Assembly: GCA_026874595.1 (NCBI GenBank)
Contig: CM049314.1
Span: 35,631,229 to 35,695,228, forward strand
Source: Sipunculus nudus
Lineage: Eukaryota; Annelida; Sipuncula; Golfingiida; Sipunculidae
Length of the DNA: 64,000 nucleotides
Reading direction: 5' to 3'
Shown here: in pieces, positions 1 through 64,000 of the stretch
How positions within the stretch are numbered: position 1 is the stretch's first letter
Layout of the letters: each line of letters begins with the position of its first letter
Position numbers and translations under genes: made by a program
The notes under the pieces: model-generated
What the model was told of the DNA's origin: nothing
Database searches by the model: none
The model's input: only the letters and a program-made list of their open reading frames with translations

Positions 1-1812
1 ATTACCTGCATGATCTTAAATGCACTGTGAAGAGAATAGGTTTCGTCATGTATGGATATAATCATTGTAATAATATATAATCAGAGTAATGGAAGCTCTG
101 ATTTACAAATTGTGCATTGTGTTGTTAACATATGTAAAACATTAAAATATCCCAGTATTATCAAGAAATTCCGATTGTTTAAATAAAATAATATGGAGGT
201 AGCCTAGACGATTTTCATTTATGCCATTGTCATGAGTGTCATGTATGGAATAAGGCTAAATAAAATCATGATTCAGAAGACTACTATTTTTTATAACCGC
301 TGGAAGATAAGACAACGAATTTGTCCTAAAAGGTTATGATTTATTCGGTTGTAAACTGTTTAAGCAATATTTTACAAGAATCTTATGTACAAAATAAACT
401 GAATGCAAATACATGTTGTTTCCTTAATCTAACTGGGACAGCGTGATTTGACACAGTGAAAATAGATAACATTTTCATAGAATTTTGACACATCCATAAG
501 CAGTTTCAGAAATATACTTTCGTGTGTCAACTATGTGAGGAAGAATTCATCTTTTAGGAGGAGCATTAATTTGGCTTTGTTCAATATCTGTTGTAACAGT
601 GCATTTCAGTTAGACCGAACTAGAATAGTAGCTCATACAGTGATATGCTATTTTTAGCATGTCAATGGCACTAAAGCAAGAACGTTTGTTTCTAATGGTT
701 AAAACAATGTAAGTGATATCAGCCATCCTTAAATGTGCAGTATAAGCTACCGCCATCTGATTTGATACTCATAAACAAAATGAATGCCGGATCGTTTTTA
801 GGCCTAACAACTTCCATATTGTTATAAAATAAATGTCGTTGTTTTACAAAAGAAATAACCTTATTTATGTGTTTTCAGTGCTTGACTGTTGCTTGTTCTA
901 GCCGTCTAGAGTTACCGTTGTATGTATTGTGTCAACAGTAATACGATTTCACATATTTTTTTATGATCTTATAAATTTTATCGTATCTTTTCAACGAGGT
1001 CACGCGGGTTTCCATGTTCAGCGGCATTATTTAACTGATTAGCATCGAAGATAGAGTCCTCAAGAAGGTATTTCAGTAGAGAGGTTGTATTGTTGATACT
1101 AAACTGTCACATTATCCATTTGACGAACAGAATATTAGATTTCATTAAAACAACCACAATAACGATAAATAATAATTGTTTGTAGCTATACACCAAACTA
1201 GATATATATTTCTTGTTTTTTTATAATTGTGAGATACGATTTGATTTTGTTTGCTTATAACCATCCATATGTAGATCTGAAATCATTGCCAGAAAAAAAT
1301 TAAAGAAGAACAACAGACGTAGAGTATATTTATATGACAAAAAGAAACTGTACACAGTTGTATGTTTGCCTGGTCTTCGTGGTTTTGATATTCAGATCAT
1401 TTTCCTAAACCGGTATATCATGGTCAATAAAAAGTAAAGGCGATCATGTGACTATTTGACCGACCTACATCAGGGGCATACTTTACCCTGTAACTGTTTT
1501 TTTTTCATTAAAAACTATACATGTATTAATTTCAAGCTTCAGGAAGATATGAGGTATTTGGTTCTTGATCTCGTGAAAATGGTGAACATTTTCTCAACGA
1601 ATATAAACTTTTACGTACGTTTGATTTTATTGTCTATTTCAAATCTACCAACTATCAATAATATCGAATTGTTTTAGAATATTTAAAATTATCTGACTTT
1701 CCTACGGATCATCGACAAACCGGTGAAATGCTGTACATTTTCACATGTAATAGCAGTTCAATTGGTTAAACTCGTTTCTTTGATAAAATGTCAAAAATAT
1801 TGAGAATGGAAT
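1..1812. other. 3' flank of the TRIM gene, no gene seen
   Basis: AT-rich DNA without a supportable reading frame. From about 1,000 to 1,812 it aligns by eye with 57,960-58,873 (shared phrases such as CATCCATTTGACGAA and GATAAATAATAA). From about 1,530 it also aligns with 16,780-17,085. It is therefore the left part of the repeated unit, including the 3' UTR and downstream DNA of the TRIM gene. I see nothing else in 1-1,000. Confidence 0.6.
1626..1631 (-). terminator. candidate polyadenylation signal of the TRIM gene
   Basis: The minus strand reads AATAAA here, about 180 nt behind the TRIM stop codon at 1,813. It is the nearest canonical hexamer in the right place. The cleavage site cannot be seen. 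Confidence 0.4.
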
Positions 1813-3717
1813 CTATCGAAGTTGGTACACTGTGGGACCTTTGTCACAATTGTACTGATTCATCCAAAGCCGCCAGGTGGAATCACATGCAATGTGCATC
1901 GGATTTTTGATACCATCATCCTGAGTGAGAACATGTCTGAGTAATGATCCGTCTGTATTGTACTCTGAAACCCTGTGGTTTTTACTGTCAGCAACTAGGA
2001 TTGTTCCGGTCGGTGTGGAGGTAGTGGATGTCACATGAGGCCTCATTTTACCATGAACAATGCTCAGTTCACCAACTTCTTTTCCGGATTCATCCCACAA
2101 TTTCACACAGTTCTCGTATGATATGATGTAAGTATCACAGTCCATGTTGCTAGCAACTTCTATTTCCACAAAGTCGTCAGTGATGAGGTTCTTCTTCCAC
2201 AATTGCTTGCCATCTGGGCTGTACTTATATACGTCAGCTTCTTGAATAGCATCAGATATTAACACATTTCCTGATGAATCGAGCGTGATTCTGGAGTTAC
2301 TTCCAACAGGGATGTCAAAATCCTTCATAAAAAATACTTTGTTCGAACATACCTGTACTTCTGACACCCATTTCTCATAAATGTTCCAACAGAGAACCCT
2401 GTCCTTGTACGCCGAGATGCACGTAGCATTTCGTGACGTACTTAAGGTAGACGAATGACCTGTAAACAGGTCACACAGAATTAAGTCCTCTTCGTTCTCT
2501 GATACAACTATGGCAGAGCCATGTGATAATGCACCAATGCCACCAGTGCATTCACTTCTACAGTCGGAAAAATTACAGATAACATTTGGTGTCTTGACGT
2601 CTGTACCTGTTGGAGAAAATTTCGTGCCCCATGTATTACATTCAAGTATCACGTTCAGCTTTTCCTGAGAACTTTCATTTAGATATTTTAAACTCCCAAC
2701 CTTTGACCTAGGTTCTCTGACAAACTGAACGATTATAGGGACGTTAACTTTCTGCAAAAGTTCATCTGCTGCCTTTAGTTGATTTTCTATTTCACGTACT
2801 GTGTCTTTTTGTTGCACAATTTCAGAGCAATTCCTCTCGTTATACTCCAAAGTTAGACACATTTCTTGCCTTCTTTCTATTATATTTGTGATTAAACTGA
2901 CTTTTTGCTCTGTGGGATTCAAACATTTAGTTTCAAGTTCTTTCAGGAGTTCTTCCTTGTTTTTGTCAATGGATGCCTTCGATGTTTCGGCGGCACTGGC
3001 TATTTCCATTTTAACTCTCTGAAACCGTTCATTCTGTTTTAAATGGTTGTCCAGCAGAGAGCGCAGTTGTGAAATTTGTTCTGTAAGCAAGTTCCTCTTT
3101 ACTGTCATTTCAGTTCTGATTTCTTCGGCTTTCTGGGCGAGTAAACTCACAGAGCCTGGATGAGAATCATGTTCCCCGCTTAACAGACAATCAGTACAAA
3201 CAAGCGCTTCACAATCAGAGCAAAAATACTTGTATACATTTGAATGCCTCTTGCAAGAGCTTGCGCAAGCGCTTTCTCTCTTCAAAGTTTCCAGTGAATG
3301 CGAGCCAAAGCCGGGAAACTTATTATGCCTTTTACAGCAGGATTCGCAAAGCCGACGGTCACAAGTGATACATTTCACAGTTGCGTTCACGAAATTCCCG
3401 TTGCCCAAGCATGTGTTGCACGTATCGCCTTGGTGGAGTGAACTTATCTGACCGTTGGTTTGTTCTATTGAACTTTTCTGAGGTAAATTTCCGACCTGTT
3501 CCTCTGGTAATTCCGTGCGTTTCCTGCAGGTAGGACAGGTAACAAAATCACCGTCTTTGGTGGCTTTTTCGACGATACTGTCGAGACAATGAGTGCAAAA
3601 TGTATGTAAACAACGAAGTTGTCGTGGGGATCTTTTTCCTAAAGGATTAAAACAGATCTGGCACGCGAGCATGTCAGCTTTTTCTGTAAAGGGTACCTTT
3701 GATGAATTGCCAGCCAT
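1813..3717 (-). CDS. TRIM protein: RING, two B-boxes, coiled coil, NHL-like propeller (E3 ubiquitin ligase type)
   Basis: This is a single uninterrupted frame of 634 codons. The N-terminus has a full C3HC4 RING finger (Cys19, Cys22, Cys36, His38, Cys41, Cys44, Cys61, Cys64). B-box 1 follows (Cys100, Cys103, Cys116, Cys119, Cys124, Cys127, His131, His140), then B-box 2 (Cys155, His158, Cys166, Cys169, Cys174, Cys177, His183, His186). A helical, charged stretch at about 190-330 should form the antiparallel coiled coil. The C-terminal third looks like a beta-propeller; one repeat, about 571-600 with VADSKNHRV, is clearly NHL-like. The architecture is that of TRIM2/3/56/71-type proteins, which act as RING E3 ligases. 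Substrate and pathway cannot be inferred. The start is supported by a splice acceptor only 9 nt upstream, so the gene has at least one 5' UTR intron and an intronless coding region. Every zinc ligand is present, so it looks functional, unlike its copies at 39.3-39.7 and 58.9-60.2 kb. Confidence 0.93.
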   Translation of the reverse strand: MAGNSSKVPFTEKADMLACQICFNPLGKRSPRQLRCLHTFCTHCLDSIVEKATKDGDFVTCPTCRKRTELPEEQVGNLPQKSSIEQTNGQISSLHQGDTCNTCLGNGNFVNATVKCITCDRRLCESCCKRHNKFPGFGSHSLETLKRESACASSCKRHSNVYKYFCSDCEALVCTDCLLSGEHDSHPGSVSLLAQKAEEIRTEMTVKRNLLTEQISQLRSLLDNHLKQNERFQRVKMEIASAAETSKASIDKNKEELLKELETKCLNPTEQKVSLITNIIERRQEMCLTLEYNERNCSEIVQQKDTVREIENQLKAADELLQKVNVPIIVQFVREPRSKVGSLKYLNESSQEKLNVILECNTWGTKFSPTGTDVKTPNVICNFSDCRSECTGGIGALSHGSAIVVSENEEDLILCDLFTGHSSTLSTSRNATCISAYKDRVLCWNIYEKWVSEVQVCSNKVFFMKDFDIPVGSNSRITLDSSGNVLISDAIQEADVYKYSPDGKQLWKKNLITDDFVEIEVASNMDCDTYIISYENCVKLWDESGKEVGELSIVHGKMRPHVTSTTSTPTGTILVADSKNHRVSEYNTDGSLLRHVLTQDDGIKNPMHIACDSTWRLWMNQYNCDKGPTVYQLR

Positions 3718-3740
3718 CTGTGTAATCTGTAAAACAAAAA
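3718..3740 (-). other. splice acceptor of a 5' UTR intron in front of the TRIM start codon
   Basis: On the minus strand a T-rich tract followed by TTTTACAG (AG at 3,728-3,727) stands 9 nt before the ATG. The same acceptor-plus-ATG arrangement survives in front of the pseudogene copies at 39,728 and 60,189, which argues that it is real. The upstream non-coding exon could not be located. Confidence 0.6.
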
Positions 3741-3926
3741 AGAATATGTTTCATTGCTTCCGGAGGATGACCTCTTTTCAACTGCCTTCAAATACGAGGA
3801 TCACGTTTAGTTTACACTCGAAGATTCCCAGCCTGATACATTGTATGGTGTACATGTAGACTAGATACAATATTACGTCTATAACAAATGTGGACTGTAA
3901 AAGGCAATTTCACCACAATTTGCCGG

Positions 3927-3934
3927 TAGTATTT
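3927..3934. repeat. left target-site duplication of the foldback element
   Basis: TAGTATTT at 3,927-3,934 matches AAGTATTT at 5,815-5,822 in 7 of 8 positions. The paralogous unoccupied site near 39,926 has a single ACGTATTT in the same context (followed by AGCATGCAGGG). Confidence 0.7.
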
Positions 3935-5814
3935 GGGTCTTTCTAAACACCGAAAAGTACCGAAAAGTACCGAAAAGTTACTGAAAAGTACCAAAAAGTT
4001 ACCGAAAAGTACCGAAAAGTTACCGAAAAGTAATTGAAAAGACTTTAAAAGCACCTTTTAATTAATTTTAACAATACAAATAACCAAAAATTAGGTAAAG
4101 ACTGTCAGTAAGGTTAGCAGATTGTGTTTTTCTCTTTTATAGGATGATGAAAAGTGACTGAAAAGCACCATAAAGTGACAAAATGTTATCCAATAAGTAC
4201 TAAAAATACCAAAAAGTACTGAAAATTTACCAAAATTACTGAAAAGTTACTGAAAAGTTATGAAAAGTACTGAAAAGTAACTGAAAAGATACCACAGTGT
4301 ACCGAAATGTTACCGAAATGACTATAAAAGCTGGTTTTACATGACAATAAACATACCAAAGTGTGCTACATGCTATTTATTCACAGAATAAATAATTAGT
4401 CTTGATATATCCTTAAATACCTGATATTACTTAGTGAAATATAGTATTCAGTGAAATATGAACCTATTTTTTTGTGGCGAGTGCTTTGCCATTATATGTT
4501 TTCAGTATGAGAGATAATATAATCAAATTCTAAGTGTTTACTCACTGACTTGATATTAAATGTTCTTGCTTTAGGTGTTTGGTCATTTAAGAATTATATA
4601 ATTTACCAAATGGATTTACATAAAATATTCCATATCATGTACTTAATTCAGAACCTTTCAATGGTCTAAAATGGCACTTTATGAAAAAAATATTGACATA
4701 TTTTGTTTGAAATGCATTCTGATTTCACAATACATTAAACATTCAAAGGTGTGCTGCTCTTGGTTTTATATATTTTAAAGTCATCAAGCTACCTCTGTCA
4801 TAAGGCTGTACCAGTATATACTGTTAAATACTGCCAAGAGAATAAATAACTGTTCAATATTTCAAATGATTTTCCCATTCATATCAGCTTTAAAATTGAA
4901 TTAGGCATCTAAACTGTATAATGGGCAGATATTCCAAAATTAAAATGATTATTTACAATAAAGTAATTCAGTAACTTTTAAGTGACTCTTCGGTTACTTT
5001 TTTTTTTAATTTTTAATACTTTAATATATGATAACATTTTGTCATTTTATAGTACAAGTTTATCAGTTATTTTTCATAATTCTATTAAAAGAGCACACGA
5101 TTTGCTAACTTTACTGACAGTCTAAAACAATTTTGGTAATTTTTGGGGTTTACATTATTTAAAAATTGCTTTTATAGTTGTTTCAGTTACTTTTCGGTAC
5201 TGTTCAGTAACTTTTCGAGACTTTTCAGTACCTTTTCAGTACTTTTTGGTAACTTTTCAGTACTTTTTGGTATGTTTTAGTATTTATTTGATAACATTTT
5301 GTCACTTTTCAGTCACTTTTCATCATCTTTTATAAAGGGTTAGAGCAAAATTTGCTGACTTCGATGACAGTCTTAAACAACTTTTCGGTAATTATGTGTT
5401 ATAATATATAAAAAATACTTTAAAAAGTCCTTTCCGTAACTTTTCGGTACATTGTGGTAACTTTTCAGTTACTTTTCGGAACTTTTCAGTAATTTTTGGG
5501 TACTTTTTGGTAACTTTTCAGTACTTTTGGTATATTTTAGTACTCCTTTGATAACATTTTGTCACTTTATGGTGCTTTTTGGTCACTTTTCATCATCCTT
5601 TATAAAGGGTAAAAAAGAGCACACAATTTGCTAACTTTGCTGACAGTCTGTACCTAATTTTTGGTTATTTTTAGTGTTAACATTAATTAAAAGGTGCTTT
5701 TAAAGTCTTTTCAGTTACTTTTCAGTATCTTTTCGGTAATTTTTCGGTACTTTTCGGTACCTTTTCGGTACTTTTCGGTAACCTTTCGGTACTTTTCGGT
5801 GTTTAGAAAGACCC
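3935..5814. mobile_element. 1.88-kb non-autonomous foldback element made of degenerate ACCGAAAAGT repeats
   Basis: The element starts GGGTCTTTCTAAACACC and ends with the exact inverse. Both arms consist of tandem degenerate decamers of the type ACCGAAAAGT / ACTGAAAAGT (left arm) or their inverse (right arm). The left arm (about 3,935-4,330) pairs with about 5,440-5,814 and includes a spacer with GACTGTCAG and GACAAAATGTTATC in both arms. The right side carries extra direct copies of the arm with a ~260-bp period, marked by GATAACATTTTGTCA at about 5,030, 5,290 and 5,550. The centre (about 4,340-5,000) is AT-rich. No transposase frame is present. The 8-bp duplication fits hAT, P or Merlin types; the superfamily is not decided. 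It lies in the TRIM 5' UTR intron or upstream region. Confidence 0.85.
5030..5814. repeat. three ~260-bp direct repeats inside the right arm of the foldback element
   Basis: The phrase GATAACATTTTGTCA recurs at about 5,030, 5,290 and 5,550. After each comes a TTTCAT(A/C)AT segment, a GACAGTCT segment and a new run of CTTTTCGGTAC-like decamers. The left arm holds only one copy of this unit, so the right arm has expanded. Confidence 0.75.
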
Positions 5815-5822
5815 AAGTATTT

Positions 5823-5990
5823 AGCATGCAGGGGTACATACATGAAAGTTTAAATAAAAACGGAGTCACATATTTTCGTCTTTAAAGAATACACAAAAAT
5901 ATCAGTTCATTCTAAATGGTTATCTTTAAAATAACACGGATCCTTTTACCGATCGGTTGTTCTATTATCTGCTACCAGATATCCCAAATT
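5823..5990. other. unit-specific spacer, aligned with 39,927-40,085
   Basis: Starting with AGCATGCAGGGGTACATAC, this stretch continues the alignment with unit B directly behind the foldback element (39,933 onward) and, more loosely, with unit C near 60,400-60,600. No gene is visible. Confidence 0.6.
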
Positions 5991-5999
5991 TTGGAATAT

Positions 6000-7470
6000 A
6001 CATTAATATAACAATAATAAGAGCACAGCAAATGGCGCATAATGCGCCCTTTGCATGTTGTGACCCCTGACCTAAATAAATATGCGTAAATTTGTGAGAA
6101 TATAAATCAGGTGAGAAACTGTATTGGTTAATACTCATGAATTATATGAAATCCCATCAGATTTTAGGTAAGTCAGTGTGGTGCAGCAAAGTATGGTGGC
6201 CTCTGGCTTCATTAAATATGTGTGGATTTTGTTGAAATAACAACTGAGGTGAGATGTTAAATTGATTAATTTTGCCATTGACTTTTATCAGACTCCTTTA
6301 TATTTCTTGTACGTTATCGTCACGAATTGGCTTTTATAAAGTAGCCAACTGGTTAATATGTATACTGAGATTCATGAAAATCTTTAGGATTTTTTATAAG
6401 TCACCACGTTGCCTCCAAAGTGTGGAGACCTCTGACCTCATTAAATATGAGTGGACTTTGCTGAAACTCAAACTTATGCGAGATATTTTATTAACATTTC
6501 GGTTGAGTTTTATTAAAATCCATCATATGTCAAGGTCACCCCTGTTCGAACTTATCCTAGCCCATGATAAGGCGACAGCGGGGGCAATGAACCCTTCGAT
6601 CGCGATTTCGATTTAGAAACTTTTGTTTTGTATATCAAGCATGATTATATTTTCTTAAAATCGTTCAGTTTTAATAGTAATGGAAAACAAGAGCGCCGCA
6701 AACGTGTATTATACACCTGTCGTGTATCTGGTAACCCTGACCTCGTTAAATATGCGTGAATTTTGATGAGAATATAATTCTCGTAAGAAACATTAAAATT
6801 GGTAAAAATGAGATTAATGAAAATCCATAGGAGTTTTGGTAAGTCACCACGGTGCCTCCAAAGTGCGATGACCTATGACCCCATTAAATATGCATGGATT
6901 TCGTTGGAAATTGAACTTAGGCGAGATATTTTATTGGTGAACAGTTCTGATGAGTTTAATCTAAATCATCCATATTCTTTTTAAGTTATCACGGCGACAC
7001 CAGCAAGTGGCCTGTACAAAGCAGCCTGGTAACCTCTTACCTCATAAAAAATGCGGGAAATCTGTTGAGAGTTCAATTAAGGTGAGGAACTGTATTGCTT
7101 AATATGTATAATGAGTTTCATGAAACTCCATAGGATTTTGTTAAGTCACCACTGTGCCTCAAAGTGCGATGTACTATGACCTCATTGAATATGCGTGCAG
7201 TTCGCTGGAAATCGAACTTACGCGAGACATTTGATTAACTTTTATATGGTTTTAATCGAAATCCATATTCTTCGTAAGTAATCACGGCGACACCACAAAG
7301 TGGCCTTGTGACCTGTAGACATTATATATGTGTGGTTTTTGCCCATATTCGAACTCAGGCGAGATAATCTGTTAGTAAGTAGTTACGGAGAGTTTGGTGA
7401 AAATCCTTCGAAGCCGCGGTAGATTATCACTAATGGTTAACGGACGGACGTACGGTTGGTATACCATAAT
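6000..7470. repeat. degenerate ~140-bp tandem array with a GGACGGACG tail
   Basis: A phrase like GACCTCATTAAATATGCGTGG recurs at about 6,061, 6,198, 6,424, 6,729, 6,866, 7,028, 7,170 and 7,310. It is usually followed by CGAACTTAGGCGAGATATTTTATT and then AAATCCATAGGATTTTGGTAAGTCACCAC. The array ends with AACGGACGGACG at about 7,440. A second start (AAGAGCGCCGCAAACG at 6,690, compare AAGAGCACAGCAAATGGC at 6,019) suggests two elements side by side. It looks like a relative of the pearl-type elements below. It is not seen at the same place in unit B. Confidence 0.65.
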
Positions 7471-7689
7471 ACTCCTGTCATAGGAGTCATAGCTAACCTT
7501 TGAAAGAATCCAACCTAAAAAATACTATAATAGGACAGAATTTATTTTTTTTTTTTATTTTTATATAGTTTTTTTTGCATTTTCTTCTTGAAATTTGATT
7601 TTGTACTTCTTTCCATCGAGAAAATAACTACTCATAAAATCAATAAAAAATAGAGGTTAATCATACATATGACCATGAAGCCTAATTAA

Positions 7690-8160
7690 CCAATAAATGA
7701 ATATGTGTCCAAACTGAGGTGGAAGTGTAAGCACAAACAAAGAACACGTGACTCAGAGGTCACGATACTCAGCTGATCGGTGACACCGAAAATTGTATAA
7801 GCTTCGCATTTTACAACTTTGTCTGTAGTAGTTTTGAAAAACTTATCGATTGGAATTTCTTCAAAATTTTCATTTTTATAGAGATACATTTGCATATATT
7901 GGAACATTCTTTCTGTTTGTGCGAAGTGGCGAACACTTTGTTTATAGGGCCCAAATTAAGAGACATGGTTGGATCACAGGTGTGCACTGTTCTCAAAGAC
8001 AAAGACGGCGCTAGCGATAGTGAACAGGGCTCGTCCACAGCCGTGATACACATTACCGACCAGTTCCTAGTATACATGAGTGAATATAGTCAATCACCCT
8101 TGATCATTGCCTTGATCATCAAATCTTTCTGTCATTTTCACGTAACTCCAATCACTCAGG
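7690..8160. other. duplicated non-coding block, second copy at about 61,930-63,100
   Basis: The block aligns by eye with unit C: the CTGAGGTGGAAGTGTAAGC stretch with about 61,931, and GACAAAGACGGCGCTAG at 8,000 with AACAAAGACGGCGCTAG at about 63,048. The copies differ by indels that break any common frame, so I treat it as non-coding. Unit B lacks it. Confidence 0.6.
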
Positions 8161-8559
8161 AATATTCCATACTCCATAATTTTTTTTATTATCAACGCCT
8201 CGGAAAAAGTCTAGGAGCAAGTAGAGAATCCGTTCTACATGGACGAGGTTATGGGTGTATACGGACGGATGTAATGATGTTTAGGATTCATGTAATGGAG
8301 AAATAAGAGGCATTACGATGTCATATCATCAGGCATGTCATGGCTTATGTTGATAACTACAAATATGAGACGGTCCAGTCAGTTTAGACCAATTTTGGAA
8401 ATGAAGACCGGATTCTATACTCGGGCCGTGTAGGCTTTGACGGCAACGATGAGAGGGAATACATAAATTAACTAATAACTGCTACTTACGTTAGTGAACT
8501 GACCACATGGAGTAACTTCGTAATTCTGTTAACTGGGATGAACCCTCAAACACTTCAAC

Positions 8560-9088
8560 AGGAGCACGGTGAGCAGGGGCGGTTTTGGAATTGGCGCAGG
8601 GAGTGGGGCCTATTGCCTTCCTTATACCTCTGATTACAAAACACTACCGGCACACTTGTATATCTGAACCAGTGTGTTGACCCCCCCCCCTTTTTTTTCT
8701 CTAAGGTTCTTTACCCATCCCTGGTGTGCAGTCAACCGTTGCATTTCAAAGTACGGGCGGGCCGCATTCCACAATAACAAAAGAGTGCTTACCGAATGAA
8801 TGGAAGTATTCATCCCACTCACAGAGTCTTCTGTGTTCGTAATGAGAAGGAAACATTCGTTTAACCCATGTACACATGAATGAGAGAATGGATCATTTTA
8901 TCCCCCCCCCCCGAAAAAAAGGATCTTATGTCGAAACCATTCTTATTTTAGGCAACACCCAGATTATTTAAAAATCTTAACTACTTTAGGTGTTTTATTC
9001 TTTTAAGATCCAGCGCAAAAAGGTTAAAGCATTGTTCAGATCAAATGAATGAAAGAAATGTATGATTGCACGAATGAATTTCCCAGAC

Positions 9089-9158
<70 letters not shown>

Positions 9159-9890
9159 GCATGAATGCACACCGGTTACGGCGCAAAGGGTAAAAAATAA
9201 CGGATACGCCAGCTTAAAATGGTATGCTAGAATATATTAAAATATAAGAGTTTTTAACAAACGTGTCTGTATGTCTCTGCACGTGTACTGTAGGTTGATG
9301 GAGGTCCCCTACAGAAACATGGATGAAAAAACGGTGCTTTGCTCTAAACAGGGAATGTCCATATGTGGCAAACTTGGTATTGGTTTTACAAAATATTAAA
9401 TATGCTTAATGATAAAAAAACCTTAATTTGGAACGGATATTGCTGATGCATACTCTGTTGATGTGTGTGGTCAATTAATTTAACCAGCATGTCATCTGTT
9501 TTTCGCGTAGTTCTTCTAGATTAATTATTATTGGACTAGCTTATTAACCCGATAACCGGCTTTTTATCAGGCATGAAGGTTGTATGAAATGAGATGAGAA
9601 ACTTCGGCTCAAGGGGGTCCGGACTCCCGACCCCCCCCCCCCCCCCACCCCCTACCCCCGGTTTAGCCGTTTTTCAATGGGCGCAGATTAATTTTTGCGG
9701 CCTGAGTCCCCCCCCCCCCTTATTTTTTTTATTTCCTTCTCCTAAATGAAGAGTCACATGTTTTTTTTCTCACATTTACTAACCATGCAAGAGGCCCACT
9801 GACTGGGTCATTTGTCAAACACACATAAATCCGTCACTGACAGCAGGGGTTATTCATATGCACAATTGACCTTGATCCTACAATTATGTA
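8560..9890. other. duplicated non-coding block, copies at 40,085-41,300 and 63,330-64,000
   Basis: The GAGCAGGGGCGG start, TATACCTCTGATTACAAAA, AACAAAAGAGTGCTTAC and GAATGAGAGAATGGATC all recur in unit B (40,090-40,400). Diverged forms recur in unit C (63,340-63,760). Later phrases (GGAACGGATATTGCTGATGC, CCAGCATGTCATCTGT) recur at 40,855-40,925. The block is rich in poly-C runs (for example 9,631-9,646). No gene is seen. Confidence 0.7.
9090..9158. repeat. (TA)n microsatellite
   Basis: Nearly pure TA repeat with one AAAT interruption. The counterpart in unit B is at 40,576-40,622. Confidence 0.9.
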
Positions 9891-9929
9891 AAAGGTCTAT
9901 TGGGTGTTGTAAAGATCACCAAGCGAGCA

Positions 9930-10140
9930 TGGAGGTATATCGCTCGGTCTTTGCCGAAGGCAGTTCGGCTGTTTTCGGTGGTAGCTTTCAGGCGAGTTTA
10001 AAACAAAGGAAAAATAACTCAAATGATGTATAAATTAAAAACTCTCATAACAGAGAAGTCACTGTGAGAGCAATAACCGTTAAAATGAGGAATATCACAG
10101 TGGCATACACAACGCGTTTTCAAAAGTGGATCAAACTCTA
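9930..10140. repeat. dispersed ~230-bp repeat, copy 1
   Basis: Phrases TTTGCCGAAGGCAGTTCGGCTG, CAAATGATGTATAAATTAA and GAGCAATAACCGTTAAAATGAGG recur in diverged form at 10,480-10,640, 12,205-12,430 and 41,680-41,880. It has no coding potential and its nature is unknown. Confidence 0.55.
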
Positions 10141-10187
10141 TTATTTACTAGCTGATATATCCGATAAACCGGGGTTTTTACATCTTT

Positions 10188-10203
10188 GGGGGGGGGGGGG
10201 GGG
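10188..10203. repeat. poly-G tract, 16 nt
   Basis: Run of 16 G. It is one of several long C/G homopolymers in 8.6-11.6 kb. Confidence 0.9.
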
Positions 10204-10479
10204 AGAGCACTGTAGGAATGAAGTAAGAAATGTTGTGCTTGTGATGAAAAGAGATTTCATATACATTATACGGATAGAAGTATTGTGAACTGGTTGGTTT
10301 GTAATTCGTTAATATCAGATCAAGAGGGATGCAGATGTCCAGATTGTAGTTAATAGTAATGTATGAATTGCACATTCAAAATATCCGGATGTGGTGGCAA
10401 AAGCTAAAAAAAAATATTGTGTAGGTAGAGGGAAGGAAAGCCATCGTTTGTGTTTTTTAGGGATTTACGTAAACACGCG

Positions 10480-10640
10480 GCCGTTATTATAGGCATTCCG
10501 ATCTTTGTCGAAAGAAGTTGGGCTGATTCCGGGGATAGCTTACACGTAAATCTAAAACCATTAAAATATCACTCCAAATGATGTGTTCATTAAAATTATT
10601 GATTTTCATATCGGTGAGGTAACTGCGGGGACCAGTGGCG
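10480..10640. repeat. dispersed ~230-bp repeat, copy 2
   Basis: CTTTGTCGAAAGAAGTTGGG, CTCCAAATGATGTGTTCATT and CATATCGGTGAGG align with copy 1 (9,930) and copy 3 (12,205). Confidence 0.5.
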
Positions 10641-11359
10641 GATCCAGATGCCCGGTCCTATATAGAGAACATTTTAAATGTGTAAAATAATGAGAGAATT
10701 TTGAAGCACCTTTCACAAAAATAATGAGGAAATTCTGTTCTCTAATTTCTTTGGATAACATAGTCAATCTTTACGTGTGGCGGGCTAAAATATTTATATT
10801 TTTCTAAAATTTAGATATTATCTTGAAAGTCCAAACATTGAATAGTTTATAACGTGTTGATATCTATCGGGTGAAAATGCCCACCTTCCTTTATAACTTG
10901 CAAAATATCATACTTTAAATGCAATCCTTGTGGTGGTATAATTGATATATTCAAGTCGCATATTAAATCTGAGTGCAATTTACCGGCATCAGATTCTGTG
11001 GTCTAAGCTGCTCCCCGGACTCAACAGAGCACAGGTGGTGAGTTCGTGTCTTTAGGCCTATTAGCCGAGGAGCAGTGACATTTTTACAGCCCAAGCTGAG
11101 CTCTCTAGGCTAATCGGAAGGGCTGGTCTCATTCACAGGCGAAATGGGGGGGGGGGGGGTGTTATGACCCTACAGAGTGTAATAACGGAAAGACTACCTT
11201 GCTAAATCACAGGGGTGATCATTAGTTTCCTCAACTTGTGAAAAACAATGTCACCAGTTTTGGGTAAATCAAAAATTTATTTGCCAGGGAATAAAAAATA
11301 TAAATAAAATTCATCAATAAAAAGCGGAAAAGAAATGTTTAAAATTAGAAATGTTAGAG

Positions 11360-11389
11360 CCCCCCCCCCCCCCCCCCCCCCCCCCCCCC
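11360..11389. repeat. poly-C tract, 30 nt
   Basis: Uninterrupted run of 30 C. A G13 run (11,442-11,454) and a C16 run (11,498-11,513) lie within 130 bp. Length may be affected by sequencing or assembly error. Confidence 0.85.
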
Positions 11390-11672
11390 AGGATCCGTGG
11401 TTTCAGGGCGCCAGGTCTGGAAAAGTGTGTGTGTTGGCGGTGGGGGGGGGGGGGTTCTGAGTCCATTAAAATACGGTTGTTAGCCCTGAATAGGTAACCC
11501 CCCCCCCCCCCCCAATCCGCTTTTATTGTTGTTTGCTTGATGTATGCTTTCATAAGATTTGAGTGCAAAAGGATCGAGAAACACCTGTTATTCACAAGTG
11601 GGTTAGTCCGCCCGGGTTAATTCTTATGCACAATAGAGCTTTATCCCTTGCTGCCTGGAGGTCGATTGAATC

Positions 11673-12193
11673 CTAGACTGGTACTCCGCTCTATCATGGA
11701 TCTCTACCAATCAAAGAGACGGGCCTACAACGCCATTTTCAGTACTCCTGGCAGACTGGTTCCAACTCCAAAATAATAAACAAAAAACATTTGCTCGGAG
11801 AAGTTGCCAAAAGTTGGCTGTACATTTCATATAACATTAATTATTAGATTAATAGATATTAATGATAAATCAATGTCACATACAGTGGAATATTAAACTT
11901 ATTCAGCATATTGTATTATTAGTACATTCCTCATTCAAATTTAATGCAGCAACTCATTCTTCAATAATTTAAAATTAGATAAATATAGAAGTGACCAAAG
12001 AAAGTGATGTTACAAGACCCCTCATGGATAATCAACTAGAACCGTTTGAGCGTCCAAGACATCCGGGATGAGCGTGCAGATCGGAGTTTGGACCAGTCTA
12101 TCGGTAAGTCAAGAGTAGCAACTGGTAGTACCTAAGATGGCGTTGTACGCCATGATTGGTAGAGAACCATAATAGAGTAAAGTACCAGTCTGG
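11673..12193. mobile_element. 521-bp MITE with ~65-bp terminal inverted repeats
   Basis: The left end CTAGACTGGTACTCCGCTC is the inverse of the right end (inverse reads CCAGACTGGTACTTTACTC). Pairing goes on through CTCTACCAATCA and ACAACGCCAT. The flanks ATTGAATC (11,665-11,672) and ATTGATTA (12,194-12,201) agree in 6 of 8 positions, as expected for an aged 8-bp target duplication. Unit B at about 41,640-41,660 has the continuous flank GATTGAATTG without the element, so it serves as an empty site. No transposase is present. The 8-bp duplication would fit hAT-type elements. Confidence 0.75.
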
Positions 12194-12204
12194 ATTGATT
12201 ACAA

Positions 12205-12430
12205 ACTTTGCCGTAGGCAGTTCGGCTGATTGCGGGGGTATACTCTCCACTCAGGTCGGATAACACGCAAAAATCACTCAAAATGATGTGTACATTAAGA
12301 ATTATTTATTCTCATATCGACCTTGTCTATGCGGGGAAAATAGCCTTTAAAGTGAGGTTTGACACAGCGTCAAACGCAACGCGCTTTTAGAGAACATTGA
12401 GGACAAAGGTAGAGCAAACTCCTGTTACAA
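12205..12430. repeat. dispersed ~230-bp repeat, copy 3
   Basis: TTTGCCGTAGGCAGTTCGGC opens the copy and AACACGCAAAAA-like and GAATTATTTATTCTCATATC phrases follow. The last is shared exactly with unit B at about 41,755. Confidence 0.6.
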
Positions 12431-12880
12431 GTATTAGTATTATTAAGTGTTACTTAATTATAAACACAAATGGGACCCTCTTGCCATCCTTCTCAACAAT
12501 TAAAGGCAAGAAATGGACATTTCGCAGTCCTGTCCACTGAGCCACTGCTTGATAAAAGCCAAGCGGTACCACCGTATTTTAAATTGTAGATTTTATATTT
12601 CGAAAATCTTTTGATATAATTTGTGGTGTGATATACGTTACATGGCATTGTAAATATTCACAAAAAACATATGGATGTACTTGCTTGGTGATATTAAGTA
12701 ACTTAACTGGTTTCAAAATTGGTTAATATATAAATTGTGCTATGATGTTGGCGAAATAAGGCGATTTACAATTTAGCACACATGCATAATAAGTCAGGTC
12801 TTTGGACTGAGAATTGAATGTTTTTTTCAGTCAGAAATTTGGCTAAAAGTCAGGTTAAGCACGTCTGACCCCGTGACCAT
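12430..12880. other. duplicated non-coding block, second copy at 41,890-42,355
   Basis: GGCAAGAAATGGACATTTCG, TGATAAAAGCCAAGCGGT and AGTCAGGTTAAGCACGTCTG are shared with unit B in order. No gene is seen. Confidence 0.7.
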
Positions 12881-13791
12881 TAAGCCTAAGCCGGACACTC
12901 AAGAGACTGGAAGATTTTGTCCGTATTAGTGAGTTGTCCTGTTTAGAGGAGTTAGGCATATTGCGTCAATACGTCATTGAATGTTTCTGATACCCTATCT
13001 TTTCATTAAATGTATGCCTTATTTGAAATAGGCTACATAAATTTGATTTAAAATATTTTCAAAATAGCTTAAATATTCACTTGCAATTTAGAAATATCAT
13101 AATTAAAAAAAGAAAGACAAACATCATCTAGGCCTCGCAAACTAATATTGGCAGTTTCCCTTCGACGTATCATGCTTCAATCTTCTAAACAAGCGGCAGT
13201 TCATGAATGGCTGCACAAGGCATATTGAAGATTAATTATTGACAGCATCCGGACAGTATGATTATTTATTAAAGTATAGTCTTCACCACCCAATCACCAT
13301 AACAAAATTCAAACTGTCACAAACTATAATTACGACCCTTCCAGCCGGTCACCGATCACCTTGATGGAAAGCTTATATCTTCCTAATTGACCTGCCAATC
13401 TTAATTTAGTAATGATTATGTTATCAATACATTTAAAGAAATGAACAAAAATTTCGATACTGTATAATTACACATAACATTCTAATAGTTCACCACTTAC
13501 GCTTGTCCCCGGGCTTTCGCTTTGACCAAAACAGATCATACGAGGTCATGACCTCGGAGCGCAACCTCCTTGAAAGTATATGAACAAAACTAGTACCCGC
13601 GAGGTCTGTCCGCTTTAGAGGGTCTTAATATATACCGGTTAGCTGGCGGGACGGGAAATTTTGTCCGTTTTCCGGGATACTGAGTTTCAGTTAAACATAA
13701 TATAGAGGAAAAATTGAAGGGACTGAAATTTAGTGTCCGCAATAGTGAGTTGTCCGCTTTACTGAGTTCTCCGCAAGTAGGGGTTTCACTG
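12881..13791. mobile_element. pogo/Tigger-like DNA transposon relic
   Basis: Read on the minus strand, the right boundary is CAGTGAAACCCCTACTTGCG, followed by repeated GCGGAC phrases. This is typical of pogo/Tigger terminal repeats (Tc1/mariner group), and it is followed by TA. Further GTCCG-ATTAGTGAGTTGTCC phrases sit at 12,920-12,960 and 13,615-13,700. Unit B lacks this stretch: its sequence resumes at CCTATATTATTCTCT (42,595), matching CCATATTATTCTCT at 13,795. No transposase frame is visible and the left end is unclear. Confidence 0.55.
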
Positions 13792-13794
13792 TAC

Positions 13795-14560
13795 CCATAT
13801 TATTCTCTGAATAGCAGGGGGTGATCATATTTGCCATCTCCATTTGTTAAGAAGTAGGGGTGTTCATTTAATTTGTTTTGCCTGTTTAGGTGGCATTCAT
13901 GTTTTACTATAAGCTTAGTGTCAATGAGTAGACTATTTCTATATGAACTCCACGAACCAGGTCCGCTATTAGAAGATCACAGCCAGCACACACACAAACA
14001 GACGAACGGATCTCACATCTGACATACTACTCATGCATTAAAGGAAGAAGTGTGTGTTGGTATACAAACTAATATATATGAAAGCTCGAAACACTATATT
14101 ACCTAGCCTTTTACCATAAATTATTTTGCACTTCAAGACCAGATCGCTTTCATTCCAATTCGATAAATGCAACGGCAGGTTCAACAAATGTATGGTGATA
14201 AATATTCTTGCAATAGCCACTTCAAAGTATCATGATTTTTTTTATTATTTTTTTTTTTTTTGCGGGGGGAGGGGCGCTTTTCCCTTAAAGGGGCCTATTC
14301 CAAAATCTCATGTCTATTAACTATTATAATCCCTTGAAGCTATCATAAAACAAAGCCCTATAACGCCATTTAGACCACATACCGGTTGTTCGTTTTGTTT
14401 ATATACACATGTTTAAAACGTGATGAGAGTAATAGGCCTAATATTTCAAACACATTCTAAAAGGACATCTGGTGGAAATTAAGTCGAACGAACTTTGCAA
14501 ATAATAGTGACCTTTTCAACTTTCCAGCATATGAAATTAAACAAATAGATTATATATAAT
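13795..14560. other. duplicated non-coding block, second copy at 42,590-43,390
   Basis: It shares ATTATTCTCTGAATAGCAGG-like, TATTTCAATTCGATAAATG-like and CTTTGCAAATAA-GTGACC phrases in order with unit B. No gene is seen. Confidence 0.65.
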
Positions 14561-14602
14561 TCACATAAAAGTTAAGTACATCAAAATGATATGATATGAT
14601 AT

Positions 14603-14611
14603 AGATATATA

Positions 14612-14655
<44 letters not shown>

Positions 14656-14735
14656 ATCACTGTGATGAATTGAATCTGTGTATATACATGAACCTATATA
14701 TATATATATTTATATATATATATATATGTATGTAT

Positions 14736-14803
<68 letters not shown>
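14603..14803. repeat. compound (TA)n microsatellite
   Basis: TA runs at 14,603-14,652 and 14,696-14,803 are separated by a short unique stretch. The unit B counterpart near 43,440 is much shorter. Confidence 0.9.
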
Positions 14804-14804
<1 letters not shown>

Positions 14805-14806
<2 letters not shown>

Positions 14807-15340
14807 ATCAACTCGGCCCAATGCCGTTCATTAGAAACACAGAACGTGGAACGTTTATCAAGTAAGTTTCCTTATTTGCTGCAAAGTCATGCACGAGCAC
14901 GTATGTGGTACATACACATATATAATACTGGTACCTGCAAAAGACACTCAATGTAGGGACACGGTTTTTGTTGGTACATTAATATAACCGCAAGCTGAAC
15001 TACGTCAATTAATAACCGTCTTGTTATTCCCGACATATATTTAGTCAACATTGCGTATAGAAGCGTGACGCAAATCTAAAGATTTGGGACCATAGAGTCA
15101 ATTTCTCAAATGGTAGCCCTCGGGCCATGTTGGATGTCAGATTGGTCTGAAATTAATGGCCACAAATAATCTAAAATTGACCATCAAGTTATTGCGAAAG
15201 AATTATAAAGTTCTGGCCTTGCAATCTTATTCGATTAAATATGAATCATAAATTTAAAAGTACAAATCCCATCATGGGTGCAAATATCTGTTGAATTTTT
15301 CGAAAAGAGAGCCCTGTAATATGATACGGCGGGAGCCCTC
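14805..15340. repeat. recurrent non-coding module M, copy 1
   Basis: The core (TTGTTGGTAC...CTACGTCAATTAATAACC...GTATAGAAGCGTGACGCAAA, about 14,970-15,080) recurs at about 34,950, 43,612 and 55,722. The longer stretch up to 15,340 aligns with unit B 43,450-44,010. No gene is seen. Confidence 0.65.
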
Positions 15341-16320
15341 ATATGCACCAGTTGCCCCCAAGAACTTGAGAAAGATCGACGACAGTTCTTTGAAGAATTC
15401 CGCTCAAAAGAAACGCAGCGTTTGTTTTGTGGCAGCCATATTTGTCCTTTGGCAGTTCTGAAATTTAAAGAAGCATACTCTAGTTGCACAAAAATTCAGC
15501 TGTACACATCAAGTGCGTTTTATTTTCATCTTATTTAGTTCATATCCTTTAGGAACTCTTGTGTCTGAAATATTAGTCATGACGGTTCACCCTCCCGAGG
15601 GTTCAGTTATATTAGTCATGACAGTTCACGTTCCCCAGCCGAGGCAGCGGGAATCTTGCGCTTCTAAAGAAGCTTCTGATTTTCCCGCTACCGGCTTTGA
15701 CCGTTTATGATGCACTTAAAAACCAAGTGGCCTGTCTGCCGGAAAAAAAACTGATGATGTGACTAGCAGCTAACCAAATACCATTCATAAACACTCGACA
15801 GGCAACAGGCTCCACCCAGAAACCACGTGTGGGCCATTCTCTTTGAGCCTCTGGGCTGTTCAAACGGTTGCCGGGGCGAAGAGCTGTCAAAATTAACAAC
15901 ATTAGCTCCGTGTATTCCTCGCTTGACTGGTAAACCGTTTAGTCTTCCGGCACAGGGTCTCATCTGATTGGATCAAAATACAGTGATTTAATCAATCTGG
16001 AGACCTCATATTAACCGATCCTCCCTGAGGCAAATTTTCTCTAAGATATTGCGTACGAATAAACTTATATAATTTGCTCTAGCGACTATATTGAATTTTC
16101 TTGCGGGTCTGTTCATTCTATAGAACTAGAGTCCTTTTCTGTTTGAGATATTGCGGCCATATTGTTATTCGATCAGGTCTGTGATTCGAAGGGTCTGGAG
16201 CCCTTATACACACAAATCATCGCTTTAAACATTTTCAAAAGTTTTTGTATGAGCTTCACTCTCGCATTGATTGACGGAGGGACGGATAGACGGACGGACG
16301 GACAGGCAAGTCGATCACTA
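15340..16320. other. unit A-specific stretch ending in an ACGG-rich repeat tail
   Basis: No counterpart is seen in unit B. It contains two close copies of ATTAGTCATGAC(G/A)GTTCAC (about 15,573 and 15,612). The end, GGACGGACGGACGGACAGGC at about 16,292 followed by GATCACTATGATTAGCGC, is the tail typical of bivalve interspersed repeats. Short open frames here match no family I know. Confidence 0.45.
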
Positions 16321-16439
16321 TGATTAGCGCTGCATGACTAAATATTCGTTTACAGCTTTATGTCTGATTGGACAAATTCTAGATGAAGTGTTGAAACATC
16401 ATATTGTTTATTTGAACAGAATGAAAAATAAAATAATTT

Positions 16440-16620
16440 GAGGATGTAGTTGCGACCATTGATTAATATATATATAGCCGACAGCAAACGAGTTAACCGT
16501 TATATTTGTCACGCTCATGGTGGCAGTTCTAAACGTGCCAGACATCGGCCGTATCGCTTACGACACAGAAGTATATTGTGATAACTTTTCTGCCATCCAG
16601 GTGTAGAACTGACAATAAAA
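16440..16620. repeat. 3' part of module M, copy 1
   Basis: GATGTAGTTG-GA(C/G)-ATTGAT, a TGGTGGCAGTTCTAAACGTG-like phrase and AAGTATATTGTG-TAACTT match 35,140-35,280 and 55,868-55,975 in order. Confidence 0.5.
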
Positions 16621-16779
16621 GATAAATTATATGCACTTTGTGGAGCTGTAGTGATTGAAAGTTGTCGTGTTTTCATAAGTTACAATTAGTCTGTGTCACA
16701 TAAAGCTTTGTTTACACAAATTTATTGAAAAGCATTACCTTTATATTTTGCATTATTCCTTTATTAATATATTATATTC

Positions 16780-17150
16780 CAATTCCAGGAAAATTCAGGG
16801 TTTGTAGTTCTTGGTCTCGTGATAATGGTGAACATTTTCTCTAATGATTAACATATATACTTGTATGTAAGTGCAGTAAGATTTTACAGTATTTTTCATA
16901 TAAATATGACGAGGATTCTGTTAGATTATATAGAGAATTTATAACTATTTGATCTTTCTGGAATATTCTTATTTGAAATTTCCTGACTTTTCTTCCAATC
17001 ACCAATAACCGATTACCTGCTAAGATATAAAGAGTTCAATAGGTTAGAATAGTTTCATTTGATAAAACGGAAGGAATATTAGAAATAGAAGGACCCTTGT
17101 CCCAGTTGTACTGATTCATCCCACACCGCCTTAGAATCAGCTATATTTCA
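16780..17150 (-). pseudogene. relic of a TRIM gene 3' end
   Basis: TTGATAAAACG...GACCCTTGTCCCAGTTGTACTGATTCATCC (17,056-17,130) aligns with the last codons and 3' flank of the TRIM gene (1,770-1,875). About 20 bp around the original stop are missing and the frame is shifted. Only about the last 20 codons remain. The flank back to 16,780 aligns with 1,530-1,800 (CTTGATCTCGTGAAAATGG-like). It marks a further ancient copy of the TRIM gene between the two main units. Confidence 0.65.
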
Positions 17151-17159
17151 AGTAATCAA

Positions 17160-17330
17160 GGAGATTTTTCAATGAACTCAATAGGCAATTAGTTCCAGGT
17201 CTAGGTCTGACGGTTACGATTAGTGCCCTAAGAATGGGAGGGCCGGACGGGCATAAACCTTCGTTACAGCTCAAAACAACTGAAAATTAGAAAACTTTTA
17301 ATGGCCAGTAGGTTTATGTTTCATAATCAC
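17160..17330. repeat. right end of a pearl-like element (relic)
   Basis: GGTCTAGGTCTGACGGTTACGATT, GGGCCGGACGGGC and a degenerate end ACAGCTCAAAACAACTGAAAA resemble the right ends at 27,100-27,203 and 39,055-39,155. A copy in the same relative place stands in unit B at 44,935-45,185. Confidence 0.5.
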
Positions 17331-17336
17331 GGATTA

Positions 17337-17690
17337 ATTCACTTATCTGGGCAGCACATCGTCAAACACAGTAGACATGGATGACGAGGTCAACACCAGC
17401 GTAGCAAAATCAAGCGTTGCTTTTGGTAGACTCTGCTCCAGCTAATAGGAGCGTAGATCATCAATCTTGGAACTAATTTCCAATTCTAAAACGCAGTAGT
17501 CATTACTACCCTTCTGTATGGCGGCGAAACGTGGACTCTCTATGCAAGACATGCCAAACAACTGAACCACTTTCGCCTGACCAGTCATCGACTGATCAAC
17601 ATTAGCTGGAAAGATAAATTTCCATAAATGTAGGTCCTAACACGTGCCCGGATTAGCCTGACAAGTTATCTCCGGAAACACAAACCTGAA
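17337..17690 (+). pseudogene. non-LTR retrotransposon (LINE) reverse transcriptase C-terminal relic
   Basis: Translation gives, over two frames, TYLGSTSS...DMDDEVNTSVAKS...AFGRL and then VVITTLLYGGETWTLYARH, followed by an NISWKDK-like stretch and VLTRARI. YLGS, DDEVN-RIAKA-AAFGRL, TLLYG-ETWTLYARH and ISWKDK are the usual landmarks of the RT C-terminus in many animal LINEs. Two stop codons (near 17,440), at least one frameshift and further stops near 17,625 show that it is dead. The clade cannot be set from this piece. It is absent from the aligned place in unit B (near 45,190). Confidence 0.85.
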
Positions 17691-17699
17691 TCAACTTCA

Positions 17700-18118
17700 A
17701 AACCTTGATCATATAAGACATATTCGCAAAGCTATTGTTCAATACATATATACCGGAATCTTGATTACGTAATATTTACTTATTCTGATCATGTGGTAGG
17801 CTTATATCCTAACAAACTACTGCAGCATATAAACAGAAATATAGTTGACGATTTCCCTGTCATGCAAATTCAAACTTAATTTACTGGATCTTTGTTTGGA
17901 GGTTGTGTGCTAACCCATGAAGTGAATGTTGTCAAATGGATTATTACATGGAGCTCATGCTGTTGAGTCCATTGTCAGGCTTGCGAAATTGCCAGCAGCG
18001 GCTTATAAGAAGTATTATTTAATGAATGCGTTAGCTGTGTGACTTACTTTTCCATGTCAGTGATCACAACTGCGCAAAAAAGATTGGTCTATTATGCATC
18101 CCTCGGTCCCAAGGAAAC

Positions 18119-18168
<50 letters not shown>

Positions 18169-18640
18169 CACACTACAAAAACGAGAGAAAACGAGTGCTA
18201 AAATGTTCATAAATTATTCTTGGTCTCTGCAAATAACACATGCATTCCAGACGGCTATATTTAAACGTAGCACTTGATCTTTTGATAATATGCAGATCAA
18301 CTATCAAACCATCAAGAGTTTAGATCTTCTTAATTTCCTCATGACCCAAAATTGTTTTACTTTCAAATTGCATTGTAAGGCCTGAAACACGAGCATTTAT
18401 AATCTTACAGTAGAAATTCTACCCATACGAGTCACTTCATTTTTATTTTTAAGGCTGATGATTCGGCATTCCTAACTAGTTATTGATTTCTCAGTAAAGG
18501 CAAACACATCGAGAATATGGCTTGTGTGTGTGCGTTTGTGTTCTATAGACTTTGATAAAAAGACACAAGCCATAAATCTTGTATCTCTAGGCACGAGGCG
18601 CTTTGCTGCGTTGTGATCCCTACGCCTGTTGAAATTTAAA
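17700..18640. other. duplicated non-coding block, second copy at 45,200-46,150
   Basis: GGCTTATATCC, GACGATT-CCCTGT, GCAAATAACACATGC, CACTTGATCT and CAAACCATCAAG phrases recur in order in unit B. No gene is seen. Confidence 0.65.
18121..18166. repeat. (TA)n microsatellite
   Basis: Pure TA run. The unit B counterpart is duplicated (45,350-45,401 and 45,597-45,648). Confidence 0.9.
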
Positions 18641-19300
18641 CAAATGGTCCATGGGCCGTGACGCTTAGATGAATTTGACGTACAGGTTATGCATATATTA
18701 ATTATAAATGTTATGATCTGGTGACAAATATTTGATCAGGAACCTTGAACAATGAATAAAATGACCCCCAGAGTGTTAAAAATTAGTTTTTTGTCCAAGG
18801 GTTTTATATAAGATAGAGCGATCTTACTTAGGGTTTCCAAGGCGATTTTACCAAGAACTCAATAGATACTAAGGTCTATGTCAAACTGCTACGATTTGTG
18901 TCTATCTAATTTATCTTGTGCTAAATGTGAATATGGGCCAGAGTGACCTTCTTTAGTGTTTCTACGATGATCTTACATAATTATGGCCATGTCTGACTTT
19001 CTGGAGCTCAAAATTAAATTTCCCTTTCGTACCTCCAAGAATATATGGCATCATGGTGTTGAAGGATATTTGCCCAATACCTCCTGGAATATTAAGTTAG
19101 AAGGTATTAGGTGAAGCCGTAATGATATGTGACCATCTGACTTTTCACATTACTGAAATCATGTCATTTTATATATAATATATGTAACAGTGACCTTATT
19201 CAAGATTCAATGGAGACTTGCCAAGGACCTTCAAAATGAAAGGTTCTGAGACCAACAGTTACGTTTAATGGACTATGTGAATGTCTTGGTGTTCTAAATC

Positions 19301-19304
19301 ATAT
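19301..19304. repeat. target-site duplication ATAT, left
   Basis: ATAT at 19,301-19,304 is repeated at 25,806-25,809. Joining the flanks gives CTAAATCATATTGTTTGCC, which matches the monomer consensus (CTCAAAATCATGTTTTTGGCC), so the insertion site is reconstructed cleanly. Confidence 0.8.
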
Positions 19305-19802
19305 TGTAGCTGCTTATTTATTCTGGGAGGAAATTGGGCTTGGGCAACATGCACTCGCACAATTTAAAGAGATAAAATAACACTTTTTACTGGAATAAAA
19401 TTTAGAGCCTAAACCTTCAAAATATCAGGACTGCATATTATTATCTAGACTTATAAATGAAACAGAAAGATACTCACCAGACTAGATAAAAGGACTGCTC
19501 TTTGGATGTGGGTGGCTCTTCACCTGGGTAGCCGACATTGTCGTAAAACCAACCCCAAGGTGAAAAAGAAGCCATATACCCTCTGCCTGCCACAGAGGGC
19601 AGGCATAGGGGTCCACTGCTCGATGAACCAAGAGAGACCGGAATTGCCAGGGCAAGGGGTTTTATCTCTGAGGGGCAGAGGGCGAAGTCCTTAGCTGCCT
19701 GTGATTGGCTATGGGGCATCTCTATGTTTACTGTCAATCAGTGTTTATGCCCCGCCCCTGCATGACCAACTGAGGTCCAGGTCAAAGGGCAAGAATGTTA
19801 CA
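19305..19802 (-). repeat. 3' LTR (498 bp)
   Basis: On the minus strand the LTR starts TGTAACATTCTTGCC and ends GCAGCTACA. It appears identical to 25,308-25,805. AATAAA on the minus strand (19,315-19,322) near the LTR end can serve as polyadenylation signal. Confidence 0.92.
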
Positions 19803-19813
19803 TCCTTCCCCCC
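19803..19813 (-). other. polypurine tract
   Basis: The minus strand reads GGGGGGAAGGA directly before the 3' LTR. This is the expected primer site for plus-strand synthesis, and it sets the element's orientation. Confidence 0.75.
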
Positions 19814-20819
19814 TATAGGGAAAATTTTACACTTCAGTGGAAAATTTTGTGATAGCAGTCATAATATCTAGCCTTTGGAAAGGAGGGATTGTTTTTGTTT
19901 GTTTGTTGTATGACCAAAACATGGCTGGCAGGCTGTGTATAGGCTGTTAGCCGGCTACCCAACCCCTAACTCCCATGTTGGGAGGGGGGAGGTAGGTTTA
20001 TCCAATGCTACAACAGCGGGTAGGGAGTGTTCTCTCCCCACACAGTACCCCCAGTGATTAGGGACTTTTGCAGTCTGATAGTTGTTTTGAAAGTTCAGGG
20101 ATTGTGTAATTTTTATTGCACATTCAAAAACAATATAAAACATTCAAAGACACATCAATGATATTCAACATGCACCAGGTGCAATAAGTTGTTACAGGTT
20201 ACAGTCCATTAGTGAACCAGGTGGCCATAAAGGATTTAATAACATATCAGTCCAGTTGGTGGCGCCACAGGCCTCAGTATTAACTCAAGGTGATCTGCAT
20301 TTAAAAAAGCGTCCAATATCTGGCTGTAGTGAAATGTTGGCTCAGGTTGCAGCTTGCTGTAGCAGAAGTGCTGAACCGGACCACACTGGGAAGGCTGCAC
20401 TGATGGCTGACAACTGGTTCATGCGAAAATGGAGCATCTGAAAATACAAATACAACAGCGGCAGTATCTGTCCTTATGACACAAGTATAATTTTTGCGAC
20501 AATAACCTAGACATGACTATTTAAAAAAAATAGCTCTCACAAAAATTTATACATAATCAAACATTAAGAATGCTGATAAGCAGCCCCTTGGTAAAACATT
20601 AAAACAGTTAAACACTTGATCTAAGTTTTCAACTATACATGATTGAATAAAATTGACAACGGTTACATAAAGGGACCCTCAAGTAGGCATAATCTGGGCT
20701 CATTTCTCCATTTTATATGGAGTATATAAAACTAGGGGTAACTATGGTTCCCAACCCGAGTATCGCCCAAAGACACAAGGTGGGCAAAAGTAACCACTGT
20801 ATCAGATTAAATGGACAGT

Positions 20820-21370
20820 ATTTTCTTGTGCCCTGTCTGGCCTCACAACTGTAACGGAATTTATTTAGAGCCCCGTCTGGCTGAAACATGCCCCCTCGCT
20901 GGGCTAATAAATATTTCGACCACTGGTCTACTAATACAGCGAGATTCACTCGCACACTGTATCATCATCTGATCAGTGTTAAGACGTATATGCTTTCCCT
21001 CGGGTAAGCTTTTCATAAACAGTATTTATTCTGTGCCCTGTTTGGCCTCAAAATACAGACGGTATTTTAGGCCCCACACGGCCGAAACATGCCCTCTCAC
21101 TGGGGTGAACTATTAAGACCATTGGTCGACTTATCTAGCGAGATTCACTCGCACACTGTATCATCATCTGATCAGTGTTTAGACGTATTTACATTACCCT
21201 CAGGTAAGCTTTTCATTAACAGTATTTATTCTGTGCCCTGTTTGGCCTCAAAATCTAGACTTTTTTTTTAAGCCATGCTCGGCCGAAATATGCCCTCTCA
21301 CTGGGCTAAAATACGAATTACAACTGACCAAGTAATAATAATCAAGTAACAGCGAGATTTCTCGCTAAAT
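20820..21370. repeat. three ~200-bp direct repeats inside the LTR element
   Basis: TGTGCCCTGT(C/T)TGGCCTCA starts at 20,827, 21,032 and about 21,232. Each is followed by a GGC(C/T)GAAA(C/T)ATGCCC(C/T)CTC phrase and a CAGCGAGATTCACTCGCACA-like phrase. The third copy is shortened. Confidence 0.75.
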
Positions 21371-24300
21371 ATAAAATCTCCTTACATATTTACATATGAA
21401 CTTAAGCAAAGTAATACATCAAATAATATTACCAGATAAATCAACGATTGCACAGTAGTTTTAATCAGCTAAAGAAAGTCTACCTGTAATATACAACACC
21501 TATACATAACTTTAATTGAGGGAAAATTGTATGCAGTGCTGCCCAAGAATTTGTTAAAGCAGAGTTATTTATTTATTTATTTATTTATTTTTTTCAAGAC
21601 TAGTATCTATGAATATAACATTCAAATTAGATATCAGGGTTAGTTACCAATTCATTAGTTTATTTGAATAATTAGAATTTCTTTCTTTAATCTGTTGCTA
21701 GCATTTACAGTTTATATTTTTAATACATCATCATTTTATCATCAACGGTTTCATCATTATTATCATTATTTATTTCCTTTTTATTAAGCTCTGTAGATTC
21801 AGATCATTTGTAATAGCTAACTTGGTTTGTAGTTATCAGATTTATACCACCTCGTTAACATTACGTAACTCTAATCCATAGTGAAACGTATTTTGGTGAC
21901 AAAAAAAATCTTCTACCCATCCAGCAATGTATATGTGGTTTGTTATTTATTTTAAATATCATTACTCTCAACTGCAATATGGAGTGGACATAAACTTGAA
22001 GTCAGCTTATTTATTCATTTTATTTGTGTATTTATTCAATTTATTTAGTTTTAGTTATTTAGTTCAATTTATATTGGTGTGTAGTTCATCTATTAATATT
22101 ATTGATAGGATTTCACTGAAATTAACCTAATTAAACAAGTTAAGCTTCTAAATGAGTGATGCCAGTTTAACTGGTGTGTTAGGTATGCATACTTACCTAA
22201 TTTATTTTAATTACTCCCAATACTTATGTGAAACAAATTTGTGCTGGTTGATGTTATAGCTAGGTTTAGATATGATGACAGGTACAATCCTATGCAAGTG
22301 GCGCCACCATACCAGATACAAAATACTCTAGGTGAAAGGTGGTACCCTGCAAAAATCGAGAACTCTCAAGGCGATACGCAAATCCCACAGGGCAGACATG
22401 TAGCCATGTCAGACACCTATATCACTAGGCAAAAATTGTTTCCATGCCGGAGAACATCTCCTAAAAAAGCGACTGGGAACCTTGCCAGCAATAAAACACT
22501 GCATAAGAAGGGACAACCACGCCGGGTATCACCCAAGGCAACTGGTATAAATTTTATCCCCTTATATGCTAAACTAAATAAAAACTCAACCAGGAAAAGC
22601 ACATACTATGCCGGGATATTAACCCTAAAAAGCAACTAGTAAATGTCCCTAGGTTGAGGCAGAATTAAATGGTACTATGCCAGATACTGAGATCTAGGCA
22701 AATAGAATACCAATAAAAAACCTTCCACGCGTGTCAGACATGTTACATCCAGCCTATAGGAAGTTAATTTCACCAGAGAAATTCAAAGTTATTCTCATGC
22801 ATATCAAGTCCAGCAGTATGTGAGGCAGACAGAATAAACTGCCTTAATTAAATTGATAAGTATCATACTATTTACTTTTGAATTTGTCTAATCAAGTAGA
22901 GTTATAAATGTTACTCACTATCATTAGAAATAACTAAGTTTGTAAAAATTTCATTTAAAAAAAAAGAATTTCATAAATCAAATGTAATTAATAATAAAAT
23001 GTTTATGAACAGTTTAAATAGCTTTGAGCTAATAGTCTACATGTGTGTTAAAGTTAAATGCAAATACAAAATCCAAAATCAACAAATGAATTTAGTCAAA
23101 GTGTAAATAAAATATGAGCATGCCTCAGAGGTAATCCACTGAGAATTACTAAATTTTCATTTAAAAGATTGATCTAGATTATTAAGTACTGATCTGTTTT
23201 TATTGTTATATTTTTTTAACATCATAATTCATTATTAATTGTTACAAGTTATTAGGATTATCTAAAGGCAAGGGCTAAACACCTTAAAAGTATCTGCTTA
23301 TATCGGTTGGACATGTAAGAGAGACCAACAGGAAGATAGGCCCAATTATTAAATAATATTTTATTTGAATGTTATTTCTATTGGTGTAATTAGTTTACTA
23401 GTTTTATTATTTATTATTATTATAATTTGAAGTGGGTTACTAGTACATTAAAACATGTTAAAGGTACAAATTTTCAGGTTGGGTATAAGGTACATGACAC
23501 ATGACATGGGTTCACATGACATCACACCAGGTCAATGGTGTATCTAAATACTTGTGGTGTGTTAGGTAACTTGTCTGGGCTCTTTTGACAGAGTTTTAGT
23601 GTTGATAGCAAATCTCAACTTATCCTACTCAGTATGATATAACCCCATATGGGACACTGAATGCACCTGGATTATTAGTCTGACCTGCCAGATAATGGGA
23701 TTACCAGCAGGCCCTGTGAGACACAGCTAACTTTGAAACCCTACGGTGATGTTTACACACCTGGGGATTATGCAATAACCTGTGACCAGGAGATGAAACT
23801 TGACCATCGGTCAGGTTGTTTGAATGACACACTAAAATGTATCTACCAGGCGGTGGATACTGATGTTTGTGCCCTTTCTGTAATTTAAAATTGGCCAAAC
23901 AATAGACCACGTACCAGGTACGGTAATTTAAGGATTTAAAGCTTTGTTTTAAAGAACAGCATGTTGGCTAAATTTCTTTATTCAAGAAACCCATTTGGTT
24001 TAAACATAAAGATCACTGAATTTCATGTTTTTACAAAAACATTTGAATGAATATCAGGATTATAAAATATTTTGAACTGACAATCCAGGTTGGAATAATA
24101 AGATATTTAATTGATGTTTCTATCAAAATACATTCACAATAACCAGTTCAGTGGTATTCATTCAATATGTACATGCATAACGTAACAGTTGTTCCATTCT
24201 ACAGCATCTATACATATGTACAAACTAGAAGCTATGTTACTCTTATTCAGGAGACAGCTACGTATAATAAAAGGTTGAGCTGTTACTCCTATTTCAGTAT

Positions 24301-25287
24301 AATCCAGCTAATTTAGATCAAGTCCTGAAAGTTGTTATTTACATAAAATCTGATCAACTGATTAATTTTGCAAAGAAAAGGTAATTCATTAAAAGTAAAA
24401 TATGACATATATACAATTGCAGGCACAAGTTGCCTGGCTGCATGTTTACATGGGGGGCATTAAATATTTGCGGATTAAGCTTATGCCCAATGTAATAAGA
24501 AGATGCGTGTCACAGTTTTTTCACACATCACACAATGGTACATAAGCACATGTTATTTCTCTTGCTTTTACATCTTATAAAGTCACACATTTTTGTATAT
24601 AAATAATTATTATACACTTTTTTTTTTTATTTTTGTTCTATAACCTAATGAGAACACGCAATTCAAGTGTAACACTGAGGGATTTAATTTCAAACAAGGA
24701 CTGAGGTAATTAGAAATATAATGATATTACGGCTTTCATTTTATAAGAATGAAAAACTAATATGACTGGTTTATCCACAATGAAAATTCCCAATAACCGT
24801 AGTATTTACTGTAAATTGTACAAATAAAAGGATCAATACTGTGGGATTACTGTACACCTACCAATGATTTTGAATTTTGCAGCTGATTTTTGAAGCAGAC
24901 ACTGTTTTATAATGTATACGCCGCTTGATAGCCAAGGAGGGGCAAATTACTATAATGGTTTGTCAATAGTAATCTAAAGTAGTTCTAGCCTTTCCAAATA
25001 AAATAATGCGCATTGTTCTTTAAACAGAGATGGGCCTACATTTATAAAAAGCCCCTATTCTGGTTCACGTAATAAATGCACAAAATAAAATAATTTTCCT
25101 TAAGAAATGAAACTCAGGCATTTTTAAAGCTGTTACTATGTTTCTATTTGAATAAATCACTTATTTAGCAGATTTTACAACCTAAGCCCCTTTTTATAAG
25201 TATATACTGATGCTAAAATCCCAGAATTAACTCAAAATAAGCAATTTATTTACCAGAATTCGTCTCCTAGCTGTTAATAACAGCTTA

Positions 25288-25305
25288 AAAAAGCATCGCT
25301 CGCCA
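25288..25305 (-). other. candidate primer-binding site of the LTR element
   Basis: The minus strand reads TGGCGAGCGATGC..., starting 2 nt inside the 5' LTR. The TGG start fits pairing with a tRNA CCA end. I could not name the tRNA. Confidence 0.45.
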
Positions 25306-25307
25306 GA

Positions 25308-25805
25308 TGTAGCTGCTTATTTATTCTGGGAGGAAATTGGGCTTGGGCAACATGCACTCGCACAATTTAAAGAGATAAAATAACACTTTTTACTGGAATA
25401 AAATTTAGAGCCTAAACCTTCAAAATATCAGGACTGCATATTATTATCTAGACTTATAAATGAAACAGAAAGATACTCACCAGACTAGATAAAAGGACTG
25501 CTCTTTGGATGTGGGTGGCTCTTCACCTGGGTAGCCGACATTGTCGTAAAACCAACCCCAAGGTGAAAAAGAAGCCATATACCCTCTGCCTGCCACAGAG
25601 GGCAGGCATAGGGGTCCACTGCTCGATGAACCAAGAGAGACCGGAATTGCCAGGGCAAGGGGTTTTATCTCTGAGGGGCAGAGGGCGAAGTCCTTAGCTG
25701 CCTGTGATTGGCTATGGGGCATCTCTATGTTTACTGTCAATCAGTGTTTATGCCCCGCCCCTGCATGACCAACTGAGGTCCAGGTCAAAGGGCAAGAATG
25801 TTACA
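25308..25805 (-). repeat. 5' LTR (498 bp)
   Basis: Same sequence as 19,305-19,802 by eye. TSD ATAT follows at 25,806. Confidence 0.92.
25660..25765 (-). promoter_or_regulatory. LTR promoter: GC box, CCAAT box, TATA-like box
   Basis: Reading the minus strand, a GGGGCGGGGC GC box (about 25,752-25,761) is followed by GCCAAT (about 25,707-25,712) and then GAGATAAAACC (about 25,662-25,672). The order and spacing of about 40-50 bp suit an RNA polymerase II promoter in U3. The same motifs stand in the 3' LTR at about 19,659-19,758. Confidence 0.5.
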
Positions 25806-25809
25806 ATAT

Positions 25810-27120
25810 TGTTTGCCATAAGCTCAAAGAATTTGGGTAACGATGACAAAACTTTAGGTTTCCAAGGAGAACTGTCTAAGACTTCCCTGGATGATATATT
25901 GATAGATATCAAGGAAAATTGATATAATTTGTACCCTGTCTGTTCGGGGATCAAAATAAATGTTTTTGGTAGCAGAATACAGGTCCCCATGACCTAATTT
26001 CAGGTTTCCGAGGCATGCCGACCTAAACCTCCTTGTATGTTTTGTTAGAAGATTCTAGGCCAGTATATGCGAGTTGTGCCCATTTGACATTAAGGGTGCT
26101 CAGATAACATCTTTTTCCTATAGTTCACAGAATGTAGGTCACATTGACTTAATCTTGTTTCCTTGGACATAAGTGAGCGACCTACACTAGAAGATTCTAG
26201 ACCTAATAAAGGATACGATTTGTTCACCGCCTGAGCATGTAGGTTACAGAATATAGGTCTCCATGTCCTAATTTCAGGTTTTCTACAAGATTAATTTGGA
26301 TACCGCGTTGGAAGATTCCAGGTCTAACAGACATGATTTGTGCCCATATGACAATCAGGGTACTCTTATGATATTTTTCCTACAGATCGCGGAATATAGG
26401 TTACAGTAAGTTCATGTTTCTAAGGAAATTTGCTCAGGGCCTCCCAGAATGTAATGTTAACAGATTCTAGCCCAAACAGATACGATTTGTGTCCACCTAA
26501 CAATTTTTGTGCACATTTGATATCTATTTCCTATAGGTCGCAGAATAGAGGTCACGGTGACCTAATTTCATGTTTCCAAAAACATTTGCCCAGAAACTCC
26601 CCGAATGTATCGTAGCATATTCTAGGCCTAATGGATACAATGTGTGCCCTGTCTAGCTGTCTGGGGTTTAATATCATATGTTCTGCCCGATGGTCGTTGA
26701 ATATAGGTCAGCATGACCCAGTTTTAGGTTTCCAAGAACTTTTGCCCCAGAAACCCCTTAGATGTTGGATTAGAAGATTCGAGGCCAAAACTACGATTTG
26801 TACCCATTATTCAGACTTTCAGAGTGCTCAGATGACATTTTTTTATGATAAGTTGCAGAATATAAGGCACGGCGACCTTATTTCATTTTTATAGAACATT
26901 TGCCCTGGAGCTCCTTTAATATCACAATAAGTCATTCTAGGCCTAGTGGATACACTTTATGCTCCGCCTGATTCTGGCTGCTAAGGAGCATGTTTACGGC
27001 CCATGATCGCAGGATATAGGTCGCCATGACCTTATTTCAGGTTTCCAAGGAGATATGCATAGGACGTCCCTGGACGTTCAGTTAGAAGTTTCCAATTCTA
27101 ACGTTACGATATGTGCCCTG
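25810..27120. repeat. ~155-bp monomer array of the pearl-like element, right part
   Basis: The landmark GAATATAGG(T) recurs at about 25,977, 26,130, 26,249, 26,392, 26,543, 26,699, 26,858 and 27,012, giving spacings of 153, 119, 143, 151, 156, 159 and 154. Two monomer types mostly alternate. One has TTTTTCCTATAGGTCGCAG before the landmark, the other TTTTTGGCCCATAGGTCGCAG. Confidence 0.75.
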
Positions 27121-27479
27121 TTAACGCACGGACAGACAACCGGACGTATGCTTGACAAAACGTGATAGATATAGCTCAGATGACTTACAGACAGCTGAGC
27201 TAACTTATCATAATATATCGAAAAGGAGTTTCAGCCTATACGTGGAAGCCAGATACGGTCAAGTTATACACAAAATCAACACATAGCATGTGTTAGTGTT
27301 TTTATATTCATACCTAATATTACTTACTGTAATTAATTAAATGATTAGGGTCACTGAACATGAAATCGCTCGTTCCAACGCGCGCTACCATAGACTCGGG
27401 TAACAGTCCTGCATATCCTGCTTTTTCCATATCAATTTAAACTAATACCAATGCAGTTCAAATCGTCTGAAATATTGCG

Positions 27480-27644
27480 ATAAAACAGTGATCATTTGTG
27501 CACACACATTAATGTCATATTGTTATGCGTGATCGCTGAAGCATTGAGTCATGACCATAAAGCATTACTCTCCGAGAGGTTGTCCAGATATCCTTATTTA
27601 ACTGGAGTCTCAGTGTAGCGTTCAGACGTCCTCACGTGTTCATC
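27480..27644 (+). promoter_or_regulatory. conserved upstream region of IgGFc receptor gene 1
   Basis: This stretch aligns closely with 46,935-47,104 before gene 2 (shared CATGACCATAAAGCATTACTC). It holds an AP-1-type TGAGTCA (27,545-27,551) and a TATA-like CATAAAG (27,556-27,562) about 85 nt before the ATG. In gene 2 the AP-1-like site is TTAGTCA. Whether this is core promoter or 5' UTR cannot be told. Confidence 0.4.
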
Positions 27645-27776
27645 ATGACTCGGCACTTGCTTATGATGTATTGTAGTTACTTTCTGTGTACAACTTCAGG
27701 TTAGTATATTTCTGTTCTATGTATTGTATTTTATATTTTAATTAAATTGCCATTGCATTTCCCTGATTAATATATA

Positions 27777-27827
<51 letters not shown>

Positions 27828-28595
27828 CGATTTTTAGAGCTGCATAGTTTTGCTTGTATTTCCATTGTTTTGTCTTCCATATACAAGTACTCATATAACA
27901 GCTAAAGGCATACTGATTGCTTGAGTTAGAAAAGCACAGAATTGAAGAATATCCCAAAGTGAGGCCTGCGTCCCTGGCTATATAGAATACCTTATAATAC
28001 TTCACGATTTTTGAAATTTTGTTTATATAAATACACAGTATCACATAAGCTATCCAACTTTTCACATAAGCTATTGGAGATAAGTACTAATTAACCAGAT
28101 TTCTCAATTGTCAATATATTTATTACAAAAGAAAATAAATTGAATATAATCATTTGACAGAACATTACAATGATCATAATTTAGCGTTTTATTAAAGTCA
28201 AATTCTTTCATTTCCTACCCCTGTTCAGTCCGTGTTTGAACCCTCTTTATAATACAGGAGGTCTGCAATATCTTCTTGTCTTTCCATCCATCGACGAAAC
28301 TGACGAAGCTTGGGAATTCCAAGTAATGATTTCGACATTTGCTACTGAGGCAAATGTCCAGGTACGACGTTACTATATTTTGACATATGTGTTAACGGTA
28401 AAACTTAATAATATAAACATCAATATTTATCTGATGATAAGGTGCACTTATCATACATGTCACAGCATAGAGTTATTTGAAAACTCGGATACTTAATGGT
28501 GTTAGTCTACAGTAAGGTATCCGCTTCATCTAGTTCCTCAACTGAACTGAGAAATTTCATGGCTTAACAGCATAGAACACAAACACACACACATA

Positions 28596-28646
<51 letters not shown>

Positions 28647-31600
28647 GCATGAACACTGAACTATCTAATCATCATCGACCGCGGGCAACATGAGGCCCAC
28701 GATGTAAATCGATGTAAACACCCGATTGCGTCCTTGCGTGGAGGTTTCAGTTTGTGTGGTTCCAAACAATGTCCTAATAATTAATGGCTACAGGAGAACC
28801 TGGTTTGAAATTATAGTCTAACTTCATTTTGACATGGAATCCCTATTTCTTTAATATTGAGGATCTTCAACTTTCAACAAATTTCCCACCAGGTATGACA
28901 CTGACATAAACACACTATAGGTCACATAAACATACGAAGAGATCGTCATGAATGTTCATGAATATTCAGATACCAAGTCTTAGATCAAATGTGGTAAAAC
29001 TCCTCCACTTTATTTTTCCTTCAATCTGCGCTCCAAAAGCAGCGGTTACGCTATGCTCAACTATTCGCTACATTAACGGATGCAAGAAACCGTGGGTGCC
29101 AGTCAAGTTTAGCCACCAGGCGGTGTTGCCTCTTTGGAAATCCCCCTGCAAAGCATTTACCCCATCACATTGCAGACACTGCACAATCGGGTGTTGTTCG
29201 AGGTGCCAGTCAATTTGCACTGCGGTAGAATGTGTTTTGTAGCATAGATTTTTTCCACCGCCCGTTGGAATACACATGATCACCAACTTTCAAAATAGTT
29301 TCCATACTAATATGCTTGTTTGGCCTGAGGTCAGTTATCCCACACTCGTTGCATATTGCCTCTCATAATATTTTAGCTTTTCCAGAAAAAAACTGACTGG
29401 GTGTTTGGCAACTTGCCATACCTGAAGAATCCTGTTCTCACAGCCTGTGAGTGGAAGGTCACCGGGAGATCACGCGCTGTGTTCAAAGCGTATCCTCCAA
29501 TCATGCAAGTGAAGGCTTTGCACTGGAAGGGTCTTTATAAAAATAGGTACCAGTTTGTGGAAGAACTCCACTAAAAATGTAATGTTAGCATGTAATGTTC
29601 TGTTTTGATTCTAACTTTTTAACTGCTTATAACTGCTCGCCTTAAGAGCAAGAGATCATCTAATCTAAGAAAAAGAAAACCTAAAAAAAATATTAAATAG
29701 TTCTGCGTGTGATTCCCCTGCAACTTCCCTGAGTTGTAAGTTGTCTATGCAGCGTTTGTGAGTATTTTACTTACACAATAGGTTAATTTGATTTTTGGGT
29801 TAGCTTTATCCCTTGACCCCCGTATGCTTATAAGACTCAATATCCCCCCCCCCTTTTTTTAAGAGACACCAGCATAATGTGGCCTGTTGCTCCTGATATT
29901 TGAATATTGATGGACATTCATGATGATCCTTTTGCTAGACCTCTCGTGTGTTTATGTATGCTTTCATGCATACCTTGTGGCAAATAAGTGCATGAGTAAA
30001 AGGAGCCTAGTAAGAAGAATGTTGTTAAATAACCTTATGTAGATATGATTTTAGGATAAATTGGGTTGATAGGGAGTCAAATTTAGGGAGTCATGAAAAA
30101 TTAGTGGGAAGGTTGGTTAGATAATTGACAGGGCGTTGGGTCCCGTGATGCTCATACAATTGTTCACCTGATTAATGCAGTCAGTCAGATTCTTCTGCCG
30201 CCACACTATAAACAGTAACAAGTCTATGTTAATTACGTTATCTACTTGGTTCTATAATTAGTTCTCTTGCTTATCATTTTCTCGCTGTTCTCTGTACTTA
30301 AGGTTCTAGGATCCAATATGTCACAGCAAATTTGGATACAGAGAGATCAACCTTGTCGTTTGTATCTGGAGAGGCAACAATATTATATGAGAAATTTCTT
30401 TATGGTAGAAAAAAAAGCAATTCTTGTTAAGTCGGAAACACCTATTCTAGTTCAAGGTCACTTGGATGATAGAGGATCTGCCGGAGGGTACACTGCTTTT
30501 CCAGTTGGACGGGGAGACAATCAATTTATAGTTACTGCTTACACCGATTTCAGGTCCGATTTCAATTCCGACATTATTGTTGCAGCTGTTAGTGATAATA
30601 CAAACGTGGAAGTATCCTTCCCAAACGGGTCGTCTACCGTTATAAATTTACCAGCTTTTGGAACTTACTCTATCAGATCTAACACCGATCTAACAGGAAC
30701 CTTGGTTGCAGCTAACGGTTCGATTGCTGTATATTCTGGACATATTTGTGCAAATGTGCCAGTGAGTGTCGATTATTGCGATCGTTTGATTGAAGGAATC
30801 CCTCCTTTGTCGTATCAAGGGAAGAACTACATCATACCCTCAATAGGTGGCAGAAGGAAAGACACTGGGTATGTCGTTCGTGTCCTATCCGTAGGCTTAT
30901 ACGGCAGCCTTTCCACGTCAGAAAAATTGTATACCAACACTCACAAGGAAATCAATTTTCAATCAAACATACCACGGGCTCTCAATTGCACGGTAGATTG
31001 TTTTGTTTATATGTTTAACAAAGGGGGTGAAGCCGATTCATCAAAATCTGATCCATTCATGATGCGGGTCGTCCCTGTCATTCAATACGCAAATCAATTG
31101 ATGTGGATTACACCTATACGTTCAAATGCATCTTCGGGAGATCAATACCAACATTATGTAAGCATTATTGTGCCAACAGAAGAAGCATCTGGTGTTTTGT
31201 TAGATGGGAAAAGTGTAAATCAGTCTCTATGGTCTGTAGTTGAAATGTCCATGTTTAGTGCCATCTCTCTCTCGATAAAGGGTGGAGTTCATATTGTTCA
31301 TAATACTAACTCCAATGTAAAAATGGCTGCATACGCATATGGGCATGGACAAACAGTTGAGGTTGGATATGGCTTCCCAGCCAGTGCCATTGGTAAGTAA
31401 ACCGTACTATTGTACAATGGTGAGAGGGGTACATTGGAGATGTTTTATGTAGTATGATAAAGTAACAAGAAATAATTTAACCAAACATGGTTATCATTTA
31501 GCAGTTTTAAAATGGACTCAATAGGCCTATGGGATCGTATGTTTCACGCACTTCGGTGCAAAATGATGTCACACAGGACTTAAGATCAGACATCAAGGGA

Positions 31601-32695
31601 AAAGAATTCCACTATCAGAGCATACATATTAAGCCTGCATGATTTTATTAATGAATACATTTCCTTATGATTCCATCGGAGGCAGACCAGGCAGTCACTT
31701 CGGATTTAAAGAAAGAGAAACGAAGTTTGGCAGGTATGGATTTTGATGATATTTCATAGTTTCCTTTCATGAATAAGAAAGAAATGTGTTTCTTTGTGTT
31801 TTTTTTTACTCCCTTACGGGTTGCCTGCCATCCTTTTTCTTCTTTTCTCACCATATCTACTCATCAATTAAAGCTCAATCAATTAAAAACCCATGAATTT
31901 CAAGTCGTAAAGTGTACCCTTGTAATTTCTAATATTTTTAAATGTAAACTAAGTGCATGTGGTTTCCCCCACACAAGTTTTGATGATGAGGATCACCTAT
32001 ATCGTTTTATGTGGAAGTATTTGTGTATGCGTCCCCCTTTCTTTATAGGTGTATGTAGTTCCGCATATTTTGCTTTTGATTTGATATATATTAGACGATA
32101 ATGAAAAATTTAAATATGTTTAAAAGGTATGTACAAAATATCCACTCGGAGTCACATTAGGCCAACTGACACATGCAAAAAATATCTTATATGATTTAGA
32201 TTTATCTCAGCCCGCGGACTTGTACATAACTATTCTGTTGGGTATGGCCATCATAGCTGGAGTCCTCCTTTCATTACTCATTGCAACCTGGATCGCTTGT
32301 TTAATAAAGATTCGGTAAGCCGTGCTATTATGATAAATGAATTAAACTTGAGCGTAACATTCGTCGAGTTTTGTATTAGGCACTCTCTTTATGAATCATG
32401 ATAAATATTATATGTTTTATACTATAATGCTTCCGATCGTAGAGCGGTTCCCGTGTTAAGGTTTTAGTTATGATTAAGCAAAATTGAACAATCAGGATAA
32501 TACCTTAAGTATCATTTAGACTAATGTATAATCTGTGAATTCAGGAAGTGTAACAGACAAGCGAGTTCCCCTCCACCACGACCTCCCAGGATCCCTCAAG
32601 AGGGTGTTGAGACAATGGATGACAGGGTGTATTACACGCACTTGTCTGGAGCTGGTCATTCAGAACCCCATGTCTATCAGTCGGTGAGAAGGTAG
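27645..32695 (+). CDS. IgGFc-binding-domain receptor 1, type I membrane protein, six coding exons
   Basis: Exons: 27,645-27,699; 28,258-28,361; 30,303-31,392; 31,686-31,733; 32,200-32,314; 32,545-32,695. All introns are GT-AG and phases match throughout (1,0,1,1,2), giving 520 residues. Exon 1 is a signal peptide (MTRHLLMMYC...). Residues about 20-416 form one IgGFc-binding domain (the FCGBP N-terminal type): YSGH at 197-200, Cys202 and Cys212 in the C-x2-VP...C-D-R-L-x-E pattern, Cys282 and Cys286, DPFMMRVVP and a YGFP end. A 17-residue linker follows, then a membrane segment at about 442-468. The ~50-residue cytoplasmic tail has PPPRPPR (482-486, SH3 ligand type), ITIM-like VYYTHL (499-504) and a terminal YQSV (515-518). 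Family members bind glycoproteins or Fc in vertebrates; the ligand here is unknown. The paralog is at 47.1-54.2 kb. Confidence 0.9.
27781..27825. repeat. (TA)n microsatellite in intron 1 of gene 1
   Basis: Pure TA run. Confidence 0.9.
28593..28645. repeat. (TA)n microsatellite in intron 2 of gene 1
   Basis: An (AC)n run leads into a TA run. The counterpart in gene 2 intron 2 is at 50,863-50,908. Confidence 0.9.
29070..29356 (-). pseudogene. RecQ-helicase-like fragment in intron 2 of gene 1
   Basis: The minus strand encodes CNECGITDLRPNKHISMETI and then, after a one-base shift, VIMCIPTGGGKNLCYK. L-R-P-N-(Q) followed by the PTGGGK-LCY Walker A is the hallmark of RecQ motifs 0 and I. The next part (QCLQCDGVNALQGD) loosely resembles the DQ-x-L-x-x-x-G-V-x-A-x-x-L segment that follows in RecQ, with much missing between. 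The piece is frameshifted and truncated and lies antisense in an intron. Gene 2 lacks it. It is either a processed or transposed gene scrap or cargo of a mobile element. Confidence 0.55.
29357..30302. other. remainder of intron 2 of gene 1
   Basis: Plus-strand frame 29,383-29,575 (ending in ELH and a stop) is open for about 60 codons but resembles no family I know. The rest is AT-rich with a C9/T7 run near 29,845. Nothing else is seen. Confidence 0.4.
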
Positions 32696-32696
32696 A

Positions 32697-32735
32697 ATGA
32701 AAGAAAGAAAAAAGGAAAGAAAGAAAGAGAGTTTG
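32697..32735. repeat. GAAA-type microsatellite
   Basis: GAAAGAAAGAAAAAAGGAAA and similar, directly behind the stop codon of gene 1, in its 3' UTR. Confidence 0.8.
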
Positions 32736-32747
32736 AGAGGTAAAGGA

Positions 32748-32753
32748 ATAAAG
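32748..32753 (+). terminator. candidate polyadenylation signal of gene 1
   Basis: AATAAA 53 nt behind the stop codon at 32,695. Confidence 0.5.
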
Positions 32754-32964
32754 ACATGGAGCATGATGTATAAATGGATAAGTCTTGATAAAAATATATG
32801 AAACTTACCTGTCAAAAAATCGATATTATAAACAAAATAAAAAGAAATAAAAATATAATATAAATAAAAAATAAAACAACTACATTGTTCAAGAAATATA
32901 TGAAATGCTAAATAAAAAGCGAAATAAATCTTCGTTGAAAGGCATGCGATATAAATAATATGAA

Positions 32965-33910
32965 ACATGTGACCCATAGGCCATGACGCTCAACTGAATT
33001 TTACATGTATGACAAGAATTAGGTGACCTGATTTTTGCATTCTAAGGAGACTCACAAAGGATCGCCATGGATTTTACAATAGAAGGTTCCAAGAAAAATT
33101 GATACAATTTGTACTCTGTCAGTATGTGGGCTCAGATTAATATTATTGGCCCATAGCTCACAGAATATAGCCTATTAGGTCAGTGTGACCAAGTTTCAAA
33201 TATCCAAAAGGAAATATGTCCAGAACCTACAGGAATGGTGTTCTAGAAGACTCTAGGCCCACCAGAAACGATTTGTGTCCATCTGACATTCAAGGTGGAC
33301 AAATCATGTTTACGGCCTATAGTTCGCATTTTATTGGTTACTATGACCTCTTTTCAGTTTTCTAAGAAGATTTAAAACATTCTAAGCCTAATGGGTACAA
33401 TGTGTGCCCGTCTGTCTGTCTAGTGGACAGATGACATCTCTTTCCTATCGGTCGCAGAATAAAAATCATGGTGACCTAATTCGATGTTTCCAAAACATTT
33501 TCCTAGAACCTGTCTGGATTTTGCGTCAGAAGATTTGATTTGTGCCCATCTGACATTCAGGGTGCTCATGTGATATGCTTTTCCTAAAGGAAACAGAATA
33601 CAGGTCAGTGTGACCTAAGTATTGGAAAATTGCCTAGGACCTCCAAAAAATTCATGGCCTGATGAATACAATCTGTATCCGTCTGACCGTCTGGGTGCTC
33701 AACCATCATTTATTCGGCCCGCATCCAGCAGAATATAGATTACCATGACCTAATTACAGATGTCCATTTTTTCTAGGAACTCCCTCGGTGTATGATTAGA
33801 AGATGGTTTGTCTAATGGTGCGATTGTTCCCCGCTAACGCCCGGACAGCCAAACAGCCGGACGGGTGGATGGACGACGGACTATGTTTGATCGATATAGC
33901 TCAGATGAAT
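32965..33910 (+). mobile_element. pearl-like tandem-repeat element, copy 2
   Basis: The left end is CCCATAGGCCATGACGCTCA (32,971) followed by ACTGAATTTTAC. Monomers of about 155 bp follow (landmark AGAATATAG near 33,164, 33,594 and 33,728; TCTAGGCC near 33,250). The tail has CGCCCGGACAGCC, GGACGGGTGGATGG and ATCGATATAGCTCAGATGA at 33,890-33,908, where the hairpin is cut short. Unit B has no counterpart behind gene 2. Confidence 0.65.
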
Positions 33911-34260
33911 GTTAGCGAAAAAAGAGCACATACAGTATGCGCTATACTTTTTTTTATTTCCTTTATTTTCAATCATTTGCGTTACAAACTTAAATATGTT
34001 GCTTAATACATAATTCTTTCCGGTCTTTTATATGACTGATACATTATTCAGTTTACTCTTTCTTTTTCCGGAGACTTTCTTGGAGCCTACATATATATCT
34101 TTACATATGATCCAAGTTCGAACAACGTACAACAATTGTATAAAGTAATTATCCGATATAACAAATTCAGTTATAAATCGCCTATTCAAGCACATGTGTG
34201 AATCTGCACACAATCCATCGTTATCTTGGCGATTATGCACAGTATCAAGCTTGAAGTATT

Positions 34261-34263
<3 letters not shown>

Positions 34264-34296
<33 letters not shown>
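34264..34296. repeat. (TA)n microsatellite
   Basis: Pure TA run. Confidence 0.9.
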
Positions 34297-34300
<4 letters not shown>

Positions 34301-34379
34301 AAATCTAGAAACGTGATTAAACGTGTCTTTTGTAAACTTATTGATACCTTAACAACCTTACAATGCCTGTTAAACATGG

Positions 34380-35340
34380 CGTTCTGGTAGAAGTCAATCA
34401 AGAACCGCTATAATAATAATCAACATTTTAATAAGAAACTTTTGTGTCTGTTTGTGCGTGATTGATGAGAAAATTTTTAGTAGATAACGTTTAATGACAT
34501 GCATCTTTTACTTGATTGTTATATTTAGTATTATTTATAATCAGTGCTTTCATATAAATTATCTTATATAACAAATTCATGATCCGAACATTTAAATGTG
34601 AATAGCGGAAAGAGAAAAAGGGGTACTGGTTGATATTTATGTCTGGACTTGTATAATATGCACAAATATTGGCGTGAAGCCGTCCTTTTATGACAATATA
34701 TTTTTTTTCTAAGCATGGACAACAATCTTAGCTTAGTATGCATATGTTATCTTATGCTGTTCATCACATACACAGACCATGGAACATTTAAAGTGAAATA
34801 AAGTGTATTTAATTATTTGTAATGTTATTTCACCGATAGGGACGACACGATCCTCTTGTGCTCGCCCTATCGCGTGATGACGAAGGGCCTTCGTCATCTA
34901 TTAGTACTATCACAAAAAAATGTTCATTTACATTGTACATACAAGGTATTTGTTGGTACAGTAATATTACTGTGTGGTCTGACCTACGTCAATCAAGAGC
35001 CGACATGTTTTTTGTTGGATACATTGGGGTCAGCCATGTGTACGGAAGCGTGATGCAAAATTCACCAAATGAAATATCGGCTAAATTCCAGGTAAACTCG
35101 TTAAACAACCCAACAATCCATATAGTATGACTAATAATGGGATGATGTAGTTGAGACTATTGATAAAGACATGGACACGAGTTTTTTTTTACAGCGCCTA
35201 TGGTAGGAGTTCTTTACATGGCAGTCATACGCCGTATTGTCGACGGCACCGTCGTATAGTGTGTTAACTTAATCATATAGTTGAAGATAAACTAGAATAT
35301 GGGCGGTCAACAAGCGACTACAGGTGTCCGCAAAATCACA
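34380..35340. repeat. duplicated block with module M, copy 2
   Basis: It aligns in order with 55,150-56,050 (GTTCTGGTAGAAGT, TCTGTTTGTGCG, TGTTGGTACAGTAATATTAC, GTCAATCAAGAGCCGAC-like, GATGATGTAGTTGAGA). The core of module M is at about 34,950-35,060. No gene is seen. Confidence 0.6.
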
Positions 35341-35449
35341 GAGGCATAGATAAAGTGAGGCATGGAATCTCTGCTATTGTGACAACCATGTAAATTTGCG
35401 GCATTAGAGAAGGCTAAGTATCCCATGACGTACGGATGGACAAGACTAA

Positions 35450-36530
35450 AGATTGATGTAGGTGGCACCTCCAGTATAAAGATAACGCCATTCTAGATCT
35501 ATGGACATGCTAAATTGAGATAAATGCATGAATGTGTTTAACGAATTCATTCTTATGGGTTGCGCCATCGGTCTTGTTAATAGGGAACCTAACAAAGAAG
35601 GCGAGGCATTTAAAAATAGGGAAGAATACATCAAAGCACTCCTGAGATAAACGGCTGAATCTGTTCTACAAATATGTGACTGTACGTGGCGCTAACCATT
35701 CCTGTGTTCGACAAATCAACCCGTGATGGATACATGTGTATGATGTTTAGCCGCTAACCAAATCCCTTCTAAATCACTAAAACTAGACCTACAGATGGAC
35801 GCCTTATAAAACTGATTATAAGTGGCACCGTCGGTCTTTAACACAAGATAAACGAGTCTAAGATCTACGGACCTACACATTTTTAGGCGGATGCATTAAA
35901 CCACCATTGAGATAAACGCCTGAATATATTCTTCAAATACGTGATTATTGATGGGGCCACCAGTCTTATGTAGGATAAGTCTTGGCCAAGGTAGATCTGC
36001 ATGCACAATATCAGGCTGATAAACAACACAACTCTGTTATGTGATTTATAGCATTAGGCCTACATACTTTGTAACAGCACATTGGAACAGGTTGTATGTC
36101 ACCGGGTAATTAATTATGTAAATATGTAAAAAAAGTGACTGGATAGTTTTTGGTCAATCATAAGATATGTAAGGTGTTTATACAGATATACTTTTTTCTA
36201 TATTTTTGTGACAGACTACATATCTGGCAGGATTCAGTTTATGTATTATGCTGTTTTCTATGTGTGGAGATGGGATTTTGTGTTGGAAATAAAAATTTTA
36301 TAAAAACACCACTCTTGTGCTGTGTGTAATTTCAACACAAAATGCACAGATGGACATCACGGAAAAACGGTTTTATATTGCAACATCAGTCTTGTGTACA
36401 AGATAAAGCGATCCAAAACCTATATACATGTAACATTTTGTGCTGATACAATAAACTGAGATAAATGCATGAATGTACTCTCCTAATTAGTTATTATAGA
36501 AGCCACCTGTCTTGTGTATTAAAAATTGTT
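35450..36530. repeat. degenerate ~130-bp tandem array with GGCACC/GCGCCAC core
   Basis: The phrase GGTGGCACCTCCAGT(CT)-like, followed by an AGATAA-CTA(T)CC-AGATC phrase and (A)TGAGATAAA(T/C)GC(A/C)TGAAT, recurs about every 130 bp. It matches the better kept array at 55,900-57,120 and a single unit at 39,140-39,300. Confidence 0.6.
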
Positions 36531-39155
36531 TCGTGGAGCATGACGCTCAGCTTAATTTGACTAGGTGCCCATTTCTTTAAATGTTATAAATGTTATATAT
36601 TGTCTGTGAGAATAGCCTATGGCTAATGTTACAATGTTGCAAACCGGCACAAAATAAAAAAATTCAGGATTCATAGGAGACTTGCTCAAGACCCCGCTGG
36701 ATTTAACAAAAGAGGATTCCAAGAAAAAGGAAACAATTTGTACCCTGTCTGTCTGGTGCTAAAAATCATGTTTCTTGTCCATAGCTTGCAGAATATAGGT
36801 CACCATGACCCAATGTCAAGTTTCCAAGGAGAATTGCCAGGGACTTTAATGAATGTCATGTTAGAAGAGTCTAGGGCTAATGGATAGAATTTGTGCCCTG
36901 TCTGACTGCTCAAAATTATGCTTCTGGTCAACAGCTTGCAGAATATATGTTACCATGACCTAATTTTAAATTTTCCTAGGGCGGGGCCTATTGCATACAA
37001 TTTGTTCCAAATCATTTAATAGCTTGCCACATGCAGGTTTCGTGTGGAATTTGCAAAGCTTTCCTAGGTTTTGTGTTGGTAGATTTTAGGGCCTAAGGAT
37101 ACACTTTGTATAAGAATTAAGTTACATAATTTCAGAAATCAAGAAGGAAGACTTGCCAAAGACCTCCCTAGACAAATCAATATAAGATTAAAGGAAAATA
37201 GAAACCATTTGTACCTTGTCTGTCTAGATACTCAGACTCATATTTTTGGCTCATAGCGCATTGATTATAGCCTGTGCATCATGACATAATTTCTGGTTTC
37301 CAACGAGATTTGGAACCTACCTGGATGATTCTTTTAAAAATTTCTAGGCATAATACATACCATTTGTGCCCATCTGACATTTAGGGTGATTATATGACAC
37401 CTTTTGCCTGCAGGTTGCAGAATATAGGTCACAGTTTCCAAGGGCATTTGCCTGGGACCGCCCTGAGTCTTATGTTAGAATATTCTAAGCCTAATGGATA
37501 CAATTTGTGCCCCGTCTGTCTGGATGTTAAAAAAAATGTCCTGCCTAATTTGCAAAATATAGGTCACCATGAACTAATTTCAGGTTTCTAAATAGATGTG
37601 CCTAGGTTCTTCCAAGCTTTTGTGTAAGAAGATTCTTGACTTAAAAGACACGATTTGTGCCTATCTAACATTCGTGGTGGTCATATGACATCTTTTTCCT
37701 ATAGGTGGCAGAATATAGATCACCATGATCTTAATCCATGTTTCAATAGACATTTGCCTAGGACAAACTTGGATGTCATGATAGAAGATCCCAGGCCAAA
37801 TGGATACAATATGTGCCTCGTCTAACTGTATGGGTCTCAAAACCATTTTTCAGCCCAAAGGTCAGAGAAAATAGGTCACCATGACCAGATTTTGGTCAAA
37901 AAGTACTTTTACTCATACATGTAGTACTCGTACTCATGATTTTTTGAGTACTCAGTACCCGTACTCGAGTGCTTTTTGAAAATCGCAAAAGTACACGTAC
38001 TGGATATTTCATATTACATTAACATTTCTAAATAAACTTTAATCTCAATTTATAATACGAGTAAACGTTTTTATTAAATAAAATAGTATATCATAGTAAG
38101 ATATTATATATAATATTATTTATAAATAGTTATTCAAAGTCTATGGCAAAACTGATAAAAATATTTAAAGCTGTGATTATCAGATCTTACAACCCGTAGC
38201 TACTTTAAAAAAAACTGCAGCTTCCCATTGCCCAACATACTGTGTACGCTCACAAAGGACTTTCCAATGTTTAATGACCAAGCCTACTTAATGAATCAAA
38301 AAAGAGATCCAAGGGTTAACCTCAAGCAAAGGCCTTCTGTCGAGTGCCCACTGGACCATGAAAGTCCCCAGCATTAACTTATCACACTTCACTGGGCCTT
38401 TTACTGTGCGTTCACGTAATAAATTATTACGCATGCTGAATGACATGATCAGTCTGTCGGATATGTTGTTTAATACAATTTTCACTTATACCGGTTGTCA
38501 TTAAATATTTTCAATAGACTACAGCCACATATTATTCATAAGTATATATTACTTAAAAAGAATCACATATGGTTATTATTATTATTTTTGATATTATTAT
38601 TGTTAAAATTGTTATTATTTTATGATAACATATGGTAAACATGTGGTTATATGCTGTACATTTTTATTAAGCATAACTTAAGAATGTTTTATTAAAAATT
38701 TGTAACTTTGTGAGTCCATATTTACGTAATAACATCATTAAATAAGTTTGGTTACAAAAAGTATTCAAGGCCCTTTGTCCTCATCTGAAATAGAGGGTGT
38801 TCATATGACATAATTTTCCTATATGTCGCACAATAAAGGTCACAGTAACCTAATTTAAGCTTTCTAAGGACATGTTATGTCTAAACGCCACGTTGGAGGA
38901 TTCTAGGCCCAATGGATACAATTTGTGCCCAATCGGACTCTCTGGGTGCTCAAAATCATGTTCTCGGCCCGTAGGTAACAAAATATAGGTCACCATGACC
39001 TAATTTCAGGTTTCCAAGGAGATTTGCCTAAGATCTCCCTGGATATACAGTTAGAAGTGTCTAGGTCTAACGGTAACGATTTGTACCTCTTAACGGACGG
39101 ACGGCCGGACAAAGGGTGATCGCTATATCTCAGATGATTTACAGTCAGCTGAGAC
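36530..39155 (+). mobile_element. pearl-like tandem-repeat element, copy 3, interrupted
   Basis: The left end is GAGCATGACGCTCAGCTTAATTTGAC (36,537). At least eleven ~155-bp monomers follow (for example AGAATATAGGTCACCATGACC at 36,790). The right end has GGACGGACGGCCGGAC (39,095) and ATCTCAG...CAGCTGAGA (39,128-39,153), a hairpin like that at 27,172-27,202. A foreign stretch sits at about 37,890-38,765. The terminal GCTCAGCTG and CAGCTGAG are short inverted repeats, as described for Helentron-type elements. Confidence 0.7.
37890..38765. other. foreign insertion inside pearl-like copy 3
   Basis: It begins with palindromic runs of GTACT-type words (AGTACTCGTACTC, CAGTACCCGTACTCGAGTGC) and ends near TTACAAAAAGTATTC. 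It has no open frame. GTACTC-rich ends are seen in some hAT elements, but no clear terminal inverted repeat or target duplication is visible here. Confidence 0.35.
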
Positions 39156-39301
39156 CAACGTCTACCCATGATGGTTCTGCATGAAAATTTCAGGCCGATA
39201 CGCCAAACCACTCCTTGGAAAAGGACATCTATTTGTTTCTACAAATACGGAGCGGCAGATGGCGCCACCTGTATGGCCTACGAAAATGCCATAGAAATGT
39301 A
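39156..39301. repeat. single end unit of the GGCGCCAC array at the A/B junction
   Basis: CTGCATGAAAATTTCAGGCC, CCAAACCACTCCTTGGAAA and GGCGCCACCTGT match 56,996-57,085 in order. The TRIM pseudogene begins directly behind it, so this is the junction between units A and B. Confidence 0.65.
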
Positions 39302-39728
39302 AAAACAAGCGCTTCACACTCAGAGCAAAAATACTTATATACATTTGAATGCATCCTGCAAGAGCTTGCGCCAACGGTTTTTCTCTTCAACGTTTCAAGT
39401 GACTGCGAGCCAAAGTCGGGAGATTTATTATACCTTTCACAGATTTATTCGCAAAGCCGACGGTCACAAGTGATACATTTTTTAGTTGCGTTCACTAAAT
39501 TCCCGTGTCCCAAGCATGTGTTGCACGTATCGCCTGGGTGGAGTGAAGTAATCTGATCGTCAGTTTGTTCTATTTTATCAGAGCAAGTTTTCCGACCTGC
39601 CCCATGTGGTAAATCCGTAAACGACGGAGTTGTCGTGAGCATCTTTGAGCTAAAGGATTAAAACAGATCTGGCACACGAGCATGTCAACTTCTTCTTCTA
39701 AGGGTTGCTTTGATGAATTGCCCGCCAT
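39302..39728 (-). pseudogene. TRIM pseudogene, unit B (5' part only)
   Basis: The frame starts MAGNSSKQPLEEEVDMLVCQ like the intact gene and keeps the first RING cysteine pair. A deletion then removes most of the RING: the codon matching Cys36 is CGT (Arg), and reading jumps to the linker. After a frameshift, B-box 1 is still recognisable (DTCNTCLGHGNLVNATKKC, CDRRLCE). A stop and another shift follow. The copy breaks off inside B-box 2 at 39,302, where it meets the GGCGCCAC unit, so coiled coil and propeller are lost. The upstream splice acceptor and 5' flank are conserved to about 39,900. Confidence 0.9.
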
Positions 39729-40085
39729 CTGTGTAATCTGTAAAACAAAGTACCTCAAGAGGATGACCACTTTTCAACTGCCTTACTATTCAAGGATCAA
39801 GTCTAGTGTACACTTGAAGATTTTCGACCTGATACAAATATGGTTTACCTGTAGAATAGATTCAATCTTACGTCCTATAACAAATGTAGGCTGTAAAAAT
39901 GGCAATTTCCAGTAATTTTTATCCTACGTATTTAGCATGCAGGGATACGTACATGTCTATTTAAATAAAAAAACAGTCACATTTTTTTTATCTTGAAAGA
40001 ATAAACAGAAAAATCAATTTACTTTCTTCGAACTGCAATCGAAGCCGTGACCTTCCTTTCCCGATCGGTTTTTTTATTATTGCAC
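39729..40085. other. 5' flank of the TRIM pseudogene with the empty foldback-element site
   Basis: It aligns with 3,718-3,934 and then directly with 5,815-5,960. CCTACGTATTTAGCATGCAGGG (39,923-39,944) is the unoccupied version of the foldback insertion site. Confidence 0.75.
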
Positions 40086-40572
40086 TACGTGAGCAGGGGC
40101 GGACTTAGAATTGGGGCAGGTATCGGGGCCTATTGCGTTCTTTATACCTCTGATTACAAAAACACTACCAGCGAACTTATAAACCTGTACCAGTGTGCTG
40201 ACCCCCCCCCCGCCCCTTTTTTTCCTATGTTTTTTTTTTACCCGTCCCTGGTGTGCAGTCAACCCTTACATTTCAAAATATGCGCGGACCGTATACCTTT
40301 AACAAAAGAGTGCTTACTGAATGAATGAAAGCAATAATCCCACTCACAGAGTCTTTTGTCGTCGTAATGAGACACATGTCCACATGTATGAGAGAATGGA
40401 TCTTCATCTTCCAACCCCCAACCGAAAAAAGGTTCGAATATGGGAACCATTCTGATTTTAGGTAACACCCAGATTATTTAAAAAATCTCAACAATCTCTT
40501 TTGGTGTTTTATTTTTACTGATCTAGCAACACTATTTATTTGGATGCGTCTTCAGCGGCACAGAACACAAGT

Positions 40573-40627
<55 letters not shown>

Positions 40628-42471
40628 GAATACACACATTGCTTTGAGCGCAAAGGGTTAAGGAATAACAGATATGCCAGCTCAAAGTATTATGCAAGAA
40701 AATATATTAGAAAAAAACAGTTGATAACAGACTGCCTGTATATCTCTTTACGTGTGCTGTACTAACAAAGAGATCCCCTTAAAAAATAAAAGGTGGATCG
40801 CTTTAGACAGGGATTTGGGTTACAAAATAAAACATTAAATAATAAAATAATTTGGAACGGATATTGCTGATGCATTCTCTGTTAGTGCATGTGGTTAATT
40901 AATATAACCAGCATGTCATCTGTCCTCGCGTGGTTCTTCTGCATCTTTGAGGATGGCACTGCAATATATATTGGACTAGCTAACAATAACCGGGCTTCTT
41001 ATCCGGCATGAGAAATGTATGAAATGAGATGAGGGATTTCGGCTCAAGGCCGTGTGGATTCCTCCCTCCCCCTACTCCCTTTTTTAAGCCGCTACAACCT
41101 TTTTTCAATGGTTTTCGAACAATGTTTGCTGCCTGAGTCCACCCCCCCCCCCCCCCTTTTCAAGTTCTTGGGATCTTTCATTAGATTTTGTTATTTAACT
41201 CTTGGACTGACCACCTCCTATTCCTAAATAAAAAGTCACATGTTTTTCACATTTACTCACAGTGCAGGCGGCTAAGTGACTTGTCAGGCCAAACACACTA
41301 TGCACCATAGACCTGTGGGAACCAATGGCGGATCCAGATGTCCCCTGCTATATAGAGAACATTTCTCGGTGTTATCACCCAACAGTGTGTTATAACGGAA
41401 AGACGACCGACTAAATCACAGGGATGAACATAAGATTCCTCAAAGTATGAAATAGAATGTTACCAGTCGTTAATAAGTTAATAATAATATTGCCAGGGAA
41501 TAGAATAATATATAAAAATGAAAGGTATTTATCAATAACTGTGTGTCATAGGATCGAGAAAAACCTGTTGTTCACAAGTGGTTCTGTAACACCCGGATTT
41601 ATTCACATGCACAATAGAAATTAATCCCCTGCTGCATGGAGGTTGATTGAATTGTAAATGACCACATGGCCGCATTCCGGCTGTTTGCGGTGGTATCCTC
41701 TCCACTCAGGTCGGAAAACACGCAAAAACATGCCTCAAATATTATGTGTATATTAAGAATTATTTATTCTCATATCGACCATGTCACTGCGGGGACAATA
41801 ACCTTCAAAATGAGGTTTATTACAGCGTCAAGCGCAACGCGGTTCCAGAGAACACTGAGGACAAAGATGGAGCGAATTCCTATCATAAGTATATTTTAGG
41901 TATTATATTAGATAATATAGGGAATCAAAACAGATGGGACGCCCTTGGCTTCCTTCTCAACAGTTATAGACAAGAAATGGACATTTCGCAGTCGTGTCCA
42001 GTGAGTTGCTGCCTGATAAAAGCCAAACGGTTCCACCGTATTTCATCTTGAAGATTTAATATTTAAAAAATCTTTTGATATAATTTGTGATGTGATATCC
42101 CTTCTGCGGCATTGTGAACATTAACAAATACTTATGACATACTAGCTTTGTAATATTACGTGATTTAGTTGTTTTTAAAATCGGTGAATATATATAATGT
42201 CCCGTGAGGTGAGTTTGGTGACATAAGACGATTAACAAATTTGACAAACATGCATAATAAGTAAGGTCTTTTGGACTGAGGATTAGATGTGAATTTTTGT
42301 TCAGTCGGACATTGGGCTAAAAGTCAGGTTAAGCACGTCTGACCTCGTGACCATTAGCATGGGTATATCAATTATCCCAATAAACCATGCCTCAGCGTGA
42401 AGGTGCGTCAGTACTCGTTAATGATACGACCGATAGAGGGAAATTGTTATCCTGTCAATTAAGTTTTTGTG

Positions 42472-42524
<53 letters not shown>

Positions 42525-42590
42525 AAACTCAGAAAGTAAAAGAAACTCAGAAAAATATATAATTCTAAGTATTAACATGTATCATTTTCA
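40085..42590. other. duplicated non-coding block of unit B (copy of 8,560-13,795 without its insertions)
   Basis: The order of shared phrases follows unit A (40,085 with 8,560; 40,855 with 9,430; 41,330 with 10,630; 41,680 with 12,215; 42,320 with 12,850). The MITE and pogo-like relic of unit A are missing. No gene is seen. It contains TA runs at 40,576-40,622 and 42,473-42,520 and a C15 run near 41,142. Confidence 0.65.
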
Positions 42591-42895
42591 ATACACCTAT
42601 ATTATTCTCTCAATAGCAGGGTTTATCATATTAACCATCTCCCTTTGCTAAGAAGTAGGGGATATTTATTAATGTTTTGTGCCTTTTTCGGGTGGCATTC
42701 ATGTTTTATTATGAGCTAAGTGTCAAGGAGTACACCATCGCACTATATTGTTATATGACCTGCCACAAACCAAGTTAGCCATAGAAGATTACACAAGATA
42801 GAAGATACACAATTACACATACACAAACAGACGCACGGATCTCCCATCTTACATTCTACTCATGCATTAAAAAGGAATGTGTGCAGGTATACAAA

Positions 42896-42945
<50 letters not shown>

Positions 42946-44030
42946 CTCGAAACGTTATTTCCTAACCTTTCACCGTTAAATATGTTGCACTTGGAGACCA
43001 GTTCGCTATTATTTCAATTCGATAAATGCCACTGCAGGTTCAACAACTGTATGGTGATGAATGTTCTTGCGATAGCCAATTTATAGTATAATGTCAGTTT
43101 TAGTGGTGGGGGGGTTCCCTTAAAGAGGCCTATTCAGAAATTTGATGTCTATTAACTATTTATAATCCCTTGAAGCTTTCCTAAAATTAAGCCCTATAAC
43201 ACCATTAAGACCAAAAACGGTTTGTTCGTTTTGTTTATATCCACATGTTTATAACATGGTGTGCCCAACAAAATATTCCAAACACATTCTGAAAGGATAT
43301 CTGGTAGAAATTCAGTCGAACGAACTTTGCAAATAAAAGTGACCTTTTCAACTTTCCAACATATTTAATCAAACAAATAGGTTGTATATACAATTCACAC
43401 TTGAAGTTTTATGTGTATATAAATACACACACCCTCACACACATATATATATATGCGATCAATTCAATTCCGTGCCGTTCATTACATACACAGAACGTTG
43501 AAAGTGTATCAAGTAAATTTCCTTATTTGCTGCAGAGTCATGCACGAGCAGGTATGTGGTACATACATATATTAATACTGGTACCTGCAAAAGACATTCA
43601 ATGTAGGTACAAGGTTTTTGTTGGTACTGTAATATTACCGCGTCCGAACTACGTCAATTAATAACCGACTTGTTATGCCCGGGATATTTAGTGAACATAG
43701 CGTATAGAAGCGTGACGTAAAATAAAATGCAAAGCTAAAGATTTGGGATCATAAAGTCACTTTCTCAAACGGTAGCCCTGGTGTCATATTGAATGTCAGA
43801 TTGGTCTCAAATTTATCACCACAAATAATCTAAAATTGACCAGCAAGTTATTGTGAAAGGAGTATAAAATTCTGGCCTGGCAGTCTTATTCCATTTAATA
43901 TGAGTCTGAATTTTGAATGTACAAATCCCATCATGGGTGCAAATATCTGTTTGGTTTTTCGAAAAAGAGAGCTCTGTAATATGATACGGCTGGGGCCCTC
44001 ATAGGCACCAATTGCCCCCCGCAAAATTAA
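42590..44030. repeat. duplicated non-coding block with module M, copy 3
   Basis: It aligns with 13,795-15,345. The core TTGTTGGTACTGTAATATTACCG...CTACGTCAATTAATAACCG lies at 43,618-43,670. It includes a TA run at 42,899-42,943. No gene is seen. Confidence 0.65.
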
Positions 44031-44930
44031 AAAAAAATAACAAAAAGTCTTGGGATTCCAATCACGTCATAAATTGCATTCGCTCACGGTTGGCTGGCTC
44101 AGCTCTCACAAACCCAATGTCTTTAACAATGCACAGTCCTGAAGCAGTATTTCTAACGCCCCGATCGGTATACTTAAAAAAAACTCCAGAACAAATATAA
44201 TCCTGTCCCGGAATTTAACCACACATCCCACTCGTTTCAGACTACAGGTGACGCGACACGTCTTGTCGCAAGTACACATTGACTCTCAACTCACTCACTT
44301 GAGACTGCAGTGGGCCGACTTTATACATCATTATCTCAACAAATGTTTTAGAACGTTTTATAATAGAGAATATTCTTGAAGTTGTCTACTGAATATTACC
44401 AGTTAGGCCATCTAGAAGTACTTGATCCTCTAAAACCTTCTTTCAACCTATCATAATAAACCTTAGTACAATCAGTTCAATTACTTAACACGATAGATAG
44501 ACCCTGTTGAAAGACACACCGATCAACTAACAGCCCTCACTGCATGTCAAAACAACAGACAACGATAAGTACAATTTTATTAATCGTTCTTGAATACGTT
44601 TCCTTGAATTTTTTGTTACTCTATCAGCTCCAATTTAACATAACCTGACCTGGCCATACAGTTGTGTCATAAAAATTGGTCCGTTAGGCTTCAGGAACGG
44701 ACGAAAAATGATCATTCCAAGATACTAACTTTCAGAATACAGGATAGTCAAACAACTGAAATTTCACGATAATCTGAAATAGCAAGTTCTGTTACTTAGA
44801 GGTTAATAAGTCATAAAATAGAAAAAAAATAGAGGTGGCTTCACCAGACGTAACCACTTTTGAAACTGTACATGGTCAAAAGCAAAGCAAGATTGGATAT
44901 CCATGCAGCAATTAATGAAGATCCATGATT
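44030..44930. other. unit B-specific stretch, nothing recognised
   Basis: No counterpart is seen in unit A and there is no long frame. TTGAATTACTTAACACG-like AT-rich DNA. Origin unknown. Confidence 0.4.
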
Positions 44931-44934
44931 CATA

Positions 44935-45185
44935 GGCAGGCCCCATAACCCCAAGAATATATATCCCGGTATGGCCTAGTTTCAGGTGTTTCAGGTGTTT
45001 CAGGTTTCAGAAGTGTGTCAAGGTGCTCAATGGACAATAAGTTCTAGGTCTGTGTCTAACGGTTACGACTTGTCCCCTGATTTCTCCAAGGAGGGCGGTT
45101 GGCAGGACGATCGGAAGGGCATTGACCCATCTCTATAGCAAAACATGACTGAAAATCAGCTGAGCTTCTTCTAATGGCCAGTATG
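44935..45185. repeat. right end of a pearl-like element (relic), unit B
   Basis: AAGAATATATATCCCGGTATGGCC and CTAGGTCTGTGTCTAACGG lead to GGAGGGCGGTTGGC and ACTGAAAATCAGCTGAGCTT. It stands at the same relative place as 17,160-17,330 in unit A, so it predates the duplication. Confidence 0.5.
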
Positions 45186-45320
45186 TTTGATGCTTCATTA
45201 TTATGTCATGCTCGTTTTCGCCGTCTCTTTCTATTTATCAATATATATAACTTAATATTTACACATATTCAATATATTGTGGGCTTATATCCAAGCAAAT
45301 TTGGAACTTTTAAACATATA

Positions 45321-45347
45321 TATTATCGACGATTCCCTGTAATAATG

Positions 45348-45407
<60 letters not shown>

Positions 45408-45592
45408 CACCTTGTATTTATTTTATTTAGTCCATAGGAAGCCTATTTAAAATCTGATCGCATTGTCAAAATGTTGTCACACTCCAAAATGTAGTGAGAT
45501 GAAAGGGAATAGGTGAAAATAAAATGTTTAATCATTTATTCTTGGTCTATATATTATATTGAATATATTATCGACGATTCCCTGTAATAATG

Positions 45593-45652
<60 letters not shown>

Positions 45653-45790
45653 GTATTTATTCTATTTAGTCCATAGGAAGCCTATTTAAAATCTGATCGC
45701 ATTGTCAAAATGATGTCACACTCCAAAATATAGTGAGATGAAAGGGAATAGGTGATATAAAATATTTAATCATTTATTATTGGTCTATGC
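45321..45790. repeat. 245-bp tandem duplication around a TA microsatellite
   Basis: TATTATCGACGATTCCCTG starts at 45,321 and again at 45,566. Both copies hold a TA run (45,350-45,401; 45,597-45,648), then CCTTGTATTTATT and AGTCCATAGGAAGCC. Unit A has one copy. Confidence 0.85.
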
Positions 45791-47104
45791 AAATAACACA
45801 TGCGATCCGTAAAGCTCTTTTTAAACGTGACACTTGATCTAATGATAATTTACAAAACCACCATCAAACCATCAAGTTTAGATCCTCTTGATTTCCTTAT
45901 GACCCAATCTTTGTTATTTTCAGTTTCCAATATAAGGCAAAAAAACACTAGCATATATAATTTCACCGTGGATATCCTAAATAAATCAGTCACGATATTT
46001 TGATTTTAAAGCTTTGGGATTCGGCGTTCCTATCCAATTATTGATCTTTCAATAAAAGCAACACATCGAGAGTATAGCTTGGCTTTTCTGTGTGTTTGTG
46101 TCCTTTTCATTTTGATAAACAGGCACAAGCCATGATTCCTGTGTCACGAGGATGCCTGTGCTAGCTATTAAACTAATCATAGTTTATCATCAAAGGATTT
46201 CGATTTCCAGCTTATATGTAGATAGCAGATACGGCCAAGGTATACTGTATATTAACACATATTATGTATTCGTTCTTATATATTATTAATAACTGTAATA
46301 GGGTCGGTGAACATTAATTCGCTCGTATCAACGTGCTCTAGGAACCCGGCTTGAAGAGGCGTGGCTTCCGCTGGTTTAAGGATGTGAACTTTTGGAGAAC
46401 GGTACCCAACTGCCTGGGGACAAAAATAATCTCGGGGGGGGGGGGGGGGCATAGGACGTTGCATCATAAATCATACTTTCTTACCTCCTCAGTGACGCTA
46501 GATAACATAAAATTGATGTCACAACATGCATATAAATCTTTTGTCGACGAATGCCAGAACAAATAATTGCCTTTCGATTTATTCGACTGAACCCAAATTA
46601 ATCACACTTTCGTAATTTTTAAAATAAACTGGACCGAGAGAAATCCCGTCGCATATACTCATATATTTCTTTTAGTTTTAAGCATTTTTCATGGTCACTT
46701 TTGAGAGTCTATGATTTTCTCTTTGTTGTTGTGAGGTAATATACTATTTGATCGAGCTTGACGATAATCCAAAACAAACAGCCGAAAAGCCAATGCATTT
46801 AATACTCAGGGTATTCTGTTTGGATCCATTCCACATTCTGCTATCATTTGTCATTCGCTTTAAACAAGGACAAACACAGTTCAGATCATCATCTGACAGG
46901 AATTTATAAATAGATTGCAAATTCTGGAAACATATAAAAGTGACAGTGTGTGCACTCACATTAACGTCATGCTGTTATGTGTGAGCACTGATGCATTTAG
47001 TCATGACCATAAAGCATTACTCTCTAAGTGGTTGTCAAGTTTTCCTCATTTTACTGGAGTCTCTGTGCAATGTTCAGACCTCTTGGTCGTTCTCGGTGAT
47101 CACC
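45790..47104. other. upstream region of IgGFc receptor gene 2
   Basis: It aligns with 18,225-18,560 and then, across the missing pearl-like element, with 27,204-27,644. Near the ATG it carries the conserved CATGACCATAAAGCATTACTC (47,001). A G16 run stands at 46,434-46,449. The ATG has a good context (CACCATG). Confidence 0.55.
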
Positions 47105-50100
47105 ATGACTCGGCACTTGTTCCTGATGTATTGTATTTATATTTTGTGTGCAACCTCAGGTTAGTGTATTTTTGTTATATTTATTGTAATTTATGAAACA
47201 AATGGTCCCTTAAGCTTCCCTTAAGTATCAGTAGATGATACCAGGAAAAGAACGGACATAAAAAAATCATAATATCAAATCATATTTCAATACGTGTTGC
47301 AAATTATGAAAATAAAATTTAAAGATCTGCATAGAACTGCTGGTATTTCCCTATTTTTGTCTTCCCTATACAAGTACACAAAATATAGCCCCTGATATAA
47401 TAACCGTTCATGTTAGAAAGACTATTTTTTTTCAATATAAATTTGCAGGACTAAAAATAAGTTTTCTCTTGTGAATGCCTTAAACATTTTTACTTATTCT
47501 CTTCTGAGTTAACTCCTACAGTTTAAATAAATGAACTACTTAGACAGATAAAGCAACGTTTCAAATTAAAGCAAAAGTGTTAATTTGAAAAAAGCAATAT
47601 ATCTGCATCTATTTACACAGACCCCCGGAAGGGTATGCTTGAATGCCGGGTGGTCTCTGTGTGTCTTTGTGTTTTTGTTTGTTGACTATACAACTCACAT
47701 TATCATGAACGTTTCTCATGAAAAGTTCCTGTCATTTCTGAATTCGGCTAGGTAAGAATGGAATTTTAGTGAGAATCAACCCCAAGATCCAGGTCTAGGA
47801 TTATTCACACATGTAAAATCACTTGTGTAGGAATGAGCTTGGGGATATTGGCCGAATAGGTGAACGTTATTGCGGGATGGGGAACTTCTGCACGGATGAA
47901 CCTGGGAGCTTGGCCAAATAAAAGAAGGAAAACATATTTTGGGGAGCAACCCCGAATTAAAGGATCACTACATCAGGCCAGGATTCCTCAGAATTATTTT
48001 TCTAGTTATAAAGATTATAAAATTTGCATACAACATTTATGTTAGGAACTAAATGCCAGTATACAGACCTACAGCTTTTCAGTTTCCTATGGCTTTGTGT
48101 CAATAGTAATATATTCTCCGGGGATACAAGATACACTAGTAAGATACACTAGTTTTATTACATAATGAAAGCGTTGGTTATACAAAATAAATAGAAGTAT
48201 TGTATAAATTTCATCGAGATGTTTCGAAATGTTGTTTATATAAAAACACAACTACTAAGAGCGATCCATATTAGTCCAGGGTCAGTTGTCAAGTTATAGA
48301 TTCCCTTGAGATTTCAATTAAAAACGGAAGTGCTTCCTTCCTTTCTCGAAGAAACGAGGTATAGTGAACCAGTTTTAGATTTGGTAAGAGAATTCACATA
48401 CGTCTCACTGTATAACAGATTTTTAAATTATGTGATATCACATAAATAGTTAATGTACTGGAGTCAGCTTAGCTTAAACAATTTTAATAAATGAACTTCT
48501 ATGCAGGGCTCTTGTAATCAGCTCAGCGGACATTCCATCATACTGAGATGTACAGCTCTTAAATTTCTATCATCATTCGATCTGGCCCCCCGGCCAACTG
48601 TAATTTACATGGAACAAATCATAAAAGCTACAATAGGCAACGCTTTTTCTGAAAGCGGGCAGGGGGCGCATTAGGGTAGAGAATTTGAGGGCACATAAGT
48701 CACGAAGGGGTTGGGTGTGGGAGGTGGCCACCCGTTCACATGGTATTGAAAATTAAAAAAAAAAAGTTACACATGAAACATGCATTTTCAATGCAGTTTT
48801 TTGGCCATTTTCCTAATTTTGATCACATGCTGCATCAGTCAAAAATTACCATATTTTTTTTTAACATCTTCATGTGTAACCAATTAATAATATTTATATT
48901 TAAAAAAAAAAGTTATCTTCAAATATCAATATCAAATATTGCCCTCTCTAAAGCCAAGAAATTTCTTGCTAGAGATCTATCAGGACTCAGTGAAAGCTTC
49001 TTTGACTCCCGGAATTCACCGTGACATGTAAAACACGAGCACAGAGATGCTTTTGAGCAAACTAGAAGTAAAAGTCTTCTGACTGTTGAAGGCTGTTGAA
49101 CATAGATTTACTAAATGGGATCACAAATCAAAATAACGTAGTTCATTGCCACATTATTCTCTGTCAAGATGAACAATCAAAAACAAAACTGAAACAAAGA
49201 GTTCTTTTGAAATAATTGCAGTAAACCTTAATATTTGATATTGAACTTACTTGAGAAAAACTAGCAGTATTTAAAGTCCCATGTCTTGAGCTACAATATA
49301 TAATATCTCCTCCTTTCGAGGAAATTTGCAAGACCGCTTATAACCAGACAACTGGCCGTTAACTATCAATTCAGTGCATTGATCTTTAATGATCTTACGA
49401 TATCGAACCTCAGTGAAGCTCAAACGCAAACATATTAAACAACAGGAATATGCTTTTAAAGAATGTCCTTGACATACTTAATTTCTATAGCAATAAAGAT
49501 ATTTTTATTTCAAAAGCTTTGACCTTGACCTTGTTTCTTGACCTTAAAACTGTATTGTAAATTGGCATCAATATTCATATATTTACATGGTTACAATATT
49601 TAACATGATGTATTTTGTAAGCTTTACTCATAAAAATCCTACAGAAAAAAAATTGACTCCTAAATAAAGATATGTTAAAAACCTGACCTTGACCTTGTTT
49701 GTTCACTTTGAATTTGCATAGAAAGGATGACAACATTGATGTTTCGATTGATATGATTATAAATTTTAAATTATATGTATTGCCAGACTTTATATGAATA
49801 TTCTATTTGTTAACAACTCATTCTAGAAAATTCAAGAAATATTAAAAGTTATGACTTTGACCTTGTCTGTTGGCCTAGAATCTGAAGGAGGAAATTGCGA
49901 CAATGATTTTTAGATTGATATGAATGTTAGCTATAACATTAATCTTATTTATTGACCGTTATTTCATAAATAAAATTTGGAAACATAGGTTTTAACACTG
50001 AAAACGTAATATGCTTTAACATGATCGCATATTGTCAGTTATTTTCATTAAATTCCCACGGAATGACAACTGGCCATGAAAAATTTAATAAATATCAAAA

Positions 50101-50857
50101 CCCGTAAACATGATATTGTTTGGTGACCTTGAAATCGTTAAGGCAAAATGCAACGTAGATATTTAGATTTAAATTGTTTGAATCTTTAAAATTATATATG
50201 TTGCCAGTTATTTTCATTATATTCTAAAGGAGTGACAGCTGACACTGGTTAAATTAAAAATTTATTAAAAGCCATGACCTTGACCTTGTTTGGTGACCTT
50301 GAAACTGTAGGATAAAAATGGCAACATGGATTTCGGATTGCTTAGGTAATAAGCTTTAAAATAATGTATGTTTCCAGCTTTCTTCACAAAATTCCCACGG
50401 AAAGACAACTGATCCTGGACAATATCAGATAAGTTATCAGAGATTGATATTATTTAATCAAATTTCTTTTCTTTTTTTTGCCAATATATCTGTTAAAGAT
50501 AACATATTTGAATAAACTTATTTGACAGAACATAACATTGGTTACAAAACAACGTTTCGCATCATATTCCAGGAGGTCTGCAATATCTTCTTGTCTTTCC
50601 ATCAGTCACAGAAAATTATATCTGGGAATTCCAAGTAATGATTTCCACAATGGCTGCTGACGCAAATATCCAGGTACAACGTTACTATTTTCTTACATTT
50701 GTCTGAATAACAAAATAATAATAATTACCACATATATATAATCATTAGGTCCATTTCCATACCTGTTGACGGATACTGTTACCAGAAAGCTCGGATGAGT
50801 AAAGTACGTTTGTCTCTCAGAAGAAGTTATTTTCATTTATTTCCTCAACTGAACTGT

Positions 50858-50911
<54 letters not shown>

Positions 50912-53900
50912 AATATGTTTTTTTGACAGAACATCAAATTACTCGTCAAATTACTAGAAAAAATTATAACCGTGGGCAGCATGCGGCTCATGATGTAAAT
51001 TAATGAAAACACCAGTGAGCGTCCTTGCATGAAGATGTCAGTTTGTGCGGTCTCAAACATTCTTCCATCAAGTAAAGCCTTTATATGGGGTACTTGTTTT
51101 GAAATACCGGTCAAGCTGAAATCTGCAAAACAATCAATCCCTTTTACTGTGATACTGAAGTATCAACAACTGATCGGGTTTGCTCTAACATTTCAATATC
51201 AGTTTATTGTCATAAACATAGCTAATGGCTTTTATAAATATGGAGATTGTGTAGCTGATGTAAACTGGCGACAACGGTACTTTTAGGAAGGAAACTAGAT
51301 GAAACGTATTAGGAGCCATCTGTCATATCAAGTATTGACGTACATTGTCATCTCATTCCTTCAAAAACTGGCTGAAATGTTCTGTACGGAAAACATTACT
51401 ATATTTCCTTCACTGAATTTACACTGACTCTCTCTGCTTTCAAATTACAATTTCTATGTTATAAGTGGATTATGCCAGTCAGTTATCGGATTAATATTAT
51501 CTGGATCTGGTCTGCTTTGACCACTGTATGGAATGTCCAATATGCTAGATTATATGTGGCAAACACCGCCACATCCACGTTTCTAGGGGGAACAGGCACA
51601 TTTAGCGTATGAAAGCCACGTTATATAGGCGTCAAATAAAGTTATGAAACTTATGGCGTCTTAATTTCAACAACATATTGACCGACTCCTAGGGGACAGT
51701 ATTGTTCAATAGAGTTACAAGTCCATCTCATATAATCTACTTGATTTTGCATTTTTATTGCTTATCATTATCTCACTGTTCTATTAACTTAGGTTCTTGG
51801 ATCGAATATGTCGCAGCATTTTCGGATACAGAGAGATCAACCATTTCGTTTATATCTGGACAGAAAAGAATTGTGTGTTAGCAAATTCTTCACGGTAGAA
51901 GAAAAGGCAGTTCTTGTCAAATCTGAAACACCCATTCTAGTTCAAGGTCACTTGGAAAGCAAAGGCAGTGTGGGAGGGTACACTGCCTTTCCAATTGAAG
52001 TGGGAAACAACCGATTTATAGTTACCTCATTCACCGATTTTAGGACCGATTACAATTCCGACATTACCGTTGCAGCTGTTAGTGATAATACAAACGTGGA
52101 AGTATTATTCATAAACGGGTCGTCTATTGTTATAAATTTACCAGCTTTTGGAACTTATTCTGTCAAATCTGAAACGGATCTAACGGGAACCTTGGTGGCA
52201 GCTAACCGTCCAATTGCTGTATATTCTGGACATATATGTGCAAACGTACCAGTGAATGTCCCGAATTGCGATCGTCTGATTGAAGGAATCCCTCCTTTGT
52301 TTTATCAGGGGAAGAAATACATCATACCATCAATAGGTGGGAGGAGTAAAGACACTGGGTACATTGCCCGTGTCTTCTCAGTAGGGTTACACGGAAGTCT
52401 TTCTACATCTGGAAACTTTTATATCAACACTCACACGGAAATAAATTTCCATTCAAACATACCACGGGCTCTCCATTGCGCGGTAGGTTGTTTTGTGTAC
52501 TTGTATAACAAAGGACATGACGCCGATTCATCATATTCTGATCCATTCATGATGCGGGTCATCCCTGTCATCCAGTACGCTAACAAATTGATGTGGATTA
52601 CACCTATTCGTTCCAATGCGTCTTCTGGTGATCAATTCCATCACTATGTTAGCATCATTGCGCCAACAGAAGAAACATCTGGTGTTCTGTTAGATGGGAT
52701 AAGTGTTAATCAGTCTCTGTGGTCTATAGTTGAAAATTCTATGTTTAGTTCCATCTCTCTTTCGACCACGGATGGACTGCATACTGTGTATCACACTAAA
52801 TTAAATGTGAACATGACTGCTTATGCTTATGGTCACGGACAAATTCACACAGTTGGATATGGCTTCCCAGTTAGTGCTTTTGGTTAGTACACGTACTATA
52901 ATATAATGATGAATATTACTTACAATGAAGGTGTATTACAGATGATAAAGTAGCATTCCGTTGTGTCACATCTAAATTACTAATTTCAAACTAACGTTAA
53001 TCACAGTGCATGATCATTATTAAGCTATGTAGCATAAACAGAACCTAAGTTCAAGAAACCGTATGTTTGAGGTATTGCAGAAGAAATAAATGTCACGCAG
53101 GACATAACAGTTAAACAATGTTACTGTCAGAATTATTAAATCAGCTTGATTTTAATCTTAATTAAATGGTTTTTTTTTATTATGTCCTCGGTAATAGACG
53201 ATGCAAATAAAGAGAAACCAGGGATGGCAGGTATGGCTTTGAAAGAGAATCTTTCATGTATTTTTCTTCATAAATAACTAAAAAGTGCTTCTCTGTGTAT
53301 CTCTGCTACTTATTTCTTATTCAATTCTGTTTGCCATGTATTCCTTTTTCTTCTTTTCTCCCCGCCTCTCCTCATCGATTATAGCTGAATAGTTCAGTCG
53401 AATGTCCTAAAGATTAAACTTGCGTTATGCACCCTTGTACTTCCTATTTTAATATTAAAATTAAGTAATTCTGGTTGTATGTGGTGTATTCCATACATGA
53501 TGCAAAGTCTTGCTGATGTGGCTTTACATACAGCGTTTTATCTGATAGTATTTGTTCATGCGTCTGCCTTCCGTATAAGTGTATATGGTTCCGCATATTC
53601 ACTTTATTATATGATATATAATTGGCGATTAAAATATAAATAGATCGCCTTTAAAACAATGAGGAACGTACAAAATATCCCTTGCGTCATATTTGCCAAC
53701 AGAGACATAACACATTTCCCTTATCTTATTTAGCTTTATCTCAGACTGCGGCCTTGAACAAAACAATTACTTTGGGCATGGCCGTTACAACTGGTCTCCT
53801 CCTGTTAATGCTCATCGCCACCTGGATCACGTTTTTTATAAAGATTCGGTAAGCCAGAATATTATGATTAAAAATACACGTAAGCGTCACATTTGTCGAG

Positions 53901-54232
53901 GTTTGCTTTATTTTCTTAGCCATTCTCTGCATGAAACGATGAAATATGTAAAAACCTTATAATGTAAAACGTTGTGATTGTACAGCGGTTATTTGTTTAA
54001 AGCTTTTGTTTATGATTGAGTAAAACTGAACACTCGGGGTAACGCTAAAAAGTTTCATTTAAGACTAATATCTGAATTCAGGAAGCGTGACAGACAAGGG
54101 AGATCCCCTCCTCCACGTCCTCCCAGGATCCCCCATGAAGATGTTGAGACAATGGGTGACAGGGTTTACTACACGCACTTGTCTGGAGCTGGTCATTCTG
54201 AACCCCACGCCTATCAGTCAATGAGAAGATAA
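47105..54232 (+). CDS. IgGFc-binding-domain receptor 2, type I membrane protein, six coding exons
   Basis: Exons: 47,105-47,159; 50,573-50,673; 51,793-52,882; 53,198-53,230; 53,734-53,848; 54,082-54,232. Exons 1, 3, 5 and 6 have exactly the lengths of gene 1 (55, 1,090, 115 and 151 nt). Exon 2 is one codon shorter and linker exon 4 five codons shorter, and phases are the same, giving 514 residues. Exon 1 is a signal peptide (MTRHLFLMYC...). The single IgGFc-binding domain keeps YSGHICANVPVNV, the C-D-R-L-I-E pattern, the later Cys pair and YGFP. The membrane segment is at about 437-462 (LGMAVTTGLLLLMLIATW). The tail keeps PPPRPPR and ITIM-like VYYTHL (493-498), but the last tyrosine motif is YQSM (509-512), which fits the YxxM site bound by PI3-kinase p85. 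Intron 1 is 3.4 kb, against 0.56 kb in gene 1. All splice sites are canonical. Confidence 0.9.
47160..49500. other. first part of intron 1 of gene 2
   Basis: AT-rich. A T-rich, A-rich stretch at 48,740-49,020 and short frames match nothing I know. No counterpart is seen in gene 1 intron 1. Confidence 0.4.
49505..50440. repeat. ~165-bp tandem repeat with TGACCTTGACCTTG core in intron 1 of gene 2
   Basis: Five diverged units are marked by CCTTGTTTGGTGACC-like words at about 49,529, 49,693, 49,861, 50,113 and 50,282 (spacings 164, 168, 252 and 169). Each is followed by a GGCAACATTGAT-like phrase, TTTCGATTGATATGAT, and a TTGCCAGTTATTTTCAT...CCCACGGA phrase. Confidence 0.75.
50863..50908. repeat. 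(TA)n microsatellite in intron 2 of gene 2
   Basis: Pure TA run; counterpart of 28,593-28,645. Confidence 0.9.
50910..51792. other. remainder of intron 2 of gene 2
   Basis: Up to about 51,060 it aligns with 28,650-28,790 (GGGCAACATGAGGCCCACGA-like, GCGTCCTTGC). The last 70 nt, TTGCTTATCATT...TCACTGTTCT, are the acceptor region shared with gene 1. The RecQ-like piece is absent. Nothing else is seen. Confidence 0.5.
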
Positions 54233-54309
54233 GATGGAGGAAAATAGAGGGGGAAAAAGGTAAAAAATATCCGATACGGACTTATCTATAAATCGATATT
54301 TTAACAAGA

Positions 54310-54560
54310 AAGACCTCTGCGAAGGCAGCTTAGTGTCCCATATGGCATCGTCAGAAATGCAGCATTTTTCCTTGAATGTATTCCTGGATCCAGATGGTGT
54401 TCCGGGTCAACCCGAAATTTTAAACAATTGTTTCTTGTATTATTGGCGAGGTCTCCTTAAATTTTCATCAAAATCCGCAAATAACTTTTCAGTCATGGTT
54501 AACAGACAAACAGACTGATAAACCAACGGCGCCAACAATAAGGCCATGACCCCGCCATGG
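54310..54560. repeat. interspersed repeat with ACAGACAAACAGAC tail
   Basis: TTCATCAAAATCCGCAAATA, CAGTCATGGTTAACAGACAA and ACAGACTGATAAACCAACGG resemble the end of the array at 7,390-7,460 (TTTGGTGAAAATCC...TGGTTAACGGACGG). I infer a shared repeat family. It lies in the 3' flank or 3' UTR of gene 2. Confidence 0.4.
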
Positions 54561-55507
54561 TAAATATAAAAAAAGTAAATATATAATACATAAGAAATAT
54601 ATGAAATATCAAATATCAAACTCATGAAATCTTCGTTGGAAGGAATGAATGAAATCTGAGGGAAGTAATATACCAGAGATCACATTAAGTAAATATGTTT
54701 AGGTTTCCGGAGCCCTTATGTAGCCTACAGTGCAAACAACTTATCGATGATTGTACACTATCAAATATCAGATATTACATATTAATTTATTTATCCCATA
54801 TTCAAGCACACAGACGATCCTTATTTTCTATGGTGATGGCTGTTCTAGGCGGTAATGTATACCAGTAAGCTTGATGTATATAATCCTATCCTTCAGATAC
54901 ATCGTATAAAACGGCTAGTTACATAAAGGTTATTTTAAATGAAATAACTGTGAAAATAAACCTGTGATATGTATAATTTCTTTTTTTATACTTGATAGTT
55001 TTTCTTTTTATTTCCTAACTAAGATACTTTTTACTCGTATTTATTTTGCTTACACTCTATATTTTATCTTCAAGTGCTAGGTTATGGCATTTATTCAGTT
55101 ATTGATATATTTATTGGAACCTTTACGATACCCGTTATAAAGATGAAATTCTGGAAGAAGTACTTATGCTAAGTCAACCGAGATCCACTTAAATAATAAT
55201 CAGTCTATTCAAATATATGCATCAAGTTCTGTTTGTGCGCGTAATTAGTGTAATTTTTTTACAATAGTTTGGAAAACACCATAACTGTTTTAAGTTATAT
55301 CCCGGCTAATGACACCTTTTTTCATCGTTATATTTTAGTATTGTAGTTTTTTACTGTACATTATATATATATATTTTTGCATAGTAATATCAAATTCAAA
55401 TGTGTTATCAATATAATGGGTTTCTGGTTCATTTCAGTGTCTGGTAATGTATCATTAACGTTGTACACAAATATAAGCCTGGTGCCGTTTTTTTATTACA
55501 AAATATG

Positions 55508-55563
<56 letters not shown>

Positions 55564-56050
55564 TCATGCAGTTCAATTAAGACAAAGAGCTCTGAACGTT
55601 TATATGTAAATTGCAGTCGCTTCTTTCATGCATGAACAGGGATGTGACACTTCCAGCTATGTCTGATCTATTACGTGATGAAGAAGGGTCCCCGTTATCT
55701 AATATTAGTAGTACCTGGCTATTGTTGGTACAATAATATGACCGTTTGCTAACCTACGTCAATTAATAACCGACTTGTTTTGCTCGGCATATATTTTGGT
55801 TACCAGGGTGTATAGAAGCGAGACGCAAAATAAACTGAATGATTATTCGTTTTCATATTCATGTCTCATGATGTAGTTGAGATTATTGACACTTTTTTTA
55901 ACTGCGCCGATGGTGGCAATTTTGAACGTGGCGTATTGTACGGTGTGCAAGTATATTGTGTTAACTGGCTAAAGTCTTAACAGTAAAATGAGAATATGGG
56001 CAGTTGGCAAGCGACTAACGGTATCCGCTAAATAAGTGGGGTATGGATAA
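54560..56050. repeat. duplicated block with module M, copy 4
   Basis: It aligns with 34,340-35,340. The core GGTACAATAATATGACCG...CTACGTCAATTAATAACCG lies at 55,722-55,775 and GTATAGAAGCGAGACGCAAA at 55,809. It includes a TA run at 55,508-55,561. No gene is seen. Confidence 0.6.
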
Positions 56051-57120
56051 AGTAAGGCATGGAATCTCTTCCAACGTAACACCACTGTAAAGCTGTAACA
56101 TCAGAGATCCCTAAGTATCCCAAGACCCACGGATGAACGAAAGTAATGAACGGCACCTCCAGTCTTGTAGGAGATAATGCTATCCTACATATGTGGACAT
56201 GCAACATTAAGATAACACTCTTGAGATCAATGCATAAATGTATTTAATAAATAAAGCTTTTGGGGAGCGCCACCTGTCTTGAATATGAGAAAGCTATCCA
56301 AGATTGAGACACTTGCAAAAGTACAGGCGGGTACATCGAACACTCATGAGAAAGCCTAAATCTGTCCTACAAATATGTAGTTGTACGTGGCGCCACCAGT
56401 CTTGTGTTTGATAAATCTTCCTAAGATTAATCTACATACACTATGTCAGACCGCAACCCCAAATCACTCGTGAGATATGTGTGATTTCATTAAAATAAAT
56501 AGACCTCCAGATGGACTACATATGAAATTGATTGTAGGTGGCGCCACCAGTCTTTATATAAGATAATCTAATCCAAAATCTATGGTCTTGCAAGTTTTTA
56601 GGCGGATGAATTAAACCACTCCTGAGATAATGCCTGAATATATTATGTAAATACGTGATTCTAAGTGGCGCCTTCAGTCTCGTGTACGATAAATGTCCCA
56701 AAGAGTTAATTTATGCACAAAGTGCGGTGCAATCAACAAATCACTCCAAGGATATGTGTGATTTTCACCCAAAAACAATTGCTCAAATGGACATCACACT
56801 TAAACGATTGTAGATGGCACCACCTGTCATGTCTACAAGGTTATACCATCCAGGATCAGTTGACGTGCAAAATTTTAGACTGATACAGTCCGTTCCTGGG
56901 ATAAATGCATGAATGTATACTCCATGAATGATTACGTGATTGTAGGCGCACGCGTCTTGTGTTTTAAAAATCTACCCAAGATTGCAAGATTGATCTGCAT
57001 GAAAAATTCCAGGCCCATTCACCAAACCACTCGTTGGAAATAGGCAGCGAATGAATTGTACCGAAACGGAACTTCAAGTGGCGCCACATGTCTGGTCTCC
57101 GACAAAGCTATACATATATT
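56050..57120. repeat. ~130-bp tandem array with GTGGCGCCACC core
   Basis: The core word GTGGCGCCACC(A)GTCTTG or a close form stands at about 56,152, 56,262, 56,387, 56,537, 56,663, 56,813, 56,943 and 57,077. Between cores come (A)AGATT-ATCTACATGCA, CAGACCG-A-AAACCACTC and (G)AGATAA(A)TGC-TGAAT phrases. The same array in unit A is at 35,450-36,530. Confidence 0.75.
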
Positions 57121-57960
57121 GTCTTAAATCCGACAATTCGCGACTGTCATGGCAGACGTTGATGGGGCTATATATTCCTTTTATTTCTGACGTTATTTTT
57201 ACTGTAAAAAAAAGGAAATTCAGTTATTCAAACGCTATTTCTTTGCATAATAATGAGAGCTTGATTACCCGCTTCGGCTTCCTTTTATTCACGTACATAA
57301 TGAGGTCATCACGCCTGATTACCGCCGGTTCGATGCCGCACGCTTGGTTGATCGCTTAGAAAAATGTAATATAAAACGTTGCCGGACAATCAACATTAAA
57401 AGAAATATATATCACCCACACTTATATTTGATTATGCGCTAACGTTTCGCGATGGTCACCTTATTCCTGCAAGCAGCCAAACAGGACAAATACATCTAAG
57501 ATCTGCCCTTGTTCCGTTGATTTGCAAGAATTTACCCGACAAGTTACGTGATATCCTGATATCCAGTGAATATTTGCTCGGGTCTCAGACATTGCACAGC
57601 CAGCTTTGTGATCAGAACTGTTGGGTTCAAAGTAAGGGGTTAGCTGAAAAACATTCCACTGGTGTAACTCTCATTTCTCATCGATCGTCGGTCGAGTATC
57701 TTGAGAGCACGTGGTTTACGACACGGGCACTGACTGTTATAAGCTGGCGCCACCGGGTAAGAGATAAAGGAACCAGGCATGCAAAACACGCATGCAAAAC
57801 CAGTTTTACTAACTTCTTAATTGCTGCGAAATGACTGTTAGTGTTATACGAAAAAGGACAATTTTTATATGTCTTCATTACTGGACTACTGTTTGATATA
57901 GCCATTTTAGTATTTACTCTGCATATATATTTTGTCAAGAGTAAAACGAATTCACGTATG
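57120..57960. other. stretch between the unit B array and unit C, nothing recognised
   Basis: Two plus-strand frames of about 100 codons (57,051-57,359; 57,517-57,834) occur here. The first starts inside the repeat array and neither resembles a known family, so neither is called. Confidence 0.4.
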
Positions 57961-58873
57961 TTTTGAAGGGCTGTTGAATATATCTTACCTATAGGGTTTT
58001 TATACGCCCGCGCATGTTTACCTGGTTCGATGGAGCATTAGAGGAAGCATTTCAGTAAGAGCATTAGTGTTTAAAGTTAAATGGCACATCATCCATTTGA
58101 CGAATAAAATATTAAATTCCATTACATATATCACATTAATGATAAATAATAAATTGCCTGTCCCGGTAAACCTAAACTATACCTACATTTGTTGCTTTTA
58201 TAATTGTGTATTTCCTGCATACATCGGTTTCATTTGCTTATAACTGCCAATGTGTATTTGTAAAAAAGGTTAAAAAATTTAAAGCGGAACAAAGATACCG
58301 AGTATATTTGAAAACCAACAACAGTTGTACTTCAACAAAGTGGTTTATCTTTATTGATGTCTAGTCTTCATTGTATTAATCATCAGAAATTTTACCTAGC
58401 TCGGTATTTCAATTGTACTTATAAAGTAAAAAGCAGACTAAATTAACATGTAATAAGTATTAAACAACTTAACTATCAACCGACCAACAGCAGGAGTATA
58501 CTTTACAATCTAAATAGTATCGATTAATAGAGATTCAAAATTGAGAACCATTACTAGGTATTTGGTTTGAACTACCGTTCTATTTTCTTGATCTTGTACA
58601 AATGGTGAAATTTTTTTTTCTACGTTATACAGATATATACTTTTTAAATAAAAAATCACTTTTGTAGTTTTCAAAAAAATATGACGAGGTTTGCCTTATA
58701 TCATATAAGGATTATATAAATATATATAAATATATATATTTTTCGGAAATATTTATAAAGACCTGACTTTCATTCCAACTTCTTAACTAATCAGTTTTCT
58801 AATATAAATATATATAGCTCATAGGCTAAACTCGTTTCATTTCATAAAATGTGAAGATTATTGAGAATGGAAA
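57960..58873. other. 3' flank of the unit C TRIM pseudogene (copy of 1,000-1,812)
   Basis: CATCCATTTGACGAATAAAATATTAAATTCCATTA and AATGATAAATAATAAA match unit A in order. This marks the start of unit C. No gene is seen. Confidence 0.65.
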
Positions 58874-60189
58874 CTACTAAAGTTGGTACACATTGAGACC
58901 CTTGTCTCAGGTAGAATCGCATGCAATATGGACCGGGTTTTTAATACAATCATCCTGTCTGAGGAATGATACGTCTGTCATGTACTCTGAAACCCTGTGT
59001 TTATTGCTATCGGCTCCCAAAATAGTCCCGGTCGGCGTGGTGGTAGTGGATGTCATATGAGCCCTCATTTTACCTAGAGCGATGCTCAGTTCACCAAGCC
59101 CTTTGCCGTTTACATCGAAAAGTTCCACACAGTTCTCTTATGATGTAAATATCGCAGTTCCTGTTGCTCGTAACTTCCACAAGATTGTCTGTGGAGAGGT
59201 TCTATTTCCACAACTCCTTGTCGTCTGAGCTATAATTATATACGTCAGCTTCTTGAGGAGCATAAGATATCAACACATTTCATAATGAATCGAGCGTGAT
59301 ACGGAGATGTCAAAATTAATAATAAACAATATCTTGTTTGAACTTATCTCTACTTCTGACATCCATTTCTCGTAAATGTTTTCAAAGAAACCTGTCCTTA
59401 TACGCTGAGATGCAGATGACATTTCGTGACGTCATTAAGGTAGACGAATTACCTGTAAACAAGTCCTCTTCGTTTTCTGATACAACCGTGGCAGAGCCAT
59501 GTGATAAGGCACTTCGCTCTTTCAACGGCACTTGCAATTTCCAATATTACTCTCGGAAAACGTTCATTTTGTTATTAATGGTTCTGTAGCACAGAGCGCA
59601 ATTGTGATATTTGTTTTGTAGGCAAGTTCCTCTTTCCTGCCATTTGAGCTCTGTCTGGGCAAGTAAACTCACATAATTTTCAGTCGAATCATATTCCTCT
59701 CTCAGCAGACAGTCTGTATAAACAAGTGCTTTATACACACAGCAAAAATACTAGTATACGTTTGAATACTTCTTGCAAGAACTTGCAGACGCTTTTTCTC
59801 TTTAATTTTCCCAGTGAATGCGAGCCAAAGCCCGGGAACTTATTATGCCTTTCCCAGCAGTACTCGCAAAATTCCCCTGTCCCCAGCAAGTGTTGCACGT
59901 ATCCGTATGGCGGAGTAACTTTATCTGACCGTTGGTTTGTTCTATTGGACTTTTCAACGGGAGATTTTCGACCTTCCCCTCTGGCAATTCCGTGCGTTTC
60001 CGTCAGGACAGGTAACGAAATTACTAATTAGGGTAGCTTTTTCAGCGATACTGTCGAGACACTGTGTGCATTAAGTATGTAAAGAACAAAGTTTTCGTGG
60101 GACTCTTTGGGCTAAGGGTTAAAAACATATCTAACTCTTGAGCATACCGCTTCTGCTACAAAAGATTGCTTTGATGAAGTAGTCGCCAT
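58874..60189 (-). pseudogene. TRIM pseudogene, unit C (near full length, internally deleted)
   Basis: It aligns with the intact TRIM gene from start to stop, but about 470 bp between the coiled coil and the propeller (parent 2,520-2,990) are missing. Frameshifts and stops occur throughout. The first RING cysteine pair is destroyed, while one propeller stretch stays open (58,907-59,128, with ELSIALGKM, GTILGADSNKHRVSEY). The ATG context and splice acceptor region are still recognisable (60,187-60,215). It is more decayed than the unit B copy but longer. Confidence 0.9.
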
Positions 60190-60534
60190 CTGTAAAATCT
60201 GTCAAACAAAGAAGGAAACGTTTTAGTACGTCAAAAGGATGAACTATCTTTAACTGTTCGATCCAAAAAGGTATAAGTCTAGTCTAAACTCGAAGACTCC
60301 GGACCTCATACTAGGTCTATGTAGATTATTTTCAATATCACCTGGCCTATAACAAATATACACTGTTAAAGGGTATTTTCAGTACAATATGTTGAACGCA
60401 TTCAGCATTCTTTCATGTTACTTTCCACAAAAAAGTTAATATTTTTATTATTTAAATGATGAAACTTGAAAACATAGAAAAAACGGTTCACTCTGAATAG
60501 GAGTCTTTAAGATAAAATGGATCCCCATCATTTC
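60190..60534. other. 5' flank of the unit C TRIM pseudogene, second empty foldback site
   Basis: It aligns with 3,730-3,934 and then 5,823 onward. The place of the foldback element reads GAACGCATTCAGCATTC (60,395-60,411) with no insertion. Confidence 0.55.
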
Positions 60535-60605
60535 ACTCTGAATGGGATTTGAACCCATGGTCTTCCGCTTTCCAGTCGGTTGATTTATTACTGCTTCCAG
60601 TACCG
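60535..60605 (-). other. tRNA-like / tRNA-derived SINE fragment
   Basis: The minus strand shows an A-box-like TGGAAGCAGTAA, then CAACCGACTGGAAAGCGGAA and a good B-box/T-arm GGGTTCAAATCCC. A full cloverleaf acceptor stem is not evident, so a tRNA pseudogene or SINE head is likelier than a working tRNA. Short remains (CCGATCGGTT) stand at the same place in units A (5,950) and B (40,060). Confidence 0.4.
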
Positions 60606-61925
60606 GTCAATTTATTAATATCTTACATTTCAAGAGAGATTAAAGGGCTTTCTGGATCTGACGTTAAAAGGCACTTAAAAGAATCTGTAGTAACAAATGG
60701 TGTCCTGTGAACTAACAGACTGATGAACCGTTTACGAAATAAGGGCTTCCGTTAAATCTTAAAAATCATAGTTATTATAAAGTTATACATCTGTAAAAAT
60801 ATTAAATTAAAGTGGAAGAATGTGCTTTAGCCTCAGATGTGTTCCTGTCACTTCTAATGAAACGATAATTTATCTCACGATACAATACTTATTTGCATTA
60901 TAAACTTACGATACGATCACGGAGACGCATATTAAAAGAAAATGAATGGTCTTCTTTGATTAGGTGTGCCATGCTGGTGCCTCTATGTTTCAGAAATAAA
61001 GAATAATGAACATGTCCCTCTGATTAGGCGGCGGTAAGCCAAATATGTGGGGATGAACCGAGGCCTGGACACCTTGTTTGGCTTATCACATGCAAGGCTG
61101 CTAACTATTATAAAATACCGTAGTTGGCTAGATACACGGATAAATAGTTACTAGGTTTCTCACATTTTGCTGGTCATATAACATCAACGTATCGACACAG
61201 GGACATCTGATGATAACATTTGATTTTCTATGTACCGATTATTCTTTACTGCCTTACCTGTCTCCATGTGAACATTGAAGCAATCTGGTTACATCAGCTC
61301 CTTAGAATCAGTGCAGACAAATATGAAAAAGAGTTGAGGGCTTTTCTATTACTGGTGCCTTCCGGATTATGTCTTAATTGTTCATGATGCATCAGTCTAT
61401 AATGCGTTTTGTACTTTTGTAGTCAATATAGAATGGCAAAGTTTTCATGGCAGGAATAAAGGCAAAGAGAAAAATATTTATTAATCAACAAGGGCCTTGA
61501 AACCAAAAGCTTCCCTCCGAAGGTTTACCACCTGACAATACAATAAAGGCATGGATTTTTATTTCTATTTTTTTTTCAGTGTTTTGTTTACTTTAATTAA
61601 TCTTTGCATAAACAAAACCTGCAGAATTGTTGTCGGTGTTTAGAGACCCAAGGCACTTAGTTCCTGGAATACGGAACAGCTCACAAATTAACATGACCTA
61701 AGCAACAGCTGGACTGACACGAACTTTGCATAATGAAAACATATCTGTTTTAGGGCATGATGATGCGTTTTAGTACTCTGATGTGATGGGTTGTGCTTAT
61801 ACACAGACTGGACAAATTAATGAAATGCTAGGTACAGAATATAAAGATAATGTTTCATAAAATCCTATCATATAAAAATTGAACTTGTCTTTGATATGAC
61901 ATAAAACCTATTTTACCAAAAAAAA
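60606..61925. other. AT-rich DNA of unit C, nothing recognised
   Basis: No frame, repeat array or element end that I can support. Confidence 0.4.
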
Positions 61926-61929
61926 TAAC

Positions 61930-63100
61930 ACTGAGGCGCAAACTAAGGTGTAAATGCAAGCGCAAGCTAAGTAAACGTCACCAAGGGGTCATGATACATA
62001 GCTGAGCCATGATCTGTTGCAAGAGAAATTGTAACAACTTAGCATTTCACAACTGTGTCTGCAGTAGTTGTGAATAACGTATCCATTGAGGTCCTTCAAA
62101 ATAATTAAATTCATATTTATAGACATATTTGCCATTGTTGGGGCACATTCTTTCGTTTTATGCATTAAAAGTGAACAGTTTGTTTACTGGCCCCCCAAGA
62201 TGAAGTGTTCACCATTATTTCGAAGTCTAAAAAAATGAAAACATATAGATACCACCACCATTCTACAAAGGCTTTACATGGTAAAGAAATCTACCAATTT
62301 TAAAAACAATCAATGCAATTGTTATTGATATATCTTAGTTAATGATGCTAACTTTTTTTAGTTGTGTCCGCAACAGTTCTGAAGAACTAGCTTGTGTGAT
62401 TATATTTCGCATGTTACATAGTGATAATATTATATATGGGCATGATGCACAATATTTTTTTAAATGCAGATGTAATTTTAGCCTTGAACACAAACTCGGG
62501 TCTGATTTTCTTAGTGTTCACTGAAAATAGTTCACCGTGGCCAAATCTTTAGCTTTCAAGTAAATTTTAGCAGAACCCCTCCAGATGTTCAGTTAAAGGT
62601 TTCTACTTCTAAAACGGACTTATTGACAGAGGACTGCCACTATATAGGTGGTAACTCATGATACAACGGCATTTTTATTTTATTTTTTTTTTCAATTTTC
62701 ATGGATAAAGATTAAATTTGTGTAGAGTTAAATGTATTTAGCCGAAAAAGACCAATATAATTTTAAACAAATTTATAGAAAACCGTGAAATCATTTACAT
62801 ATACATTAAATTGTAGCATTATCAGCAGTTTCTCTGTAAAACTATGGAAAACCAAATATTGGTCTGTGTGTGAGAGAGAGTGAGACAGACAGAATTCCTA
62901 GTCCCTGACAGACAAAAGAACTGAGAAATTAATACTGATATAAAATAACCTGAAACAACATGTTTATTTCCTGGAGGATCAAAAGGAAACCGTAGTGAGA
63001 AGTACAGAGAAACAAAATATGTCATAGGTGTGCACTGCTCTTTAAAACAAAGACGGCGCTAGTACCAATGAACAGAGCTCGTCAACAGATGTGATTTACA
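61930..63100. other. duplicated non-coding block, copy of 7,690-8,160
   Basis: See the copy at 7,690. Here it is stretched by an insertion between about 62,170 and 63,020, in which only AT-rich DNA and a GA-rich run (62,868-62,892) are seen. Confidence 0.5.
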
Positions 63101-63329
63101 CATTGATATACACAATCAGGAATACTCCATACTCAATGAATATATTTATTTACCGACACAATAAAAAATTTGAAATAAGGTATTATGATGAAAATGGAAT
63201 TGTTGTAAACATTATGCCTTATCGTATCACAACCGGCACGTGTAAACGTAAATGGTACCATTGGAAGGGAAAACACATGATAAAAACTTACGTTAATGAA
63301 TTGCACGTAAGGATCGACGATAGAATAGG

Positions 63330-64000
63330 CGCAGGGGGCGGACTCTATCTAGAAATTGGAATAATACACGACTAAAGAGCGGCGCCACGATTTGCGTCTC
63401 GCACCGATGCCTTCTCTATACCTGTGAATACAATTCATTACCAGCCCACTGTAATTCCTGCACCAGTGTGATGAGCCCCCTTTTTAAGATTCTCTATTCG
63501 CCCCCGGTGAATAGTAACCTTTGCCATTTAAAAGTGCGTACGGGCCATATTTCACAATAACAAAAGAGTACCCACTTGTTTATCCGTTTCATGAAAAGGA
63601 CATCTTTGAACATGTTTGACCCATTTCACATGAATGAGAGAATGGATCTTTTCATCTCCTGGGAAATAAGGCTCGAATGTAGATACCACTCTGACTTAAG
63701 CTGTGACCAATGTTCCAATAAATCTAAATAGCTTTTGTTATTTTTGTCTTTCTCAGACCTAGCGCAACGATTTATTCAGAACTGCGCCTTTAACAACACG
63801 GAAACAAGTGGGTAAAGCTTTGGAGCGAGATCAAATAATGACAATACCATCTATATATTAATAGCGTAAGGCGATTTTAGTGTGTGCTGCCTGGACAGTT
63901 TTTCTTCGGAGGCCCTATATGGCGTTTGAGTGCATTTCGAGGTCACTGGCCCGAAATAATTCCCTTCTCTTTTTTTAAGAATTGTTTGGCAGGCCTTCCT
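63330..64000. other. duplicated non-coding block, copy 3 of 8,560-9,060; unit C continues past the window
   Basis: CAGGGGGCGGACT, TATACCTGTGAATACAA, CAATAACAAAAGAGTACCCA and CATGAATGAGAGAATGGATC match 8,578-8,890 in order. If unit C is complete, a third IgGFc receptor gene should lie beyond the window. Confidence 0.6.

Follow-up and report, generated by a model that had tools for sequence, protein, structure and literature searches.

The IgGFc-binding domain is best known from secreted mucus proteins, and its profile PF17517 takes its name from FCGBP, the IgG Fc-binding protein, in which it corresponds to the H domain at the N-terminus. Vertebrate receptors of the FcgammaR, FcRL, KIR and LILR groups are single-pass proteins encoded in gene clusters and carry ITIM- or ITAM-type tails; in FcgammaRIIA, a Syk-type kinase binds with its tandem SH2 domains to an ITAM of long spacing. 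Tyrosine-motif immune receptors of invertebrates are, to our knowledge, known so far on Ig and LRR ectodomains. FCGBP is described as secreted, large and mucin-like, with vWD-C8-TIL repeats that occur 12 times in tandem (PMC9354016), and literature excerpts on marine invertebrates annotate IgGFc-binding proteins as components of mucus or adhesives or, loosely, as immune proteins. For amphioxus BbLcLRR, ITIM or ITIM-like tyrosines are reported, phosphorylated by Lck and inhibitory in T-cell assays, and the amphioxus ITIM receptor associates with SHIP1, less with SHP1/2 (PMC8211107). In the oyster, an ITAM is described for CgIgIT2 (PMC11999971), which the title of a reference cited there calls an inhibitory receptor, and blocking of CgSiglec-1 enhanced phagocytosis (PMC5877582); the passages on CgSiglec-1 give no ITIM for this protein itself (PMC11999971, PMC5877582). 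BbLcLRR resembles the protein presented here as an invertebrate receptor with ITIM-type tyrosines and differs by its LRR ectodomain, while the two mollusc receptors differ by their Ig-domain ectodomains. Among the papers that searches of an open-access library returned, none has a title that concerns an IgGFc protein with receptor architecture.

The window, 64,000 nucleotides of the Sipunculus nudus genome (1.43 Gb; contig CM049314.1, positions 35,631,229 to 35,695,228), contains at 27645-32695 on the forward strand a six-exon gene encoding 520 amino acids plus stop. All exon borders are AG/GT, with entry phases 0,1,0,1,1,2. Exon 1 (27645..27699) provides the start codon and the leader MTRHLLMMYCSYFLCTTS and ends in phase 1; a paralogous exon with a similar donor lies at 47105-47159 (MTRHLFLMYCIYILCATS). 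As a candidate for a cleavable signal peptide, the leader shows weak hydrophobicity, with maxima of 1.08 over 19 residues and 1.78 over 11 residues; it is conserved in the paralog, hereafter copy 2. Exon 2 (28258..28361, phase 1 to 0) encodes the N-terminal part of the ectodomain, GLQYLLVFPS...EANVQ, and has a counterpart upstream of the domain in all seven cluster copies (C9:35.42-35.83 Mb). Exon 3 (30303..31392, phase 0 to 1) holds the IgGFc_binding domain, exon 4 (31686..31733, phase 1 to 1) a poorly conserved stalk of 16 residues, exon 5 (32200..32314, phase 1 to 2) the transmembrane helix and exon 6 (32545..32695) the cytoplasmic tail up to the stop TAG. A splice-like segment at 29386, leading to a stop and followed by an A8 run, had given the impression of an interrupted reading frame ahead of the domain and suggested a frameshift or pseudogene; since the frame of the domain is conserved in copy 2 as far back as an acceptor whose phase matches exon 2, the segment was not accepted as an exon and the frameshift was rejected.

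The exon model and residue numbers of the initial annotation were reproduced exactly, including Y501, Y515 and PPPRPPR, and its domain assignment was borne out by a profile search of the predicted protein: PF17517 matched residues 117-400 with 132.1 bits against a cut-off of 25.6, covering profile positions 4-297 of 297. The ectodomain thus resembles FCGBP in its IgGFc_binding domain. Unlike FCGBP, the protein combines one such domain with a membrane helix and a cytoplasmic tail; PF17517 was the sole match above cut-off in a Pfam scan of the 520-residue model, and vWD-C8-TIL repeats of the FCGBP type were absent. The predicted membrane anchoring by one helix also held: the best hydrophobic 19-residue window comprises residues 442-460 (mean 2.77), and outside residues 425-475 no such window exceeds 1.14, hence a single helix. 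Very probably, the product is a cell-surface receptor of type I that crosses the membrane once and has one IgGFc_binding domain as its ectodomain. In being single-pass, clustered and equipped with ITIM- or ITAM-type tails, the family resembles the vertebrate FcgammaR, FcRL, KIR and LILR systems, but the ectodomains of the latter are Ig-like; no Ig family of Pfam matched the 520-residue protein up to an E-value of 1. A sequence search of the PDB retrieved no relatives, and three matches of a profile search at E 0.34-0.38 were taken as chance. The proposal of an Fc-receptor-like protein found no support as a functional equivalence: the ligand had been read from the domain name alone, and we know of no IgG in invertebrates.

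The tail of 49 residues contains PPPRPPR (480-486), VYYTHL (499-504, with Y501) and VYQSV (Y515). VYYTHL fits the strict ITIM pattern [I/V/L/S]xYxx[I/V/L] and is conserved in three paralogs. The pattern alone was not accepted as evidence: a strict ITIM turns up in 6.7 % of the shuffled focal tails, so conservation and not the pattern match carries the argument (YxxPhi-x6-12-YxxPhi arises in 1.2 %). In the three pairwise comparisons among the focal gene, copy 2 and a third copy (c0), the tail exon had dN/dS ratios of 0.22 (Fisher P 0.003), 0.22 (P<0.001) and 0.32 (P 0.009), and RVYYTHLSGA showed synonymous changes only. By these codon ratios, the tail exons are under purifying selection, and the tyrosine tail of the initial annotation is supported as a conserved feature. 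The membrane exon of the same paralogs has dN/dS ratios of 0.44-0.53, not significantly below 1. At the second tyrosine, the +3 residue varies between V, M and I, and the distance of 14 from the first tyrosine is kept. The SH3 class II pattern is retained in two of the three closest copies and in none of the remaining ten among 12 tails. The focal tail, YTHL-x10-YQSV, does not match the strict ITAM Yxx[L/I]-x6-8-Yxx[L/I], and the membrane helix ITILLGMAIIAGVLLSLLIATWIACLI lacks the charged residue that is typical of receptors associated with ITAM adaptors.

Copy 2, a tandem paralog with a counterpart of every focal exon, lies on the forward strand of the same window at 47105..54232 (exons 47105-47159, 50573-50673, 51793-52882, 53198-53230, 53734-53848 and 54082-54232). 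Its stalk exon is shorter, and its tail keeps PPPRPPR and VYYTHL, with AYQSM as second motif. The copy c0 is located about 2.5 kb upstream of the window (C9:35626236-35628697); an exon scan of c0 found no counterpart of exon 4. Thirteen family genes, the focal gene included, were followed far downstream, and five of them contain thrombospondin repeats. In twelve of the 13, a membrane exon with identical phases and a short tyrosine tail are present: at all 12 loci with a membrane exon a phase-1 acceptor and a phase-2 donor are available, and a phase-2 acceptor with a tyrosine tail follows. YxxPhi occurs in 12/12 of these tails and a strict ITIM in 4/12; the former count is partly circular, as tail candidates were partly chosen for YxxPhi before the intron phase was checked, and shuffling of the five tails from C12 and C9:62 yields one YxxPhi in 23-46 % of cases. 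Two YxxPhi motifs 9-10 residues apart are present in five of the seven cluster tails, one of the five belonging to the copy at C9:35.42 (c35.42), which has stop codons within the domain. The cluster paralog c35.83 carries a canonical ITAM, YAII-x6-YTAL (shuffle frequency 0.004, uncorrected for 12 tails and seven patterns tried). No convincing membrane exon was detected in 23 further loci, each viewed with 1.5 kb of flank. In a tree of 19 domain sequences, the seven membrane forms constitute one clade with a support of 1.00. Elsewhere in the genome, exons for two SH2 domains and a phosphatase are located at C15:31.555-31.587 Mb, and exons for two SH2 domains and a kinase at C9:28.33-28.35 and 28.81-28.83 Mb; both adaptor types, SH2 phosphatase and SH2 kinase, thus appear to be encoded. 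As a separate observation, C5 contains a mitochondrial COX1-like insert, in which HHMFT, GMDVD and GIK, which we take to be conserved COX1 forms, are readable only with ATA as Met and AAA as Lys; this excludes the echinoderm code, and an echinoderm origin was accordingly rejected.

We assign a probability of roughly 0.6 to the reading that the focal gene is a member of a diversified, possibly paired, tandemly duplicated family of cell-surface receptors. The ectodomain may bind a mucin-, glycan- or microbe-associated ligand rather than IgG. Upon clustering, a Src-family kinase would phosphorylate Tyr501 and Tyr515. A phosphatase of the SHP type could then dock via SH2 on VYYTHL and dampen the response, and/or a Syk-type kinase could dock on the pair YTHL-x10-YQS[V/M/I] and cause phagocytic activation. 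That the tail works through tyrosine phosphorylation is probable; that the net output is inhibitory rather than activating is somewhat doubtful. Because c35.83 has an ITAM, and the focal tail fits an ITAM-like pair and YxxPhi endocytic signals as well, the ITIM label is underdetermined. The ITIM pattern proposed initially stood and is conserved in three paralogs, but strict ITIMs occur in a minority of the family tails, and the tail could signal with either sign. An activating receptor, docking a Syk-type tandem-SH2 kinase on the same pair, overlaps with the explanation favoured here and differs in the sign of the output. The paired motifs of the cluster tails (c35.42 with its domain stops among them), the ITAM of c35.83 and the SH2-SH2-kinase exon arrays are in its favour, but with a spacing of 10 the focal pair exceeds the consensus of 6-8 and the second tyrosine has V at +3, and we consider an activating receptor rather unlikely.

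YxxPhi is also a signal for clathrin-mediated endocytosis that does not need phosphorylation. YTHL and YQSV might accordingly be read unphosphorylated by AP-2 in an endocytic or phagocytic scavenger receptor that clears ligand-bound particles or mucus, the resemblance to an ITIM being incidental. The YxxPhi count, partly selected as it is, against the few strict ITIMs agrees with such a function, as do the V/M/I variation at +3 of the second tyrosine, which fits Phi, and an IgGFc-binding protein reported in passages on oyster mucus (PMC6337334). However, the three paralogs conserve not just the YTHL core but also the Val at -2 and the SGA that follows, the distance to the second tyrosine is fixed, and AP-2 sorting has no need of a canonical ITAM; a scavenger receptor is therefore judged unlikely. 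Intron retention could make the product chiefly an adhesive protein that is secreted or part of the matrix, with a minor membrane form: both the focal gene and copy 2 have an in-frame stop (GK-stop) directly behind the exon 3 donor, and a transcript unspliced at this point would yield a soluble form. Passages on IgGFc-binding proteins (PMC9354016, PMC6337334) likewise present them as secreted components of mucus or adhesives. The purifying selection seen in the tail exon and the phase of the membrane exon, kept over 12 loci although the dN/dS of that exon falls short of significance, speak against this and make it highly improbable.

Within the receptor family favoured here, the tails have diverged while the frame of the membrane exon stayed the same; most likely, therefore, similar ectodomains would be coupled to different outputs within the family, as in paired receptors. 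As a tentative extension, the IgGFc_binding fold may support a paired-receptor system, in which a common ectodomain is joined to tails of the ITIM type (focal gene, copy 2, c0) or of the ITAM type (c35.83). If this is true, one class of ligand would be read as stop or go, in convergence with the vertebrate FcR/KIR/LILR clusters on an unrelated ectodomain. The IgGFc_binding fold would be an added ectodomain among the tyrosine-motif immune receptors of invertebrates, and a membrane-anchored subset with conserved ITIM- or ITAM-type tails would turn an annotation by name only into testable receptors.

The six-exon model of the gene at 27645-32695 (plus strand), proposed in the initial annotation, has proper exon borders and compatible phases and yields a protein of 520 residues. 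Its IgGFc_binding domain was recovered by the Pfam profile with 132.1 bits (cut-off 25.6), the alignment spanning profile positions 4-297 of 297. Six N-glycosylation sequons are present in the ectodomain. The most hydrophobic window is located in exon 5 (aa 442-460, mean 2.77), and all windows beyond aa 425-475 have values of at most 1.14. Since IKIRKCNR follows this membrane helix, a cytoplasmic tail is predicted; Tyr501, Tyr515 and the proline motif occupy the positions originally assigned to them. The leader, short and weakly hydrophobic, is the weakest part of the gene model. In this gene and its tandem paralog, an in-frame stop codon lies immediately 3' of the domain-exon donor (31393-31400 and 52883-52887). 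Intron retention at this site would release a soluble ectodomain from either gene.

Independent support for the predicted exon structure is provided, on the sequence level, by two close paralogs. Copy 2 (47105-54232, plus strand) has six matching exons with identical phases and a domain exon of 76% identity. The third copy, c0 (C9:35626236-35628697), precedes the window by about 2.5 kb and comprises exon 2 and the domain, membrane and tail exons; its model starts at exon 2, the donor of its membrane exon is displaced downstream in frame, and a simple scan found no exon 4. The three pairs among these genes had whole-protein dN/dS values of 0.33, 0.30 and 0.31. The tail exon yielded 0.22, 0.22 and 0.32 (Fisher P 0.003, <0.001 and 0.009). 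Constraint was weaker on the membrane exon, with 0.47, 0.53 and 0.44 (P 0.079, 0.119 and 0.054); exon 4 is too short and too divergent for a per-exon value. The tails have RVYYTHLSG and PH(V/A)YQS(V/M/I) in common. Within RVYYTHLSGA only synonymous differences occur, and the remaining tail module differs by G/D, E/K and V/A, with Tyr515, Gln and Ser unchanged.

Genome-wide, 59 PF17517 matches, fragments included, were obtained, and the focal domain exon as query hit 63 places. The downstream view of the family covers, against these 59 matches, 13 genes traced far downstream, which are the focal gene and its nearest relatives by sequence, and 23 loci with 1.5 kb flanks. Twelve of the 13 have a membrane exon: seven in the cluster at C9:35.42-35.83 Mb, four on C12 and one at C9:62.0 Mb. 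Each of the 12 loci offers a phase-1 acceptor and a phase-2 donor where expected, followed by a tail exon whose acceptor is phase 2. The remaining gene, C3:75.2, whose domain contains a stop, shows a thrombospondin repeat, and no membrane exon was found within 3.6 kb. Pfam TSP_1 scored in all four segments tested (C12:28.917, C12:29.782, C12:29.702 and C3:75.198), and the C12:28.966 copy has a similar segment by eye. In the C12 paralogs these thrombospondin type 1 segments are placed between domain and membrane helix. No convincing membrane exon was recognised in the 1.5 kb flanks of the 23 loci, several with hydrophobic open segments, nor in the 3-4 kb extensions at three of them (C9:33.8 Mb). 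Threonine/proline-rich segments occur near two C9:33.8 copies, and two C6:33.9 copies have EGF-like segments nearby. In a tree of 19 domain sequences the seven membrane forms in the set (six from the cluster plus C12:29.78) formed one clade with support 1.00, inside which the branch joining the cluster copies had a support of 0.25.

YxxPhi motifs were present in 12 of 12 tails, a description and not a test because candidates were partly listed by this pattern. One motif each was counted in the four tails from C12 and in that of C9:62 (the C9:62 count leaves out a second candidate tail exon), a number reached by chance in 23-46% of shuffles. A strict ITIM was observed in four of the 12 tails (focal gene, copy 2, c0 and C9:62.0). 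Other cluster paralogs carry DYTEL and VYYVL (c35.42, with stop codons in its domain), NYCTI and LYENV (cM35.78) or IYESI (cM35.81). The 165-residue tail of c35.83 (C9:35833571-35833771 and beyond) contains TEYAIIANDQFYYTAL with the canonical ITAM spacing YAII-x6-YTAL, and additional YTAL, YTPL, YTPL and YELM motifs. Its six YxxPhi motifs were reached in <0.1% of 5000 shuffles and a strict ITAM in 0.4%, the latter figure not adjusted for the 12 tails and 7 patterns tried. The focal tail as query gave five matches, of which three, the close copies, were convincing (the others E 1.7 and 6.2); the c35.83 tail matched only itself. The family combines a constant membrane-exon anatomy with divergent paralog tails, and the tyrosine module is conserved in the focal subgroup.

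In signalling, a Src-family kinase would phosphorylate the tail tyrosines, on which SH2 proteins would then dock. Among the matches listed, SH2, SH2 and phosphatase exons on the minus strand of C15:31555394-31587318 appear to constitute an SHP-type gene, and two further minus-strand sets, each of two SH2 and kinase exons, around C9:28.33-28.35 and 28.81-28.83 Mb, appear to be two Syk- or Shark-type genes, judged by exon order. The receptor may be inhibitory, activating or mainly ligand-internalising; among the signalling outcomes inhibition would be slightly ahead, by a small lead, because VYYTHL fits the strict ITIM pattern whereas the spacing of the focal tail is not that of an ITAM.

The window also contains an apparently intronless TRIM-like gene (1813-3750, minus strand), whose open frame of 645 residues matches RING, B-box and NHL-type Pfam families, and, near 49500-50400, TGACCTTGACCTT-type repeats, which seem bivalve-like. 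A mitochondrial COX1-like insert at C5:67852325-67852477 has one in-frame TGA and is readable with ATA as Met and AAA as Lys, a reading that speaks against an echinoderm. COX1-family matches without stop codons on the small unplaced contigs C60, C61, C62, C66, C72, C74, C75, C89 and C123 may represent bacterial sequence in the assembly, from an associate or a contaminant.

FCGBP is described as secreted and mucin-like, with an N-terminal H domain of 450 residues that holds the Fc-binding region (PMC9354016). Mollusc and echinoderm proteins with the FCGBP name or a BLAST match are reported among genes linked to mucus, adhesion, coelomocytes or the response to PAMPs (PMC6337334, PMC7430831, PMC7333891, PMC10320347, PMC11925454), and invertebrate ITIM/ITAM receptors are described with LRR and Ig ectodomains (PMC8211107, PMC11999971). 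Judged by titles, no account of an IgGFc-binding domain combined with a membrane helix and tyrosine tail was found in the open-access literature searched; within this scope the combination therefore seems novel among tyrosine-motif receptors, whose kind of signalling is already known.
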